A stretch of DNA of 64,000 nt from Halomonas huangheensis (lineage in GTDB: Bacteria; Pseudomonadota; Gammaproteobacteria; Pseudomonadales; Halomonadaceae), in NCBI RefSeq assembly GCF_001431725.1, contig NZ_CP013106.1, positions 558,001-622,000 on the forward strand. The letters are read 5' to 3'. The translations under genes and the position numbers were made by a program. This document shows, piece after piece, positions 1-64,000 of this stretch (the first letter of the stretch is position 1; every line of letters starts with the position of its first letter). Under the pieces are notes generated by a model. It ran no database searches. It was not told where the DNA came from and saw only the letters and a list, made by a program, of their open reading frames with translations.

Positions 1-818
1 TGCTCGGCGGTTTCCACATCGATGCGGGTCACACCTGCCGGGGTGGGCCGGTCAACTGGACCGGTGATCAGTGTGACCTGTGCACCACTGGCTCGAGCGG
101 CTTCGGCGAGGGCAAACCCCATCTTGCCTGAACTGTGGTTTGACAGGTAGCGCACTGGGTCCAGTGGTTCTCGAGTGGGGCCTGCAGTGATCACGATATG
201 TCGTTCACTGGCGAACAGATCGGCTGCAGTAATCGTCCCCGTGTCGAGCATCAGTGCAGCGATGTCATCTGGTTCCAACATCCGTCCTGGACCGACGTCG
301 CCACAGGCCTGGTCGCCTGCGGCGGGGCCCAGCAGCGTCCAACCGTCCTGGCGCAACTGTTCGGCGTTGCGTTGAGTGGCGGGATGGCGCCACATGGCCT
401 GATTCATTGCTGGTGCCATCAGTTTTTCGGCATCACTGGCCAGGCACAGCGTGGTCAACAGATCGTCAGCCTGGCCCTGGGCCAGGCGTGCCATCAGGTC
501 GGCAGTCGCCGGTGCGATCAGGATACGGTCGGCCCAGCGTGCCAGCTCGATATGCCCCATCCCAAGCTCGGCAGTGGGGTCCAGCAAGGATGTTCTTACT
601 GCGCGTCCGGTCAGCGCCTGGAGTGTCAGCGGAGTAATGAAAGCCTGAGCACCTTCGGTCATTACCACCTGTACCTCGCAGCCTGCCTGTACCAACAGGC
701 GGGCCAGAAAGGCACTCTTGTAGGCGGCGATACCGGCACTGATGCCGAGCAGTACTCGCTGTCCCGGGAGAAGCGACCCCGAGGGTGTGGAGGGGGATGG
801 CTGATCAGGGGCTGACAT
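1..818 (-). CDS. coaBC: CoaBC: phosphopantothenoylcysteine decarboxylase / phosphopantothenate-cysteine ligase (3' part outside window)
   Basis: Bifunctional cytosolic enzyme of coenzyme A synthesis: the CoaB half joins 4'-phosphopantothenate to cysteine (CTP-dependent) and the FMN-dependent CoaC half decarboxylates the product. Translated from ATG at 818 on the minus strand, 272 codons are present and the frame is still open at base 1. The N-terminal flavoprotein domain shows the active-site His (about residue 89, [10 protein letters not shown]), the PAMN motif (137-140) and the catalytic Cys in [10 protein letters not shown] (about 173). The CoaB domain begins near residue 207 with [20 protein letters not shown], the usual ligase signature. 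It is divergent from radC, as in many gammaproteobacteria. About 130 C-terminal residues are missing only because of the window edge. Confidence 0.96.
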
Positions 819-1033
819 GGTTGATCCCGCACAGATAATCGGTCTCATACCTTACCACTGGTGTGCGATCATGCGTAGCCGCGCAGCTAGCCTGCGGTGA
901 GTCGCAGTCTGACTAGACTGGTGAGTGAGCTGGTGAGCAAGCTGCCCTTGAGCGAAGCTCCGGCAAGGAATGCTGGGGCGGTGGGCGGGAAGGTCGAAAT
1001 AGACCGAGAAAATGAAAAAAGGGAGCGACAAGG

Positions 1034-1708
1034 ATGTCGATACGCCATTGGCCCTCAACCGAGCGGCCGCGAGAGAAACTGATCGGCCATGGCGCCGGTG
1101 CCCTTAGTGATGCCGAGTTGTTGGCGATTATTCTGCGTGTTGGTACGGCAGGGGTTTCTGCTGTCGACCTTGCGCGAGAAATGTTGGTGGCATTTGGTGG
1201 CTTGCGATCATTGCTGGAAGTTGGTCACGATCAGTTCTGTGCCCATCGTGGCCTGGGGACAGCAACCTGGGTTCAGCTTCAGGCGGGGCAGGAGCTGGCG
1301 CGTAGACACCTGGCTTGCCAGCTCGACAAGGGCGAGGCGTTGACTGCTCCGGGCCTGGTGCGGCGTTATCTTTCTGCGCAGTTGCGTCATCTTGATCATG
1401 AGGTGTTTGCGGCGATCTTTCTCGATACTCAGCATCGGGTAATTCGTTTTGAAGTGTTGTTTCAGGGCACACTCGACAGCGCCTCTGTCTACCCTCGAGA
1501 AGTCGCCAAGCGCGCACTGGCGCTGGGGGCGGGTGCGCTTATCATTGCCCACAACCATCCCTCGGGAGTGGCCGAGCCCAGTGATGCTGATCGCCGCATC
1601 ACCGAGCGCCTGCGCGAGGCGTTGGCGTTGTTCGACATCCGAGTGTTGGATCATTTTGTGGTTGGTGATGGAGAAGTGGTGTCTTTTGCCGAGCGAGGTT
1701 GGGTATAA
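1034..1708 (+). CDS. radC: RadC family JAB/MPN-domain protein
   Basis: A 224-residue RadC homologue, normal for the family. Residues 1-100 hold the N-terminal helix-hairpin-helix-like UPF0758 region ([17 protein letters not shown]). The C-terminal JAB1/MPN metalloprotease-like domain carries the JAMM signature HNHPSG at about 173-178 followed by downstream Asp residues (PSDAD). The biochemical role of RadC is unsettled; the old DNA-repair assignment is weak, so only the family is secure. The ATG at 1034 follows GGGAG and AAGG purine stretches. The gene is divergent from coaBC and upstream of rpmB, the standard order. The stop lies inside a TATAAT-containing stretch (1704-1709). Confidence 0.93.
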
Positions 1709-1830
1709 TACCGCCATGCTCGAGAATCGCGGTACAGCCGATGGCTGTGCAGTGGCTCTCACTGTCGAGCGCAGGTTCAGGATTCTCTGCTCCGAATATC
1801 GGAGCAGAGCCGTGTCTTGCAGCTTTTTCC
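1704..1830 (+). other. radC-rpmB intergenic element: TATAAT box and two hairpins (possible small transcript or radC terminator)
   Basis: A perfect TATAAT lies at 1704-1709 over the radC stop, but no good -35 is seen at 16-18 bp. Downstream are a 6-bp hairpin (1734-1748, ACAGCC/GGCTGT, loop GAT) and a perfect 11-bp hairpin (1785-1809, CTCTGCTCCGA paired with its complement across an ATA loop). A run of five T (1824-1828) follows 14 bases after the second hairpin. It could be a radC terminator or a roughly 110-nt RNA. Neither is proven. Confidence 0.3.
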
Positions 1831-1840
1831 GGTGTTTTTC

Positions 1841-1869
1841 TTGCCTGTAGGGCAGGGGTCTGGTATAAA
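1841..1869 (+). promoter_or_regulatory. Extended -10 promoter for rpmB-rpmG
   Basis: TTGCCT (1841-1846), a 17-bp spacer and TATAAA (1864-1869), with TGG immediately before the -10 (extended -10). It lies about 170 bases before the rpmB start, leaving a leader of about 160 nt in which no protein was recognised. The remainder of the 331-bp gap 1709-2039 holds only the hairpins described separately. Confidence 0.65.
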
Positions 1870-2039
1870 GTGCACCCTTTGAATTCCCTTGGGTCAAAAG
1901 CACGGGGCTTATGTCATGGGCTAGAGGTGCCGTTGTGGCACGATTTGCCAGTCAAATGGCGGTCGTTTCACTGCAGTCTTCGTCCTTCCCGGTTTGCCCG
2001 ACAGGTTTTGAACAACTCGCCACGCGGTTGGAGGCTTCC

Positions 2040-2276
2040 ATGTCCAAAGTATGTCAGGTTACCGGCAAGCGCCCGGTGACTGGTAACAACGTCTCACACT
2101 CCCAGCGCAAGACTCGTCGTCGTTTCTTGCCGAACCTGCATTCTCATCGTTTCTGGGTCGAGTCCGAAAAGCGTTTCGTGACCCTGCGCGTCTCTTCCAA
2201 GGGCATGCGCATTATCGACAAGAAGGGCATCGATGAGGTGCTCAGCGATATCCGCAAGCGCGGCGACGCTGTCTAA
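2040..2276 (+). CDS. rpmB: 50S ribosomal protein L28
   Basis: A 78-residue basic protein of the large ribosomal subunit. It matches bacterial L28 from the first residues ([12 protein letters not shown]) through [18 protein letters not shown] to the C-terminal Arg/Lys-rich helix, and its length is exactly that of the gammaproteobacterial protein. A longer in-frame reading exists upstream, but the ATG at 2040 gives the conserved N-terminus and follows GGAGG-like purines (GTTGGAGGCTTCC). It is the first gene of rpmB-rpmG. Residue C5 is present, but no complete zinc-binding cysteine set is seen, so this is the zinc-independent form. Confidence 0.98.
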
Positions 2277-2316
2277 GCCGAGCTGACGTTCCACGCGACT
2301 TTCTGGGAGAAACGAA

Positions 2317-2472
2317 ATGCGTGACAAGATTCGTATGGTGTCAAGCGCCGGTACTGGCCACTTCTACACCACCGACAAGAACAAGCGTAACACTCCGGAC
2401 AAGCTGGAAATGAAGAAGTTTGACCCGGTTGTTCGCAAGCACGTGATGTACAAGGAAGCCAAGATCAAGTAA
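2317..2472 (+). CDS. rpmG: 50S ribosomal protein L33
   Basis: A 51-residue protein starting [19 protein letters not shown], too short for usual ORF lists but unmistakably L33 of the large subunit. It has no cysteines, so it is the zinc-free (C-) paralogue. It lies 40 bases after rpmB, and the ATG is preceded by TGGGAGAAACGAA, a good ribosome binding site. It is co-transcribed with rpmB and followed by a hairpin at 2551-2576. Confidence 0.98.
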
Positions 2473-2550
2473 TGCGATTTGCTGATCCAGGTGGTCAGCT
2501 GATCTGCAGCTTGATGCTCTGCTTCCTCCGCAGGCGAAGCGTCTGTCTCG

Positions 2551-2576
2551 AGAACCCGGCCCGCAGGTCGGGTTCT
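2551..2576 (+). terminator. Hairpin terminator after rpmBG
   Basis: AGAACCCG (2551-2558) pairs perfectly with CGGGTTCT (2569-2576); the 10-base loop holds further GC pairing potential. The T tract is short (TTCTTG). Its place 79 bases beyond the rpmG stop and before mutM fits a terminator or attenuator. A weaker GCTTC/GAAGC inverted repeat lies at 2521-2540. Confidence 0.55.
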
Positions 2577-2635
2577 TGCGTATGGCGAGCTCCTCGTCCG
2601 TACTTCTCTTTCCCAGCCAGTTGCCGAGATAGCCG

Positions 2636-3493
2636 ATGCCGGAACTGCCCGAGGTTGAAACGACGCGACGTGGTATTGCGCCTCATGTCGAGGGGCGTGA
2701 GATTCGCGAGGTTATCGTGCGGGAGTCGCGTATGCGCACTCCGGTGCCGACCGACTTCGATGATCGCTTGATCGGTGCTCGCTTCGGTAGTCTGCAGCGG
2801 CGTGCCAAGTATCTACTGCTGCCGTTGCATGATGGCGAGGATGCCAGTCATGAGCGCGGTACGCTGATCTGGCACCTGGGCATGTCCGGCAGTCTGCGTA
2901 TCGTGCGCCTTGGCGAGATGCCCAGAAAGCACGATCATATTGATGTGGTGCTCGATGATGGCGTGATTCTGCGTTATCACGATCCGCGGCGATTCGGCTT
3001 TGTCGACTGGTTGCGTGGTTCTGTCGGTGAAGAAAACCTGGTCAGCGAAGATCCACGACTGTCGCGGCTCGGTCCTGAGCCGTTATCGGATGCCTTCGAT
3101 GGTGCTCGCCTGTTTGATCGCTCACGTGGGCGGCGTATTGCAGTGAAGCCCTTCCTGATGGATAACGCTGTGGTGGTCGGAGTGGGTAATATCTACGCTG
3201 CCGAGGCGCTGTTCCTTGCTGGTATCGATCCGCGTACCGCTGCCGGGCGTATTTCTCGAGAGCGCTATGATCGCCTTGCCGCGGCCTGCCGTGAAGTGCT
3301 GGCTGCAGCGATTACCCAGGGCGGAACAACACTGCGTGATTTTGTCAGCGGTACGGGTGAACCAGGCTACTTCGCTCAGCGTCTCAATGTCTACGGTCGG
3401 CATGGAGAGCCCTGTCGACGCTGTGGTGCCGAATTGCGTCTGGTGACGCTGGGGCAGAGGGCCAGTGTATTCTGTCCTGACTGTCAGCACTGA
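2636..3493 (+). CDS. mutM: Formamidopyrimidine-DNA glycosylase (Fpg/MutM)
   Basis: Base-excision-repair glycosylase/AP lyase that removes 8-oxoguanine and formamidopyrimidines. The catalytic N-terminus [13 protein letters not shown] supplies the nucleophilic Pro2 and Glu3. The middle contains the HLGMSGSLR segment and the helix-two-turn-helix region ([19 protein letters not shown]). The C-terminal zinc finger has the four cysteines (CRRC...CPDC). The 285-residue length is slightly above the 270 usual for the family because of insertions in the N-terminal half. The ATG at 2636 is fixed by the obligatory Pro2. It follows rpmG, as in many gammaproteobacteria. Confidence 0.97.
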
Positions 3494-3512
3494 GCTTGAG
3501 TTTGAGTTTGTT

Positions 3513-3541
3513 GCTCTCTGTCTTCTTGGCTCTCTGTCTTC
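3513..3541 (+). repeat. Short tandem direct repeat (13 bp twice) after mutM
   Basis: GCTCTCTGTCTTC occurs at 3513-3525 and again at 3529-3541, separated by three bases (16-bp period). It is non-coding as far as can be seen and lies in the 162-bp gap between mutM and rlmI. No function is evident. Confidence 0.6.
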
Positions 3542-3655
3542 GTCGCACACTGAGCGTGTTGCCCACCGCATTGACGTACTCCTGAAACCCGCTCATGAAG
3601 CCCGCTACTCACATCCTGGCGGCCTCCATTTCCCCATTCAAGGAATCTGATTACC

Positions 3656-4846
3656 GTGACTCGCTCACTGCGCCTGAAAAAGAATGCTGATCGCCGTATC
3701 AAGGCCGGTCACCTGTGGCTGTATTCCAATGAGATCGATATCGCCGAGACGCCGTTGAAAGGCTTTCAGGCCGGCGAACAGGTCATTATTGAAGAGGCCA
3801 ACGGTAGGGCGATCGGACTGGCCTACGTCAACCCGAATTCGCTGATCTGTGCTCGGGTGGTGTCTCGCGACCCCAGTATGCGTCTCGATCGTTCGCTGCT
3901 GGTCCATCGCCTCAAGCAGGCACTGGCACTACGCGAGCAGTTGTTCAAGGAACCGTACTACCGACTGGTGCATGGTGAGGCCGACCTGTTGCCTGGCCTG
4001 GTTATCGACCGTTTTGGTGATGTGCTGGTGCTGCAGCTCAACACCTTCGGCATGGAAGCGGTGAAGGACGAGCTGCTGGATGCGCTGGACAAGGTAATCT
4101 CACCCGCGTGTGTAGTGTTGCGTAATGACACCAGTGGCCGCCGCCAGGAAGGCCTTGAGCAGCAGGTCGAAGTGGTCAAGGGCAGCCTGCCGGAGCAGGT
4201 GCTGCTGCGTGAGAATGGGGTGACCTTCGCCGCTGCTGTGCTGGATGGCCAGAAAACAGGCTGGTTCTATGACCATCGCGTCAACCGTGCGTGGCTCAAT
4301 CAGCATGTGGCAGGCAAGCGTGTTCTCGATCTTTTCAGCTATGTAGGTGGCTGGGGCGTGCAGGCGGCGGCGAATGGTGCCAGCGAGGTACTATGCGTGG
4401 ATGCCAGTGAGCGCGCCCTGGAGCGAGTCGCTGAGAATGCGGCCTTGAACGGCTTGCATGAGCAGGTCGCTATCGGTCAGGGCGATGCCTTTGAAGTGCT
4501 GTCTGCCCTGCGTGCCGAAGGCGAGAAGTTTGATGTCGTGGTACTCGATCCCCCGGCCTTCATCAAGAAACGCAAGGATATTCCCAATGGTGAGCGAGCC
4601 TACGGCAAGCTCAATCGTGAGGCCATGCGTTTGTTGGGTCGTGATGGTCTACTGCTGTCAGCATCCTGTTCCATGCACCTCGCTCCGGAACGTTTGACGG
4701 ATGTGGTGCGCGGCGCCATTCGTCATCAGGATCGCCAGGGGCAGATCGTCTATCAGGGCCATCAGGGCCCCGATCATCCGGTGCATCCGGCGATTCCCGA
4801 GACGTCCTATCTCAAGGCGCTGGGTGTGCGCGTATTCCGCGACTGA
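3656..4846 (+). CDS. rlmI: RlmI-like 23S rRNA m5C1962 methyltransferase
   Basis: Class I SAM-dependent methyltransferase of 396 residues, the same length as E. coli RlmI, which methylates C1962 of 23S rRNA. The N-terminal 80 residues form the PUA-type RNA-binding domain (LRLKKNADRRIKAGHLWLYS). The Rossmann domain shows motif I in VLDLFSYVGGWGVQAA, the acidic ribose-binding residue in LCVDAS, motif IV DPPAF and the C-terminal SCSMHL with the conserved Cys. The start is GTG at 3656, after CAAGGAATCTGATTACC. It is transcribed with the next gene, 27 bases downstream. Related RlmK/L-type enzymes have different domain sets, so RlmI is the best fit. Confidence 0.9.
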   Translation: MTRSLRLKKNADRRIKAGHLWLYSNEIDIAETPLKGFQAGEQVIIEEANGRAIGLAYVNPNSLICARVVSRDPSMRLDRSLLVHRLKQALALREQLFKEPYYRLVHGEADLLPGLVIDRFGDVLVLQLNTFGMEAVKDELLDALDKVISPACVVLRNDTSGRRQEGLEQQVEVVKGSLPEQVLLRENGVTFAAAVLDGQKTGWFYDHRVNRAWLNQHVAGKRVLDLFSYVGGWGVQAAANGASEVLCVDASERALERVAENAALNGLHEQVAIGQGDAFEVLSALRAEGEKFDVVVLDPPAFIKKRKDIPNGERAYGKLNREAMRLLGRDGLLLSASCSMHLAPERLTDVVRGAIRHQDRQGQIVYQGHQGPDHPVHPAIPETSYLKALGVRVFRD

Positions 4847-4873
4847 TAACCTGAAAGGGTCACGGAGGAGAGC

Positions 4874-5200
4874 ATGACGACAGTCCCATGGGTGCTGGTT
4901 TTTGTACATAGCAACGCCATGCTGGTAGGCCATGTGAATAATCTGCTCGAAGCCGCCGGGATCCGTTGTGAACTGCGTAACATGACTCTGGCGGGCGGCG
5001 CCGGTGAGCTGCCGCCTCTGGAGTGTGAACCCCAGGTCTGGGTGGCAGCACACAACCAGCAACGTGCCGAACAGGTGATTCGCGATGCGCTGGACGCGTC
5101 TGAAGCCAAGCCGGAATGGCAATGCCGGCGCTGTGGAGAGCGCCTCGAAGGCGCCTTCGATACCTGCTGGAACTGTGGGGCCGAGCGCGAGGAAGGGTGA
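4874..5200 (+). CDS. DUF2007-type protein with C-terminal zinc ribbon
   Basis: A 108-residue cytosolic protein. Residues 1-75 resemble the DUF2007 fold (ferredoxin-like, sometimes called putative signal-transducing protein): VFVHSNAMLVGHVNNLLEAA followed by a WVAAHNQQRAEQVI helix. Residues 83-104 form a zinc ribbon with two CxxC knuckles (CRRC and CWNC). No enzymatic residues are visible and the function is unknown. The start at 4874 follows ACGGAGGAGAGC. Its stop is one base before the start of the thioesterase gene, so the two are probably translationally coupled. Confidence 0.75.
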   Translation: MTTVPWVLVFVHSNAMLVGHVNNLLEAAGIRCELRNMTLAGGAGELPPLECEPQVWVAAHNQQRAEQVIRDALDASEAKPEWQCRRCGERLEGAFDTCWNCGAEREEG

Positions 5201-5201
5201 T

Positions 5202-5660
5202 ATGTCGCAAGTGGCTGAACTCGAGTGGGACCTCCCGCAACCGTTCGTAATTGAACTGGAAGTGGGCGACGAAGCCATTGATCACTATGGCCATGCCAAC
5301 AACGCCGAATACCTGCGCTGGGTGGAACGTGCCAGTTGGGAGCATTCGGCCCAGCTTGGTTTGACGCTGGCGCATTACCAGCAATTGGACCGGGGTATGG
5401 CTGTCCATCGCCATGAGTTGGATTATCTGGCGCCGTGTTTTGTCGGTGAGCGGCTGGCGATGGCCACCTGGATTGTCCAATGTGATGGACGCCTGACGCT
5501 GACACGATGCTTCCAATTACAGCGCATTGCAGACGGCGTGACATTACTGCGCGCACAGACCCGCTATGCTTGTATCGCGCTTTCCACAGGGCGACCCAGG
5601 CGTTTGCCCGAGAGTTTCATCCGTGGCTATGGCGGGGCCGTCGTCAGCGCCGAGGCATGA
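5202..5660 (+). CDS. Hotdog-fold acyl-CoA thioesterase (YbgC/FadM type)
   Basis: A 152-residue 4HBT-family protein. The N-terminal segment DHYGHANNAEYLRWVERA corresponds to the catalytic region of hotdog thioesterases (usually D-x-x-G-H-x-N-N-x-x-Y), and HRHELDYLAPCFVGE is the second conserved strand. The likely reaction is hydrolysis of an acyl-CoA thioester; the substrate cannot be told from sequence. A longer reading runs back to 5085, but ATG 5202 is preceded by GAGGAAGGG and begins one base after the DUF2007 stop. No signal peptide. Confidence 0.85.
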   Translation: MSQVAELEWDLPQPFVIELEVGDEAIDHYGHANNAEYLRWVERASWEHSAQLGLTLAHYQQLDRGMAVHRHELDYLAPCFVGERLAMATWIVQCDGRLTLTRCFQLQRIADGVTLLRAQTRYACIALSTGRPRRLPESFIRGYGGAVVSAEA

Positions 5661-5826
5661 GTATTGTCGCTTTCGGGGCATGTTGTCGTGTGTCGGCGAC
5701 ACTCTGGCTTGAGGCAATTCAGCAATAATTCATCTCATGTTCATGTTTGGCTAACTGCCTCGTCAGGACGTCACAGAGGCTCGTCCGTAGTATCCGCGTG
5801 TGCTGAACCACACTGAGGATCTCGCC

Positions 5827-6903
5827 ATGACCAGCATGACACCCTTTCCGTCTGACCGTAGCCACGCAATGGCCAAGTGGGCCTTCACCACACGCCGAGT
5901 CCGGCGCCAGGATGTGCATGGCGTAGCACCCTTGAGCAGTGAGGCTCAGTCAGGTGACCTGTTGTTGTGTCGGATCCGCGCAGTCAATCAGCATCGTAGG
6001 ATTCAACTGGCCAGTGGTCGTCATTCGGAGGGGTATCCCGGAGACCAGGTGGTGCTGTGTCTTGGTGATCGCTATGCGCCGGATCAGTTCATGGGGCGCG
6101 CGGCCATTGCTGCGGACTCCATGGATCTACTCGCTGGGGGCGGTGTCGCTGGGTTGGTCGAAGCCGCGCATCGGCGCATGTCGCGCCCGACTGAGTTGGA
6201 GCCGCTGGGTCTGTTGACTGACCGCCAGGGTCAGGTGATCAATATCGCGAGTTATGCCCTGCCAACCATGACCGCGCCTTCCGATATTACGGTGCTGGGT
6301 GTCTTCGGGGCCTCGATGAATGGAGGCAAGACCACCGCAGCAGTAAGCCTGGCCCACGGCCTCCAGGCAGCGGGCTTGCGGGTTGCGGGTATCAAGGCCA
6401 CCGGAACAGGTGCCTTCGGTGACTACAATGCCTTCGCTGACGCGTCCATTGCTGTCAGTGACTTCACTGATGCAGGTATGGCTTCGACCTATCGCATGCC
6501 GTTGGAACGCATCGAGAAAGGGTTCGCCACTCTGGTTGGTCATGCTGCTCGTGAGGGCGCTCAGGTTGCCGTAGTCGAGATTGCCGATGGCGTGCTGCAG
6601 CAGGAAACGGCGGCCATTCTGAACGGTTCAAGTATCGTACAACGCCTTGACGGTATGTTGTTCGCCGCGCCCGATGCATTGAGTGCGGTTGGTGGTATCA
6701 ATGTTCTGGCGCAGTCTGGCCATCGTCCCTTCGCTCTCTCCGGCATGTTGAGCCTGTCGGCGCTGGGTGCGCGCGAGGCAGAATCTGCCACTGGGTTGCC
6801 TGTTCTGACCCGTGAGCAACTCTGGGCCCCCGAAACTATCATGCCGCTGGTGCAAGGGTACTTGCGCAAGAGCTCTGCGGTGACAGGAACGGCAGCAGCC
6901 TGA
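5827..6903 (+). CDS. P-loop NTPase of unknown function, first gene of an overlapping ABC/two-component operon
   Basis: A 358-residue protein with two parts. Residues 1-150 look beta-rich (GDLLLCRIRAVNQHRRIQLA, then RYAPDQFMGRAAI) and match no domain I can name. From about 156 comes a dethiobiotin-synthetase/MobB-like P-loop: Walker A of the [AG]x4GK[ST] form at 162-169 (ASMNGGKT), then KATGTGAFGDYN, and a hydrophobic strand ending in acidic residues (VAVVEIADG, 247-255) that could serve as Walker B. It could be a GTP/ATP-dependent ligase, kinase or chaperone. The GTG at 5800 is possible, but ATG 5827 has GAGGAT at good spacing. The stop TGA overlaps the next ATG (TGATG). Confidence 0.6.
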   Translation: MTSMTPFPSDRSHAMAKWAFTTRRVRRQDVHGVAPLSSEAQSGDLLLCRIRAVNQHRRIQLASGRHSEGYPGDQVVLCLGDRYAPDQFMGRAAIAADSMDLLAGGGVAGLVEAAHRRMSRPTELEPLGLLTDRQGQVINIASYALPTMTAPSDITVLGVFGASMNGGKTTAAVSLAHGLQAAGLRVAGIKATGTGAFGDYNAFADASIAVSDFTDAGMASTYRMPLERIEKGFATLVGHAAREGAQVAVVEIADGVLQQETAAILNGSSIVQRLDGMLFAAPDALSAVGGINVLAQSGHRPFALSGMLSLSALGAREAESATGLPVLTREQLWAPETIMPLVQGYLRKSSAVTGTAAA

Positions 6904-8504
6904 TGTCATTGCCTGCCATCTCCGGAGGGCGGCGCGGTATTGATATGTCGCTGGTGGCTGGCATGGGGGTGATGCAGGCCATACTGATGATCATCAATGC
7001 CTTTGCCACCCGAGACCTGTTTCTCGCCCTGCATACATCCAGTCCTCTGCCGGTGATGGATCTGGCAACCCTGGTGCTGGCCGCGTTGGCGATTGCTGCG
7101 CTCCAGGCCCTGGCTCGAGTCAGGGCAGAAGCTATCGGTCAGAGCTATAACCTCGAGCTTCGCCAGCGTCTGTTCGAGGCCATTGCCGGGATGCCGACCG
7201 AGCAACGTGATGGCCGTCGTCTTGGCGGACTGTCATTGCGGTTCGTCGGTGACCTGAGTGCAGCTCGAGGTTGGGTCGGGTTGGGTATTACCCGACTGTT
7301 GTCAGGTGTCATCGTATTGCCTATGGCTGGGCTGTGCCTGTGGTGGTTGAATCCTTTGCTTGCCCTGGCGGGTGGTATTCCAATATTGCTGGCGGTGGCG
7401 GTTTCACTGGCAATGGGCAGCGCGCTCAATCGTCTGCACCACAACTTGCGTCGACGTCGCGCTGGTGTGGCTATTGCCGCCATGGAGCGTATCAGTATCG
7501 CGCGAGAGCTGGCGTTGATGAATCGCTTGCCACGCGAGTTGAGCTATCTCGAACGCAAGGGCTCTCGATCAGCGGATGATGCAGTGCAGCGTGTGCATCG
7601 AGTTGCCCTGTTGAGAGCCGTACCCAATGCCTCGTTGGGAATTTCCGCAGCCGCCATACTCTGGATCGCGGCGCAGGTCGGCATTCCTGTCGCCGAAGCG
7701 GCAGCGGCACTGTCGGTGTTGGCGGTTCTGGTTCTGCCCCTCAAGGAGTTCGTCGGGGTGTGGGACCGTTACAATGGATGGCGTATTGCACGAAGAAAGT
7801 GTCAGCGTCTGTTGGCGGAAGCGAGCGTGGTACCACGTCCGCGCCGGCAGCGTCGTGCCGTAGGTATCGACCTGGATAATATCTCGGTAGGCGGGGTATC
7901 GCTCAATCTCACCATTCGCCCCGGTCAGTGTGTGCGCATTGTGGCACGAGACGGTGATCAGGCCGGAATGCTGGTGGAGGCGATAGCCTTGCGGCGCTGT
8001 TGTGACACAGGCACCATCCGCTTCAGCAGCAACGAGTTGCCAGCAATATTATATGTCTGTGATACGCCAACCGTACTTCGGGGTAGTCTACGCCGTGCCT
8101 TGACCCTGGCGGCTGCGGCACGTCCAGGCGACGAGCGTCTGCGAGAAGTCGCCGTTGGCTGCGGTCTGGGTGAGTTGCTGAAGCGCCTGGGAGGCCTTGA
8201 TGGCCGACTGGCTGAGCAGGGACGTAACCTGTTGCCCGGGGAGCGAATGCGGCTGTCCGTCGTTCAGGCGTTGGTTGCCCGGCCGGATATCATCGTCATC
8301 AATAGCCGGCTGTGGCCAGGCTTGGCAGATGGTCAGGCGCTATTGGAGCTGCTGGTGGCAACCGGCGCGACGCTGGTGCACACGTTGCCGGAAGGCATTG
8401 ACGCTGGTAACAGCCATGTGCTGGTCGTGCAGGCATCCGACAGGGAGTGGAGCATTCAGCCGTCGGCGCCACAGGAAGAGGTCTTACGTACGGATACGCA
8501 ATGA
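6903..8504 (+). CDS. ABC-exporter-like membrane protein with degenerate (probably inactive) nucleotide-binding domain
   Basis: A 533-residue protein laid out like a type IV ABC half-exporter: an N-terminal membrane region with about six hydrophobic helices (about 15-300) and a C-terminal NBD-like domain (about 320-515). The NBD keeps its outline, but its catalytic motifs are gone. The Walker A position (348-356) reads ARDGDQAGM with no GKS/T. The Q-loop region reads YVCDTP. The signature LSGGQ is LLPGE (443-447). The Walker B aspartate and catalytic glutamate are replaced by N467-S468 (IIVINS). A His near the H-loop survives (TLVHTLPE). The open frame argues against a plain pseudogene. Starts and stops overlap both neighbours, so it is probably co-translated with the NTPase and histidine kinase. 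Confidence 0.75.
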   Translation: MSLPAISGGRRGIDMSLVAGMGVMQAILMIINAFATRDLFLALHTSSPLPVMDLATLVLAALAIAALQALARVRAEAIGQSYNLELRQRLFEAIAGMPTEQRDGRRLGGLSLRFVGDLSAARGWVGLGITRLLSGVIVLPMAGLCLWWLNPLLALAGGIPILLAVAVSLAMGSALNRLHHNLRRRRAGVAIAAMERISIARELALMNRLPRELSYLERKGSRSADDAVQRVHRVALLRAVPNASLGISAAAILWIAAQVGIPVAEAAAALSVLAVLVLPLKEFVGVWDRYNGWRIARRKCQRLLAEASVVPRPRRQRRAVGIDLDNISVGGVSLNLTIRPGQCVRIVARDGDQAGMLVEAIALRRCCDTGTIRFSSNELPAILYVCDTPTVLRGSLRRALTLAAAARPGDERLREVAVGCGLGELLKRLGGLDGRLAEQGRNLLPGERMRLSVVQALVARPDIIVINSRLWPGLADGQALLELLVATGATLVHTLPEGIDAGNSHVLVVQASDREWSIQPSAPQEEVLRTDTQ

Positions 8505-10060
8505 AGATAGTGGGGGTCGTCGCTGGCTATACCTTGATTCTGTTGACCATGGCCATCGGTGGTGCGCTGCTGGCTTTCTGGAACGTTGAACGCACGACCT
8601 GGCTGACCGACCGCATGAACCTTGCGCACCGCTCCTATAGTGCCCACCTGCGACTATCGGCACACAGCTATCAATTGTTCAAGCAGTTCGGCGATGCGGT
8701 GGTGATCGGTGATCAGGATGGAGGGCGTGGGGAGCGCGAGATGATTGCGCGAGTTCTCGAGGACATCAGTGAGATTCGCTCGATCATTTACGCAGAGATT
8801 CGTCTGGCAGGAGAAGGAGAGCGCGAGGAGCTGGTTGTCAGTGAAAGGATCGCCAGCAAGCTCAACGCGTTGATCATCGAATTCGATGACTTGATTCGTA
8901 GTGGTCAGAGCCTTGACCCGGTAACACGCTGGCTACGTTTCTCGAGCCTGTTGGACGAAAGGATTGATCAGGAGTTTCGTTCGCTCATGGAAGGTGCGAT
9001 CAGGGAAGAAAGTGAAGAAGCCGAAGCGGCTCGTCAGGCATTGGCGGAAGGTGCGCGGCGAATTCGTATCATCGCCATGGTCTTTGCGTTGATGGCCACG
9101 TTGCTGACGTTGGCGGTAACCATCTATTACCGCAGGCGGGTGGCATGGCCGCTGAAGCGCTTGATGCTGGGTGTTGAGCAGATGCGTGCTGGTGACTTCA
9201 ACCGCCCGATCACGGTATCGGGACGTGATGAAGTTAGTCATATCAGTCACTTGATCAACCAGTTGGCATCAGATGTTGATGAACATCGTCAGGCACTGGA
9301 GCGGCAGAACGCGCGCCTCGAAAGCGCCGTCGCCGAGCGTACCAGGGAGCTCGAACGCCTGCTGGAGGAAGCTCGCCAGGCAGAGCGCAACCGTCGGCGA
9401 CTGCTGGCCGAAGTCAGCCATGAGCTCAGGACGCCGCTGACTATCATCCATGGTGAAAGCGACGTGGCGTTGCGCGGGCGGCATACCTCGGAAGGCGAAT
9501 ATCGTGAGGCGTTGAAGCGCACGCGTGAAGTGGCCGCACACACCTCAGCACTGATCGGGGATCTGTTGTTCATCGCTCGCCAGGAGGGCGGTAACCCGAG
9601 TCTCCAGTGCGAGTCCGTTGATCTGGTTGTTTTTCTCAAGGATGCATTGAGCCTGGCGCCGCGGCTGGTGTCACTGGATACCACTTTGTCGCAAGCCTTC
9701 ATCTGTGGCGATCGTCTGCGTCTGAGGCAGTCAGTGCTGGCACTGCTGCAGAATGCGAGGTTGTACGGTGGTGAATACCTGGTTGTTGGCCTCCAGGCCA
9801 AGGGTGACGATTTCCGTATTGCCGTCGAGGATGATGGGCCGGGGCTCAGCGACACCGATAAGGAGCTGGTGTTCGAACGCTTCTTTCGAGGCACCAACGC
9901 GGCACGGAATTATACCGAGGGCAGTGGGCTGGGGTTACCGATCGTGCGCTCCATCGCCCGAGCCCATGGTGGTGATGCCGGGTTGTACGACCGCGATGGA
10001 GGAGGCCTGGTGGTATATCTGGATTTACCTCGCGGCGGTGCCGTGGAGGTGTGCTCATGA
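8501..10060 (+). CDS. Membrane sensor histidine kinase (HAMP, HisKA, HATPase_c)
   Basis: A 519-residue inner-membrane sensor kinase. TM1 is at about 4-27. A helical periplasmic domain of about 150 residues follows (rich in Arg/Glu, probably a four-helix bundle), then TM2 at about 186-207 and a HAMP domain starting at PLKRLMLGVEQMRAG. The coiled-coil signalling helix (RLESAVAERTRELERLLEEA) leads to the H-box SHELRTPLTIIHGE with His307. The ATPase domain has N (LLQNARLYGG), G1 (EDDGPGL), F (FERFFRG) and G2 (GSGLGLPIV) boxes. It should be catalytically complete. A start at 8447 is possible, but ATG 8501 overlaps the ABC-like stop (ATGA). Its cognate regulator follows with overlap. Confidence 0.92.
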   Translation: MKIVGVVAGYTLILLTMAIGGALLAFWNVERTTWLTDRMNLAHRSYSAHLRLSAHSYQLFKQFGDAVVIGDQDGGRGEREMIARVLEDISEIRSIIYAEIRLAGEGEREELVVSERIASKLNALIIEFDDLIRSGQSLDPVTRWLRFSSLLDERIDQEFRSLMEGAIREESEEAEAARQALAEGARRIRIIAMVFALMATLLTLAVTIYYRRRVAWPLKRLMLGVEQMRAGDFNRPITVSGRDEVSHISHLINQLASDVDEHRQALERQNARLESAVAERTRELERLLEEARQAERNRRRLLAEVSHELRTPLTIIHGESDVALRGRHTSEGEYREALKRTREVAAHTSALIGDLLFIARQEGGNPSLQCESVDLVVFLKDALSLAPRLVSLDTTLSQAFICGDRLRLRQSVLALLQNARLYGGEYLVVGLQAKGDDFRIAVEDDGPGLSDTDKELVFERFFRGTNAARNYTEGSGLGLPIVRSIARAHGGDAGLYDRDGGGLVVYLDLPRGGAVEVCS

Positions 10061-10755
10061 ATATTCTGGTGATTGAGGATGAAGACCGCGTTGCCGATTT
10101 CATCTGTCGAGGTTTACGCGGTGAGGGCTGGTGTGCGACACACTGCGGCGATGGCGAAAGCGCACTGACAATGCTCCGTGACAATGTGTTTGACGTCGTG
10201 CTGCTGGACATCGTGTTGCCCGGGATCACAGGGCACGAAGTCTGTTCGCGAATGCGTGCGGGCGAGGATCATACGCCGGTGCTGATGCTCACTGCACTGG
10301 ATGCCACCGACGAAAAGGTCACGGGGCTGCGCCGAGGCGCTGACGATTATCTCTCCAAACCCTTCAGTTTCGATGAGCTGATTGCCCGTATCGAGGCTTT
10401 GCATCGCCGTGCCGCGGCATTCGCCCCGACGACGACTGGCAAGGGCAGCAGTGCCGTTCAGTTCGATCGCGAGGCACTGTGCTTGAGGGTCGGCGGTGAA
10501 AGTGTGACGCTGTCGACGCGCGAGCGGGATCTGGTGGTGCTGTTGCTGGCCAATAGTGGCCGGGTGCTCAGCCGCGAGCGAATTCTCAATTCCATCTGGG
10601 GGCTCAATACAGACCCCATGACCAATACGGTCGATGTCTACATTGCCCGTCTGCGCAAGAAGCTGGGCTGTTACGCAGGTCGAATCACCACTGTGCGTGG
10701 CGCTGGCTACCGCTATGATGAAACACCGCTGACCGCTTCAGACCAACCTGGCTGA
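10057..10755 (+). CDS. OmpR/PhoB-family response regulator
   Basis: A 232-residue two-component regulator. The receiver domain has the acidic pair (EDED), phosphoacceptor D51 (VLLDIVLPG), the conserved Thr (LMLTALDA) and Lys (DYLSKPFS). The C-terminal winged-helix DNA-binding domain has TNTVDVYIARLRKKL and the GAGYRYD wing. GTG 10051 is in frame, but ATG 10057 has GGAGGT at proper spacing and overlaps the kinase stop. It is the last gene of the four-gene operon and presumably acts on the operon or on unlinked targets. No direct-repeat binding site was identified. No strong terminator is seen downstream. Confidence 0.93.
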   Translation: MNILVIEDEDRVADFICRGLRGEGWCATHCGDGESALTMLRDNVFDVVLLDIVLPGITGHEVCSRMRAGEDHTPVLMLTALDATDEKVTGLRRGADDYLSKPFSFDELIARIEALHRRAAAFAPTTTGKGSSAVQFDREALCLRVGGESVTLSTRERDLVVLLLANSGRVLSRERILNSIWGLNTDPMTNTVDVYIARLRKKLGCYAGRITTVRGAGYRYDETPLTASDQPG

Positions 10756-10860
10756 GCGCTGTTTTCTGCTGAAGCGCACGCTATCGAGCCGTGCCTTGTT
10801 GGGTTGCACTTTGGGTGTAGATGGCGTGTTTCTTGCTGGCAATACTCCACTCTGGCGAAT

Positions 10861-10931
10861 GTTTTTTGGCTGAAAAAATGCCAGCTTCCTGTTTTTTCCG
10901 TTTTTGTTTTGCTCCCCACACAGGAAAAAAC
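10861..10931. promoter_or_regulatory. AT-rich ald upstream region with inverted repeats
   Basis: In this GC-rich window the 293-bp gap before ald has an unusually A/T-tracted stretch. TTTTTT and AAAAAA flank GGCTG at 10862-10878. GTTTTTTCC (10891-10899) is the exact inverse of GGAAAAAAC (10923-10931). Bent A-tract DNA of this sort is typical of Lrp/AsnC-family control, which often governs alanine dehydrogenase genes. That link is inference; no regulator gene is adjacent. Confidence 0.35.
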
Positions 10932-11048
10932 TCATGTGCTGTAATGCAGTTGACGTTGTTTCAACCATCAAAGGTGTCAACTCCAACCGTACATCAGGTT
11001 TGGCACGGTAGCCGTGTTGAACCCAGCAGTCATCAAGGGAGCAAAGTC

Positions 11049-12164
11049 ATGCGTATTGGCGTGCCTGGAGAAATCAAGAACCACGAGTATCGCGTAGCGC
11101 TTACCCCCAGCGGAGCACGGGAGTTGGTGGATCGTGGGCATACCGTTGTTGTCCAGCAGGGTGCTGGTGACGGTGCCGGCTTTGCCGATAGCGCCTATGA
11201 AGCTGCCGGTGCATCCATTGAAGCCGATGTGGCCGCGCTGTGGGACGGCGCCGAGCTGATCCTCAAGGTCAAGGAGCCTCAGGCCGAAGAAGTCGCGCGC
11301 CTGAAGCCGGAGCATACTCTATTCACTTATCTCCACCTGGCGGCTGAGCAGCAGCTGACTCAAGGCCTGATCGACAGCGGTGCCACCTGCATTGCCTACG
11401 AGACGATTAGCGCCGTTCAGGGTGGTTTGCCGCTGTTGGCACCGATGAGCACGGTGGCGGGGCGTATGGCAGTGCAGGCCGGTGCGCATAGCCTCGAAAA
11501 GGCCCAGGGTGGTGCTGGTGTGCTGCTGCCCGGGGTGCCCGGCGTAGCGCCGGCGCGAGTGACGGTCATTGGTGGTGGGGTCGTCGGTGAGAATGCCGCA
11601 CGCATGGCGCTGGGGCTGGGTGCTGAGGTCACGGTACTGGACCGCTCCATACCGCGTCTCGAGACCCTCGATGATCGCTATCAGGGCCGCATGAAGACCG
11701 TATTCTCCACCGCGGATGCTGTCGAGGAAGCCGCTCGCGAATCGGACCTGATCATCGGTGCTGTACTGGTGCCTGGGGCTGCTGCGCCAAAGCTGATCAC
11801 TCGTGAGATGCTGTCGCTGATGAAGCCCGGCGCGGTGCTGGTTGATGTTGCCATCGACCAGGGTGGATGCTTCGAGACCAGCCGACCAACCACTCATGCC
11901 GAACCGACCTATATCGTGGATGGTGTGGTGCATTATTGCGTAGCCAACATGCCGGGTGCGGTGGCGCGCACCTCCACCCAGGCGTTGACCAATGCCACTC
12001 AGCCATTTGTTGTTGCCCTGGCCAACAAGGGATGGCGCAAGGCGCTGCAGGACGATATCCACTTCGCGGCAGGGCTCAATGTCCATGCTGGCAAGGTGAC
12101 CTATGCTGCAGTAGCAGAGGCTTTCGGAATGGATCATGTGCCGGTGGCAACTCTGCTGAACTGA
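11049..12164 (+). CDS. ald: Alanine dehydrogenase
   Basis: A 371-residue NAD-dependent alanine dehydrogenase, which interconverts L-alanine with pyruvate and ammonia. It begins [18 protein letters not shown], the family signature. It has the conserved Lys/His region ([19 protein letters not shown]) and the nucleotide-binding loop [15 protein letters not shown]. The central helix after it and the C-terminal [20 protein letters not shown] are typical. A longer reading runs to 10821, but ATG 11049 gives the canonical N-terminus and follows GGGAGCAAAGTC. The gene stands alone with its own A-tract-rich upstream region. It supports alanine use as carbon or nitrogen source. Confidence 0.96.
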
Positions 12165-12178
12165 TCGTTTACCCCCGT

Positions 12179-12210
12179 CAGCACGCCACAGCTCAATGGC
12201 AGGCGTGCTG
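12179..12210 (+). terminator. Inverted repeat after ald
   Basis: CAGCACGCC (12179-12187) pairs perfectly with GGCGTGCTG (12202-12210) over a 14-base loop, 15 bases after the ald stop. No T tract follows, so this may be a Rho-independent terminator lacking its U run or simply a stabilising 3' hairpin. Confidence 0.4.
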
Positions 12211-12278
12211 GCGTTCGCCTTGAACGGGGCTCCGCGTTACCATAGCGGGCATTCTTGATTGAGCAGAGTTCCGAGCCC

Positions 12279-13340
12279 ATGTCCGCACCTTCCGCCTCGA
12301 CCCCTTCGGCCAACGATGATCAGGGCCAGCACAAGACCCGCGTCCTGACCGGCATTACCACGACGGGTACACCACATCTCGGTAATTATATCGGCGCCAT
12401 CAAGCCGGCTATCGAAGCCAGTCTTGACCCCAACGTACAGTCCTTCTATTTCCTTGCCGACCTGCACGCACTGATCAAGTGTCAGGACGCTCGGCGGGTA
12501 CAGGAATCACGTCTCGAGATCGCCGCTACCTGGCTGGCACTGGGGCTGGATACCGACAATGCCATCTTCTATCGTCAGTCGGATATTCCTGAAATCCCCG
12601 AGCTGACCTGGATGATGTCTTGTGTATGCGCTAAGGGGCTGATGAACCGAGCTCACGCCTACAAGGCGGCGGTAGCCGAGAACGAGGAAGCCGGTAACCA
12701 GGATCCGGACAAGGGCGTCACCATGGGCCTGTTCGGCTATCCGGTGCTGATGGCTGCCGACATTCTCATGTTCAACGCCAACCGGGTGCCGGTGGGCCGC
12801 GACCAGGTTCAGCACATCGAGATGGCTCGTGACATGGCGGGGCGTTTCAATCACCTCTACAAGGACAATTTCTTCACTTTGCCGGAGGCAGTGGTCGATG
12901 AGCGCGTTCAGGTGCTCAACGGGCTCGATGGGCGCAAGATGTCCAAGAGTTACAACAACACTATTCCTCTGTTTGTCGCTGAAAAGAAACTGCTCAAGCT
13001 GGTACGCAAGATCAAGACCAACTCACTGGAACCAGGTGAGCCCAAGGATCCTGATACCTGCACCCTGTTCCAGATCTATTCGGCCTTTGCTTCTGCGGAA
13101 GAGACTCGGGCAATGCGCGATGATTACGCTGCCGGTATTGGCTGGGGTGATGCCAAGAATCGCGTGTTTGAATATCTCAACGAACATCTGCGTGAACCGC
13201 GTGAGCGCTATCAGGCACTGCTCGAGGATCCGGCCCACATCGAGCAGGTATTGTTGCGTGGTGCCGAGCGTGCACGAGAGCAGGCGGCTCCGTTGATGGA
13301 TAGGTTGCGCGTCGCAGCGGGTCTCGGCCGCTTCGTCTGA
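12279..13340 (+). CDS. trpS: Tryptophanyl-tRNA synthetase
   Basis: Class Ic aminoacyl-tRNA synthetase charging tRNA-Trp. The HIGH-equivalent is TPHLGNY near the N-terminus and the KMSKS loop is GRKMSKSYNN. Between them lie the ATP/Trp-binding segments (FLADLHALI, GYPVLMAADIL, VGRDQVQHIEMARD). About 353 residues, close to the family norm. The N-terminus is uncertain: an in-frame TTG at 12255 precedes the ATG at 12279. I prefer the ATG because the first 25 residues are a low-complexity Ser/Pro extension either way. Single-gene unit between ald and maeA. Confidence 0.95.
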   Translation: MSAPSASTPSANDDQGQHKTRVLTGITTTGTPHLGNYIGAIKPAIEASLDPNVQSFYFLADLHALIKCQDARRVQESRLEIAATWLALGLDTDNAIFYRQSDIPEIPELTWMMSCVCAKGLMNRAHAYKAAVAENEEAGNQDPDKGVTMGLFGYPVLMAADILMFNANRVPVGRDQVQHIEMARDMAGRFNHLYKDNFFTLPEAVVDERVQVLNGLDGRKMSKSYNNTIPLFVAEKKLLKLVRKIKTNSLEPGEPKDPDTCTLFQIYSAFASAEETRAMRDDYAAGIGWGDAKNRVFEYLNEHLREPRERYQALLEDPAHIEQVLLRGAERAREQAAPLMDRLRVAAGLGRFV

Positions 13341-13495
13341 ATGCTCAGGTGGCGGGAGCTGTCTGGTCAGTTGGCCAGAGCACGCATTATGCCCGCCAGT
13401 CCTGACTTCCGTGCACAGCGACGTGCTAGAGTAGCCGCAAAGTGCCATCAGAAGCACAAACACGGCCCTGACCCAGTTACCGAATGAGAGCAGCG

Positions 13496-15175
13496 ATGAG
13501 CAAACCTACCAAGCGTCCACTCTATATTCCCTATGCGGGCCCTTCATTGCTGGAGATGCCGTTGTTGAACAAGGGCAGCGCGTTCTCCCAGCGGGAGCGT
13601 CTGCAGTTCAACCTGATCGGGCTTCTGCCGCAGACTGTCGAAGGTATCGACGAGCAGGTGGAGCGCGCCTACTCCCAGTATGGCAAGTGCCAGAATGATC
13701 TGGATCGTCATATTTATCTGCGCGCCATTCAGGATGACAACGAGACGCTGTTCTTCCGTCTCGTGTCAGAACACCTCGAGGAAATGCTGCCGATCATCTA
13801 TACCCCGACGGTAGGGCAGGCCTGTGAGGAGTTCTCGAACATCTACCGCAACCACCGCGGGTTGTTCATCTCCTGGCCGGATCGCGAGCATATGGATGAC
13901 ATCCTGCGCAGCGCGACCAAGGATAACGTCAAGGTCATCGTGGTCACCGACGGCGAGCGGATCCTCGGTCTGGGTGATCAGGGGATCGGAGGTATGGGAA
14001 TCCCGATCGGCAAGTTGTCGCTGTACACCGCCTGCGGTGGGATCAGCCCGGCCAATACTCTGCCGATCATGCTCGATGTCGGCACCAACAATCAGACGCT
14101 ACTCGACGATCCCCGTTACATGGGCTGGCGCCACCCGCGTATCAGCCAGGAGGAGTACGACGAGTTTATCGAGACCTTCATTCAGGCGGTCAAGCGTCGC
14201 TGGCCCAAGGTACTGCTGCAGTTCGAAGACTTTGCTCAGGCCAATGCTGTGCCGTTGCTGGAGCGTTATCGTGATGAGCTGTGCTGCTTCAACGATGATG
14301 TGCAGGGTACTGCGGCAGTCTGTGTCGGTACGTTGATGGCGGCTTGCCAGGCACGTGGCGAAGGTATGGCTCAGCAGCGAGTGGTTTTTGTTGGCTCGGG
14401 GTCTGCCGGCTGTGGTATCGCGGAAATGGTCGTGGTGGCGATGATGGCCGAGGGGCTGACCGAGGCCCAGGCACGGCAGCGCGTATTCATGGTCGACCGC
14501 GAAGGGTTGGTCACAGAAGACCAGAGCTGGTTGCGTGACTTCCAGCGTCGCCTGGCTCAGCCCACCAGTCTTGTGGATGACTGGGAAGGTCAGTCACTGC
14601 TCGAGGTTGTGAGTCAGGTCAAGCCGACGGTGTTGCTCGGGGTCTGTGGTCAGCCAGGGATCTTTACCGAGGACGTGGTCAAGGCCATGCACGCTGGCTG
14701 CAGAACACCGCTGATCATGCCGCTGTCCAACCCCACCAGACGCGCGGAGGCGACGCCGGAAGATGTCCTCAAGTGGACCAACGGCGAAGCCATGGTGGCC
14801 ACCGGTAGCCCCTTTGATCCGGTTGAAATCAATGGCCGTAGTATTCCGATCGCTCAGTGCAACAACGCTTATATATTCCCGGGTATTGGACTGGGTGTAG
14901 TCGCCAGCGGCGCCCGTCATGTTACCGATGCCATGCTGATGGCTGCATCTCGTGCCCTGGCCCGTGAAGCGCCGATCGTCAAGTCCGGTGAAGGTTCGAT
15001 GCTACCGCCGTTGTCGCGTATCCGTGAGATTTCCGAAGCGATTGCCTTTGATGTCGCGGCCCAGGCGCAGCATGAGGGTGTGGCGCTGAAGAGTGATGGA
15101 GCCAAGCTGCGCCAGGCCATTCAGAAGTGCTGCTGGACACCGGAGTATCGTGACTATCGTCGTCGGGCGTTCTAG
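13496..15175 (+). CDS. maeA: NAD-dependent malic enzyme
   Basis: Oxidative decarboxylation of malate to pyruvate and CO2, feeding gluconeogenic or TCA metabolism. The 559-residue length is that of the large MaeA/SfcA class rather than the MaeB class. The N-terminal malic domain contains [16 protein letters not shown] (catalytic Tyr), the Lys-containing [11 protein letters not shown] and the metal-binding FEDFAQANA and [10 protein letters not shown] signature. The NAD-binding domain has [18 protein letters not shown] 13484 is also in frame, but ATG 13496 has a GAGAG purine box at 5-6 bases. It is convergent with acnA, and a bidirectional terminator lies between them. Confidence 0.96.
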
Positions 15176-15192
15176 CGAGTCGCACAGCGACA

Positions 15193-15224
15193 CGAGCTGT
15201 AAGTTACAAGTTGTGAGCGGTAAG
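15193..15224 (+). repeat. REP-like intergenic element, copy 1 (after maeA)
   Basis: A 32-base element that starts CGAGCTGTAAG and ends AGCGGTAAG. It matches 51463-51494 at 27 of 32 positions in the same orientation. Both copies lie just after a stop codon (maeA here, dnaE there). It is rich in AAG/CTG steps and resembles dispersed extragenic repeats. Only the two-copy match is shown directly. Confidence 0.6.
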
Positions 15225-15235
15225 TGAGAACCAGC

Positions 15236-15268
15236 AAAATGCCGCGGCCAATGGCCGCGGCATTTTTT
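15236..15268. terminator. Bidirectional terminator between maeA and acnA
   Basis: A perfect 14-bp stem (15236-15249 with 15253-15266, core GCCGCGGCC) and an AAT loop. It is flanked by AAAA on the left and TTTTTT on the right, so it works as an intrinsic terminator in both directions. It sits between convergent maeA and acnA. Confidence 0.9.
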
Positions 15269-15335
15269 CATCAGTCCTGTGTTGGTCGGTTCTTACAGCT
15301 CCACCACCTTGCGCGCGCGGGGTGGTGGAGTGTCC

Positions 15336-18077
15336 TCAGGCTGCGCCGATCATCCTGCGCAGTACATAGTGGAGGATGCCGCCGTGGCGGTAGTACTCCA
15401 GCTCGTTGGCGGTGTCGATACGACACAGGGCTTCGATGCTCTTGTCACCCTTGTCGCTGTGGATGGTTACCTTGACCTTGCTGCCCGGAGCCAGGTCGCT
15501 CAAGCCTTCGATCGAGATGCTTTCATCTCCGGTCATGCCCAGCGATTTGCGGTCCTCGCCTTCCGGGAACTGCAGCGGAACCACACCCATGCCGATCAGG
15601 TTGGAGCGGTGAATGCGCTCGTAGGACTCGGTCAGCACGGCGCGTACACCCAGCAGCAGCGTGCCCTTGGCCGCCCAGTCGCGTGAGGAGCCGGTGCCAT
15701 ACTCCTTGCCGGCAATCACCACCAGTGGCGTGCCTTCCTGCTGATAGCGCATGGCGGCATCGTAGATGGCCATTTGTTCGCCACTGGGCACATGACGGGT
15801 TTCTCCACCGACCACGCCGTCAAGCATCTCGTTCTGGATGCGAACGTTGGCAAAGGTGCCGCGCATCATGACTTCATGGTTGCCACGCCGCGAGCCATAG
15901 GAGTTGAAGTCGACCACCTTGACGCCATTCTCCTGCAGGTAGCGGCCGGCTGGACTGTCCGGCTTGATCGCACCTGCTGGTGAAATGTGGTCGGTGGTTA
16001 CCGAGTCGCCAAGCATGGCAAGAATCCGCGCCTGCTTGACATCCTCGATGGGGGACGGGTCCCGCCCCATACCTTCGAAGAATGGCGGGTGCTGGATATA
16101 GGTAGAGTCACTGCTCCACTCATAGACTTCGCTCTGCGGTACGTCGATGGCCCGCCAGACGTCATCGCCGTTGAATACCTCAGCGTACTCCTTGTGGAAC
16201 ATTGCGGTGTTGACCTTCTCCACTGCCTCGGCGACTTCCTTCTGTGATGGCCAGATATCCTTGAGATAGACCGGGTTGCCATCACTGTCCTCGCCAAGTG
16301 GATCCTTGATCAGGTCGCAACGTACGTTACCCGCGAGGGCAAAGGCCACCACCAGCGGCGGTGATGCGAGCCAGTTGGTCTTGACCAGCGGATGAACGCG
16401 GCCTTCGAAGTTGCGGTTGCCGGACAGCACCGAGGCGACGGTGAGATCACCGTTCTTCACGGCTTCCTCGATAGGCTCGGGTAATGGGCCGGAGTTACCG
16501 ATGCAGGTGGTGCAGCCATAGCCCACCAGGTTGAAGCCCAGCTCATTGAGGTCATCCTGTAACTCGGCGGCTGCCAGGTAGTCGGTGACCACCTTGGAGC
16601 CGGGGGCTAATGAGGTCTTGACCCAGGGCTGCGTCTTGAGGCCTTTCTTGAGAGCATTTCTGGCCAATAGACCTGCCGCCATCATCACGCTGGGATTGGA
16701 GGTGTTGGTGCAGGAGGTAATAGCGGCAATCACCACGGCGCCGGGATCGAGGCTGAAGTTTTCACCGTCGTGCTCGACCTGCTGGCTCTCCGCGTGGCGA
16801 TAGCTGCGTGCGACACCGACTGCGGTCTGGCCTCCTTCGGCGTCAAGATTGGCACTGCGTTCACTGTCCACCGACTGGCCATTGCCCTGCATCAACTTCT
16901 CGAAAGTTGCGCTTAGGTCCTTGAGAGCGACGCGATCCTGGGGACGCTTGGGGCCGGCAAGACTGGCTTCGACGTCATCCATGTCGAGTTCCAGTGCATC
17001 GGTGAAAATCGGCTCATGGCCGGGTTCGCGCCATAGTCCCTGCTCCTTGCAGTAGGCTTCGACCAGCGCAATCTGCTGGTCTTCGCGCCCTGATAGGCGC
17101 ATGTAGGTCAGGGTCTCGTTATCCACAGGGAAGAAACCGCAAGTCGCGCCATACTCAGGTGCCATGTTGGCGATGGTTGCGCGGTCGGCCAATGGCAGGT
17201 CCTTGAGACCATCGCCGTAGAACTCGACGAACTTGCCGACGACGCCTTTCTTGCGCAGCATCTCGGTGACAGTCAGCACCAGATCGGTGGCGGTGATGCC
17301 TTCACGTAGTTTGCCGGTCAGTTTGAAGCCGATGACTTCAGGAATCAGCATCGACACTGGCTGACCCAGCATGGCCGCTTCGGCCTCGATGCCGCCGACA
17401 CCCCATCCGAGCACACCGAGGCCGTTGATCATGGTGGTGTGGGAATCAGTGCCCACCAGCGTATCGGGGTAGGCGAGGGTCCTGCCGTCCTCGTCCTTCG
17501 TCCATACCGTCTTGCCCAGATATTCAAGATTGACCTGGTGACAGATACCGGTGCCCGGCGGCACCACGCGGAAGTTGTCGAATGCCTGCTGGCCCCAGCG
17601 CAGAAATTCATAGCGCTCGCGGTTGCGATCCATTTCCAGCGCCACGTTGTCCTTGAAGGAGCTGGGATCGCCGAAGTGATCTACCATCACCGAGTGGTCG
17701 ATGACCAGGTCTACCGGCGAGAGTGGGTTGATGCGTGATGGTTGCTCTCCCAGAGCTTCTACGGCAGCGCGCATCGAGGCGAGGTCAACCACACCTGGCA
17801 CGCCGGTGAAGTCCTGCATCAGTACGCGGGCAGGGCGATAACCGATTTCGCGATCGGAGCGGCCTTCCTTCTGCCAATCGATCAGCGCCTGAACATCCTC
17901 GACGTTGACGCTATCGTCATCGGCAAACCTGAGCTGATTCTCGAGCAGTATCTTGAGCGTCATCGGTAGGCGAGAAATGTCGCCCAGTGCCTGCGCAGCC
18001 TTGTTTAGACTGTGGATTTCCCAGGACTGGTCACCGACCTTGAGTGTCTGACGGGTATCCGGAAGTGAAGTTGTCAT
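15336..18077 (-). CDS. acnA: Aconitate hydratase A
   Basis: A 913-residue TCA-cycle aconitase of the AcnA/IRP1 class: citrate to isocitrate via cis-aconitate with a [4Fe-4S] cluster. Cluster ligands are visible as AITSCTNTSNP and YGCTTCIGNSGPL. Other marks are VGTDSHTTMINGLGVLGWGVGGIEAE near the middle and the domain 4 arginine loop EYGTGSSRDWAAKGT. The reading frame extends 50 codons upstream to 18227, but ATG 18077 is preceded by a perfect AGGAGG five bases away and gives the family N-terminus. It is convergent with maeA and divergent from the CPXCG gene. The C-terminus YVLRRMIGAA is complete. Confidence 0.97.
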   Translation of the reverse strand: MTTSLPDTRQTLKVGDQSWEIHSLNKAAQALGDISRLPMTLKILLENQLRFADDDSVNVEDVQALIDWQKEGRSDREIGYRPARVLMQDFTGVPGVVDLASMRAAVEALGEQPSRINPLSPVDLVIDHSVMVDHFGDPSSFKDNVALEMDRNRERYEFLRWGQQAFDNFRVVPPGTGICHQVNLEYLGKTVWTKDEDGRTLAYPDTLVGTDSHTTMINGLGVLGWGVGGIEAEAAMLGQPVSMLIPEVIGFKLTGKLREGITATDLVLTVTEMLRKKGVVGKFVEFYGDGLKDLPLADRATIANMAPEYGATCGFFPVDNETLTYMRLSGREDQQIALVEAYCKEQGLWREPGHEPIFTDALELDMDDVEASLAGPKRPQDRVALKDLSATFEKLMQGNGQSVDSERSANLDAEGGQTAVGVARSYRHAESQQVEHDGENFSLDPGAVVIAAITSCTNTSNPSVMMAAGLLARNALKKGLKTQPWVKTSLAPGSKVVTDYLAAAELQDDLNELGFNLVGYGCTTCIGNSGPLPEPIEEAVKNGDLTVASVLSGNRNFEGRVHPLVKTNWLASPPLVVAFALAGNVRCDLIKDPLGEDSDGNPVYLKDIWPSQKEVAEAVEKVNTAMFHKEYAEVFNGDDVWRAIDVPQSEVYEWSSDSTYIQHPPFFEGMGRDPSPIEDVKQARILAMLGDSVTTDHISPAGAIKPDSPAGRYLQENGVKVVDFNSYGSRRGNHEVMMRGTFANVRIQNEMLDGVVGGETRHVPSGEQMAIYDAAMRYQQEGTPLVVIAGKEYGTGSSRDWAAKGTLLLGVRAVLTESYERIHRSNLIGMGVVPLQFPEGEDRKSLGMTGDESISIEGLSDLAPGSKVKVTIHSDKGDKSIEALCRIDTANELEYYRHGGILHYVLRRMIGAA

Positions 18078-18299
18078 GCTGTCCTCCTGAGGCTGAGTAT
18101 CGAACGGTCCAGGTTCTTCAGAGGCTGGCTGCTGGTTCGGAAAGGCAATCTCCTGTGATGACCAGTGGGGCTCGCCGAGCGCTCCTGCCCTTCTGCTTGG
18201 TATTGGTATGTCGGAAGGGGGATTCAAGTGCGGGATATCATGATAGGCGCGCCAGCGCCGCTATCACGGTACTTTGTATTGTCGTATCTCGCGTTATCT

Positions 18300-18326
18300 G
18301 GGGGCACACCTTGAAAGGTAACCCCC
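18300..18326. promoter_or_regulatory. Nested inverted repeat in the acnA upstream region
   Basis: ACCTT-GA-AAGGT (18308-18319) is a perfect dyad nested within GGGGG (18300-18304) and CCCCC (18322-18326). A second dyad (GATAGGCGC with GCGCCGCTATC) lies at about 18242-18265. Both sit between divergent acnA and the CPXCG gene. They could be operators or RNA hairpins; no matching regulator consensus is recognised. Confidence 0.3.
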
Positions 18327-18369
18327 TTGACGCCATCTTCATAGCTCCACCTGATATCAGGAGCCTGTC

Positions 18370-18579
18370 GTGCATGAAGAGCAACTTCCCGCCCGCACAG
18401 TGCATTGCCCGTACTGCGATACCCGCTTCAGCATGGTGGTAGACCCCTCGCAGGGAAGCCATGAGAGCTGGGAGGACTGTCCGCAATGCTGTGCTCCAAT
18501 TCATTTCAAGGTCGAGGTGTCACCACTATCCGGCGATATCGAGTCGTTGGTAGTGGGAGCCGATGACGACGTGATCTGA
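18370..18579 (+). CDS. CPXCG-motif small zinc protein
   Basis: A 69-residue cysteine-rich protein of the CPXCG family. It has two CxxC knuckles (CPYC at 13-16 and CPQC at 37-40) separated by an acidic segment containing ESWEDC, the spacing expected for a zinc-ribbon. Function is unknown in the family. The start is GTG at 18370; the nearby ATG at 18374 is out of frame, and no better start is available before the first cysteine pair. It is divergent from acnA. Confidence 0.8.
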   Translation: MHEEQLPARTVHCPYCDTRFSMVVDPSQGSHESWEDCPQCCAPIHFKVEVSPLSGDIESLVVGADDDVI

Positions 18580-18755
18580 ATTCTTGCGCATCAGTGTGAC
18601 GCGGTCATTGCGGCGTCATCAAGGTGGCGGGACAATAGGCGCCGACTATACGGGCCATAGGCCCGGTCGACTGGCGAGCAGGTGTCCTGATGTGATTGAG
18701 TGGACAACCTCAAATTTTCCGCCGATTCATTCCATTGACCTTCAAGGAGAGTTAC

Positions 18756-19358
18756 ATGAGCGTACTGGTAGGACGTCAAGCCCCTGATTTTGAAGCAGCT
18801 GCAGTTCTCGGAAACGGCGATATCGTTGAAGACTTCAAGCTGTCCGACAGCAACGGCAAGTTGCGTGTGCTGTTCTTCTGGCCGCTGGACTTCACCTTCG
18901 TCTGCCCGTCCGAGATCATCGCGCATGACAATCGTCTGCAGCAGTTCAAGGATCTGGGTGTTGAGGTGATTGGTGTTTCCATCGATTCTCAGTTCACCCA
19001 CTATGCATGGCGCCTGACCAGCCCGGAAGCGGGTGGTATTGGTGAGGTCGGCTTCCCGATCGTTGCTGACGTCAAGCATGAGGTCACTCAGGCCTATGGT
19101 ATCGAGCATCCGGAAGCTGGCGTTGCCATGCGCGCGTCGTTCCTGATCGATGAGCAGGGTGTTGTCCAGCATCAGGTCGTCAACAACCTGCCGCTGGGCC
19201 GCAATGTCGACGAGATGCTGCGCATGGTCAAGGCGCTCAAGCATCACCAGCAGCATGGCGAAGTCTGCCCGGCTGGTTGGGACGAAGGCAAGGAAGGTAT
19301 GAGTGCTGACGCTGAAGGCGTTGCCAAGTACCTCGGCGCCCACTCTACCGCGTTGTAA
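18756..19358 (+). CDS. ahpC: 2-Cys peroxiredoxin (AhpC/Prx1 type)
   Basis: A 200-residue thiol peroxidase that reduces H2O2 and organic peroxides. The peroxidatic Cys50 lies in DFTFVCPSE and the resolving Cys171 in EVCPAGW, so it is a typical 2-Cys enzyme active as a dimer or decamer. Unusual for the family is Trp in FFWPLDF in place of the common Tyr. ATG 18756 follows CAAGGAGAGTTAC, a strong ribosome binding site; an upstream in-frame start at 18696 lacks one. trxB follows 154 bases later and no ahpF is present, so thioredoxin is the likely reductant. Confidence 0.95.
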   Translation: MSVLVGRQAPDFEAAAVLGNGDIVEDFKLSDSNGKLRVLFFWPLDFTFVCPSEIIAHDNRLQQFKDLGVEVIGVSIDSQFTHYAWRLTSPEAGGIGEVGFPIVADVKHEVTQAYGIEHPEAGVAMRASFLIDEQGVVQHQVVNNLPLGRNVDEMLRMVKALKHHQQHGEVCPAGWDEGKEGMSADAEGVAKYLGAHSTAL

Positions 19359-19374
19359 GATAGATACCTGTCCG

Positions 19375-19400
19375 GCAGGAGGGGGTTAGCCTCCTCCTGC
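19375..19400 (+). terminator. Hairpin after ahpC
   Basis: GCAGGAGGGGG (19375-19385) pairs with CCTCCTCCTGC (19390-19400), an 11-bp stem with one G-U pair and a TTAG loop, 16 bases after the ahpC stop. It lacks a T run, so termination efficiency is uncertain. Confidence 0.5.
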
Positions 19401-19410
19401 GGCTTGGGTC

Positions 19411-19435
19411 ATGCCGACTGCCTGGCAGTCGGCAT
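19411..19435. promoter_or_regulatory. Perfect 25-bp dyad between ahpC and trxB
   Basis: ATGCCGACTGCC (19411-19422) and GGCAGTCGGCAT (19424-19435) are perfect inverse copies around a single T. It could be an operator for a dimeric regulator of trxB or a second 3' hairpin of ahpC. The near-zero spacer favours a DNA-level site. Confidence 0.4.
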
Positions 19436-19449
19436 CGCCGAATCCGTAG

Positions 19450-20469
<1,020 letters not shown>

Positions 20470-20496
20470 GTCATTCCGGCCCGAGAGACCATCATG

Positions 20497-20520
20497 GAGC
20501 CGCGGGTTCGCTCGCGGCTC
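20497..20520 (+). terminator. Hairpin after trxB
   Basis: GAGCCGCG (20497-20504) and CGCGGCTC (20513-20520) form an 8-bp perfect stem with an eight-base loop, 27 bases after the trxB stop. No T run. Confidence 0.45.
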
Positions 20521-20665
20521 TGGCGCGACAGTACGCTACAGCAACCTCCTGAGGCGAAGATATCGGCGAAAGCAGGCATCGGCGTCTATTCTGGGACACA
20601 GGGCTCATCCGGGATCAACTGATCCGGGTGTTGGTATGCCTGATTTCCATATTGGGAGGTGTAGC

Positions 20666-21106
20666 ATGATGCACAGAAAGTTGTTCAGTCGCGGATTGTT
20701 GCTTGCACTGCCGTGGATTGCGGTACCCGCATTGGCGGCCGATGGTCATGACCTGACCTTTCAGGGCGATGCCGGTTTCGGTGGTCCGCATGGTGGCCAG
20801 GCGGTTGAGGCGGCATTGATCGATGCCGAGTCGGGGGAAGTGCTGGCCACGCAGAGTGGTGAAGTATCAGCCGATGCCGATCCCGCTTTTTCCCTGGATT
20901 TCCCCGGCGCGCTTGAGGAAGGGGGCAGCTACAAGGTGAATTACTGGATTGATTCCAACTTCGGTGGTGGCACGGTTGGAAGCTGTGATGAACCGCAACA
21001 GGATCATCAGTGGAGCCGAACCATCGAGATGAGCGACGGAGCCGTCTCTCATGTCGAGACGCACGACCCCTCGAGCCTGACGGCTGTGTGTGATTCCTTC
21101 GAGTAA
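20666..21106 (+). CDS. Small secreted protein of unknown function
   Basis: A 146-residue protein with a clear Sec signal peptide (MMHRKLFSRGLLLALPWIAV, predicted cleavage after PALA-A near residue 25). The mature part is acidic and Gly-rich (DAGFGGPHGGQAVEAAL), with two cysteines (SCDEP and AVCDSF) that could form a disulphide. The pattern of strands and turns suggests a small beta-sandwich (GSYKVNYWIDSNF). I do not recognise the family. ATG 20666 (or the adjacent ATG 20669) follows TGGGAGGTGTAGC, a strong ribosome binding site, so the gene is probably real. It is convergent with slyX. Confidence 0.65.
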   Translation: MMHRKLFSRGLLLALPWIAVPALAADGHDLTFQGDAGFGGPHGGQAVEAALIDAESGEVLATQSGEVSADADPAFSLDFPGALEEGGSYKVNYWIDSNFGGGTVGSCDEPQQDHQWSRTIEMSDGAVSHVETHDPSSLTAVCDSFE

Positions 21107-21120
21107 GTGCCGAAAACGAC

Positions 21121-21154
21121 GCCGCCGAGCCGCTCAGAGGAGCGGGTCGGCGGC
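21121..21154. terminator. Long GC hairpin between convergent genes
   Basis: A 15-bp stem with one mismatch (21121-21135 with 21140-21154, beginning GCCGCCGA) and an AGAG loop. It lies between the secreted-protein gene (+) and slyX (-). No T tract, but position and stability fit a shared transcription end. Confidence 0.5.
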
Positions 21155-21194
21155 CTTGCAATATCGCTGTAACTCGATGGTTGTCACCATTTGT

Positions 21195-21473
21195 TCAGTA
21201 ATGTGGCGGCAATTCATCCTCCGGGCCGGGCATCTGCCCCTGTAGGTCGTCGCTGCCGGAACGCAGTCCCTGGAGGCGAGCTTGCATGGCTTTTCCAAGC
21301 CGTTCGAGCTGCATCAGGCGGCGTTCCTGCTGGGCGATGGCCTCATCCAGTGTGTCCAACCAGTGTTCCTGGTAAGCCACACGGCTTTCAAGAGCCTCCA
21401 ACCTTTGTGCAGTATCTGCGGACGGATTTTCCATCTCCGTGATAGACTCATGCTGCGGTGTGTCACTGTTCAT
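21195..21473 (-). CDS. slyX: SlyX family protein
   Basis: A small coiled-coil protein (up to 92 residues). It has the SlyX heptad pattern (RLEALESRVAYQEHWLDTLD, then AIAQQERRL) and the family's diagnostic C-terminus PPHY. Function is unknown in the family. The N-terminus is uncertain: ATG 21473 gives 92 residues, ATG 21434 gives 79, closer to the usual 72. Neither has a convincing ribosome binding site. Confidence 0.82.
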   Translation of the reverse strand: MNSDTPQHESITEMENPSADTAQRLEALESRVAYQEHWLDTLDEAIAQQERRLMQLERLGKAMQARLQGLRSGSDDLQGQMPGPEDELPPHY

Positions 21474-21563
21474 CGTGTCGGCCGTCTGCCCTGGTGCAGC
21501 AGGATCCTGGTGCCCTGCTGGGTATCATAGAGGTTCCGTTTACTTTTCAATCTGTTTCAACCA

Positions 21564-22052
21564 ATGACAAGAGAGTATTTCAGTTCCATGAAGAGAAGGG
21601 TTGTTATTCGTTGTGGTTTTGTCAGTCTGCTGCTGGCTGCTCCGTCACCGTTGTTGATCACTCTGTTGCTCAGTCTCGTTACCGGTGTCACTACCGAACA
21701 GTTGTTGGCAATCGTCGAAGAAAACCAACTACTGAAGGGGTATGTGGCAACTGCGGCAGGGGTATTTGCCCTGTTGTTGGTAGCGACACTGGCAGTCAAT
21801 GCCTTGACCCCGCAGCAGGTATCGCTGGCGGGTGTCGAGGACGATGATCGCGAGATCGGCGAGGTCAAGTGGTTCAACGTCAACAAGGGCTATGGTTTCA
21901 TTACCCGAGATGACGGAGAGGACGTTTTTGTCCATTTTCGCGCCATCCGTGGTCGTGGCCATCGTACTCTGGCTGAGGGTCAGAAAGTGCGCTACTACGT
22001 AGTAAAAAATGACCGTGGACTTCAGGCGGATGACGTGACCGTCATTACCTGA
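21564..22052 (+). CDS. Membrane-anchored cold-shock-domain protein
   Basis: A 162-residue protein joining two hydrophobic segments (about 17-41 and 59-80) to a full C-terminal cold-shock domain (97-162). The CSD has RNP1 as KGYGFIT (108-114) and RNP2 as VFVHF (121-125), plus the leading [13 protein letters not shown], so it should bind single-stranded nucleic acid. The CSD would face the cytosol if the short loop between the helices is periplasmic. Free CspA proteins are about 70 residues with no membrane part, so this is a distinct architecture. ATG 21588 is an alternative start that keeps both helices. Confidence 0.85.
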
Positions 22053-22078
22053 TAGATCGCGGTCTCTCGTACGTTCGA

Positions 22079-22102
22079 AACGCCTCGCTGCCGCGAGGCG
22101 TT
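22079..22102. terminator. Hairpin between convergent genes
   Basis: AACGCCTCGC (22079-22088) and GCGAGGCGTT (22093-22102) form a perfect 10-bp stem with a TGCC loop. It is placed 26 bases after the cold-shock-domain gene and 35 bases after (on the other strand) the unknown gene ending at 22138, so it can serve both. Confidence 0.65.
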
Positions 22103-22137
22103 CTCGTATCCGGCGTTGCTCAGAGTGATGAGAGTGT

Positions 22138-22527
22138 TCAGCGAGTGTCGTTATCCGGCCAGTCGATGATCTGCTCGCTACCATTCGGCAGTACCTGAAG
22201 GAATCGGTCAGGGTCATCGCCAGGGTGCCAACCTCCCAGTGAACAGCGTACCTCGCAGTCGAGTGCCTGAGCTGCGGCTCGGGCGCAGTCGGCGTCGCTG
22301 GGCCAGGGGCTATCGGCACTGTCGATCCACAGGCTGGCAAATGAATCAGCTGCGCGGGCCACCAGCAGTACCGGTATATCATGGCCTTGATGTTCGCCCT
22401 GTGTACGCCAGCGGTGTTTGCCGTGGGGTTCAAGAGGGGGAGCGGAGATGGTCGTCGCGAGCCAGGCGCTGATGCGCTCTACATCAGCGGGTGCAAGGTA
22501 GATCTCGATATCCGGGTAACGTTCCAT
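22138..22527 (-). CDS. Hypothetical protein coupled to dapE
   Basis: A 129-residue cytosolic protein beginning MERYPDIEIYLAPADVERIS. It contains a Trp-rich acidic middle (LWIDSADSPWPSDADCARAAAQAL) and ends with SEQIIDWPDNDTR. No signal peptide, no membrane segment and no family that I can name. An in-frame start nine codons upstream exists, but ATG 22527 has GAGGTG at good spacing. It begins seven bases after the dapE stop, so it is in the dapD-dapE transcription unit. Confidence 0.65.
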   Translation of the reverse strand: MERYPDIEIYLAPADVERISAWLATTISAPPLEPHGKHRWRTQGEHQGHDIPVLLVARAADSFASLWIDSADSPWPSDADCARAAAQALDCEVRCSLGGWHPGDDPDRFLQVLPNGSEQIIDWPDNDTR

Positions 22528-22534
22528 TGGCACC

Positions 22535-23716
22535 TCAGCGGGTCCTCTGAGCAACGAACAATTGCTTCAGAATAGCTTCATAGATTGAGCTCAAGGCATC
22601 CAGATCGGCAGCCCTTACGCATTCATTGACCTGATGGATGGTCGCGTTTCGGGGTCCCAGTTCGACCACCTGGCTGCCGAGCGTGGCGATGAAGCGGCCA
22701 TCAGAAGTGCCGCCACTGGTTGAGAGGACAGGGCGTTCACCTGTGATTTCCTCGACGCCAAGAATCGCAGCTTCCACCAGCGAACCTTCTCGGGTCAGGA
22801 AAGGTTCTCCGTTGAGAGTCCAGCTGATGTCGTAGTCGAGGTCATGGTCACGCAGAATGGCTTCGGTGCGTTCACGCAGCTCCTTCTCGGTGGTTTCGGT
22901 GGAAAAGCGAAAATTGAAAATCGCTTCAACCTCGCCGGGAATCACGTTGGTGGCACCGGTGCCGGAGCGGATATTGGATATCTGAAAACTGGTGCCCGGG
23001 AAGCTATCGTTGCCTGAGTCCCAGTGTTCGGTAGCCAGTGCATCCAGTGCTGGTGCTATTTGATGGATCGGGTTGCGGGCAAGGTGGGGATAGGCAACGT
23101 GCCCCTGGATGCCGCGGACCCTGAGTACGCCTCCCAGCGAGCCGCGACGTCCATTCTTGATGACATCGCCGAGACGCTCGGTGGATGAGGGTTCACCGAC
23201 AATGCAGTAATCGAGACGCTCATTGCGTTCACGAAAATGCTCTACCACTGCCCGAGTGCCATCAATGGCAGGGCCTTCCTCATCGGAAGTGATCAGAAAG
23301 GCAATGCGTCCATCATGCTCGGGATGTGCGGTAATGAAGCGTTCCACGGCTGTCACCATCGCCGCCAGGCTGCCTTTCATATCGGCTGCGCCGCGACCGC
23401 GTAGCATACCCTGAGCATCGATTTCCGGTTCGAACGGTGGTGTATGCCACTGAGCCTCGGGCCCGGATGGGACCACGTCAGTGTGTCCGGCAAATGCCAA
23501 TACCGGGCCATGATGACCATGTGTCGCCCAGAAGTTCTTTACATCACCGAAGGGGAGGCGCTCGATGGTGAAGCCGAGGCGTTCGAGGCGCTCGATCATC
23601 AACTCCTGACAGTCCAGATCATCGGGTGTCACCGAGGGACGACGAATCAGCTCCACGGCCAACTCGAGAGTCGAGGATAGTTCGGTGCTGAGCGGTTGAG
23701 GTTCAGTGGTCGGCAT
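22535..23716 (-). CDS. dapE: Succinyl-diaminopimelate desuccinylase
   Basis: A 393-residue di-zinc peptidase-family (M20) enzyme of the succinylase lysine/DAP branch, hydrolysing N-succinyl-LL-DAP. Metal and catalytic motifs are visible: GHTDVVP (His and Asp), the ADMKGSLAA aspartate region, [11 protein letters not shown] with the general-base Glu, and the C-terminal [11 protein letters not shown] and NATIHQVNE with the last metal His. The frame runs on to 23797, but ATG 23716 has AGGA upstream. It follows dapD by 46 bases and clusters with dapC, so three DAP-pathway genes sit together. Confidence 0.97.
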
Positions 23717-23762
23717 GCAGGGGTCCTGGCGGTGGCGACGGCCTGGGCCGCCGCCAGGTGAA

Positions 23763-24788
23763 TCAATTGTGGGCGTGAAGTGACTCGTTGAGCGCAATGG
23801 CGCTCTTGTTGGTCAGGCACTCGATACGACCATTCTGTGAGTTGCGGCGTAGCAGTAGATCGTTCTGACCGGCCAGCTCACGAGCGGCAAGGGTGCGAAC
23901 TTCCTGGTTCTGGTCGTCCAGCAGCGTGACCTTGGCTCCTGCGGTAATGTACAGACCGGCTTCAATAGTGCAGCGATCGCCCAACGGAATGCCGATACCC
24001 GCATTGGCTCCGATCAGGCAGCCTTCGCCCACGGAAATGATCATATTGCCGCCACCGGACAGAGTCCCCATGGTCGAGCAGCCTCCGCCGAGGTCGGAGC
24101 CCTTGCCGACCACCACGCCAGCTGAGATGCGGCCTTCGATCATGCCCGGGCCTTCAGTACCGGCATTGAAGTTGACGAAGCCTTCGTGCATCACCGTAGT
24201 ACCTTCGCCGAGGTAAGCTCCCAGTCGTACCCGCGCGGTATCGGCGATGCGTACACCGGTCGGCACTACGTAGTCAGTCATTTTGGGGAACTTGTCGACG
24301 CAGTCGACCGACAGGGTACGGCCTTCGAGACGTGCACGCAGGCGGCGAGCGGGAAGCTCCTCGATATCGATGGGCCCTTCGCTGCTCCAGGCGATATTGC
24401 GCAGCAGGCCGAACATGCCGGACAGGTCCAGTTCGTGTGGCTTGACCAGACGATGCGACAGCAGGTGCAGCTTGAGGTAGACCTCCGGCACGCTTTGCGG
24501 CGCAGCATCGCTGTCGATGAAGGTGGCCACCAGCGGACGCTTGCTGACCGCAAGGCTGTCGGCGAGGCTGGCCTGCTCGGGGTGACCAGCATCACGCAGT
24601 GCCTGGGCGAGATCGGCACAATGCTCGGGCAGCAGGCTGACCACGCCGCTGCCGGCCGGTGCACCGAGAGCGCGGACGGCGGCATCGGTGAGGCTGGCGT
24701 CGGGATTGAGCAGGGGGGCCGGATAGTAGACTTCCAGCCAGTCGCCCTGGGTGTTCTGGGAGCCGATACCAAGTGCAAAACTGAGCAT
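23763..24788 (-). CDS. dapD: Tetrahydrodipicolinate N-succinyltransferase
   Basis: A 341-residue succinyl-CoA:tetrahydrodipicolinate succinyltransferase, the step before DapC in lysine/DAP synthesis. It is the longer class found in pseudomonads (about 344) rather than the 274-residue E. coli class. The C-terminal half is a left-handed beta-helix ([50 protein letters not shown]). ATG 24788 follows GAAGGA. It is the trimeric transferase fold. Confidence 0.95.
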
Positions 24789-24860
24789 GTGTATGTCCTT
24801 CAACGTGAATGGGGTCGGAAATGCAGAGCGCTGCGCGAGTCGGGTAACTGCCGCAGCGGA

Positions 24861-25214
24861 TCACAGATTGTCGTAGTCGCCATCGCGATAACCGACTCGA
24901 ATCTCGTCGCCGGTATCGAGCAGCGGGCGCTTGATCAGGGTCGGGTTGGCCATCAGCAGGGAGCGTACCTTGTTCGAGTCGAGATCATCGGTATCGACAC
25001 CGGACTTGTCAGCGTCGGACAGGTTGCGCCAGGTCGTACTGCGCTTGTTGAGTAGCGTCATGACCGGCACCCGCTCGAGAATATGTTCGAGCAGCGCTGC
25101 CGACACCCCGTCCTTGCGCAGATCGTGGACCTGGTAGGGGTGGCCGCTGGCATCCAGAGCCTTGATGGCCTTGCGGCAAGTATCGCAGTTGTGGATCACG
25201 TAGATCGTCAGCAT
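24861..25214 (-). CDS. ArsC/Spx-family protein (YffB-like)
   Basis: A 117-residue thioredoxin-fold protein of the ArsC/Spx superfamily. The N-terminal CDTC motif (about 11-14) sits in IYVIHNCDTCRKAIKALD, then RPLLDTGDEIRVGY near the C-terminus. YffB-type proteins of this length are common next to dapD/dapC in gammaproteobacteria, and real arsenate reductase activity has not generally been shown. ATG 25214 follows GAAGGAAGATACGTC; the upstream extension to 25313 is not needed. Calling it an arsenate reductase would go beyond the sequence. Confidence 0.85.
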   Translation of the reverse strand: MLTIYVIHNCDTCRKAIKALDASGHPYQVHDLRKDGVSAALLEHILERVPVMTLLNKRSTTWRNLSDADKSGVDTDDLDSNKVRSLLMANPTLIKRPLLDTGDEIRVGYRDGDYDNL

Positions 25215-25251
25215 GACGTATCTTCCTTCGTATTGGGCGGTTGCAACAGCG

Positions 25252-26448
25252 TCAGCCGCGTTCGACCAACTGGCGGATGCGCTCGGCGGCTTCACGAGTG
25301 GCTTCCAGCTCATCGACCAATGCCAGACGCAGGCGCCCCGTGCCGGGATTGACGCCGTTGGCGCCTACGCGGCCCATATAGCTGCCGGGCAGTACGCTGA
25401 CATGCGCCTCACTGAACAGGCGTCTGGTCAAGGCTTCATCATCGCCGGCCGGTACCGCCGGCCACAGATAGAAACTGGCTTCGGGCTGCGGGAAGTCGAG
25501 TACCGGAGCCAGAATGTCGGTGACGGCAGCGAACTTCTCGCGATAGGCATCGCGGTTGTTACGCACATGCTGTTCATCGGACCAGGCGACGATGGAGGCC
25601 TGTTGTACCGGCAGCGCCATGGCGCAGCCATGATAGGTGCGGTAGCGCTTGAAGCGCTCGATGACCTTCGCATCGCCAGCGACGAAGCCGGAGCGTAGCC
25701 CCGGCAGGTTGGAGCGCTTGGACAGCGAGTGGAATACCACACAACGTCGGTAGTCGTGACGACCAAGCTCCGCGGCTGCCTGCAGCAGGCCCGGTGGCGG
25801 GGTCTGCTCATCGAGGTACAGCTCGGAGTAGCACTCATCCGAGGCGATGATGAAGTTGTACTCATCGGCCAGTTGGATCAAGCGCTTGAATTCCTTCAGC
25901 GGGGTAACGGCGCCGGTCGGGTTGCCTGGCGAACACAGGAATACCAGCTGCACCTCACGCCAGGTGTCGGGATCGATCGAATCGAAATCCGGGCGAAAGT
26001 CGTTGTCCGCGTCGCAATCCAGGTACAGCGGGGTGCCTCCGGCGAGCAGTGTCGCACCTTCGTAGATCTGGTAGAAGGGATTGGGAACAGCCACTCGTGC
26101 CGGACGAGTACGGTCCAGACATGCCTGGACCAGAGCGAAGATGGCTTCTCGCGTGCCATTGACCGGAATCACTTCGCGCTCGGTATCCAACTGCTTGAGG
26201 GCGAAGCGCCGCGTTGCCCAGCGGGCGATGGTCTCGCGCAGTTCCGCACTTCCCGCTGTGGCCGGATAGCGCGCAAAGGCCTGCTGGTGTTCGACCAGCG
26301 CGTCCAGCGCCGCCTGGTAGGGCGGGTGCTGAGGTTCGCCAATGGTCAATGGGCGATGGGCCAGGCCCGGCGGTGGGGTGAGTCCTGCTTTCAAGGCCGC
26401 GAGGCGCTCAAAGGGGTAGGGCTGGAGAGCGTCAATATCGGGATTCAT
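25252..26448 (-). CDS. dapC: Succinyldiaminopimelate transaminase DapC
   Basis: A 398-residue fold-type I PLP aminotransferase. The PLP lysine lies in SLSKRSNLPGLRSGF, the cofactor-binding aspartate in IIASDECYSELY, and the phosphate-binding region is SPGNPTGAV. It carries out the glutamate-dependent amination between DapD and DapE products. Placement next to dapD and dapE identifies it as DapC rather than a general aminotransferase. ATG 26448. It is separated from glnD, its usual neighbour, by the usher gene at 26615-28621. Confidence 0.93.
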   Translation of the reverse strand: MNPDIDALQPYPFERLAALKAGLTPPPGLAHRPLTIGEPQHPPYQAALDALVEHQQAFARYPATAGSAELRETIARWATRRFALKQLDTEREVIPVNGTREAIFALVQACLDRTRPARVAVPNPFYQIYEGATLLAGGTPLYLDCDADNDFRPDFDSIDPDTWREVQLVFLCSPGNPTGAVTPLKEFKRLIQLADEYNFIIASDECYSELYLDEQTPPPGLLQAAAELGRHDYRRCVVFHSLSKRSNLPGLRSGFVAGDAKVIERFKRYRTYHGCAMALPVQQASIVAWSDEQHVRNNRDAYREKFAAVTDILAPVLDFPQPEASFYLWPAVPAGDDEALTRRLFSEAHVSVLPGSYMGRVGANGVNPGTGRLRLALVDELEATREAAERIRQLVERG

Positions 26449-26614
26449 GAGTGTCCAGGCGCGCCCTTGAGGGCGTCGTTGTAATGCCGGGCTGGCATAT
26501 GTTCATGTGCTGATGCGTGGCGCGCAACGCGAGTAGCACCGGGCCCCCGATTATAGGGAAGCGGGCAGATAGCCTCAAACTTCTCGGTACGATGGAGTGC
26601 TGGCAGTGGTGTGG

Positions 26615-28621
26615 CTAGCTGCCACCTTCTTCGGCAGCGGTGTCTGCACTCACTTGTTCATAGAGGTCGAGTGTGGGTTGAGGGTAGTCGGCAGCGCTGA
26701 CGACGATGATCGCGCCTTGGGTAGGAACGATATCACGTGTCGTGGTGTGCCATTGGTCCTCGGTGGTGGTCTCGAGCTTGATGCTATTGGCCTGGTATGG
26801 AGTGAGTCCGGCAAGCAGAGCGTTGCTACTGGCCTTGATATAGTGATGATCTGGCCCTGTGGCCATTTTGCCTGAACGTGACTGAGGCGTAATCAGAACC
26901 ATGGTATCGCCGCGCTCTGGACTCAGTACCAGACCGCCAGAGTGAGCCAGCATGGTCCCGCTGAGCGAAGCGTTATACTGCTGAGTGCCATTGTCCTCGT
27001 GGCTGAAGTTGGCGCCAAATAGAGTTGCCGGCGTATTCCATTTCAGGCTGGCGCCATAATCATCGAGTTGAGTGCCTTCGGCGCCAACCACACTGGCATG
27101 GGCTTGATAGTTGACCCGTTGCTCTGGGCCGATGTCGTCACCGATTCTGGCTCGTAGCCGGGGCTGCTCGTCATCGCCGAAACTGGCGCTGGTAGTCAAG
27201 TCCGGTGTCTGCCCGGCCAGTCCCAGCGGAACTCTCACGCTGGCGAGGTAAAGGCTGCTGGGCTGGTCATCTTCGATGTTCTGTCCGGCGCTCAGGTACA
27301 GGTTGCCCCAGTTGAAGTCGCGTTGGTAACCGAGTTGATAAGTCGTGATTTTGCTGTCATTGCCCCAATAGCGGCGATCGGTGCCGCTCAGGTCCAGTTG
27401 CCCCCAATCGCCCACCGGCTGACTGATGGTCAGTTGGAAGCGGTCTCGTTCGCGTTCGTTGTCATCGGCGTCTTCGTCCCAGGCAAAGTCTTCGAGACTC
27501 ACGTAATCCTCGTTGGAGAACCGATAGGCGGCGAGAGCGAAGGAGGTATCAGTAGAGTCCAGATGGTGGCTATAACCGAAGCGATAGCTCTCACCCTGCA
27601 TCGTGCTGTAGGTGCCGTCATCACTCAGCATATTGCTGGCGGAGGATGAAGTGATATCAGCACTCACCGCACCAAAGGGAGTGGCGGTGGCACTGCCGAC
27701 GACCAGCGCACCGTAGCCGTCCGCCAGAATGCCGCCGGTATAGAGACTGGCATAGTTGTTCAGACCCTGGCGCCAGGTGGATTGGCCGAACCAGGGGCCG
27801 ATGATGTGCTGCTGTTGGCGTAGTCGCCCCAGACTGAAGCTGTAGCTTGAGGTTCCGGGCCGCATCAGGTCCACTTCCGAGAGGTAGGGCACGCTGAATC
27901 GGTGATTGCTGCCATCAGCTTCATTGACCATGACCTCGAGGTCTCCAGAGGCTTCTGGGGCGATGAGGTCATCAATGACAAACTCGCCAGGCGACACCGT
28001 AGTCTCGTATATCACCGAGCCTTGCTGACGGATGGTAACGGTAGCTGACGTTCGGGCGATGCCGCGCACGACGGGGGCGTATCCACGTTGGCTCTCAGGG
28101 CGCATCTGTTCATCACTGCGCAGTTGCATGCCACTGAAATCGACACCGTCAAACAGATCACCTGGTGTCGAGTACTGCCCCAGCGTCAGACGTGAGTTGA
28201 ACTGCTGCAGGTCGTGCTGGGCATAGCTGTTGATGACATCGTATGTCTTGTGGCTTTCCTGTAGTTTTGCGTTGGCCTGGTGGCGTAATCGCCAGGCCCC
28301 GGCATTGAAGCCAGCGGTGTAGTTGAGGTTGTAGCGTTGCAAGCCACTGTGGTCTGGCTTTCGGCTCTGGTTGGTGTTGAAGTCGTAGGACAGGAAGCTC
28401 GCGGTCACACCCTGGTCCCGAGCCAGCGCCTGTTTCGGCAATCGCATGGATGGCCGAGAGGACGGAGAAGGGTAGGTCAAAAGCTCCTGTGCCAGAGACA
28501 CAGGCTGCTCCGGTGGCGTATTGGGCGGAGTGTCGGCACGCGCCGTGCCGGAAAACAGCAGTAGTAGACATGCTGCTCGCAGCCACTGCCATGGAAAAGC
28601 ATCTTGCGCAGAGTAGGCCAT
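26615..28621 (-). CDS. Orphan fimbrial-usher-like outer-membrane protein lacking N- and C-terminal domains
   Basis: A 668-residue protein related to PapC/FimD ushers of the chaperone-usher pathway. After a signal peptide (cleavage about residue 29, TARA-D) the usual N-terminal chaperone-binding domain is absent. The sequence enters the barrel almost at once (VTASFLSYDFNTNQS). Barrel strands, the plug-like middle (RGIARTSATVTIRQQGSVIYETTVSPGEF) and later strands are present. The frame ends soon after VPTQGAIIVV, before the two C-terminal domains. No chaperone, pilin or adhesin lies nearby. The long open frame argues against decay. The start is uncertain (ATG 28621 or GTG 28666). Confidence 0.8.
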   Translation of the reverse strand: MAYSAQDAFPWQWLRAACLLLLFSGTARADTPPNTPPEQPVSLAQELLTYPSPSSRPSMRLPKQALARDQGVTASFLSYDFNTNQSRKPDHSGLQRYNLNYTAGFNAGAWRLRHQANAKLQESHKTYDVINSYAQHDLQQFNSRLTLGQYSTPGDLFDGVDFSGMQLRSDEQMRPESQRGYAPVVRGIARTSATVTIRQQGSVIYETTVSPGEFVIDDLIAPEASGDLEVMVNEADGSNHRFSVPYLSEVDLMRPGTSSYSFSLGRLRQQQHIIGPWFGQSTWRQGLNNYASLYTGGILADGYGALVVGSATATPFGAVSADITSSSASNMLSDDGTYSTMQGESYRFGYSHHLDSTDTSFALAAYRFSNEDYVSLEDFAWDEDADDNERERDRFQLTISQPVGDWGQLDLSGTDRRYWGNDSKITTYQLGYQRDFNWGNLYLSAGQNIEDDQPSSLYLASVRVPLGLAGQTPDLTTSASFGDDEQPRLRARIGDDIGPEQRVNYQAHASVVGAEGTQLDDYGASLKWNTPATLFGANFSHEDNGTQQYNASLSGTMLAHSGGLVLSPERGDTMVLITPQSRSGKMATGPDHHYIKASSNALLAGLTPYQANSIKLETTTEDQWHTTTRDIVPTQGAIIVVSAADYPQPTLDLYEQVSADTAAEEGGS

Positions 28622-28731
28622 TGGTTGCGCTGATCGATAACGGAGATGAACGGGGTTTCTAATCACTTTCGGCAGTCAAGATGGTGTTGTGTTCAATCTG
28701 CTACCGCTGACCGCGACAGCATCAAGCCTGC

Positions 28732-31419
28732 TCAGCCTGGCCCCTGAACGCTGAGAACCTCGATCAAGCGTTCACGAAGCTGTTGTTGACGCGCAGGGTC
28801 GGTCAGTGGATTGCCGCGGCGGTCGGTGATGTAGAAGACGTCTTCGACGCGCTCGCCGAGCGTGGCGATCTTGGCTGCGGACAGTGAGATGCCTTGTTCG
28901 AGAAAGATACCACCGACCCTGGCCAGCAGGCCGGGGCGGTCGGGGGCAGTCAGTTCAAGCATGGTGCGGTCGCTGCTCGGATCCTGCTCGATGATGACTC
29001 GGGTTGGCACCTTGAAGTGTTTGAGCTGGCGCGGTGTGTGTCGAGTCACAATGGTTGGGTAGTCATCGGGATCGTCGAGTTCCTCGAACAGGTGCCGACG
29101 TATCTCCTCCAGTCGTACCGGATCGCGGATGGCGCGGTCCTGATCGTCCAGCACGATAAAGGTGTTCAGTGTCCAATCGTTGTTGGACGTGGCAATGCGC
29201 GCATCGTGGATCGATAGCCCGAGTTGTTCCATGGCGGCAGCGGTGGCCGCGAACAGGTTGTCTACCGAATGGGTGTGAATGAAGACCTTGGTGCCGCCCT
29301 CGGCCATATCGGCAGTGGGTGCATTGATCAGGATCAGCGGGGGCGGCTGGTCTCCGTGGGCAAGAATCCCCTGGGTCTGCCAGACCACTTCACTCGGCGC
29401 ATACTGCAGGAAAAAGTCTTCGCCCATGGAGCGCCACAACGCATCGACGCGGTTCATGTCCTCGCCTATCACGCTGAGTAGTGAGCGCGCTTCGTCGCGG
29501 GTTTCGCGTACCCAGTCCTCGCGCTCCAGCGGGTTTTCAAGGCCGCGACGCAGGGCGCGACGCGCTTCGGCATGTAACTGACGCAGTAGTGATGCCCGCC
29601 AACCATTCCATAGCGTGGGGTTGGTGGCGTTGATATCGGCAACCGTCAGTACATACAGGTAGTCGAGTCGGGTCTCGTCACCGACGGCGGTAGCGAAGTC
29701 ACGGATCACTTCCGGGTCGGTGATATCACGTTTCTGAGCGATCATTGACATCAGCAGATGATTTTCCACCAACCAACTGAGCAGACGCGTATCGCGCTGC
29801 GAGATGCCATGTTTTTCGGCGAAGGCTTCGACATCCCTCGCGCCGATCAAGGAATGGTCGCCACCACGTCCCTTACCGATATCGTGGAAGAGTCCGGCAA
29901 TCCACAGGATATCCATTCGTGGTAGCTGATGAATCAGCGTCGCCGCAACAGGAAACTCTCGGCGAGCCTGGGGTTTGCGCATGCCATGTAGACATTTGAG
30001 CAGGCGCAGAGTGTGGGCATCGACGCTATAGATATGGAACAGGTCGTGCTGCATCAGGCCGACGGCCTGACCGAATACTGGTAGATACTTACCGAGGACA
30101 CCATAGCGATTCATGCGCCTGAGTTGTCGCGCTACGTTGCCGTTGGAACGCAGCAGAGCCATGAACAGTGCCTGGTGCTCAGGGTTGTTGCGATACATGT
30201 CATCGATGAGATGGCGGTGGTCGCGAATCAGGCGAATGGTATCGGCACGAACCCCTTCGATTTCGGGATGTTCGGCCATTAGATAGAAAAGTTCGAGCAG
30301 CGCCGATGGTTGATTGCGGAATACCGCCCGCGAGCGCGCCTGGATGTAGCCGCCGGCAATCTCGAAGCGCTCGTTGAGTGGCTGTACCTTCAGTGGCACA
30401 CGCGGGCGCAGGATTACCTCGTCGAAGTGCTGCAACAGCATGTCGTTGAGGCCGGCAAGCGCGGTGACGTGGCGGTAATAGCGTTTCATGAACTGTTCGA
30501 CTGCGAGTCGTTCGGGAGTATCGCGATAGCCGAACAGCTCGGCGATGGTGCTCTGATGGTCGAACAGCAGGCGGTCCTCGGCGCGGCCTGTCAGCATGTG
30601 CAGCGCGTAGCGTACCTGCCACAGAAAGGCCTGGCCCTGGCTGAGGATGCGGTGTTCGGCATCATTCATGAAGCCGCGTGCCACGACATCTTCGTAGCTT
30701 TCGGTATCGAAGTGGCGTTTGGCGACCCATCCGATCATCTGGATATCGCGCAGGCAGCCGGGCGAGCTCTTGATGTTGGGCTCGAGGTGATATTCGGAGT
30801 TGTTGAAACGATAGTGGCGCGAAATCTGCTCTTGCCACTTGGCTTCGAAGAAGCGATCCGCGGGCCACATGCGCTCTGGTGCCAGGCGGTTGCGCATCGC
30901 CTGACGCAATTGTTCCAGGCCAGCCAGAGTACGTGACTCCAACAGGTTGGTGATCACCGTGACATCGGCTTCTGCCTCGCGCTCGCAGTCATTCAGTGAG
31001 CGAACGCTGTGGCCGATCTCGAGGCCGATATCCCACAGGAAGGTGATGAAGGAGGTCAGTGCCTCGCGGTACGGCGTATCGTCGTCTTCGGCGAGGAGGA
31101 ACATCAAGTCGATATCGGAGTGAGGATGAAGCTCTCCGCGACCATAGCCGCCTACTGCCAGCAGCGCGACACCATCATCGAGTCCCGGGTGGCGCTGCCA
31201 GGCGAGGGCCAGCAGTTGATCCATGCACCAGGCGCGTCCCCGCACCAGATCGCGAATATCAGTGCCTCCAAGGAAATGCTCATCGAGGCGAGCTTGAATT
31301 TCCTTGAGTGCCCCCTTGAAGGGAGCAATGGGTGAGCGCTGGCCATCGAGCTGCTGGTTGAACTCGTCGAAGTCGAACAGCTCGAGGTCCGGAGTGAAGC
31401 GATAATGGTGCAGGAGCAT
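28732..31419 (-). CDS. glnD: Bifunctional uridylyltransferase/uridylyl-removing enzyme GlnD
   Basis: An 895-residue nitrogen sensor that uridylylates PII (GlnB/GlnK) when glutamine is low and removes the group when it is high. The nucleotidyltransferase motif GGYGRGELHPHSDIDLMFL lies in the N-terminal third. The HD hydrolase domain (FHDIGKGRGGDHS) is central. Two ACT domains at the C-terminus (MLELTAPDRPGLLARVGG) sense glutamine. Full length and intact. ATG 31419 is six bases after the map stop, so map and glnD are one operon. Confidence 0.97.
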   Translation of the reverse strand: MLLHHYRFTPDLELFDFDEFNQQLDGQRSPIAPFKGALKEIQARLDEHFLGGTDIRDLVRGRAWCMDQLLALAWQRHPGLDDGVALLAVGGYGRGELHPHSDIDLMFLLAEDDDTPYREALTSFITFLWDIGLEIGHSVRSLNDCEREAEADVTVITNLLESRTLAGLEQLRQAMRNRLAPERMWPADRFFEAKWQEQISRHYRFNNSEYHLEPNIKSSPGCLRDIQMIGWVAKRHFDTESYEDVVARGFMNDAEHRILSQGQAFLWQVRYALHMLTGRAEDRLLFDHQSTIAELFGYRDTPERLAVEQFMKRYYRHVTALAGLNDMLLQHFDEVILRPRVPLKVQPLNERFEIAGGYIQARSRAVFRNQPSALLELFYLMAEHPEIEGVRADTIRLIRDHRHLIDDMYRNNPEHQALFMALLRSNGNVARQLRRMNRYGVLGKYLPVFGQAVGLMQHDLFHIYSVDAHTLRLLKCLHGMRKPQARREFPVAATLIHQLPRMDILWIAGLFHDIGKGRGGDHSLIGARDVEAFAEKHGISQRDTRLLSWLVENHLLMSMIAQKRDITDPEVIRDFATAVGDETRLDYLYVLTVADINATNPTLWNGWRASLLRQLHAEARRALRRGLENPLEREDWVRETRDEARSLLSVIGEDMNRVDALWRSMGEDFFLQYAPSEVVWQTQGILAHGDQPPPLILINAPTADMAEGGTKVFIHTHSVDNLFAATAAAMEQLGLSIHDARIATSNNDWTLNTFIVLDDQDRAIRDPVRLEEIRRHLFEELDDPDDYPTIVTRHTPRQLKHFKVPTRVIIEQDPSSDRTMLELTAPDRPGLLARVGGIFLEQGISLSAAKIATLGERVEDVFYITDRRGNPLTDPARQQQLRERLIEVLSVQGPG

Positions 31420-31425
31420 GGAGAA

Positions 31426-32217
31426 TCAGCGCTCGAGGAACGACAGGTCTTCGTCAGCGCGTGCAGTGAGCACTTCTACCCCAGTCTCGGTGACCAGCAG
31501 CGTGTGCTCCCACTGCGCCGTCAGGCTCCTGTCCTTTGTCACGGCGGTCCAGCCATCACGCAATACCCTGGTGCGATGGTCGCCGACATTGATCATCGGC
31601 TCGATGGTGAAGCACATGCCGGCGGCCAGTTCAATATCGGCCTCGGGTGCGTAACCGTCATAGTGCAGCACCTGCGGATCCTCGTGGAAGCCAGCCCCAA
31701 TGCCATGGCCACAGAAATCCTGGACGACGGAGTAACTGTTGGCTTTAGCGTGATTTTCGATAACCCGGGCCAGTTCCGACAGACGGACACCAGGGCGTAC
31801 CAGCGCCATGCTCTTGTACAGACATTCCTGGGTAATGCGGCATAGGCGTTCACCCTGGATGCTTTCGCCGATCACGAACATCATGCTCGAATCACCGTGA
31901 TAGCCGGCGGCAGTCTTGACGGTGACATCAATGTTCATGATGTCGCCCTTCTTGAGCTTCTTGCTGTCGTCGGGGATGCCGTGACAGACCACATGGTTGA
32001 TCGAAGTACAGATCGACTTCGGGAAACCGTGGTAGTTGAGCGGAGCAGGTGTTGAGCCCAGCTCGTCGACAATATAGTCGTGGCATAGGCGGTCCAGATG
32101 GCCGGTGCTGACGCCAGCGACGACATGAGGGGCGAGCATCTCGAATACGCTGGCGGCCTGGCGGCCCGCTTCGCGCATCAATTCGATCTCTTCGGTTGTC
32201 TTGATCGGTACGTTCAT
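31426..32217 (-). CDS. map: Methionine aminopeptidase type I
   Basis: A 263-residue cytosolic enzyme that removes the initiator Met. The five metal ligands are visible: Asp in MNIDVTVK, Asp in GYHGDSSMMF, His in GHGIGAGFHEDP, Glu in FTIEPM and Glu in QWEHTLLV. The His in INHVVCHGIP is the substrate-binding one. The reading frame continues upstream to 32436, but ATG 32217 gives the standard MNVPIKTTEEIE start. It is divergent from rpsB, the conserved order. Confidence 0.97.
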   Translation of the reverse strand: MNVPIKTTEEIELMREAGRQAASVFEMLAPHVVAGVSTGHLDRLCHDYIVDELGSTPAPLNYHGFPKSICTSINHVVCHGIPDDSKKLKKGDIMNIDVTVKTAAGYHGDSSMMFVIGESIQGERLCRITQECLYKSMALVRPGVRLSELARVIENHAKANSYSVVQDFCGHGIGAGFHEDPQVLHYDGYAPEADIELAAGMCFTIEPMINVGDHRTRVLRDGWTAVTKDRSLTAQWEHTLLVTETGVEVLTARADEDLSFLER

Positions 32218-32337
32218 GGAATCTCGGTCTGAAAGGGATGCACGAGCCATGCAATGGGGCGCAGTGCCGTCAGGCGGGTGGTGGCACTCGCAAGCGACTC
32301 TCGCTGCATGACTCGATATATCCGTTGATAGTGCCCC

Positions 32338-32349
32338 ATATACGTATAT
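32338..32349. promoter_or_regulatory. AT-rich palindrome in the map-rpsB divergent region
   Basis: ATATACGTATAT is a perfect 12-bp palindrome, followed by more AT repeats (ATATAC), in an otherwise GC-rich 546-bp gap. It lies about 120 bp before map and could form part of its promoter or a protein-binding site. No other gene is seen in 32218-32763. Confidence 0.3.
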
Positions 32350-32494
32350 ATACGCGGCGGGCGGGCGTTCGCTGAACTCGCTGACGTGTGCACGTAGCCC
32401 GGTAAACAGGGCAGAAATACGGCGCTGGAAGCACATTGGACCGGCGTGCGCAATGACCCAGAACGTCTGGCGACTTCAACTTGAAGGCTATCCA

Positions 32495-32503
32495 TGGTAT
32501 AAA
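32495..32503 (+). promoter_or_regulatory. Extended -10 promoter for rpsB-tsf
   Basis: TGGTATAAA (32495-32503), the same extended -10 as the rpmB promoter, followed by a GC-rich discriminator (GCTGCGCGC) of the kind common at growth-rate-controlled ribosomal promoters. The -35 is poor (TTCAAC at 32475-32480 with 17-bp spacing). Transcription would begin near 32510, about 255 nt before the rpsB ATG. Confidence 0.5.
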
Positions 32504-32509
32504 GCTGCG

Positions 32510-32763
32510 CGCTTTCCTGCAATCGCCATTCACCCACTTGGTCAGTCGTTCTGCTCAGGTCATCGTACCGACAGTTGAACATGGCGGGTAGGTGGTCAGC
32601 AGGGAATCGTGTAACAGGGCAATCAAATGTTGGTTACCCAAGCCTTGAAAACACACATGTACCGTCACATGGTCCCGGGTGCCGTTGGTTCGCGTCAAGT
32701 TCGCGCCGAGGGTCGGATCCATGGGGTACATGGAGGCCTAACCCGATATTTCAGGAGTCATCC
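32510..32763 (+). ncRNA. Candidate rpsB 5' leader (S2 autoregulatory region)
   Basis: A long untranslated leader of about 250 nt precedes rpsB. Short complementary stretches such as CACATGTACC with GGGGTACATGG, and CCCGGG/CCGAGGG segments, could fold into several stems ahead of the TCAGGAGTCATCC ribosome binding site. Gammaproteobacterial rpsB is known to be autoregulated by S2 through its leader. Whether this one matches that motif needs covariance-model testing. Confidence 0.35.
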
Positions 32764-33507
32764 ATGGCACACGTCAATATGCGTGACCTGCTCAAGGCAG
32801 GCGCACACTTCGGTCACCAGACCCGTTACTGGAACCCGAAGATGGGTAAGTACATCTTCGGCGCTCGTAACAAGATTCACATCATCAACCTCGAGCATAC
32901 GCTTCCTGCGCTCAACGAGGCGATTGATGTGGTCGAGAAAATGGCCGCTTCCAACAACAAGATCATGTTCGTCGGTACCAAGCGTAGTGCGAGCAAGATC
33001 ATCAAGGAAGAAGCGTCCCGTGCTGGTCAGCCGTTCGTCAACCACCGCTGGCTCGGCGGTATGCTGACGAACTACAAGACCATCCGTCAGTCCATCAAGC
33101 GTCTGCGTGACCTCGAAGCCATGCAGGCTGATGGCACTTTCGAGAAGCTGACCAAGAAAGAAGTCCTGATGGCAACTCGCGAGCAGGACAAGCTCGAGCG
33201 TTCCATTGGCGGCATCAAGGAAATGGGCGGTTTGCCGGATGCAATGTTCGTGATCGATGTTGACCATGAGCGTATTGCCATCAACGAAGCCAACAAGCTG
33301 GGTATCCCGGTTATCGGCATCGTTGATACCAACTCTGATCCGGACGGTGTTGACTACGTGATCCCGGGCAACGATGACTCCATCCGCGCCATTCAGATCT
33401 ACGTCAAGGCCATCGCCGACGCCTGTGGTCGTGCGAAGGAAGGTCGTCCCGACGAGTTCGTCGAAGTGACCGACAGCGAAGGCGACGCCGCCGCTGCTGC
33501 CGAGTAA
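32764..33507 (+). CDS. rpsB: 30S ribosomal protein S2
   Basis: A 247-residue small-subunit protein. [20 protein letters not shown] and the RWNPKM-like [16 protein letters not shown] segment are diagnostic, as are [17 protein letters not shown] and [19 protein letters not shown]. The C-terminus is acidic and Ala-rich ([11 protein letters not shown]). The frame continues to 32575 upstream, but ATG 32764 follows CAGGAGTCATCC and gives the family start. It is first in rpsB-tsf. Confidence 0.98.
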
Positions 33508-33562
33508 TCTTCGGCCCGCCTGGGCCAGCCGGTCGCTGATGCGATCTACGCCGGACAGGCGC

Positions 33563-33586
33563 AAAGGGGGCCGCGGCCCCCTTTTC
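33563..33586 (+). terminator. Intrinsic terminator/attenuator between rpsB and tsf
   Basis: GGGGGCC (33566-33572), a GC loop and GGCCCCC (33575-33581), followed by TTTT; AAA lies on the left side. It lies 55 bases after the rpsB stop and 145 before tsf, so it can lower tsf expression relative to rpsB, as is known at this junction in E. coli. Confidence 0.8.
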
Positions 33587-33729
33587 TCTACTTTCAGGGC
33601 GCGGGTGAGTTATTCCGCGACTTGAGTGAGGAAGCACCAGGCGGGGCGCCCGCAGTGATTTTTCTGCCGGCATTCAAGCCGTGTTTCCCCTAACCGACAC
33701 CAAGGTCGAACCATTCAGAGGTGAATACC

Positions 33730-34599
33730 ATGGCAGCTATCAGCGCCTCCCAGGTCAAGGAACTGCGCGAGCGCACCGGTCTCGGCATGATGGAGTGCAA
33801 GAAGGCACTCACCGAAGCTGACGGTGACATCGAGCGTGCGATCGAAGACCTGCGCAAGAATTCTGGTCTCAAGGCCGCCAAGAAGGCCGGTCGTACTGCC
33901 GCCGAAGGCGTGATCGTGACGCGTGTTGCCGAAGACGGCAGCTACGGCGTGATGGTCGAGATCAACTCCGAAACCGACTTCGTTGCCCGTGACGACAACT
34001 TCAAGGCATTTGCCGACAAGGTTGCCGAGGCCTTCTTTGCTGCCAGGAGCGAAGACGTTGCTGCTGTCACCGGTGGTGAGCTGGAAACTGCGCGTGAGCA
34101 ACTGGTCCAGAAGATCGGTGAGAACATCGGTGTGCGCCGCGCTGCTGTGATCAATGCCAGCGAAGGCAATCTGGTCGGTGCCTATGTTCACGGTGGCCGT
34201 ATTGGCGTGCTGACCGTGCTCAATGGTGGCAGCCAGGACACCGCCAAGGACGTTTCCATGCACGTTGCCGCGATCAATCCGGCCGTGGCTCGTCCGGAAG
34301 ATATGCCGCAGTCTCAGCTTGATGCCGAGAAAGACGTGATCATGGCTCAGCCTGACATGGCGGGTAAGCCTGCGCAGATCGCCGAGAAGATGGTCGAAGG
34401 TCGTCTCAAGAAGTATCTCGCTGAGAACAGTCTGACCGAACAGGCCTTCGTCAAGGACCCCAACGTCACGGTTGCCGAGTTCGTCAAGGCTGCTGGTGGT
34501 GAGGTGGTCGGCTTTACCCGCTATGAAGTGGGTGAGGGCATCGAGAAGGAAGAAGTCGACTTCGCGAAGGAAGTTATGGAACAGGCCAAGCGTAGCTGA
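33730..34599 (+). CDS. tsf: Elongation factor Ts
   Basis: A 289-residue guanine-nucleotide exchange factor for EF-Tu. The N-terminal module has [19 protein letters not shown] and the core the TDFVAR motif ([15 protein letters not shown]) with MHVAAINP. Length and C-terminus (VMEQAKRS) are typical. GTG 33721 is in frame, but ATG 33730 has GAGGTG upstream. It is part of the rpsB-tsf-pyrH-frr order. Confidence 0.98.
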
Positions 34600-34623
34600 G
34601 GTCAGAAGTTCCAGTGTGTTGAT

Positions 34624-34651
34624 GATGGCGTGCGCGAGAGCGCACGCCATC
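34624..34651 (+). other. 12-bp hairpin with GAGA tetraloop between tsf and pyrH
   Basis: GATGGCGTGCGC (34624-34635) and its exact complement (34640-34651) close a GAGA loop, a GNRA-type tetraloop. No T run follows. It could be a Rho-dependent or weak terminator, an RNA-stability element or a processing site between tsf and pyrH. Confidence 0.6.
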
Positions 34652-34709
34652 GTGTATGTGACAGAGGCTGGCGTGGCCGGCCGAGCACAGCCAAAAGCGG
34701 AGACATTCC

Positions 34710-35477
34710 ATGAGTAGCGCCGACTCTACCCCCTTTGCCAAGTCCGACAAGCCACGTGCCGATGTGTCGAAGTACAAGCGGATTCTGCTGAAGCTTTCCG
34801 GTGAGGCACTGACGGGCGATGCTGAATTCGGTATCGATCCCAAGGTGTTGGATCGTATGGCCCTCGAAATCGGGCAGTTGGTGGGTATCGGTGTTCAGGT
34901 GGGGATCGTGATTGGTGGTGGCAACCTGTTTCGTGGCGCAGCGCTGCATGAGGCGGGTATGGAACGAGTCACTGGCGACCACATGGGAATGCTGGCGACA
35001 GTGATGAACGCGCTGGCCATGCGTGATGCGCTGGAGCGCTCCAATATTCGCTCCAGGGTGATGTCAGCGATTCCCATGAGTGGCGTAGTGGAGCATTACG
35101 ACCGCCGTACAGCGATTCGCTATCTCACTTCCGGAGACGTGGTACTGTTCTCTGCAGGCACTGGCAACCCCTTCTTCACCACGGACTCAGCTGCCTGCCT
35201 GCGTGGCATCGAGATTGATGCCGACGTGGTTGTCAAGGCCACCAAGGTGGACGGGGTCTATGACAAGGATCCGGTCAAGCACGCGGATGCCGTCAAGTAC
35301 GATCAGCTGTCCTATGATGATGCCCTTGAGCAGAAGCTGGGGGTAATGGATTTGACCGCTATCTGCCTGGTACGTGACCATGATATGCCTGTCCGGGTCT
35401 TCAACATGAACAAGCCTGGCGCCTTGCTCAACCTGGTAGTGGGTGGCAAGGAAGGCACGCTGATTGATAGAGGGTAA
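34710..35477 (+). CDS. pyrH: Uridylate kinase
   Basis: A 255-residue bacterial UMP kinase (amino acid kinase fold), converting UMP to [16 protein letters not shown] holds the ATP/phosphate-binding Lys, [12 protein letters not shown] the glycine loop, and [16 protein letters not shown] the UMP-binding segment. The first 20 residues ([13 protein letters not shown]) are a short extension. ATG 34710 follows GCGGAGACATTCC. frr begins four bases after the stop. Confidence 0.97.
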
Positions 35478-35481
35478 GATA

Positions 35482-36039
35482 GTGATCAATGACATCAGGA
35501 AAGATGCAGAAGCGCGCATGAAAAAGAGCGTTGAGGCTCTGCATCACAACTTCAACAAGATCCGTACAGGCCGTGCACACTCCAGCATTCTGGATGCTGT
35601 GCAGGTGGAATACTATGGCGCCAACATGCCGATCAACCAGGTCGCTCAGATCAACGTCGAGGATGCACGCACTCTCGCCGTAGTCCCCTGGGAGCAGAGC
35701 ATGGTGCCCAAGGTCGAGAAGGCGATCATGACGTCTGACCTGGGCCTCAACCCTTCGACTGCAGGCAATGTCATTCGTGTTCCGATGCCTATGCTGACGG
35801 AGGAAACCCGCAAGGGTTACATCAAACAGGCGCGCCATGAGGCGGAGAACGCTCGTGTAGCGGTACGTAACGTACGCCGTGATGCCAATGGCGACCTCAA
35901 GTCTCTGCTCAAGGACAAGTCCATCTCGGAAGATGAGCAGCATCAGGGCGAGGATGAGGTCCAGAAGCTGACGGACCGCTATGTGGCGGAAATCGACAAG
36001 GCGCTGGCATCCAAGGAAGAGGACCTGATGCAGGTCTAG
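35482..36039 (+). CDS. frr: Ribosome recycling factor
   Basis: A 185-residue factor that splits post-termination ribosomes with [22 protein letters not shown] starts the three-helix bundle; the domain II hinge region has [19 protein letters not shown]; the C-terminal helices include [11 protein letters not shown]. The start is GTG at 35482 (AGAGGGTAAGATA upstream), which fits the family's usual length. A reading from 35464 would overlap pyrH. Confidence 0.97.
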
Positions 36040-36159
36040 GGTCGTCAACAAGTCGACTTGCGTCTGTGACGCCTGTCGCTGATCTTGATTGGCAGACTTG
36101 CCACGATCATCCCGGGGCTTCTTGTCCCGGGAACCGATACAACCGCCTTGCGAGACATC

Positions 36160-36930
36160 ATGACGTCACAGTCGTCTGACCACCTTCGCCCTCTGCCGGA
36201 AGACGCCGATCTGCCGCGCCATGTCGCTGTCATCATGGACGGCAACAATCGCTGGGCGCGAGCCCGAGGAATGTCCGGCGTACGCGGTCATCATGCCGGT
36301 GTCGAGGCAGTTCGTGCCGTGATCCGGCGCGCGGCGGAAAGACACATCGAGACACTGACCCTGTTTGCCTTTTCCAGTGAGAACTGGAAGCGACCCGTGG
36401 CTGAGGTCAATGCATTGATGGAGCTGTTCCTCATGGCGCTGAAGCGCGAGGTAAAGAAGCTGCATCAACATGACATACGCCTCTCGGTGATTGGTGATAC
36501 CACTGGTTTTTCCAGTGCCATTCAGAAGCATATTCGTGAGGCAGAAGCACTGACCCGCGACAATGGTGGGCTACGCCTGGTGATTGCCGCCAATTACGGT
36601 GGCCAGTGGGATATCGTCCGCGCCGCACGCCACCTGGCGGAGCAGGCGGCGTCCGGCGAACTGGATCCAGCGCAGATCGACGAGCAGACATTCGCCCAGC
36701 AGCTCAATCTCACTGATGTCGCCCCCGTTGACCTGTGTATCCGTACCAGCGGTGAACGACGTATATCCAATTTTCTGCTGTGGCAACTGGCCTATGCGGA
36801 ACTCTATTTCACTTCGGTCCTGTGGCCCGATTTCGATGGCGATGCCTTCGATGATGCCCTGGAAGATTTCTGTCAACGCAAGCGCCGCTTTGGCATGACC
36901 GACGAACAGCTCGAGGCCCAGGGTGCTTAG
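36160..36930 (+). CDS. uppS: Undecaprenyl diphosphate synthase
   Basis: A 256-residue cis-prenyltransferase making the C55 lipid carrier for peptidoglycan and LPS. The signature HVAVIMDGNNRWARARG, the FAFSSENWKRP substrate loop and LCIRTSGERRISNFLLWQ are intact. ATG 36160 gives the usual length; the frame extends upstream to 36085. Before it lies a TCCCGGG/CCCGGGA dyad (about 36109-36131). The stop overlaps the cdsA start. Confidence 0.96.
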   Translation: MTSQSSDHLRPLPEDADLPRHVAVIMDGNNRWARARGMSGVRGHHAGVEAVRAVIRRAAERHIETLTLFAFSSENWKRPVAEVNALMELFLMALKREVKKLHQHDIRLSVIGDTTGFSSAIQKHIREAEALTRDNGGLRLVIAANYGGQWDIVRAARHLAEQAASGELDPAQIDEQTFAQQLNLTDVAPVDLCIRTSGERRISNFLLWQLAYAELYFTSVLWPDFDGDAFDDALEDFCQRKRRFGMTDEQLEAQGA

Positions 36931-37729
36931 GCAAAGAGTCATAACCGCGGCCTGGTTGGCGCCGCTGGCACTACTTGGTCTTTTCGGACTGCAGGGGGGC
37001 GCGTTTGCCGCCTTTACAGCATTCATCGTGCTGTTGGCAGGTTGGGAGTGGGGCAATCTGTCCGGGCTCCCGGGACGAGCAACTCGCGGTGTGGCCGTTG
37101 CCGTACTGGGCGGAGCAATGCTGACGTTGTGGCTGGCCGATCTCGCCACATCCACAGCCATACTGGCGGTTGGGGTAGTGGGTTGGGTGATCAATCTGTG
37201 GTGGGTCACCGGTCATCCTGAACGTCAGGCGCAATGGTCACCTACTGCGGTGCGTCTGGCGATGGGCCTCTGGGTGCTGCTGCCGACCTGGGTGGGTTTC
37301 AATCTGCTGCGTGAAAGTGGTGCAGTGTGGCTGCTGTTCGTGCTGCTGGTTGTATGGGGCGCCGATATTGGGGCGTATTTCTGTGGTCGAGCCTTCGGGC
37401 GACGCAAGCTGGCACCCAAGGTCAGTCCGGCCAAGTCCTGGGAAGGTGTCTATGGTGGCATGGCGGTGACCGCTAGCCTGGCTGTCGCCTTCGCGCTTGC
37501 ACACCATTGGAGTCCTGGTGCGACACTGTTGCTGGTCGTTTTGACTCTCATCGTCACCATGGCATCGGTACTCGGTGACCTGCTCGAGAGCATGCTCAAG
37601 CGCCATCGCGGCATCAAGGATTCCAGCCAGTTGCTGCCTGGTCACGGTGGCGTGATGGACCGTATCGATAGTCTGACCGCGGCGGTGCCGTGCTTTGCGC
37701 TGTTCTTTTCCTGGCTGGTGAGCGCATGA
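36923..37729 (+). CDS. cdsA: Phosphatidate cytidylyltransferase
   Basis: A 268-residue integral membrane enzyme making CDP-diacylglycerol. It has about seven to eight hydrophobic helices and the CTP-transferase signature near the C-terminus ([14 protein letters not shown], then [36 protein letters not shown]). The start is GTG 36923, overlapping the uppS stop. The ATGA at 37726 couples it to dxr. Confidence 0.95.
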
Positions 37730-38994
37730 CGACGTCTGACCCTGGTGTTTCCCATTCAACGAGCTTCGCTCCCGAGACTTCCAGTACTGTCGAGTTGAGT
37801 GCTCACTTTGACTCCCCCCAGAGCATCACTGTGCTGGGTGCCACTGGTTCGATCGGCACCAGCACCCTGGATGTGATTGCACGTCATCCTGAGCGTTATC
37901 ATGTTCATGCGCTGACGGCTCACCGTTCGCGTGACGCCTTGTTGCGGCTTTGTCAGGCGCATCGGCCTCAGTTGGCTGTGCTGGATCGGGCGGAAGATGC
38001 TGATTGGCTGGCGATACAGTTGAAGGCTGCCGGTCTGGCGACCGAAGTGCGACATGGAGAAACCGCTCTGGCCGAAGTTGCCAGTGCACCAGAAGTCGAT
38101 ATCGTCATGGCTGCTATCGTGGGCGCCGCCGGTCTATTGCCGACGCTGGCTGCCGTGCGCAGTGGAAAGCGTGTGCTGCTGGCCAACAAGGAAGCGTTGG
38201 TGATGTCCGGCGCCTTGTTCATGAGTGCTGTCGCTGAAAGTGGCGCGGCCTTGCTGCCCATTGACTCGGAACACAATGCCATCTTTCAGTGTCTACCCCC
38301 GCAGCATCGTGGGGGGCTGGCCCATCAGGGCGTGACCCAGCTGTTGCTCACGGCGTCTGGAGGTCCCTTCCGTGGTTATGATCGCCAGCAACTCGCCGCG
38401 GTGACTCCGGAGCAGGCCTGTGCTCATCCCAATTGGTCGATGGGGCGCAAGATATCGGTCGATAGTGCCACCCTGATGAACAAGGGGCTCGAGCTGATCG
38501 AGGCTTGCTGGTTATTTGATGCACGTCCCGATCAGATCCAGGTCGTGGTGCATCCGCAGAGCGTGATTCACTCCATGGCAGCCTACAGTGATGGTTCGGT
38601 TCTGGCCCAACTGGGTAACCCGGATATGCGCACGCCGATTGCCTATGGTCTCGCCTGGCCCGAGCGTATCGATGCTGGTGTACAGGCGCTGGACTTGTTC
38701 TCTGTGGCACGTTTGGACTTTGAGTCTGCAGACGAGCAGGCTTTTCCTTGTCTGCGCCTGGCCCGAGAAGCGATGCAGGCCGGTGGCACTGCACCGGCGA
38801 TTCTCAATGCCGCCAATGAAATTGCAGTATCTGCTTTTCTCGAGCGCCGAATTGGCTTCAATGGGATTGCCGATATGGTCGAGTGGGTGCGAGACGAAGT
38901 GGCACTGACACCCGCTGATGAGCTGCCGCAGGTACTGGCGGCTGACCAACGAGCACGTCAACTGGCGCAGGTCTGGCTGGAGCGGCAGCGATGA
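37726..38994 (+). CDS. dxr: 1-deoxy-D-xylulose 5-phosphate reductoisomerase
   Basis: A 422-residue enzyme, the committed step of the MEP isoprenoid pathway, NADPH dependent. It has a roughly 24-residue N-terminal extension rich in Ser/Thr. Then come the nucleotide loop [18 protein letters not shown], the catalytic/metal segment [21 protein letters not shown] and the flexible active-site loop with [24 protein letters not shown] 37726 overlaps the cdsA stop (ATGA), so the two are coupled. It supplies precursors used by uppS. Confidence 0.97.
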
Positions 38995-39127
38995 AGATTC
39001 GGCTCAGGTGGAACCTTCATCGCCCGATGCTGCCGGAAGATAAGGTAAGCTATCCTGCTCAGCGGCAGGGGATTCTGCCGGTGTTGATGCTATCGGAACC
39101 TGGCATGTCTTTGTGGGAGAAACCTGA

Positions 39128-40486
39128 GTGGGCCTGATTCAGAATGTGTTGGCCGTCATTGTCGTGCTCGGCCTGTTGATCACTTTTCACGAGTTTGGTC
39201 ACTTTTGGGTCGCACGCCGCTGTGGCGTCAAGGTATTGAGATTCTCGGTCGGTTTCGGCAAGCCGATCTGGTCACGTGTCGACCGTCATGGCACTGAGTT
39301 TGCTCTCGCGGCCATCCCGCTTGGCGGTTACGTCAAGATGCTTGATGAGCGTGAGGGGCCTGTGGCCTCGTCGCAGCTTGATCAGGCCTTCAACCGCAAG
39401 TCGGTCTGGGCGCGTATTGCCATTGTCGCTGCGGGTCCCATTGCCAACTTTCTGTTGGCACTGGTGGCATATTGGGCGCTGTTCGTAGCTGGTACCACCA
39501 CGGTAGTACCTGTCGTCGGCGACGTTACGCCGGATTCGCCGGCAGCCGAAGCTGGCCTGCACAGTGGTCAGGAAATCACTGCCATTCAGGGGCAGCCGGT
39601 ACGCTCCTGGGATGAGGTCAATCTCAAGCTGGTTGCTGCTATTGGCTTGAATGGCGAACTGACGGTTGCCACTCGTGACGAGGGCGATAGTCATGCCACC
39701 AACCACCGTTTGATGGTGAATGATTGGCTGGTGGGCCAGGATCCTCCTCAGCCGTTGCCCTCTCTTGGTGTGGCGCCCTGGCGTCCCGTGTTGCCTGCGG
39801 TAGTTGCGCGAGTCGTCGAGGGTGATCCAGCTGCCGAGGCTGGCCTGAAGGCTGGTGACAAGGTGCTGGCGGCGGATGGAGACAGCATCGCTGACTGGCC
39901 TGCGCTGGTGTCATTGGTGCGTGATAATCCTGGGCAGACGCTATCATTTGAGGTCGAGCGGGATGGCCGACGTCAGACCCTGAATCTGACTCCTGGCGCC
40001 AGAACTCTGGACGATGGCACACAGATTGGGTATATCGGTGCCGAAGTTGCACCGGTAGACTGGCCGCAGAAATGGCAGCGGGAAATCCGCTACGGGCCGC
40101 TGGAGGCTGTTGGCCAGGCGGCAACGCGCACGGTGGAAATGACGGCCTTGACCTTTGATGCCGTGCGCAAGATGGTGGTGGGGTTGATTTCCCCGAGTAA
40201 TCTGTCGGGACCCATCACGATCGCACGAATCGCCGGAGATACTGCCCGCTCCGGGCTGGAGAGCTTCATCAGCTTTCTAGCATATCTGTCGATCAGCCTC
40301 GGTGTGCTGAACCTGCTGCCGATACCGGTACTGGATGGTGGCCACCTGCTGTACTACTTCATTGAAGCGGTACGCGGCAGAGCGGTTTCCGAGCGCACGC
40401 AGGCCGTTGGCCTGCGCATCGGCCTCGCCCTGGTCGGCACATTGATGATCATGGCGCTGTATTTTGATTTGATGCGCCTTTGGTGA
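39128..40486 (+). CDS. rseP: Site-2 intramembrane protease RseP
   Basis: A 452-residue inner-membrane zinc metalloprotease that cleaves anti-sigma-E (RseA) after DegS. It has the HEFGH zinc motif in TM1, GGYVKM, two PDZ domains (about 115-290) and the C-terminal LDGGHL motif. The start is GTG 39128 with GGGAG upstream. An upstream GTG/ATG is not needed. It is followed by bamA, skp and lpxD in the usual order. Confidence 0.96.
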   Translation: MGLIQNVLAVIVVLGLLITFHEFGHFWVARRCGVKVLRFSVGFGKPIWSRVDRHGTEFALAAIPLGGYVKMLDEREGPVASSQLDQAFNRKSVWARIAIVAAGPIANFLLALVAYWALFVAGTTTVVPVVGDVTPDSPAAEAGLHSGQEITAIQGQPVRSWDEVNLKLVAAIGLNGELTVATRDEGDSHATNHRLMVNDWLVGQDPPQPLPSLGVAPWRPVLPAVVARVVEGDPAAEAGLKAGDKVLAADGDSIADWPALVSLVRDNPGQTLSFEVERDGRRQTLNLTPGARTLDDGTQIGYIGAEVAPVDWPQKWQREIRYGPLEAVGQAATRTVEMTALTFDAVRKMVVGLISPSNLSGPITIARIAGDTARSGLESFISFLAYLSISLGVLNLLPIPVLDGGHLLYYFIEAVRGRAVSERTQAVGLRIGLALVGTLMIMALYFDLMRLW

Positions 40487-40624
40487 TTTGAGCCAGGCGA
40501 TATTGGCCTTGTGGGCATGGCATGACGGAAACTCGGATGGGTTGCCGCTTGTCAGTTGCCTGCACAAATGTATAAGGTGCCTGTCTGGACAGGTACGCAG
40601 ACTCAACGCGAGCGAAACGACTGC

Positions 40625-42970
40625 ATGAAAATCAAGACCATCGGATTGGCGACACTCTTGACCGCTTGTGCCCAGGCGGCGCACGCGGCTCCTTTCACCG
40701 TTTCGGACATTCGCGTGGAGGGCCTGCAGCGGGTCTCTGCCGCGTCCGTGTTCAATGCATTTCCGATCAGCACCAGCGACCAGGTGAATGACCAGGAGCT
40801 GGCATCCGCCGCTCAACAGCTGTTCGCCACTGGGTTGTTTGAGGATATTCATCTCGCTCGCGAAGGGGATGTGCTGATTATCGAGGTCGAGGAACGGCCG
40901 ACTATTACGCAACTGAACATTGAAGGTAATGAGCAGCTGACCGATGAAGATCTGCGCAGCGGCCTCAAGCAGGCCGGCATCAGCGAAGGTCAGGTACTGC
41001 AGTTGTCGACCATTGATGAGATGAGGCGTGAGCTCGAAGGGCTCTACCAGTCTCAAGGCCGCTACAGTGCGCGTATCGACGCCGACGTGAAACCCGTCGG
41101 TGAAGGCCGAGTGAGCGTCGATATCAATATCACTGAAGGCACGGTTGCCAAGATTCGCCAGATCAATATCGTCGGTAATGAAGCTTTCTCCGATGAAGTG
41201 TTGCTGGACCAGTTCGAACTCGAGGACGATCCCGGCCTGTTCTTTGGCTGGTTCTCCAGCGACGACTATTCTCGCGAAGCCCTCGCGGGTGATCTGGAAC
41301 GCTTGCGTTCCTGGTACCTGGATCGCGGCTATGTAAACTTCGAGATCACTTCCAGTCAGGTATCCATCAGCCCTGACAAGTCACGTATCTTTGTGACCGT
41401 CAACGTCAATGAGGGCAAGCGTTACAAGATTGGCAGCATCAGCTTCCTCGGCGATCTGCAACTGGCCGAGAAACAGGCTCGCGAACTGCTGCAGATTCAC
41501 TCCGGTGATATCTTCTCGCGCAGCAAGGTCGTCGCTTCGAGCGAGGCCATGCGCTCGCGTCTGGGAGCCGAAGGTTTTGCTTTCGCCCAGGTCGATGGTG
41601 TGCCGGAAGTACGAGCCGATGGCGAGACCGTGGATCTATCATTCCAGGTAACGCCTGGGCGTCGTGCCTATGTGCGTCGCATTCAGTTTGTGGGTAACAC
41701 CACGACCCGCGATGAGGTACTGCGTCGTGAGATGATTCAGGCAGAAGGTGCGCCGGCCTCTACCGAGTCGATTTCGCAGTCGCGCCAACGCCTTGAGCGT
41801 CTTGGCTTCTTCAAGCAGGTTGATGTGCAGACCGAGCCGGTGCCTGGCGAACCCGATCAGCTTGATGTGACCTACAACGTCGAGGAGCAACCTTCGGGCT
41901 CGATCTCGGCAAGCCTTGGTTATTCCCAGAGTGCCGGGGTAATCTACGGCGCCTCACTGTCCCAGAACAACTTCCTGGGTAGCGGTAACCGCGTCAATGT
42001 CGGCGCTCAGAAGAGTGACACCTACACCAGTGTCAACTTCGGCTTCACCGACCCGTACTGGACGCTTGACGGTATCTCGCGAGGCTACAACTTCTATTAC
42101 CGCGAGACCGATTACGAAGATTCCGATATCTCGACCTACTCGACGGATGCATTGGGTGCCGGCATCAACTTCGGCTACCCGATCAACGAACTGTCGCGGA
42201 TGAATTTCGGCGCCAACATCGAGACGCTGGAAATCAAGACCTACGACGACACGCCGTCGGAGATCGAGCGTTATGTGCAGGATCAGGGCGAGAACGCCGA
42301 CACTTTGAGCCTGACGAGCAGTTGGACGCGTAACAATCTCAACCGTGGCATCATGCCTACTGCGGGTAGCTATCAGCGCCTGTCGCTGGAGCTGGCGGTG
42401 CCTGGCAGTGATGCTGAGTACTACAAGGCGCGCGCCGAGGCACGCAAGTTCTTCCCGCTCAATGAGTCCCAGACATGGTCACTCAAGTTCAGCGGTGAAG
42501 TAGGCTATGCCGACTCATTCAACGATGATCCCTACCCCTTCTACGAAAACTTCCTCTCGGGTGGCCTGGGATCGGTTCGTGGCTACACTTCCAATACGCT
42601 GGGGCCGCTCACGACCGAGCGCTCGGATGGTGATGACGATACTCTCGGTGGTAACGTGCTGATGCAAGGCAGCATGGAGCTGATCTTCCCGATGCCGTTC
42701 GTCGAAGACAAACGCTCCATTCAGCCGTCGCTGTTCGTTGACGCCGGTAACACCTTCCTTACGTCCTGCTATGACGTGTTGGACGAGGATAAGGACCGCC
42801 AGAACTGTGACTCCGGGGTCGATCTTGGTGAGCTGCGCTACAGTGCCGGTGTTGCCGTATCCTGGTTGACGCCGGTGGGGCCGCTGACCTTCAGTCTTGC
42901 CGAACCGCTCAACGCCAAGGACGATGATGATACTCAGGTCTTCCAGTTCTCTCTGGGTCAGACCTTCTAA
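40625..42970 (+). CDS. bamA: Outer-membrane protein assembly factor BamA
   Basis: The 781-residue core of the BAM complex that folds outer-membrane beta-barrels. A Sec signal peptide (MKIKTIGLATLLTACAQAA, cleavage near 21-22) is followed by POTRA domains (DIRVEGLQRVSAASVFNAFP and repeats) and the 16-stranded barrel containing GGLGSVRGYTSNTLG. The protein ends in the C-terminal FSLGQTF signal with terminal Phe. ATG 40625 is preferred over an in-frame start at 40556 because it begins the signal peptide. The skp start overlaps the stop (TAATG). Confidence 0.98.
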   Translation: MKIKTIGLATLLTACAQAAHAAPFTVSDIRVEGLQRVSAASVFNAFPISTSDQVNDQELASAAQQLFATGLFEDIHLAREGDVLIIEVEERPTITQLNIEGNEQLTDEDLRSGLKQAGISEGQVLQLSTIDEMRRELEGLYQSQGRYSARIDADVKPVGEGRVSVDINITEGTVAKIRQINIVGNEAFSDEVLLDQFELEDDPGLFFGWFSSDDYSREALAGDLERLRSWYLDRGYVNFEITSSQVSISPDKSRIFVTVNVNEGKRYKIGSISFLGDLQLAEKQARELLQIHSGDIFSRSKVVASSEAMRSRLGAEGFAFAQVDGVPEVRADGETVDLSFQVTPGRRAYVRRIQFVGNTTTRDEVLRREMIQAEGAPASTESISQSRQRLERLGFFKQVDVQTEPVPGEPDQLDVTYNVEEQPSGSISASLGYSQSAGVIYGASLSQNNFLGSGNRVNVGAQKSDTYTSVNFGFTDPYWTLDGISRGYNFYYRETDYEDSDISTYSTDALGAGINFGYPINELSRMNFGANIETLEIKTYDDTPSEIERYVQDQGENADTLSLTSSWTRNNLNRGIMPTAGSYQRLSLELAVPGSDAEYYKARAEARKFFPLNESQTWSLKFSGEVGYADSFNDDPYPFYENFLSGGLGSVRGYTSNTLGPLTTERSDGDDDTLGGNVLMQGSMELIFPMPFVEDKRSIQPSLFVDAGNTFLTSCYDVLDEDKDRQNCDSGVDLGELRYSAGVAVSWLTPVGPLTFSLAEPLNAKDDDDTQVFQFSLGQTF

Positions 42971-43506
42971 TGAGACGAAATGAAGTGACGTCTTCTCATT
43001 GGCTCAAGAGTTTCACCAGTACTTTGCTGGCACTGGTTTTGAGTCTTGCGTCTTCCGCCGTGTTGGCGGAAGACGTCGCTTTGCTGGATTGGCGCAAGGC
43101 ATTGCTCGATACCGATGCGGCGCAGAGGGATATGGATGAATTGCGTGCCGGTATTGCTGCACAACAGCAGGAAGCGCAGGCCCTTGGAGGGGAGCTGGAA
43201 CGACTGTCCTCGCGCCTGGCCAATGAAGGTGAAGACCTTGATGACGCGGAAGGCCGCGCATTGGTGAAGGAGTTGCAACAGAAGGGACAACGTTTCGACC
43301 AACTACGACTGGAAATTGCCGAGGCACGACAGGAATCCGAACAACGGTTCCTTGATCGCTTTGAGGCTGCAATGGATCAGTCGGTCAACGAGGTCATTGC
43401 ACGCCATCAGGTGAAGGTATTGGTAGACCCTAATGGTGTACTCTACAGCAGTGATGACCTACCGGACCTGACTGCTGAAGTCACCGAGATCCTCAACGCG
43501 CAATAA
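42970..43506 (+). CDS. skp: Periplasmic chaperone Skp/OmpH
   Basis: A 178-residue periplasmic chaperone for unfolded outer-membrane proteins. Signal peptide with cleavage after VLA-E (about residue 33). The mature protein is mostly helical tentacle (ELERLSSRLANEGEDLDDAE, then KELQQKGQRFDQLRLEIAEA), the trimeric fold of Skp. Its start overlaps the bamA stop. It acts with bamA on the same clients. Confidence 0.9.
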   Translation: MRRNEVTSSHWLKSFTSTLLALVLSLASSAVLAEDVALLDWRKALLDTDAAQRDMDELRAGIAAQQQEAQALGGELERLSSRLANEGEDLDDAEGRALVKELQQKGQRFDQLRLEIAEARQESEQRFLDRFEAAMDQSVNEVIARHQVKVLVDPNGVLYSSDDLPDLTAEVTEILNAQ

Positions 43507-43535
43507 ACAGGATTGTCACCGCTCCACGGGCTCCC

Positions 43536-44576
43536 ATGAAAGATACACGAACACACCTGACTCTTACCGAGATTGCTGAGCGCCTGGGCGCACGCCTGGA
43601 AGGCGACGGCGATCGCCGCGTAACGGGATTGGCAACTCTCAAGGATGCTGGTCCTGACCAGGTTTCCTTTCTGGCCAACCGCGCCTATCTGAAGGATCTG
43701 CCGGCCACCCGTGCCGCAGCCGTTATTCTGGTGGCTGATCATGCAGAGGCCTGTCCGGTAACGGCTCTGGTCCTGGATAATCCCTACCTTGGGTATGCCG
43801 AGCTGTCACGCATGCTTGACCCGCTGGCGGATGCGCATCGCCCCGGCGTACATCCGACAGCAGTGGTCGCTGATGATGCGGTACTGGGTCACGATGTCAG
43901 CATTGGCCCCCACGTGGTAGTGGAGTCCGGAGTCGTGCTGGGCGATCGCGTGGTGATTGGTGCCAACTCTGTGATCGGAGCCGACAGCCAGTTAGGTAAT
44001 GACTGCTTCCTGCATGCCAATGTCACTCTGTACCACGGAGTACTGGTTGGTGAACGGGCCATCCTGCATAGCGGCAGTGTGATCGGTGGTGATGGCTTTG
44101 GCTTCGCTCATGATGGTGCTGGTTGGCACAAGATTGCCCAACTGGGGGGCGCAAGGCTGGGCAACGATGTCGAAGTCGGCAGCTGCTCCAGTATTGATCG
44201 CGGTGCCCTCGGAGATACCGTGATCGGCAATGACGTCAAGATCGACAGTCAGGTGCAGATTGCCCACAACGTACAGATCGGTGACCACAGCGCGCTTGCC
44301 GGTTGTGTCGGCATTGCCGGCTCCACCAGAGTGGGGCGGCATTGCATGCTTGGTGGCGGTGTCGGGCTGTCCGGGCACTTGACCATCTGTGATGGTGTTC
44401 AGGTCACGGGTATGAGTCTGGTTACCAACTCGATACTTGAGCCAGGCGTTTACTCGTCGGGTACTGGAGCCATGGAGAACAGTCAGTGGCGCCGCAATGC
44501 CGTACGCTTCAAGCAGCTTGACAGCATTGCACGGCGTCTCGGCCGCCTGGAAAAACGCGGTGAAGGTGAAGTTTGA
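43536..44576 (+). CDS. lpxD: UDP-3-O-(3-hydroxyacyl)glucosamine N-acyltransferase LpxD
   Basis: A 346-residue lipid A enzyme. The N-terminal uridine-binding domain (LTEIAERLGARLEGDGD, SFLANRAYLKDL) precedes a left-handed beta-helix of hexapeptide repeats (IGPHVVVESGVVLGDRVVIG) and a C-terminal helix. The catalytic His lies in GFGFAHDGAGWHKIAQLG. The ATG at 43536 has only a weak ribosome binding site. It is followed by a -10 box that may drive fabZ. Confidence 0.96.
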   Translation: MKDTRTHLTLTEIAERLGARLEGDGDRRVTGLATLKDAGPDQVSFLANRAYLKDLPATRAAAVILVADHAEACPVTALVLDNPYLGYAELSRMLDPLADAHRPGVHPTAVVADDAVLGHDVSIGPHVVVESGVVLGDRVVIGANSVIGADSQLGNDCFLHANVTLYHGVLVGERAILHSGSVIGGDGFGFAHDGAGWHKIAQLGGARLGNDVEVGSCSSIDRGALGDTVIGNDVKIDSQVQIAHNVQIGDHSALAGCVGIAGSTRVGRHCMLGGGVGLSGHLTICDGVQVTGMSLVTNSILEPGVYSSGTGAMENSQWRRNAVRFKQLDSIARRLGRLEKRGEGEV

Positions 44577-44600
44577 GCGCCTGCCCGAGGTCGGTATAAT
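44573..44600 (+). promoter_or_regulatory. Candidate promoter upstream of fabZ
   Basis: TTGAGC (44573-44578) and a perfect TATAAT (44595-44600) with a 16-bp spacer, starting within the last codons of lpxD. It would give fabZ-lpxA-lpxB an extra promoter inside the lipid A operon. The 135-bp gap to fabZ holds no gene. Confidence 0.55.
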
Positions 44601-44711
44601 CCACCGCGTATTGTCGGCGTCTACACTGGGGCCTATGCCACCACCGCTGTAGTCCGCGCCGCATATGTCCTTCGCGGAAGAAGGACTCCTGTCATTTCAG
44701 AGGTCGCTACG

Positions 44712-45155
44712 ATGGTCATGGACATCAATGAAATTCGCGAATACCTGCCCCACCGCTATCCTTTTCTGTTGGTGGATCGGGTCATGGAACTGACCCTTGG
44801 CGAATCCATCGTTGCCTACAAGAACGTCAGCATCAATGAGCCATTCTTCAATGGTCATTTCCCGCATCACCCGATCATGCCTGGTGTGCTGGTCGTCGAG
44901 GCGCTGGCTCAGGCATGCGGTATTCTGGGCTTCAAGACAGTGAACAAGTTGCCTGCTGATGGTTATGTCTACTATCTGGTAGGTAGCGACAACGTGCGCT
45001 TCAAGCGCCCGGTCATGCCGGGAGACAGGCTTGAGCTTCGCGCCCAGGTGGAACGCGAGAAGCGTGGCATCTGGAAGTTCAAGTGCCAGGCCAGCATTGA
45101 TGGCGAATTGGCCGTTGAGGCTGACATTACCTGTGCCGAGAGGAAGGTCGCTTGA
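44712..45155 (+). CDS. fabZ: 3-hydroxyacyl-ACP dehydratase FabZ
   Basis: A 147-residue hotdog-fold dehydratase of fatty acid elongation. The catalytic His is in [23 protein letters not shown] and the active-site Glu lies in that following helix. YPFLLVDRV starts the fold. ATG 44712 has GAGG at nine bases; ATG 44718 is also in frame. Its stop overlaps the lpxA TTG start. It competes with lpxA/LpxC for 3-hydroxymyristoyl-ACP. Confidence 0.97.
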
Positions 45156-45919
45156 TACATCCTACCGCCATCGTAGATTCTGGCGCGCGTCTGGCCGACG
45201 ATGTCGAGGTGGGGCCATTCACTGTGATTGGCCCTGACGTCGAGATTGGGGCTGGTTCAGTCATTGGCCCTCATGTGGTGGTCAAGGGCCCCACGATACT
45301 GGGAGAGCGTACGCGGATCTTCCAGTTTGCCTCGGTCGGTGAAGACTGCCAGGACAAGAAATATCAGGGTGAGCCCACCCGTCTGGTGATGGGCGATGAC
45401 AACGTCGTACGCGAGGGAGTCACGCTGCATCGTGGTACGGTTCAGGATCGCGGTGAGACAATCATCGGGTCGCGCAACCTGTTCATGGCCTATGTGCATG
45501 TCGGTCACGATTGTACGATCGGCGATGACTGTATCCTGGCCAATCAGGTGACGCTGGCCGGACACGTGCACATCGGTGACCATGCGATTATTGGTGGTCT
45601 GTCCGCCGTGCACCAGTTCTGCTTCTTTGGCTCCCATGCCATGGCTGGTGGCGGTTCGATCATCACCAAGGACACACCGTCTTACGTGATGATCAACGGT
45701 AACCCGGCTCAGGTGCATGGGCTCAATGTCATCGGACTCAAGCGTCGCGGCTTCAGTGCCGAGGCGATTCGTGCTCTGAGCGATTCCTACAAGCTGGTTT
45801 ATCGTCAGGGATTGACGGTCGAGCAGGCACTGGTCGAGATTCGCGCGCGTTTTTCTCTGGCAGAAACCGACCACTTCGTCGCGTCCATCGAGGCTTCGAC
45901 TCGCGGCATCATCCGCTGA
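45152..45919 (+). CDS. lpxA: UDP-N-acetylglucosamine acyltransferase LpxA
   Basis: A 255-residue first enzyme of lipid A synthesis: transfers 3-hydroxyacyl from ACP to UDP-GlcNAc. Left-handed beta-helix with the catalytic His in AYVHVGHDC (about 124-125). The start is TTG at 45152 with a strong GAGAGGAAGG before it, overlapping the fabZ stop (TTGA). No ATG is available near the conserved [14 protein letters not shown]-terminus, so the TTG is well supported. Confidence 0.96.
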
Positions 45920-45957
45920 CGCTCTGTCAGAGCCCTGATCATGAGTGAGGCCTGTTC

Positions 45958-47205
45958 ATGAGCGAGTCGACACAGTCGGTCACGGCTGCTGAGTCAACCT
46001 CTTCTCTGCGCCGTGTCTTTCTGGTCGCCGGAGAGCTCTCCGGCGATATCCTTGGTGCGAGCCTGATGCGTGAGTTGAAGGCTCGTCATCCCGATATCGA
46101 ATTTCGCGGCCTTGGTGGACCACGGATGCAGGCCGAAGGGCTGGATTCGCTGTTCCCGCTGGAAACCTTGTCGGTCATGGGGCTGGTTGAAGTGATCCGG
46201 CACCTGCCGGAACTGATTCGTGTGCGGCGAGTGCTGCGTGAGGCTGCCATCACCTGGCAACCGGATATCATGATCGGTATCGATGCTCCGGACTTCAACC
46301 TCGGCCTCGAACGACAGTTGCGTGAGACCGGCATCGTCACTGCACATTATGTCAGCCCCTCGGTCTGGGCGTGGCGGCAGGGGCGGGTCAAGGGCATCGC
46401 GCGTTCCGTGGATGCCATGCTTACTTTCCTGCCCTTCGAGGCCGCCTTCTACGTCAAGCACAAGGTACCGGTTGCCTTTGTTGGCCACCCGCTGGCCGAC
46501 GACATTGCTGTTGATACGGATCGCCAGGCCGAGCGCAAGCAGTTGGGGCTCGACAATGATGCTGAGGTGCTGGCGTTGCTGCCAGGCTCGCGGCGCAATG
46601 AGATTCGCTTCATGGGTGCAACATTCCTCGAAGCTGCTTCGCGACTGGTCGAAGCGCGTCCCGGCCTGCAAGTGGTGATTCCGGCGGCAACCCCGGAGCG
46701 TCATGCAGAGCTGGCCAACTTGCTGATAAGTTATCCGGCGCTCGAACCGCATGTCACATTGTTGGACGGGCAGGCTCGCGAAGCCATGGTCGCCAGTGAT
46801 GTAGTGCTGTTGGCCTCGGGGACCGCGGCGCTGGAGGCGATGCTCTGTCACCGTCCGATGGTCGTTGGCTACCGCATGGCGCCGATGACCCATGCCATTG
46901 CCCGCCATCTGGTCAAGACCGAGTGGATCTCATTGCCCAACCTGATTGCCCGCGAGGCATTGGTGCCGGAACTGATTCAGGATGCCGCGTCCGCCGAGGC
47001 CATTGCTGACCAGCTTGCCGAATTGCTCGACGACGATGCACGGCGTACTGAGCTGGAGCAGCGCTTTGTCGATATGCATCGCGCTCTACAGCGCAATGCC
47101 AGTCGGCGGGCGGTGGACGCGATCGACGCGCTGGTCGAGCGCCGTCCGTTACCGGAAAGCGTGTCGGCGGATGCGGTCGAGGCGCGCATCGTGGAGGGGG
47201 CCTGA
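45958..47205 (+). CDS. lpxB: Lipid A disaccharide synthase LpxB
   Basis: A 415-residue peripheral membrane glycosyltransferase joining UDP-diacylglucosamine and lipid [20 protein letters not shown], the [11 protein letters not shown] signature, FVGHPLADD and [10 protein letters not shown] are all present. The first 18 residues are an extra Ser/Thr-rich tail. ATG 45958. rnhB follows two bases after the stop. Confidence 0.97.
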
Positions 47206-47206
47206 T

Positions 47207-47833
47207 ATGGCAATAGCGAAGCGCAAGGCTGCAGATCTACCGCCACTGGTCATCGACTACCAGGGCCAACTGCTGGCGGGTGTCGATGAAGTTGGCCGAG
47301 GACCACTGGTTGGGTCGGTAGTGGCCGCAGCCGTGATTCTCGACCCTGAGCGTCCCATTGCCGGGCTCAATGATTCCAAGGCCTTGTCGGCAAGGCGCCG
47401 TGAGGCACTGGACGTGGAAATTCGTGAAAACGCTCTGGCGCTGTGTGTGGCAGAGGCGAGTAGCGACGAAATCGATACCCTGAATATCTATCACGCCACG
47501 CATCTGGCGATGCGGCGTGCCATCGACGGGCTGATGCCGGCAGCGGAATATCTGTTGGTGGACGGCAATCGGCTGCCTGGGCATCATGTTCCGGGACAGG
47601 CGGTTGTCAAGGGCGATGCACGTCACCCTGCGATTGCCGCGGCCTCGATACTGGCCAAGGTGGCGCGTGATGCCGCAATGCATGTACTGCATGACTGCCA
47701 TCCGGAGTATGGTTTTGCCCGCCACAAGGGCTACCCAACAGCGGAGCACCTGGCCGCACTCGAGCGCCTGGGGGCGTTGCCTGAGCACCGTCGCTCCTTT
47801 GGTCCGGTGAAGCGGCAACTGGCTCTATTCTGA
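47207..47833 (+). CDS. rnhB: Ribonuclease HII
   Basis: A 208-residue RNase HII that cuts the RNA strand of RNA-DNA hybrids and single ribonucleotides in DNA. The acidic active site is visible: [10 protein letters not shown] (first Asp/Glu), DGNRLPG and a later Asp in the ARDAAMH helix. [11 protein letters not shown] is the family motif. ATG 47207 has GGAGGGGGCC before it, two bases after lpxB. A longer frame to 46982 would overlap lpxB and is not used. Confidence 0.97.
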
Positions 47834-47949
47834 ACAACCGGGTTCTGAGCAGCCGAACCCTGAGCCTGCCGCTGACAATGCCATCATCTTTCTGCACCGC
47901 GTCTGGTTCCATCGGACGTGGTGACTGACCCTTGAGGTTCTGTACTCAC

Positions 47950-50900
47950 ATGTCTGTCCCCTTTGTTCATCTGCGCGTTCACAGTGAATTTTCCCTGGTC
48001 GATGGGCTGGTGCGCCTCAAGCCCTACATCAAGGCGGGGGAACAGCAGGGGGCGCCGGCACTGGCACTGACCGATGAGAGCAACCTGTTCGGCCTCGTCA
48101 AGTTCTACAACGGTGCCCAGGGCGCCGGCATCAAGCCGATCATCGGCTCTGACCTGTGGCTGTCCAATATCCACGACCCGGAGCACCCCTACCGTCTGAC
48201 ACTGCTGGCGATGAACGATGTCGGCTATCGCAACCTGACCGAGCTGATCTCGCGAGGCTGGATGCACGGTCAGCGTCAGGGGCGGGCGATTCTCGACAAG
48301 GCCTGGGTCATGGAGCAGAGCGAAGGTTTGATCGCGCTGTCCGGGGGTCGTGATGGCGAGGTCGGTCGTTACCTGCTGAGTGATCATCAGCATGAGGCCC
48401 ACCAGGTGCTGGAGGAGTGGACATCGGCCTTCCCCGGCCGCTTCTACCTCGAGCTGACCCGCACCGGCCGCCCTCTGGAAGAGGACTGTGTGCATGCCTC
48501 GGTGGCGCTGGCACTGGAAACCGATACGCCGGTGGTGGCGACCAATGACGTGCGCTTTCTCGCGCGAGAGGATTTCTGGGCTCACGAAACGCGGGTGTCG
48601 ATTGGTGAGGGGCGTGCACTGGATGACCCGCGCCGTGAACGCCGCTACACCGAGGAGCAGTATTTCAAGAGCCCGACGGAAATGGCCGAGTTGTTCGCCG
48701 ACATTCCCGAGGCCATCGAGAACACGGTGATGATCGCTGCACGCTGCAGCGTTGACGTGCGGCTTGGGGAAATATTCCTGCCCGAGTACGGCATTCCCGA
48801 CGGCATGACCCAGGACGAGTTCTTTCGCAAGATTTCCCATGATGGTCTAACCGAGCGTCTGGATGCGCTGTATCCGCTGGAGACACATCCGCGCGGCACC
48901 GAGGAATGGGCTGAGACCGAGAAACGCTACCGTGAGCGTCTCGATTTCGAGCTCAACATCATTCTGCAGATGGGGTTCCCCGGTTACTTCCTGATCGTGA
49001 TGGATTTCATCCAGTGGGCCAAGGACAACGATGTCCCGGTGGGGCCGGGTCGTGGCTCCGGTGCCGGCTCGCTGGTCGCCTACGCGCAGAAGATCACCGA
49101 TCTCGACCCGATCCAGTATGACCTGCTGTTCGAGCGCTTCCTCAACCCGGAACGTGTCTCGATGCCCGACTTTGACGTCGACTTCTGCATGGAGAAGCGT
49201 GACCGGGTCATCGACTATGTGGCGGAGCGCTACGGGCGGAATGCGGTATCGCAGATCGTCACCTTCGGCACCATGGCCGCCAAGGCGGTGGTTCGTGATG
49301 TCGCTCGTGCTCAGGGCAAACCCTATTCGCTGGGTGACAAATTGTCCAAGCTGATCCCCTTTGAAGTGGGTATGACGCTGGGCAAGGCCATTGAGCAGGA
49401 GCCTCAGCTCAAGGATTTCATCGACGTCGATGAAGATGCCCAGGAAATCTGGGAGATGGCGCTCAAGCTCGAGGGGGTCACTCGCGGAACCGGCAAACAC
49501 GCCGGTGGTGTGGTGATCGCACCGACCAAACTGACCGACTTCGCACCATTGCTGTGCGACGAGGAGGGCAATGGTCTGGTGGTGCAGTTCGACAAGAATG
49601 ACATCGAGGATGCGGGTCTGGTCAAGTTCGACTTCCTCGGTCTACGAACGTTGACCATCATCGACTGGGCGCTGGAGATGGTCGACAAGGTGCGGGCCGT
49701 CAATGACCAGGGTCCGCTGGATATCGATACCATCCCGCTGGATGACGGCAAGACCTTCGAAATGCTCAAGAAGGCCGAGACGACCGCGGTCTTCCAGCTT
49801 GAATCGCGCGGCATGAAGGAACTGATCAAGCGCCTGTTGCCCGACTCGTTGGAGGACATGATCGCCCTGGTGGCCTTGTTCCGCCCGGGACCTCTCCAGT
49901 CCGGCATGGTCGATGACTTCATCAACCGTAAGCATGGCCGGGCCGAGATTTCCTATCCACACCCGGATTATCAGCATGAACTGCTCAAACCGGTACTGAA
50001 CCCCACCTACGGCATCATCCTCTATCAAGAGCAGGTGATGCAGATTGCCCAGGTGATGGCTGGCTACTCTCTGGGTCAGGCTGACCTGTTGCGCCGCGCA
50101 ATGGGCAAGAAGAAGCCGGAAGAGATGGCCAAGCAGCGCGTAGGGTTCATGGAGGGCTGCGAGGCCAACGGCATCAGTGCTGACCTGGCAGGTAATATCT
50201 TCGACCTGGTGGAGAAGTTTGCCGGTTACGGCTTCAACAAGTCGCACTCGGCAGCCTATGCACTGGTGTCCTACCAGACCGCCTGGTTGAAGGCGCACTA
50301 CCCGGGACCGTTCATGGCGGCGGTGATGTCCACCGAAATGGACAACCTCGACAAGGTGGTGCCGCTGATTGAGGAGTGTCGCAACCTCAAGCTCACCGTG
50401 ACGCCGCCTGACGTCAATGTTGGTGGTTACAAGTTTACCGTCGATGACCAAGGGCGAGTGGTCTACGGCCTCGGTGCCATTCGTGGGGTCGGTGAAGGCC
50501 CGATCGGGGCAATTGTCGAGGCGCGCAGTGCGGATGGTCCCTTCCAGGATCTGTTCGATTTCTGCCGCCGTGTGGATCCAAAACGCATGAACAAGCGTAC
50601 CCTGGAGGCGCTGATTCGCTCTGGTGCATTGGATAACCTTGGCCCGAATCGTGCCGTACTGGCCGCAGCGCTGGACGACGCTCTGCGCGCTGCTGCACAG
50701 AACCAACAGAATCAGAATGCCGGGATGATGGATCTGTTCGGCGAGGCTTTTGTCGCCGACGAGGAGGAGTCTTCCGATCCTTACGCCGACTACAGCCGCG
50801 CTCGTGAATGGACCGATCGTGAGCGACTCGCGGGCGAGAAAGACACTCTGGGACTGTACCTGACCGGGCATCCTATTGATGAGTACGAGACAGAATTGGC

Positions 50901-51456
50901 ACGCTTTGTCTCGACGCGTATTGCCGACCTCAAACCTTCACGGGAACCCCAGCGGGTGGCCGGTCTGGTTGTTGGTATGCGCACCATGAAATCCAAACGC
51001 GGCGATACCATGGCCTTCCTGACCCTCGATGATCGTACCGGGCGGATCGAGGCATCGCTGTTTGGCGAACTGTTCGATAGCGTGCGTGCTCAGTTGGATA
51101 ACGCTGAGGTGCTGATCATCGAAGGCGAAGTGTCCAGCGATGATTACTCAGGCGGTCTGCGCTTGCGTGGCAAGGACGTCACGCCGATGGTGCAGGCACG
51201 TACACGCTTCGGTCAGGCGGTGGAGGTGTCGATCAATGCCGGCAACGCCAATGGACGCCTGATCGACAGCCTGCATCAGAGTCTGGCGCCCCATCGTAGT
51301 GAGGAGGGCTTGCCTGTCCGACTGCGTTACCGCAGCCATGAAGCCTGTGGTTGGCTTGAATTCGATGAGCAGTGGAAAGTCATGCCCAGCGACGAGCTGT
51401 TGATCGCGCTGCGTGAAGTGGAAGGTCAGGACGGGGTGCGACTGAAGTATCGTTGA
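47950..51456 (+). CDS. dnaE: DNA polymerase III alpha subunit
   Basis: The 1168-residue replicative polymerase subunit. PHP domain at the N-terminus (VHLRVHSEFSLVDG), palm with PDFDVDF (catalytic Asp407 and Asp409) and the third Asp in GLVKFDFLGL. The thumb/fingers region includes GPGRGSGAGSLVAYA. The C-terminal OB-fold has VAGLVVGMRTMKSKRGD and a clamp-binding-like QNAGMMDLFG. ATG 47950 is used; GAGG lies 13-16 bases upstream. It is complete, follows rnhB and precedes accA. Confidence 0.98.
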   Translation: MSVPFVHLRVHSEFSLVDGLVRLKPYIKAGEQQGAPALALTDESNLFGLVKFYNGAQGAGIKPIIGSDLWLSNIHDPEHPYRLTLLAMNDVGYRNLTELISRGWMHGQRQGRAILDKAWVMEQSEGLIALSGGRDGEVGRYLLSDHQHEAHQVLEEWTSAFPGRFYLELTRTGRPLEEDCVHASVALALETDTPVVATNDVRFLAREDFWAHETRVSIGEGRALDDPRRERRYTEEQYFKSPTEMAELFADIPEAIENTVMIAARCSVDVRLGEIFLPEYGIPDGMTQDEFFRKISHDGLTERLDALYPLETHPRGTEEWAETEKRYRERLDFELNIILQMGFPGYFLIVMDFIQWAKDNDVPVGPGRGSGAGSLVAYAQKITDLDPIQYDLLFERFLNPERVSMPDFDVDFCMEKRDRVIDYVAERYGRNAVSQIVTFGTMAAKAVVRDVARAQGKPYSLGDKLSKLIPFEVGMTLGKAIEQEPQLKDFIDVDEDAQEIWEMALKLEGVTRGTGKHAGGVVIAPTKLTDFAPLLCDEEGNGLVVQFDKNDIEDAGLVKFDFLGLRTLTIIDWALEMVDKVRAVNDQGPLDIDTIPLDDGKTFEMLKKAETTAVFQLESRGMKELIKRLLPDSLEDMIALVALFRPGPLQSGMVDDFINRKHGRAEISYPHPDYQHELLKPVLNPTYGIILYQEQVMQIAQVMAGYSLGQADLLRRAMGKKKPEEMAKQRVGFMEGCEANGISADLAGNIFDLVEKFAGYGFNKSHSAAYALVSYQTAWLKAHYPGPFMAAVMSTEMDNLDKVVPLIEECRNLKLTVTPPDVNVGGYKFTVDDQGRVVYGLGAIRGVGEGPIGAIVEARSADGPFQDLFDFCRRVDPKRMNKRTLEALIRSGALDNLGPNRAVLAAALDDALRAAAQNQQNQNAGMMDLFGEAFVADEEESSDPYADYSRAREWTDRERLAGEKDTLGLYLTGHPIDEYETELARFVSTRIADLKPSREPQRVAGLVVGMRTMKSKRGDTMAFLTLDDRTGRIEASLFGELFDSVRAQLDNAEVLIIEGEVSSDDYSGGLRLRGKDVTPMVQARTRFGQAVEVSINAGNANGRLIDSLHQSLAPHRSEEGLPVRLRYRSHEACGWLEFDEQWKVMPSDELLIALREVEGQDGVRLKYR

Positions 51457-51462
51457 GGTGTG

Positions 51463-51494
51463 CGAGCTGTAAGCTATAAGTTTCAAGCGGTAAG
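51463..51494 (+). repeat. REP-like intergenic element, copy 2 (after dnaE)
   Basis: A 32-base element beginning CGAGCTGTAAG and ending AGCGGTAAG, 27/32 identical to 15193-15224 and in the same orientation. It begins seven bases after the dnaE stop. With the reversed partial copy at 51605-51626 and the palindrome at 51630-51645 it fills most of the 301-bp gap 51457-51757, which otherwise shows no gene. Confidence 0.6.
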
Positions 51495-51604
51495 GAACCC
51501 CGGCAGCAGCGAGTCCGGAGCTTCGGGTTCGCTGTGCTTGAGCTTGAAGCCAGACTCTCTGTGCTCCTATCTGTGATTCATGAAGCCGCACGGAGCGGCT
51601 CGTC

Positions 51605-51626
51605 GCTCGGGGCTTGCAGCTTATCT
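51605..51626 (-). repeat. Inverted partial copy of the REP-like element
   Basis: On the minus strand this reads TAAGCTGCAAGCCC, matching the TAAGCTATAAG core of 51463-51494. Two opposed copies about 140 bp apart give the arrangement of a bacterial interspersed mosaic element. The match is short, so this is tentative. Confidence 0.4.
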
Positions 51627-51629
51627 CTG

Positions 51630-51645
51630 GGCCGCATGCGGCCCG
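51630..51645. other. 16-bp perfect palindrome before accA
   Basis: GGGCCGCATGCGGCCC, a perfect palindrome 112 bases before the accA start. It could be a hairpin closing the repeat block or a protein-binding site. Confidence 0.5.
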
Positions 51646-51757
51646 AGGCTTGCGTGTGTCGCCCAGGGTGCGATAATGCTCCCCACTTTATTCTTGCCAT
51701 GGGTAGGTCTCGGGATCGTCTCCCGACCTGCCTTCGATGATCACAAGGCACTTGCCC

Positions 51758-52711
51758 ATGAACCCGAACTATCTCGATTTCGAACAGCCCATCGCCGAGC
51801 TTCAGGCCAAGATCGAAGAGCTGCGTCTGGTCGGTAACGACAGCAAGGTCAGCCTCAGCGATGAGATTTCTCGACTCGAGGAAAAAAGCCGCAAGCTGAC
51901 CGAGTCCATCTTCAAGGATCTTTCGCCCTGGCAGGTATCCCAGCTGTCGCGTCACCCTCAGCGGCCCTACACGCTCGATTATCTGGAGCACGTGTTCACC
52001 GATTTCGATGAACTGCATGGTGATCGTGAGTTTGCTGATGATGCGGCCATCGTTGGTGGTGTGGCGCGTCTCAATGATCGTCCGGTGATGATTATCGGTC
52101 ACCAGAAGGGCCGTGACGTCAAGGAGAAGGTGCGCCGCAACTTTGGTATGCCGCGCCCTGAAGGCTACCGCAAGGCCTGTCGTTTGATGGAGATGGCCGA
52201 GCGTTTCAAGTTGCCGGTACTGACCTTCATTGATACGCCAGGCGCTTATCCCGGCATTGATGCCGAAGAGCGTGGCCAGAGTGAAGCCATCGCTTATAAC
52301 CTGGCCGTCATGTCGCGCCTGAAGACACCGATCATCTCCACGGTAGTGGGTGAGGGTGGCTCCGGTGGAGCACTGGCGATCGGCGTCTGTGATGAGCTGA
52401 TGATGCTCGAGTACGGCACCTATTCGGTGATCTCACCGGAAGGCTGTGCTTCGATCCTGTGGAAGAGCGCCGAACGTGCCTCGGATGCGGCTCAGGCGAT
52501 GGGCATCACTGCCACGCGGCTCAAGGAGCTGGGCTTCGTCGATACCCTGATCAAGGAACCGTTGGGCGGTGCGCATCGTTTCCCGCAGCAGACCGCCGAG
52601 CGAGTTCGTGATGCCATCTGCGATGGCCTCGAGCGTCTTGATGCCCTCGATACTGATGCTCTACTCGAGCGTCGCTACAAGCGCCTGATGAGCTACGGCG
52701 CGCCTGCCTGA
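51758..52711 (+). CDS. accA: Acetyl-CoA carboxylase carboxyltransferase alpha subunit
   Basis: A 317-residue subunit that with AccD transfers carboxyl from biotin-BCCP to acetyl-CoA, the first step of fatty acid synthesis. [20 protein letters not shown], the crotonase-type core [18 protein letters not shown] and [13 protein letters not shown] are diagnostic. The frame starts at 51737, but ATG 51758 gives the family N-terminus. It follows dnaE as in many gammaproteobacteria; tilS, normally next, is displaced by about 10 kb. Confidence 0.98.
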
Positions 52712-52847
52712 GCTAAGCCTGCTGCCTGCCGGGAGCCCATTTACCGAGCGCCCACACGGTATGAGCCTGCTGTTGAGTTTGGCTGAGCTGCTCGAGAGAT
52801 ACCGCGGTGGGCAACCAGGCAACCGCGACTATTGAAGTAGCGCCATG

Positions 52848-52883
52848 AGCCCCCCGTTCGACAACGTCGAGCGGGGGGCTTTA
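52848..52883 (+). terminator. Terminator after accA
   Basis: A 15-bp stem (52848-52862 with 52866-52880, core AGCCCCCCG) with one G-U pair, an AAC loop and a short TT. It lies 136 bases after accA and marks the left boundary of the inserted region. Nothing else was recognised in 52712-53059. Confidence 0.75.
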
Positions 52884-53059
52884 CGTCGGCACCGGTAGCC
52901 CGGACTCCCTCATCGGAGACATTCGCCATTGGTCCTACGTCGTCGTCGGCGCCCGGGGATGGTGTACCCTGTGGCGGCAGTATACCGCTACGCCTGATGC
53001 GGCATGTGACCGACGGACCGCTCGGGACGTTCTGGGATCGGGAGGTGGATGTGGTGGGG

Positions 53060-54535
53060 ATGAACGCAGGGCTGGCGCGCACTGGTCAAGGTGGGGCATC
53101 GAGCCCGTGGCTGGCCGGCATCCGTGGCTCATCGCGGGGCTGGCGACGCGGATGCCGATCACTGTTGCTGGGGTTGGGGCTACTAGGGCCAGGACTGGGA
53201 GCAGGACCAGGGCTGTTGGCACCGGTGGCCTATGCCGCTGATGCTCCTCCACGCCTGGTGGTGCTGACATCGTTTTCGGAGCAGGTCAGTCAGGAACTGG
53301 CCGACGCCTATCTCCGCGAGTCTCCCGGCGTCACGCTTGCGTTCATTCACAAGAAGACCAGCGCCGCGCTCAATCACCTCGAAAGGGACTTGGGGCCGAC
53401 GCCTGACCTGGTGATGGCCAGTGCCCTCGATGCCTTCGGCTGGATGGCCGAACGTGACCTGCTGGTACCAGCGGGGGCCCTGGTCGCTCAAATGGCTCCC
53501 CACATTGAGCCGTCGCTAGAGCCTTACTGTGTACCCTTCGCCCGCGCAGGCTATGGCTTGATGTGGCATCGAGGCTACCTCGAGCTCCATGGCTTGAACC
53601 CGCCGAGTGGCTGGGAGGCGTTGCTCGAACCAGGTTTTACCGGCCAGGTTGCGATGTCATCACCGGCCCGTTCAGGTACCACCCATGTGATTGTCGAGTC
53701 GCTGCTCCAGGCCCGCGGCTGGGAGCCGGGCTGGGCCTATTTGATGACGCTGGGAGGGCGGCTGGCCACGGTGACAGCCCGCAGCTTTGGGGTGCCCATC
53801 GGCATCCAGCGAGAGCGTTTCGGTGTTGGCCTGGTGGTGGATGCGCTCGCCGCTCCGGCCATCGTCGTTGACGCCGACATCGGCTTTACCTATCCCGTAC
53901 CGGTCACGGTTCTTCCGGTGTGTGCCGCCCTGGTGCGTGGCGGTGCCGAACTCGACGAGGCGCGACGATTCCTGCGCTTCTTGACGTCGCCGTCCGGTCA
54001 GCGCGTACTGGCTTCGCCGTCACTTGGGCGTTATCCCATCGACCCTGTGGTGACGACCGGTATACCTGACCATCCGTTGACGCATCTTGTACCGGGCCAG
54101 GTGCGCCTCGCCTACGACGCCGAGCTATCGCGTCGACGCTACGGTCTGGTCAATGCTCTGTTCGATCACCTGGTGACCTACCGACTGGATCGTCTACGCG
54201 AGTTCTGGGTGCGGCATGATGAGCTGGCGGTCCAGCTAGCGTCGAGATCGGAAAGCGGCATGGACACTGAGGCTTCCACCCGAGATCGCTCCGATCTGGC
54301 CAGGGCCAGAGAACTCGCCACCCGCGTACCGTTCGCCGCCGAGCGCCTCGCCGATGCCGAGCTTCTGGCGCAGTTCAGTCGCCATCAGCCCGGATTGATG
54401 GCAGGAGCAGTGCAGCGCGAAGAAGAAGCGGCCTGGCGAGAGCGGCTCGATACCGATCTTGAGGCGGCACGCGCCTTGCTGGAAGCGCTGGCTGCCCGGC
54501 TTGGGGTATCCACCAGTGTAGGTGCAGCACCGTGA
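53060..54535 (+). CDS. PgtC-like periplasmic binding protein of a sensory module
   Basis: About 491 residues. An Arg-rich n-region and hydrophobic core (RRGCRSLLLGLGLLGPGLG) precede cleavage near VAYA-A. The mature protein is a type-2 solute-binding protein (LVVLTSFSEQVSQELADAYL) with the probable anion site SPARSGTTH and a C-terminal extension (RRRYGLVNALFDHLVTYRL) ending in helices. It is clearly paralogous to the protein at 58706. By order (binding protein, kinase, regulator) it matches PgtC, which signals in phosphoglycerate uptake. The start is uncertain: ATG 53060 is far from GGGAGG, and GTG 53051/53054 are nearer. GTG 54532 of the kinase overlaps its stop. Confidence 0.7.
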   Translation: MNAGLARTGQGGASSPWLAGIRGSSRGWRRGCRSLLLGLGLLGPGLGAGPGLLAPVAYAADAPPRLVVLTSFSEQVSQELADAYLRESPGVTLAFIHKKTSAALNHLERDLGPTPDLVMASALDAFGWMAERDLLVPAGALVAQMAPHIEPSLEPYCVPFARAGYGLMWHRGYLELHGLNPPSGWEALLEPGFTGQVAMSSPARSGTTHVIVESLLQARGWEPGWAYLMTLGGRLATVTARSFGVPIGIQRERFGVGLVVDALAAPAIVVDADIGFTYPVPVTVLPVCAALVRGGAELDEARRFLRFLTSPSGQRVLASPSLGRYPIDPVVTTGIPDHPLTHLVPGQVRLAYDAELSRRRYGLVNALFDHLVTYRLDRLREFWVRHDELAVQLASRSESGMDTEASTRDRSDLARARELATRVPFAAERLADAELLAQFSRHQPGLMAGAVQREEEAAWRERLDTDLEAARALLEALAARLGVSTSVGAAP

Positions 54536-56973
54536 ATGTCTGGCCGCGGGAGACTACGCTGCAGCGGCTGTGGCGACGCCTCGGGGTCAAGGTATTCTCG
54601 GCGCTGGCCGGGCTGATTGCGGTCATCGTATTGGTTGCGCTGGGAGCTTGGCTTGCCTTCAGCGATGTGGCAGAGCGGATGACTGAGATCAGCGAGCGCC
54701 AGTTGCCGGTGATCGTCCGTTCGGCGCGCTTTGCCGAGATCGGCAGCGACCTGGTGGCCACCGCCCCACGTCTGCTGACGGCACGCTCGAGCTGGGAACA
54801 GGAGAGCCTTTGGGCCGAATTACAGGCACGCTTGGCACAGCTCGAAGCGCTGCGGCCGCTGGCCACTGAGGAGGCCTCGGCAGATGGCGTCGGCGCGATG
54901 ATTGGTGATGCGGCGCTGACCGATCTGATCGACCGTATCCGTCGCAATCTGCTGGCGCTGAATGCCAATGTCAGCCTCGGCTTCGAACTGGGCCGAGCCA
55001 ACCGAGAGCGCTCCGAGGCGCTGCGCTGGACCCACGTCACCTTCCTCGATGAGATTGAGCCGATCCTCGAGGACAGCCGTTTCAACACTGAGATTGAAAT
55101 GGAACAGTGGTCCCTGGCCGGGTCCAATGCAGACCAGAGCCGTTCACGGGCCAACCTGCTGCACACCATCGGCGTGCGTGACCGCTTGCTCGAAGTCAAT
55201 GCCGATGCCAACCTGCTCGTCGGCTTGACCCTGAGGGCGGCTAGCCAGCAGGACAGCCTGGATATCGAGCATACCCGACAGTACCTCGGGGAGGTGGGCG
55301 ACCGGCTGCGCGACAATCTCGTGCCCCTGCGCGACGAAGACAGCGCGATCACCCTGCGCGAGTCGGTCCACGCCATGCTGACCTTCGCCGAAGGTGGGAC
55401 CAGCCTGCCGGCTCTGCGCCAACGCGAGTTGGCCCTCGCTCAGCGCAACATGTCCCTGATCAACGACAACGAGGCGCTGATCAGTGAGCTCAAGGGCGAA
55501 ATCGCTGTGCGTATTCAGCGTTCCCAAGGCGAGGCCGAGGCCGCCGCCGGAGAGGCCCGGGCCAGCGTCCAGCGCGGTAAGATGCTGCTGGTCGTGATGT
55601 CATTGGTGGGGCTTTCCGTGGCCATCGCCATCGGCTGGTGGTACGTGGGACGGCGCCTGCTTGGGCGGCTCAAGCGCCTGCGCGGACACATGGCCGCGAT
55701 TGCCGGCGGTGATCTCGAAGTAAAGATCGATGTCGGTGGCAACGACGAGATCACCGATATGGCCAGGGCGTTGGTGGTCTTTCAGCAAACTGCCGTGGAA
55801 GTCGAGAATGCCAATGCCCAGGCGCTGATCGATAATGCCCTGGTGGGGCTCGTCAGCACCGACGACGCGGGGGTGGTCGAGTTCGTCAACCCCAACGCCC
55901 GCGAGCTGTTCGCAGTGACCGACGATGACGTGATAGGAGCTCGCTTCGTTGAAGCCTTCATCGCCGAGCATGCCCGCGACGGGGTGGATCTCGAGGCTCT
56001 GATGGAAGGCGGCGCCACCGCGCATCCCTTGACCACCTCCGGGTGTCGGCGCGATGGCAGCACCTTTCCGTTGGACCTGAGCCTGCGGGTCTATCACCGC
56101 CGCCGCCGTCGTCAGCTGCTGTTGACCCTCGCCGATGCCACCGAGCGGCTGGAGGCCAAGCGTCTGCTTGAGCGACGTATCGCCGAGCGTACCCGAGATC
56201 TGCGTGGCGCCAATCGTCGCCTCAAGGACGCAGTGGCCGAGCGCCAGCTGACTGAAGCGGAACTGCGCAGTGCCAATCAGGAACTGGTCCAGGCAACGAA
56301 GCTTGCAAGCCTTGGCCAGCTATCGGCGAGCATCGTCCATGAACTGAACCAACCGCTCAGTGCACTGCGCTATCGCCAACACAATGCGCGCCAGCTGCTG
56401 GCTCTCGAACGCCACGATGAGGCTCTGGAATGCCTCGGCACCGCCGAGCAACTGGCCGACAAGATGGCCAGGATCATCAATCACCTGAAGGTTTTCTCAC
56501 GCAAGGCCGCCGAAGTCACCGAGCCGGTCGATCTGACCCAGGTGGTCGACAGCGCCCTGTCGCTGTTCGCCCAGCGTCTGGCGCGGATGGACTGTCGGCT
56601 CGACTGGCAGACTGAACCGGCGTTGCCCAGGGTGCTCGCCGATCCAATTCGTCTGGAGCAGGTGATGGTCAACCTGATCGGTAACGCCCTCGATGCCGTG
56701 GAAGAGTGCGACCATCCATTGTTGACCCTCGAGACTCGACTCGAGGCCGACCAGGTGGTGCTGGCGGTCAGCGACAACGGCATTGGCATGTCGGAGTCGG
56801 TTATGGCCCAGATGTTCGATCCGTTCTTTACCACCAAGGCCACCGGGCAGGGGCTTGGGATGTCGATCTCGCGCAAGATCCTGCGCGAGCTTGGTGGCGA
56901 GATGGCGGTCCATAGCCGGCCCGAGAAGGGCACCCGAATCGAGTTGAGTCTACGAAGGAGCCAAGCCGCATGA
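54532..56973 (+). CDS. PgtB-like membrane histidine kinase (HAMP-PAS-HisKA-HATPase)
   Basis: An 813-residue inner-membrane kinase. TM1 at about 25-45, a large periplasmic helical domain (50-345), TM2 at about 352-373, then HAMP and a PAS-like domain (NALVGLVSTDDAGVVEFVNP). A coiled coil leads to the DctB/NtrB-type H-box VHELNQPLSALRYRQ with His603. The ATPase domain has NLIGNALDAVEE, SDNGIGM and GQGLGMSISRKI. The start is GTG 54532 overlapping the previous stop; the stop overlaps the regulator ATG. It resembles PgtB in layout and partners. The long periplasmic region is probably where the binding protein docks. Confidence 0.88.
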   Translation: MNVWPRETTLQRLWRRLGVKVFSALAGLIAVIVLVALGAWLAFSDVAERMTEISERQLPVIVRSARFAEIGSDLVATAPRLLTARSSWEQESLWAELQARLAQLEALRPLATEEASADGVGAMIGDAALTDLIDRIRRNLLALNANVSLGFELGRANRERSEALRWTHVTFLDEIEPILEDSRFNTEIEMEQWSLAGSNADQSRSRANLLHTIGVRDRLLEVNADANLLVGLTLRAASQQDSLDIEHTRQYLGEVGDRLRDNLVPLRDEDSAITLRESVHAMLTFAEGGTSLPALRQRELALAQRNMSLINDNEALISELKGEIAVRIQRSQGEAEAAAGEARASVQRGKMLLVVMSLVGLSVAIAIGWWYVGRRLLGRLKRLRGHMAAIAGGDLEVKIDVGGNDEITDMARALVVFQQTAVEVENANAQALIDNALVGLVSTDDAGVVEFVNPNARELFAVTDDDVIGARFVEAFIAEHARDGVDLEALMEGGATAHPLTTSGCRRDGSTFPLDLSLRVYHRRRRRQLLLTLADATERLEAKRLLERRIAERTRDLRGANRRLKDAVAERQLTEAELRSANQELVQATKLASLGQLSASIVHELNQPLSALRYRQHNARQLLALERHDEALECLGTAEQLADKMARIINHLKVFSRKAAEVTEPVDLTQVVDSALSLFAQRLARMDCRLDWQTEPALPRVLADPIRLEQVMVNLIGNALDAVEECDHPLLTLETRLEADQVVLAVSDNGIGMSESVMAQMFDPFFTTKATGQGLGMSISRKILRELGGEMAVHSRPEKGTRIELSLRRSQAA

Positions 56974-58364
56974 CGACAGCCGCTACCGATGGCCACATTC
57001 TGCTGATCGAGGACGAGCGTGACGTTCGTGAAGCCGCCTGCCTGACCATGGAACTCGCTGGCATGACGGTGCTGGCCTTCGACCGCGCCGAGCCGGCGCT
57101 GGCCCAACTGACCCCGGACTATCCCGGCATCGTGCTCTCGGACATCAAGATGCCCGGTATGGACGGCATGGCGCTGTTGGCGCGGGTGCAGCGCCTCGAC
57201 GCCGAGTTGCCGGTGATCCTGATCTCCGGCCACGCCGATATCGCCATGGCAGTGGAGGCCGTGCGTGGCGGGGCCTACGATTTCATCGAGAAGCCTGCCG
57301 ATCCCGAACGCTTGATCGAGGAAGTGCGACGCGCCCAGCGCACCCGCACGCTGGTGCTCGAGAACCGCCGCCTGAAATCGGCGTTGGCCGGCCGCCAGGG
57401 GCTCGATGCCAGGATCGTGGGGGACAGCGCCGTCATGGTGCGCTTGCGCGAGTTGATCACCACTCTTGCCGAAGCCGACGTCGACGTGCTGATCAACGGC
57501 GAGACTGGTACCGGCAAGGAGTTGGTGGCGCGCAGCCTGCACGAGGTTAGCTCGCGGCGGGAAGGACATTTCGTTGCGCTCAACTGTGGCGCCTTGCCCG
57601 AGTCGTTGATCGAGAGCGAACTGTTTGGCCATGAGATCGGCGCTTTCACCGGCGCCAGCAAGAAGCGTATCGGAAAACTTGAATACGCCAACGGCGGCAC
57701 GCTGTTTCTTGACGAGCTCGAGAGCATGCCGCTGACGCTGCAGATCAAGCTGCTGCGTGTGCTGCAGGAACGTTGCCTGGAGCGTCTTGGCGGCAATGCC
57801 AATATCGCCATTGATGTGCGCGTGGTGGCTGCCTCCAAGCGTGACCTGGCAGAGGCCGCGCGACTCGGAGAGTTTCGCGAGGACCTCTTCTACCGCCTGA
57901 ATGTTGCCACCCTCGACCTGCCGCCCCTGCGTGAACGCCGTGATGATGTCGGGTTGTTGTTTGGCCACTGCCTCAAACCCGCCGCCGAGCGCTTTCGCCG
58001 TCCGGTGCCAGCGCTAGCCGCACATCACCTGGAGGCGCTGATGGCCTACGACTGGCCGGGCAATGTGCGCGAGCTGCAGCATGAAGCCGAACGCTTCGTG
58101 CTTGGCATCTCGATGCTCCTGTCGGGTTCGCAAGATATCGGCCGTGACAGCGCTGAGGAGGGCGATGCCGCCAGCGGCAGCTTACCCGAGCGCTTGGCGC
58201 GCTTCGAACGCGAACTGCTGTGCCAGGCGCTGTCGGCAGCTCAGGGGCGCGTGACTGAAGCCGCCGAGCGCCTCGGCATTCCACGCAAGAAGCTCTATCT
58301 GCGCATGCAACGCCACGGCATCGACAAGGTTCGCTTCAGCGGCGCAGAGGACGGGGAGCCGTAG
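56970..58364 (+). CDS. NtrC-family sigma-54 response regulator (PgtA-like)
   Basis: A 464-residue activator. The receiver domain has D58 (VLSDIKMPGMDG) and the Lys in IEKPADP. The AAA+ domain has Walker A GETGTGKE, the sigma-54-contact GAFTGA loop (HEIGAFTGASK) and LFLDELESM. The C-terminal Fis-type helix-turn-helix has GRVTEAAERLGIPRKKLYLR. All parts needed for sigma-54 activation are present. It is coupled by overlap to the kinase and lies 341 bp before a -24/-12 promoter. Confidence 0.95.
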   Translation: MTTAATDGHILLIEDERDVREAACLTMELAGMTVLAFDRAEPALAQLTPDYPGIVLSDIKMPGMDGMALLARVQRLDAELPVILISGHADIAMAVEAVRGGAYDFIEKPADPERLIEEVRRAQRTRTLVLENRRLKSALAGRQGLDARIVGDSAVMVRLRELITTLAEADVDVLINGETGTGKELVARSLHEVSSRREGHFVALNCGALPESLIESELFGHEIGAFTGASKKRIGKLEYANGGTLFLDELESMPLTLQIKLLRVLQERCLERLGGNANIAIDVRVVAASKRDLAEAARLGEFREDLFYRLNVATLDLPPLRERRDDVGLLFGHCLKPAAERFRRPVPALAAHHLEALMAYDWPGNVRELQHEAERFVLGISMLLSGSQDIGRDSAEEGDAASGSLPERLARFERELLCQALSAAQGRVTEAAERLGIPRKKLYLRMQRHGIDKVRFSGAEDGEP

Positions 58365-58617
58365 CTCGAGCCGGTAATCGCGTGGGACTCGACCGCTGGA
58401 TGAGGAAGTGGAGAGCCATGCGTTCAGTCCTGGTTGGCGATCTCCTCGCGTCGGAGTTGAATCGACATTCGCCGACTCTCTGTGTCAGTAGTGACTCGCT
58501 GATCCGGCTGCTGCGGGGCGGCTTTGACACATGGATGAGAGGTTGAGCGGGTCTATTCTATTTTCTGGAGGTTTTAAAAGGCAACATAAACAGTGTGTTG
58601 CATGGTTTTTCAGGTTC

Positions 58618-58633
58618 TGGCATGGACCTTGCT
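58618..58633 (+). promoter_or_regulatory. Sigma-54 (-24/-12) promoter for the transport operon
   Basis: TGGCATGGACCTTGCT has GG and GC exactly 12 bases apart, the form bound by RpoN. It lies 73 bases before the binding-protein ATG at 58706. The NtrC-type regulator encoded just upstream is the likely activator. The remaining 58365-58617 gap is where its enhancer sites would lie; short dyads such as GTCAGTAGTGAC occur there, but none stands out. Confidence 0.75.
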
Positions 58634-58705
58634 CCTGGAGAGAACGTCACCGCTTTGCAGGGCGGTTTCACTCTCTGATGTTAATAATAATGACAGGAGT
58701 CATCC

Positions 58706-60061
58706 ATGCACGCTGTTATCCAACCATCCAGACGTTTGTTCAAGGCCAGCGCTCTCGCCCTGGCGATTGTCGCTGCCGGTAACGTTCAGGCCGAAGAGCG
58801 CCTGGTGATCGTGACCTCCTTTCCGTCGGATCTGACCAGCGTCTTTACCGATGCTTTCGAGCAGGCCAACCCGGACATCGACGTCGAGATCCTCAACAAG
58901 AAGACCAGTGCGGCGATCAAGTTCATTCAGGAGACCCGCGAGGGCAATCCCACCGACCTGTTCTGGGCCTCGGCACCCGATGCTTTCGAGGTGCTCAAGG
59001 ACGATGGTCTGTTGTTGGAGTACCGGCCATCGGCCGAAGGCATTCCCGAGACCATCGGTGCCTTCCCGATCCATGATCCGGAAGGCTTCTACACCGGCTT
59101 CGCCGCCTCCGGCTACGGCATCATGTACAACGAGCGCTACCTGGCGGCCAAGGATCTGCCGGCCCCCACCGAGTGGGAAGACCTCGAGAAGCCCGTCTAC
59201 TTCGGTCACGTTGGGATGTCGGCGCCATCGCGCTCGGGCACCACCCATCTAACCGTCGAGACGGTGCTGCAGGGCGAAGGCTGGGAGGCGGGCTGGGGCG
59301 TGCTCAAACGCATGTCAGGCAACTTTGCCTCGGTCACCGAGAGAAGCTTCGGTGTGCCTGATGGCGTCAATAGCGGCAACTTCGGCATCGGCGTGGTCAT
59401 CGACTTCTTCGGCCTGTCGTCCATGGGCGCCGGTTTCCCGGTGAATTTCGTCTATCCGTCGACCACCGCCCTGGTACCGGCCAATATCGGCATCATCGAC
59501 AACGCCCCCAACACCGACGCCGCCGAGGACTTCATCGAGTTCCTGCTTTCCGAGACTGGCCAGCAGCTGCTGCTCGATCCGAGGATCCGCCGCCTGCCGG
59601 TCAACCCGAGCATTTACGAGCAGGCGCCTCCTGGTTTCCCCAATCCCTTCGAGGACGAGCAGTTGAGCGCCTCGCTGCACTTCGATCTGGACATCTCCAA
59701 GGCGCGCTACAACCTGGTCAATGCGCTGTTCGACGTGATGGTGACCTACCGCCTGAATGACTTGCGAGAGGCCACCGAGGCGATCTATGCCGCCGAGGCT
59801 GCCCTGGCCGACTCCGGAGCTGCCAACGACGAGGCCAAGGCCTTGATCAGCGAGGCGCGTGAGCTGGTGTCTGCGGTGCCGGTCAGCGAAGCCGAGGCTG
59901 CCGACCCGGCTTTTCAGGCAGCCTTCACCACCAGCCGCAAGACCGCAGCGGACTCGACGATGGGGCGTCAGGCCGAGATCGAGGCCGAGTGGGATGAGGC
60001 GACGCGCGCCAACTACCAGAGAGCCGTAGAGCTTGCCGAGCAGGCGAGGGCGCTGCTGTAA
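58706..60061 (+). CDS. ABC importer periplasmic binding protein (FbpA/AfuA-like, PgtC paralogue)
   Basis: A 451-residue solute-binding protein with signal peptide (about 1-30, cleavage after VQA-E). The mature protein aligns along its length with the sensory protein at 53060: LTSF/VTSF, NKKTSAAIKFIQ, SRSGTTHLTVETVLQ, SVTERSFGVP and RYNLVNALFDVMVTYRL. The shared SRSGTTH segment is a probable phosphate or anion site. The paired Tyr iron ligands of true FbpA are not apparent, so an iron role is unlikely. ATG 58706 follows GACAGGAGTCATCC. First gene of the transport operon. Confidence 0.85.
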   Translation: MHAVIQPSRRLFKASALALAIVAAGNVQAEERLVIVTSFPSDLTSVFTDAFEQANPDIDVEILNKKTSAAIKFIQETREGNPTDLFWASAPDAFEVLKDDGLLLEYRPSAEGIPETIGAFPIHDPEGFYTGFAASGYGIMYNERYLAAKDLPAPTEWEDLEKPVYFGHVGMSAPSRSGTTHLTVETVLQGEGWEAGWGVLKRMSGNFASVTERSFGVPDGVNSGNFGIGVVIDFFGLSSMGAGFPVNFVYPSTTALVPANIGIIDNAPNTDAAEDFIEFLLSETGQQLLLDPRIRRLPVNPSIYEQAPPGFPNPFEDEQLSASLHFDLDISKARYNLVNALFDVMVTYRLNDLREATEAIYAAEAALADSGAANDEAKALISEARELVSAVPVSEAEAADPAFQAAFTTSRKTAADSTMGRQAEIEAEWDEATRANYQRAVELAEQARALL

Positions 60062-60080
60062 GCCACTGATTGTATGTCCC

Positions 60081-60094
60081 CGGGCGGCGGCCCG
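60081..60094 (+). other. Intercistronic hairpin after the binding-protein gene
   Basis: CGGGC and GCCCG with a GGCG loop, in the 75-bp gap between binding-protein and permease genes. Hairpins at this place commonly protect the upstream message so that the binding protein is made in excess. Confidence 0.45.
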
Positions 60095-60136
60095 AGTGGT
60101 CGCTGCCTCTTCGTCCCCCGACTTCTCGAGGTAGTT

Positions 60137-61864
60137 ATGACTGGCTCTGTGATACGCCCGCGGTTATGGCGCATGCCGGACTTTTCGTCCGCCCAGTGGG
60201 GCCCTGGTCTGGTGGCGCTGCTGATCGGCCTGTTTCTGCTGATCGTGCTGGTGCTGCCGGTGGCCAAGGTGGTCTATGTGGCCTTCCAGGACCCGAGCAC
60301 CGGCGCGCTGACGCTGAACAACTTCATCGACTTCTTCAACGCCTCGCTGTTTCGCGAATCCTTCGTCAATTCGCTGTATGTCTCGGCCATGTCGGTGGTC
60401 TTTGCCACGTTCATCGCCATGCCGCTTGCCTACTTCACCAGCCGTTTCAATTTCGCCGGATCGGCACTGATCCAGACCCTTGGCATCATCCCGCTGATCA
60501 TGCCTCCCTTCGTCGGTGCGGTGGCCATGCAGCTGTTCTTCGGTGGCAACGGCAGCATCAATCTGCTGCTCGATCAGTACTTCGGCTTCACAGTTCCCTT
60601 CATGGACGGGCTCAACGGGGTCATTCTGGTCCAGTCGGTGCACTTCTTTCCGTTCATTCTGATCAACCTGTCGACGAGTCTGAAGAACATCGATCGCTCT
60701 ATGGAAGAGGCGGCACTGAACCTGGGATCCAGCGGCATGCGCCTGTTCCGGCGTATCGTCTTTCCGCTCGGCATGCCCGGCTACGTGGCCGGTGCGTCGC
60801 TGGTCTTTCTCAAGGTCTTCGATGACCTCGGCACGCCACTGCTGCTCAACGTCAACAATATGCTGGCGCCCCAGGCGTACCTGCGCATCAGCTCGGTGGG
60901 CATCTCCGATCCGATCGGCTATGTGATTTCGGTGATCCTGGTGGTGTTCTCGATCTTCTCCCTGTGGCTGTCGTTTCTGGCCATGAAGGGCAAGGACTAC
61001 GCCACCACCCAGAAGGGCGGAGGTGGCCTGCTCAAGCGTGACCTGAGCCGCTGGGAGCAAATCGGCTGCTATGCCGTCATTCTGATCATCCTGGCTTTCG
61101 TGCTGGCGCCACACATGGCGCTGTTCATGCTATCCATCGCTTCGATCTGGTCCTACAGCCCGGTGCCGGACGGCTACACCCTTGATCACTACGCGACGGT
61201 CTTCGAGGGGGCGATGGGCTTTATCAAGAACACTTTGCTGTACGCCGGGCTCGCCGGGCTCATCGACGTGATCCTCGGCACCGCCATCGCCTATGTGGTG
61301 TGGCGCACCAGAATCTGGGGAGCCAAGGCGCTGGACTTCGTGGCCATGGGGGCGGTGGCGATTCCCGGGGTGGTGCTGGGTATCGGGTATCTGCGCATGT
61401 TCTACAGCGTTGACATGCCATTCTCCGACGTGCCGCTGGCGACCTTCTGGGGGGTGATCGTGATCGCGCTGGCGGTACGCCGTCTGCCCTACGCCCTGCG
61501 TGCCTGCGTGGCGGCACTGCAGCAGATTTCGGTATCGCTTGAAGAAGCCGCCGAGAGCCTCGGGGCAAGCAAGCGGCGCACCATCCGGCGCATCGTGGTA
61601 CCGCTGATGACCGGCGGTATCCTGGCTGGTTTCATCACCAGCTTTGCCACCGCCGCGGTGGAGTTGTCGGCCACCATCATGCTGGTGTCATCGGAGTCCG
61701 ATGCGCCGCTGGCCTATGGCATCTATATCTACATGCAGTCGGCGGCCGGACGTGGTCCTGGTGCTGCACTCGGCATCATCGCCGTGCTGATTGTTGGTCT
61801 CGGGACCTACCTGTCGCACTGGTTTATCGAGCGCAGCAAGCGCAGCCAACCCAACGTATCCTGA
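60137..61864 (+). CDS. Fused ABC importer permease (two BPD_transp_1 halves, FbpB/AfuB-like)
   Basis: A 575-residue inner-membrane permease carrying two tandem membrane halves of about six helices each. Each half has an EAA loop (MEEAALNLGSSGMRLFRRI near 200 and LEEAAESLGASKRRTIRRI near 475) that contacts the ATPase. The fused form is typical of the FbpB/AfuB class. ATG 60137 follows CGAGGTAGTT. It should pair with the binding protein upstream and the ATPase downstream; the spacing to the ATPase start is 15 bases. Confidence 0.92.
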   Translation: MTGSVIRPRLWRMPDFSSAQWGPGLVALLIGLFLLIVLVLPVAKVVYVAFQDPSTGALTLNNFIDFFNASLFRESFVNSLYVSAMSVVFATFIAMPLAYFTSRFNFAGSALIQTLGIIPLIMPPFVGAVAMQLFFGGNGSINLLLDQYFGFTVPFMDGLNGVILVQSVHFFPFILINLSTSLKNIDRSMEEAALNLGSSGMRLFRRIVFPLGMPGYVAGASLVFLKVFDDLGTPLLLNVNNMLAPQAYLRISSVGISDPIGYVISVILVVFSIFSLWLSFLAMKGKDYATTQKGGGGLLKRDLSRWEQIGCYAVILIILAFVLAPHMALFMLSIASIWSYSPVPDGYTLDHYATVFEGAMGFIKNTLLYAGLAGLIDVILGTAIAYVVWRTRIWGAKALDFVAMGAVAIPGVVLGIGYLRMFYSVDMPFSDVPLATFWGVIVIALAVRRLPYALRACVAALQQISVSLEEAAESLGASKRRTIRRIVVPLMTGGILAGFITSFATAAVELSATIMLVSSESDAPLAYGIYIYMQSAAGRGPGAALGIIAVLIVGLGTYLSHWFIERSKRSQPNVS

Positions 61865-61879
61865 CGGAGACTCATTGCC

Positions 61880-62962
61880 ATGTTGAACAACAGCGAATCC
61901 AAAGGCATCAAGATTCAGAACGTGGGCCTGAGCTTCGGCGAAACCGAGGTGCTGAAGAGGGTCAGTCTCGAGATCGAGCCAAGCGAGTTCTTTGCTTTCC
62001 TCGGCCCTTCAGGTTCCGGCAAGTCGACGCTTTTGCGCGCCATAGCGGGCTTCGGCCCGACGCCGACCGGTCGTATTCTGGTCGGCGATCAGGACGTCAC
62101 TCGCCTGCCTCCCTGGCAGCGCAATGTGGGCATGGTGTTCCAAAGCTATGCTCTGTGGCCGCACATGAGCGTGCGCAAGAATGTCGCCTTTGGTCTCGAG
62201 GAACGCAAGGTGCCTCAGCAGGAAATCAACCGCCGGGTTGGCGAAGCGCTGGAGCTGGTCGGGCTCTCGGCGCTGGCTGAGCGCAAGCCCAATGAGCTTT
62301 CAGGCGGCCAGCAGCAGCGTATCGCTCTGGCCCGCACCGTGGTGGTCGAGCCTCGGGTGCTACTGCTTGACGAGCCGCTGTCGAATCTCGATGCCAACCT
62401 GCGGGTGCAGATGCGTCGCGATATCCTCAATCTGCAGCGCGAGCTCGGCCTGACCACGATCTTCGTCACCCACGATCAGGAAGAGGCCAACACCACGTCT
62501 GACCGCATGGCGGTACTCAGCGACGGCGTTATCCAGCAGGTCGGGGCGCCCAGGGAGCTCTATGACCATCCCTGTAATCGCTTCGTGGCGGGATTTCTGG
62601 GCTCGGCCAATATCCTCGATGGTGCTCTGCAGACCGGAGCCCTCGGCCAGGTATTCGTGTCCGACAAGGGGATCGAGCAGCCGGTGGACAACCCTCTGGC
62701 AATCGAACGTGGGAGCCTGGTGTTTCGCCCGCAGAGCACGATGCTCGGAGGGCTCGAAGAGGCAAGCGGTGAGCACCTGACCTTCAACGGTCGGGTGGTG
62801 TACCGGGAGTTTCTCGGCAGTCTGATCCGTTACGGCGTTGATGTCAGCGGGCATCACCTGGCCGTCGATGAAGTGCACACCATCGGTAAGCACCATGTCG
62901 AGGTGGGCAGCAACGTCGTGCTGCGGGTGCCCAGGGACCAGACGGTGCTGGTCGCCGCCTGA
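61880..62962 (+). CDS. ABC importer ATPase (FbpC/AfuC-like)
   Basis: A 360-residue ATPase with Walker A GPSGSGKST, Q-loop VFQSYALWPHMSV, signature LSGGQQQR, Walker B VLLLDEPLSNLD and H-loop VTHDQEEA. A C-terminal TOBE-like regulatory domain (from about 245) is present. All catalytic residues are intact, unlike the degenerate ABC protein at 6903. Last gene of the transport operon. ATG 61880 has TGACGGAGACTCATTGCC upstream. Confidence 0.94.
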   Translation: MLNNSESKGIKIQNVGLSFGETEVLKRVSLEIEPSEFFAFLGPSGSGKSTLLRAIAGFGPTPTGRILVGDQDVTRLPPWQRNVGMVFQSYALWPHMSVRKNVAFGLEERKVPQQEINRRVGEALELVGLSALAERKPNELSGGQQQRIALARTVVVEPRVLLLDEPLSNLDANLRVQMRRDILNLQRELGLTTIFVTHDQEEANTTSDRMAVLSDGVIQQVGAPRELYDHPCNRFVAGFLGSANILDGALQTGALGQVFVSDKGIEQPVDNPLAIERGSLVFRPQSTMLGGLEEASGEHLTFNGRVVYREFLGSLIRYGVDVSGHHLAVDEVHTIGKHHVEVGSNVVLRVPRDQTVLVAA

Positions 62963-63076
62963 GGCATGTCATGGAGGTATTTCATCGGGGTGCTTCCAGC
63001 GGTTCGCCAACAGGGCTTTCGCCGCGAGGAGAGGCGCGGTAGCCTTCTCCCATCGCGTTCGCCGCCGGGAGCCCCG

Positions 63077-64000
63077 ATGACCCTTGCTCTTCATATCGAT
63101 CGCGCCCTGGCACAGACCGTGCCGGGGCGCGCCGTCTGGGTTGCGCTGTCCGGTGGGCTCGACTCTTCGCTGCTGCTGGCTCTGGCGGTGGCGGCCTGTC
63201 GTCGTCATCCGCGCCCCCTGTATGCGCTTCACGTCGACCACGGCTTGCAGCCGGCGGCCGCCGACTTCGAGCACCACTGTCGTCGGCTGTGTTCGCAGCT
63301 CGGCGTGCCGCTCTTTGTTGAACGTGTCCACGTCGATGCGGCATCGGGCCACGGCATCGAGGGCGCCGCCCGTAAGGCGCGCTATATGGCTTTCCAGCAG
63401 ACCATCTCTGCCGGCGATACCCTGTGGCTGGCCCAGCATCGCGATGACCAGGCCGAGACCTTCCTGCTGGCAGCATTGCGTGGTTCAGGTACGGGAGGGT
63501 TGGCGGCGATGCCTATGGCGCGTGAGCTGAGTGGCATTCATCTGCAGCGCCCCTTGCTCAAGGTCTCTCGTGCCGAACTTGAAGAGGTCGCGCAGGGCAT
63601 GGGCCTTGAGTGGCAGGAAGACCCCAGCAATGCCGAGGTTGTCTTCGATCGCAACTATCTACGCCATAGGGTGCTACCGCAGTTGCAGGAGCGCTGGCCG
63701 CAGGCAACAGCGGCATTGGCGCGTTCGGCGCAGTGGATGGGCGAGGCCGATAGCCTGTTGACTGAATTGGCGGCGGAAGAGCTGCACCGCCTCGGTGGTC
63801 TGCCGGCGGAGCTGCCGTTGGAGCGCTTGATGCTGTTGACTCCGTCTCGCCAACGGCTACTGATTCGGTTCTGCGCTCGCCAATTGGGGCTGCCAACGCC
63901 TCCTGCCGCGCGTTTGGCCACGCTACTTGATCAATTGTCAGCACGCCAGGATGCCCAGGTTCGGGTCAGTTGGAGTGGTGCTGAGGCTCGCTGTTGGCGT
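63077..64000 (+). CDS. tilS: tRNA(Ile)-lysidine synthase TilS (3' part outside window)
   Basis: 308 codons of a PP-loop ATPase that modifies C34 of tRNA-Ile(CAU) to lysidine so that it reads AUA. The PP-loop VALSGGLDSSLLLAL is near residue 25, and ALHVDHGL and QHRDDQAETFLL are the other ATP/tRNA elements. ATG 63077 sits after GGGAGCCCCG. The frame is open at the window end. accA-tilS is the ancestral order. Confidence 0.96.
   Translation, partial: MTLALHIDRALAQTVPGRAVWVALSGGLDSSLLLALAVAACRRHPRPLYALHVDHGLQPAAADFEHHCRRLCSQLGVPLFVERVHVDAASGHGIEGAARKARYMAFQQTISAGDTLWLAQHRDDQAETFLLAALRGSGTGGLAAMPMARELSGIHLQRPLLKVSRAELEEVAQGMGLEWQEDPSNAEVVFDRNYLRHRVLPQLQERWPQATAALARSAQWMGEADSLLTELAAEELHRLGGLPAELPLERLMLLTPSRQRLLIRFCARQLGLPTPPAARLATLLDQLSARQDAQVRVSWSGAEARCWR

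Follow-up and report, generated by a model that had tools for sequence, protein, structure and literature searches.

Four overlapping genes of Halomonas huangheensis combine a P-loop NTPase, a protein resembling an ABC exporter, a histidine kinase (HK) and a response regulator (RR), and the question they raise is what an exporter-like protein apparently devoid of ATPase motifs does beside a two-component system. The initial annotation of the window, i.e. of the whole stretch of 64,000 nucleotides that was analysed, suggested that the ABC protein could be a receptor signalling to the kinase and knew of no described system of this composition.

Gene set and distribution

The four genes occupy positions 5827-10755 of the plus strand, neighbours overlapping stop-to-start by 1 or 4 nt (Table 1). 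The annotated overlaps (TGATG at 6901-6905, ATGA at 8501-8504 and at 10057-10060) were all found, and the assignments of the P-loop NTPase, the complete kinase (HAMP, HisKA and HATPase_c) and the response regulator (receiver and Trans_reg_C) were likewise borne out.

Table 1. Features of the operon and its upstream region (window positions)
Feature	Position	Strand	Remarks
TTCAT-N6-TTCAT direct repeat	5729..5744	+	98 nt 5' of NTPase ATG; proposed RR binding site
P-loop NTPase, 358 aa	5827..6903	+	ATG 5827, stop 6901-6903; C-terminal SIMIBI-class domain (aa about 150-349) with GASMNGGKTT; N-terminal part beta-rich
Type IV ABC-exporter-like protein, 533 aa, NBD ATPase-dead by motif	6903..8504	+	ATG 6903, stop 8502-8504
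Pseudo-NBD, aa 318-510	7854..8432	+	Catalytic motifs gone; ABC fold retained in the model
Walker A position, ARDGDQAG, aa 348-355	7944..7967	+	
Walker B Asp-Glu position, VINS, aa 465-468	8295..8306	+	
Histidine kinase (HK), 519 aa	8501..10060	+	ATG 8501, stop 10058-10060; two predicted TM helices, HAMP, HisKA (SHELRTPL), HATPase_c
Kinase sensor segment, predicted periplasmic, aa 31-186	8591..9058	+	
Response regulator (RR), OmpR/PhoB-type, 232 aa	10057..10755	+	ATG 10057, stop 10753-10755; receiver and Trans_reg_C

Whether the four genes stay together, a check proposed in the initial annotation, was examined in a profile-based scan from which the best 80 of 216 relatives were retained as loci, with HK and RR called at 280 and 230 bits, respectively, against the window proteins. 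Among these best 80, a family ABC protein accompanied the NTPase in 74 loci, HK or RR did so in 59, and all four genes were often found together (54 loci), in other genera too. The loci come from the Roseobacter group, Paracoccus and relatives, Rhodospirillales, Rhizobiales, Methyloversatilis, Desulfocapsaceae and others. Two of the six loci without the ABC gene (L074, L110) end at a contig edge, and in two (L077, L081) an intact-type ABC protein, 69-71% identical, is encoded elsewhere in the genome; for L059 and L079 the genome matches reached only 32-33%.

The NTPase profile had matches in 35 of 369 gammaproteobacterial genomes, 18 of them, including that of the window, at E < 1e-70. The family ABC protein adjoined the NTPase in 12 (L201-L212) of 15 such regions, six of which also had an alpha/beta-hydrolase gene; the three weakest NTPases had no adjoining family ABC protein. 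In the family of the window organism the NTPase was present in 2 of the 151 genomes drawn. Among named organisms, Halomonas cupida has the most closely related operon (ABC 78%, HK 86% identical); there, as in H. borealis, it sits between the same neighbours as in the window. Seven genus relatives have an ortholog of the alanine-dehydrogenase-like gene, and in five of them a thioesterase-like gene lies about 190 nt upstream of it, an interval that in the window measures 5.4 kb and contains the operon; in the remaining two no thioesterase was found within the flank. Taking into account its rarity in the family and the short interval in most genus relatives, the operon is a patchily distributed insert, gained or lost.

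The ABC protein and the NTPase

Of the Pfam models, only ABC_membrane recognised the window ABC protein above its cut-off; ABC_tran scored 15 bits where 25 are required. An active pump has the Walker A Lys, the Walker B Glu, an LSGGQ-like signature and the H-loop His, all of which are missing. Walker A and Walker B read ARDGDQAG and VINS, as against GxNGxGKS and LLDE in relatives, the signature is LLPGE (aa 443-447) as against LSAGE, and VHTLP (aa 492-496) stands at the H-loop position. Judged by its motifs, the protein would be ATPase-dead as originally annotated, and a clade of about 40 rows is likewise degenerate. In the model, residues 2-527 adopt the type IV ABC exporter fold, with a six-helix TMD, a domain-swapped coupling region and a C-terminal NBD fold.

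The 76 ABC proteins compared (75 from the loci plus that of the window) comprised 32 intact, 33 dead, 8 retaining Walker A only and 3 truncated, so that 32 of 72 scorable loci carry an ATPase-intact and 40 a degenerate protein. Intact ABC genes in homologous operons had been named as a finding that would speak against the initial proposal; such relatives exist, but they form branches separate from the degenerate clade of the window. In TMD-only trees the 40 degenerate rows grouped with support 88 and 93 (two trees), and 39 of them at 97. Since the Walker-A-only rows were scattered among the dead ones, Walker B and the signature were probably lost first and Walker A repeatedly thereafter. A second gammaproteobacterial group (L202, L203, L205; long branch) independently lost the Walker B Glu.

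Across the degenerate clade the dead NBD shows less conservation than the TMD (mean column identity 0.50 versus 0.64); its fold and the GSLRR region remain conserved. Between the window and H. cupida, dN/dS was lowest for the HK (0.072), followed by the TMD (0.092), the NTPase (0.093) and the dead NBD (0.108), and values of 0.11-0.35 in four species pairs indicate purifying selection on the dead NBD. A decaying pseudogene was rejected, because the dead NBD has a dN/dS of about 0.1 and the four-gene set is found again in other genera.

The NTPase kept its Walker A motif in 81 of 81 locus proteins. It has both the fold and the P-loop of the SIMIBI class and may hydrolyse nucleotide. No Pfam model passed its cut-off of 25 or more (CbiA 17.3, DUF1611 14.3, MobB 12.9 bits), a search of PDB sequences gave no match, and the best profile hit was dethiobiotin synthetase (E 0.0027). 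By fold, DUF1611/dethiobiotin-synthase-like SIMIBI proteins (TM0796, 2g0t; 2obn) were nearest, other SIMIBI rows being tied in Z, and in whole-protein comparison the N-terminal part (145 residues) fell outside the listed folds. Although DUF1611 (PF07755) is the nearest named family by fold, the window protein stays below its curated cut-off of 25 bits, and a distant relative (L099) reached 21.8. A named family covering the whole set, which according to the annotation would have refuted its proposal, did not turn up among Pfam and equivalog models, none of which covered the NTPase or the four-gene set.

Intact and degenerate ABC loci have different neighbours, in counts that are not phylogenetically independent. 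The alpha/beta-hydrolase was found in 28/32 intact versus 1/40 degenerate loci, a PF05118 hydroxylase in 27/32 versus 0/40, and a secreted subtilase containing an Asp-rich region, together with genes for ECF sigma and anti-sigma factors, in 16/32 versus 2/40; an EF-hand protein with a poly-Asp tail, encoded 5' of the NTPase, was found in 17/40 degenerate versus 0/32 intact loci. The coupling of ABC death to hydrolase loss is weakened by the tree: the Fisher p of about 1e-14 is pseudo-replicated, and two trees yield 1 or 2 independent pairs, which in the second tree changed the same way 0.9 and the opposite way 0.4 times on average. Death of the ABC protein and absence of the hydrolase thus appear to be almost one event.

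The kinase-regulator pair and a direct repeat

The HK has predicted transmembrane helices at residues 1-30 and 187-211. The segment of about 155 residues between them is conserved (motif YQLFKQ-GDAL-IGDRD, 60 sequences), which suggests that the kinase need not borrow a receptor. HK/RR are about equally frequent beside intact (24/32) and degenerate (32/40) ABC proteins, and the kinase therefore does not seem tied to the death of the ABC protein. NTPase and ABC occur without HK/RR in eight intact loci, one of which (L064) has a distant HK-RR pair, and in seven degenerate ones (L046, L063, L065, L066, L070, L073, L113); whole-genome searches of the seven gave a roughly full-length kinase match in L063 and L070 only (28-30% identity). 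In kinase core and RR domain order the window pair resembles BaeSR/CpxA-type systems, but it lies far under their equivalog cut-offs (HK 134.7 of 603 bits; RR at best 177 of 279).

A scan for 5-mer direct repeats upstream of the NTPase, whose starts were fixed 1075 nt before the stop so that distances are approximate, revealed TTCAT at an 11-bp period, exact in 41 of 58 HK/RR loci and with at most one mismatch in 52; L003, L074, L088 and L110 have missing sequence and do not enter this count. The runner-up non-overlapping words came up far less often, and the repeat occurred in 1 of 16000 shuffled upstream controls. None of the 19 loci lacking HK/RR had it before the NTPase; in three of the 19 (L064, L077, L081) there is an HK-RR pair of lower similarity (151-204 bits). 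An exact copy was seen elsewhere in these three loci, on the opposite strand, and in none of the other 16. Four HK/RR loci (L102, L104, L106, L109) have no repeat within two mismatches, and the operon's own copy in H. borealis is poor (two mismatches).

Along the NTPase tree HK/RR were gained or lost at least seven times. In five independent pairs on supported branches the repeat followed HK/RR in 4.6 on average and never the opposite way (p 0.0625; five pairs cannot reach p 0.05). The repeat was also found 5' of divergently placed HK genes (L037, L051, L052) and, in HK/RR loci, before the EF-hand gene (12/18 exact, 17/18 with one mismatch) and, reversed, before the hydroxylase gene (11/22 exact, 22/22 with one mismatch; 1/7 without HK/RR). 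Subtilase and sigma genes had none (0/12 each). The genome of the window contains nine copies, and five of these have an orthologous position in G105, which is closely related to H. cupida; a reversed-pattern control gave 0.

PepSY genes carrying the repeat in the window's genome adjoin another two-component system, the RR of which is 35% identical to that of the operon, and of 29 Halomonas loci checked, five have the repeat next to PepSY genes, at least two of these five genomes (G084, G115) being devoid of the NTPase. For both reasons these genes were rejected as proof of a regulon, and the copies in NTPase-less genomes suggest that another regulator may use the repeat. Taken together, the direct repeat is likely to be a site of the RR, putative as this assignment is, and the way it tracks HK/RR suggests that HK/RR control the NTPase-ABC genes.

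Readings of the module

The persistence of NTPase and ABC protein without HK/RR in both branches, and a repeat that comes and goes with HK/RR, point to the two-component pair as controller and to NTPase plus ABC protein as effector. We tentatively favour a horizontally spread, self-regulating envelope module under kinase control, although this explanation as a whole falls somewhat short of an even chance. The gene set, overlaps, motif losses, selection, linkage and site-regulator covariation are read from sequence. The HK would sense a periplasmic signal through its own sensor domain, and the phosphorylated RR would bind TTCAT-N6-TTCAT about 100 nt 5' of the first gene and switch on NTPase-ABC-HK-RR, presumably with positive feedback. 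The NTPase would act together with the ABC protein, probably in contact with it. The latter would descend from an ATP-driven type IV exporter that in this branch lost ATP hydrolysis and retained membrane fold and NBD shape, and may now be an ATP-independent, non-transporting partner in the membrane for the SIMIBI-class NTPase to act upon.

The receptor role originally proposed, in which the dead ABC protein passes a signal to the kinase without transport, is nearest to BceAB-RS modules, with which the set shares an ABC protein that need not transport, an HK, an OmpR-type RR and expected positive feedback. Bce-type transporters, according to PMC10314905, signal to their kinase without transport across the membrane. 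In the window the ABC gene overlaps that of the HK, the two lie side by side in many loci, and their products may be in physical contact. The four-gene unit and the dead ATPase stand, but the relation to Bce modules, though the closest in working principle, fails in three defining features. PMC7828314 describes BceS-type kinases without an extracellular sensing domain and a permease with a large extracellular loop of 200-250 aa plus a separate ATPase subunit, whereas the window kinase has its own conserved periplasmic segment and the ABC protein is one fused chain of type IV exporter fold, in the model without a large extracellular domain. The active ATPase required for flux sensing and kinase stimulation in Bce would be missing, all four motifs being lost, and the SIMIBI NTPase gene is additional. 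As the seven kinase-less degenerate loci, the similar frequency of HK/RR beside intact relatives and the repeat that tracks HK/RR also argue against a receptor, we consider this role unlikely.

The SIMIBI NTPase could instead take over from the dead NBD and drive or gate the transmembrane domains, transport continuing, much as ArsA drives ArsB. The overlap of the two genes, the invariant P-loop beside a repeatedly dispensable ABC ATPase, and a docking surface left by the conserved NBD fold and GSLRR region would fit; the NTPase is, however, equally present beside intact ABC proteins, hence not simply a replacement, and its closest folds are enzymes and GTPases, none a known transport motor, which makes such a swap quite improbable. 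If true, it would mean that an engine of non-ABC type powers an ABC transmembrane domain, under a kinase-regulator pair recognising TTCAT-N6-TTCAT. Heterodimeric exporters with one degenerate site are established, and the closest folds in the model are halves of such exporters (TmrAB, CydDC). TmrAB, MsRv1273c/72c and CydDC, which share the fold over residues 2-527, retain one working site, whereas the single window gene lost all motifs checked, even Walker A; loci of the intact clade contain a single such gene each, and the window's genome has no second family member (two further matches have E values no better than 1.3e-4 and 9.8e-4). Pairing with an active half encoded elsewhere thus has little probability. 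Hardly more credible for the window is that the ancestral intact protein exported an envelope lipid or peptide worked on by the hydrolase and the hydroxylase, of which the present operon is a reduced remnant. The neighbour counts, the NTPase-ABC-hydrolase arrangement in gammaproteobacteria without RR and the PF05118 match of the hydroxylase (62 bits; lipid A hydroxylase LpxO weakly, 19.4 bits, cut-off 500) favour it, but neither enzyme adjoins the window operon, so it fits the relatives better, and the associations rest on 1-2 tree events. Known anti-phage defence was rejected by PADLOC (no match for NTPase and ABC; partial matches of 17-19 bits for HK and RR).

Consistent with the initial annotation, no description of the four-gene set was found in a literature search on the set, DUF1611, degenerate NBDs and TTCAT that reached little of the subscription literature. 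A single ABC protein that exists in intact and in ATPase-dead form, always beside the same NTPase, provides a dated, comparable set with which the use of an ABC exporter without ATP hydrolysis becomes testable, and the covarying repeat predicts a definite site for the regulator of an uncharacterised two-component system of marine alphaproteobacteria and some Halomonas.

Origin of the L106 operon

The operon at locus L106, the contig of which is titled Anaerolineae, is nearly identical to the alphaproteobacterial operon at L104 (tree branches 0.014-0.016), and L106 is probably a mis-binned contig.

Genes adjoining the NTPase

In many alphaproteobacteria the NTPase gene is adjoined by a subtilase gene of the L036 type together with the ECF sigma/anti-sigma pair from which it diverges. 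EF-hand genes of the L050 type lie immediately 5' of the NTPase gene and have their own copy of the direct repeat TTCAT-N6-TTCAT. A conserved gene pair, presumably polyphosphate-polymerase-like VTC and DUF4956-like, was found near L058 and eight other loci (L037, L048, L060, L061, L067, L068, L069 and L093).

Features and their positions
Feature	Locus	Position in the H. huangheensis genome
Secreted subtilase, Asp-rich low-complexity region	L036:6816-9767 and relatives	
Small secreted EF-hand protein, C-terminal poly-Asp/Gly runs	L050:9337-9786 and 17 similar loci	
Conserved gene pair	L058:7704-9148	
Repeat, PF05618/Gly_transf_sug	L114 / L128	231936
Repeat, AraC-like/LysM-like	L122 / L129-L131	4232251
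Two-component system with PepSY-type genes	L138:1469-5816	3980968-3985315

Repeat copies elsewhere in the H. huangheensis genome

Two intergenic copies are conserved in G105, a close relative of Halomonas cupida. One separates a Zn_protease-family gene from a divergent Gly_transf_sug gene; the other lies between genes named by eye as AraC-like regulator and LysM-like, where G105 carries four consecutive TTCAT units (three overlapping repeat matches). Two further copies occur among the three PepSY-type acidic secreted genes accompanying another two-component system, and pairs similar to this arrangement are present in other Halomonas.
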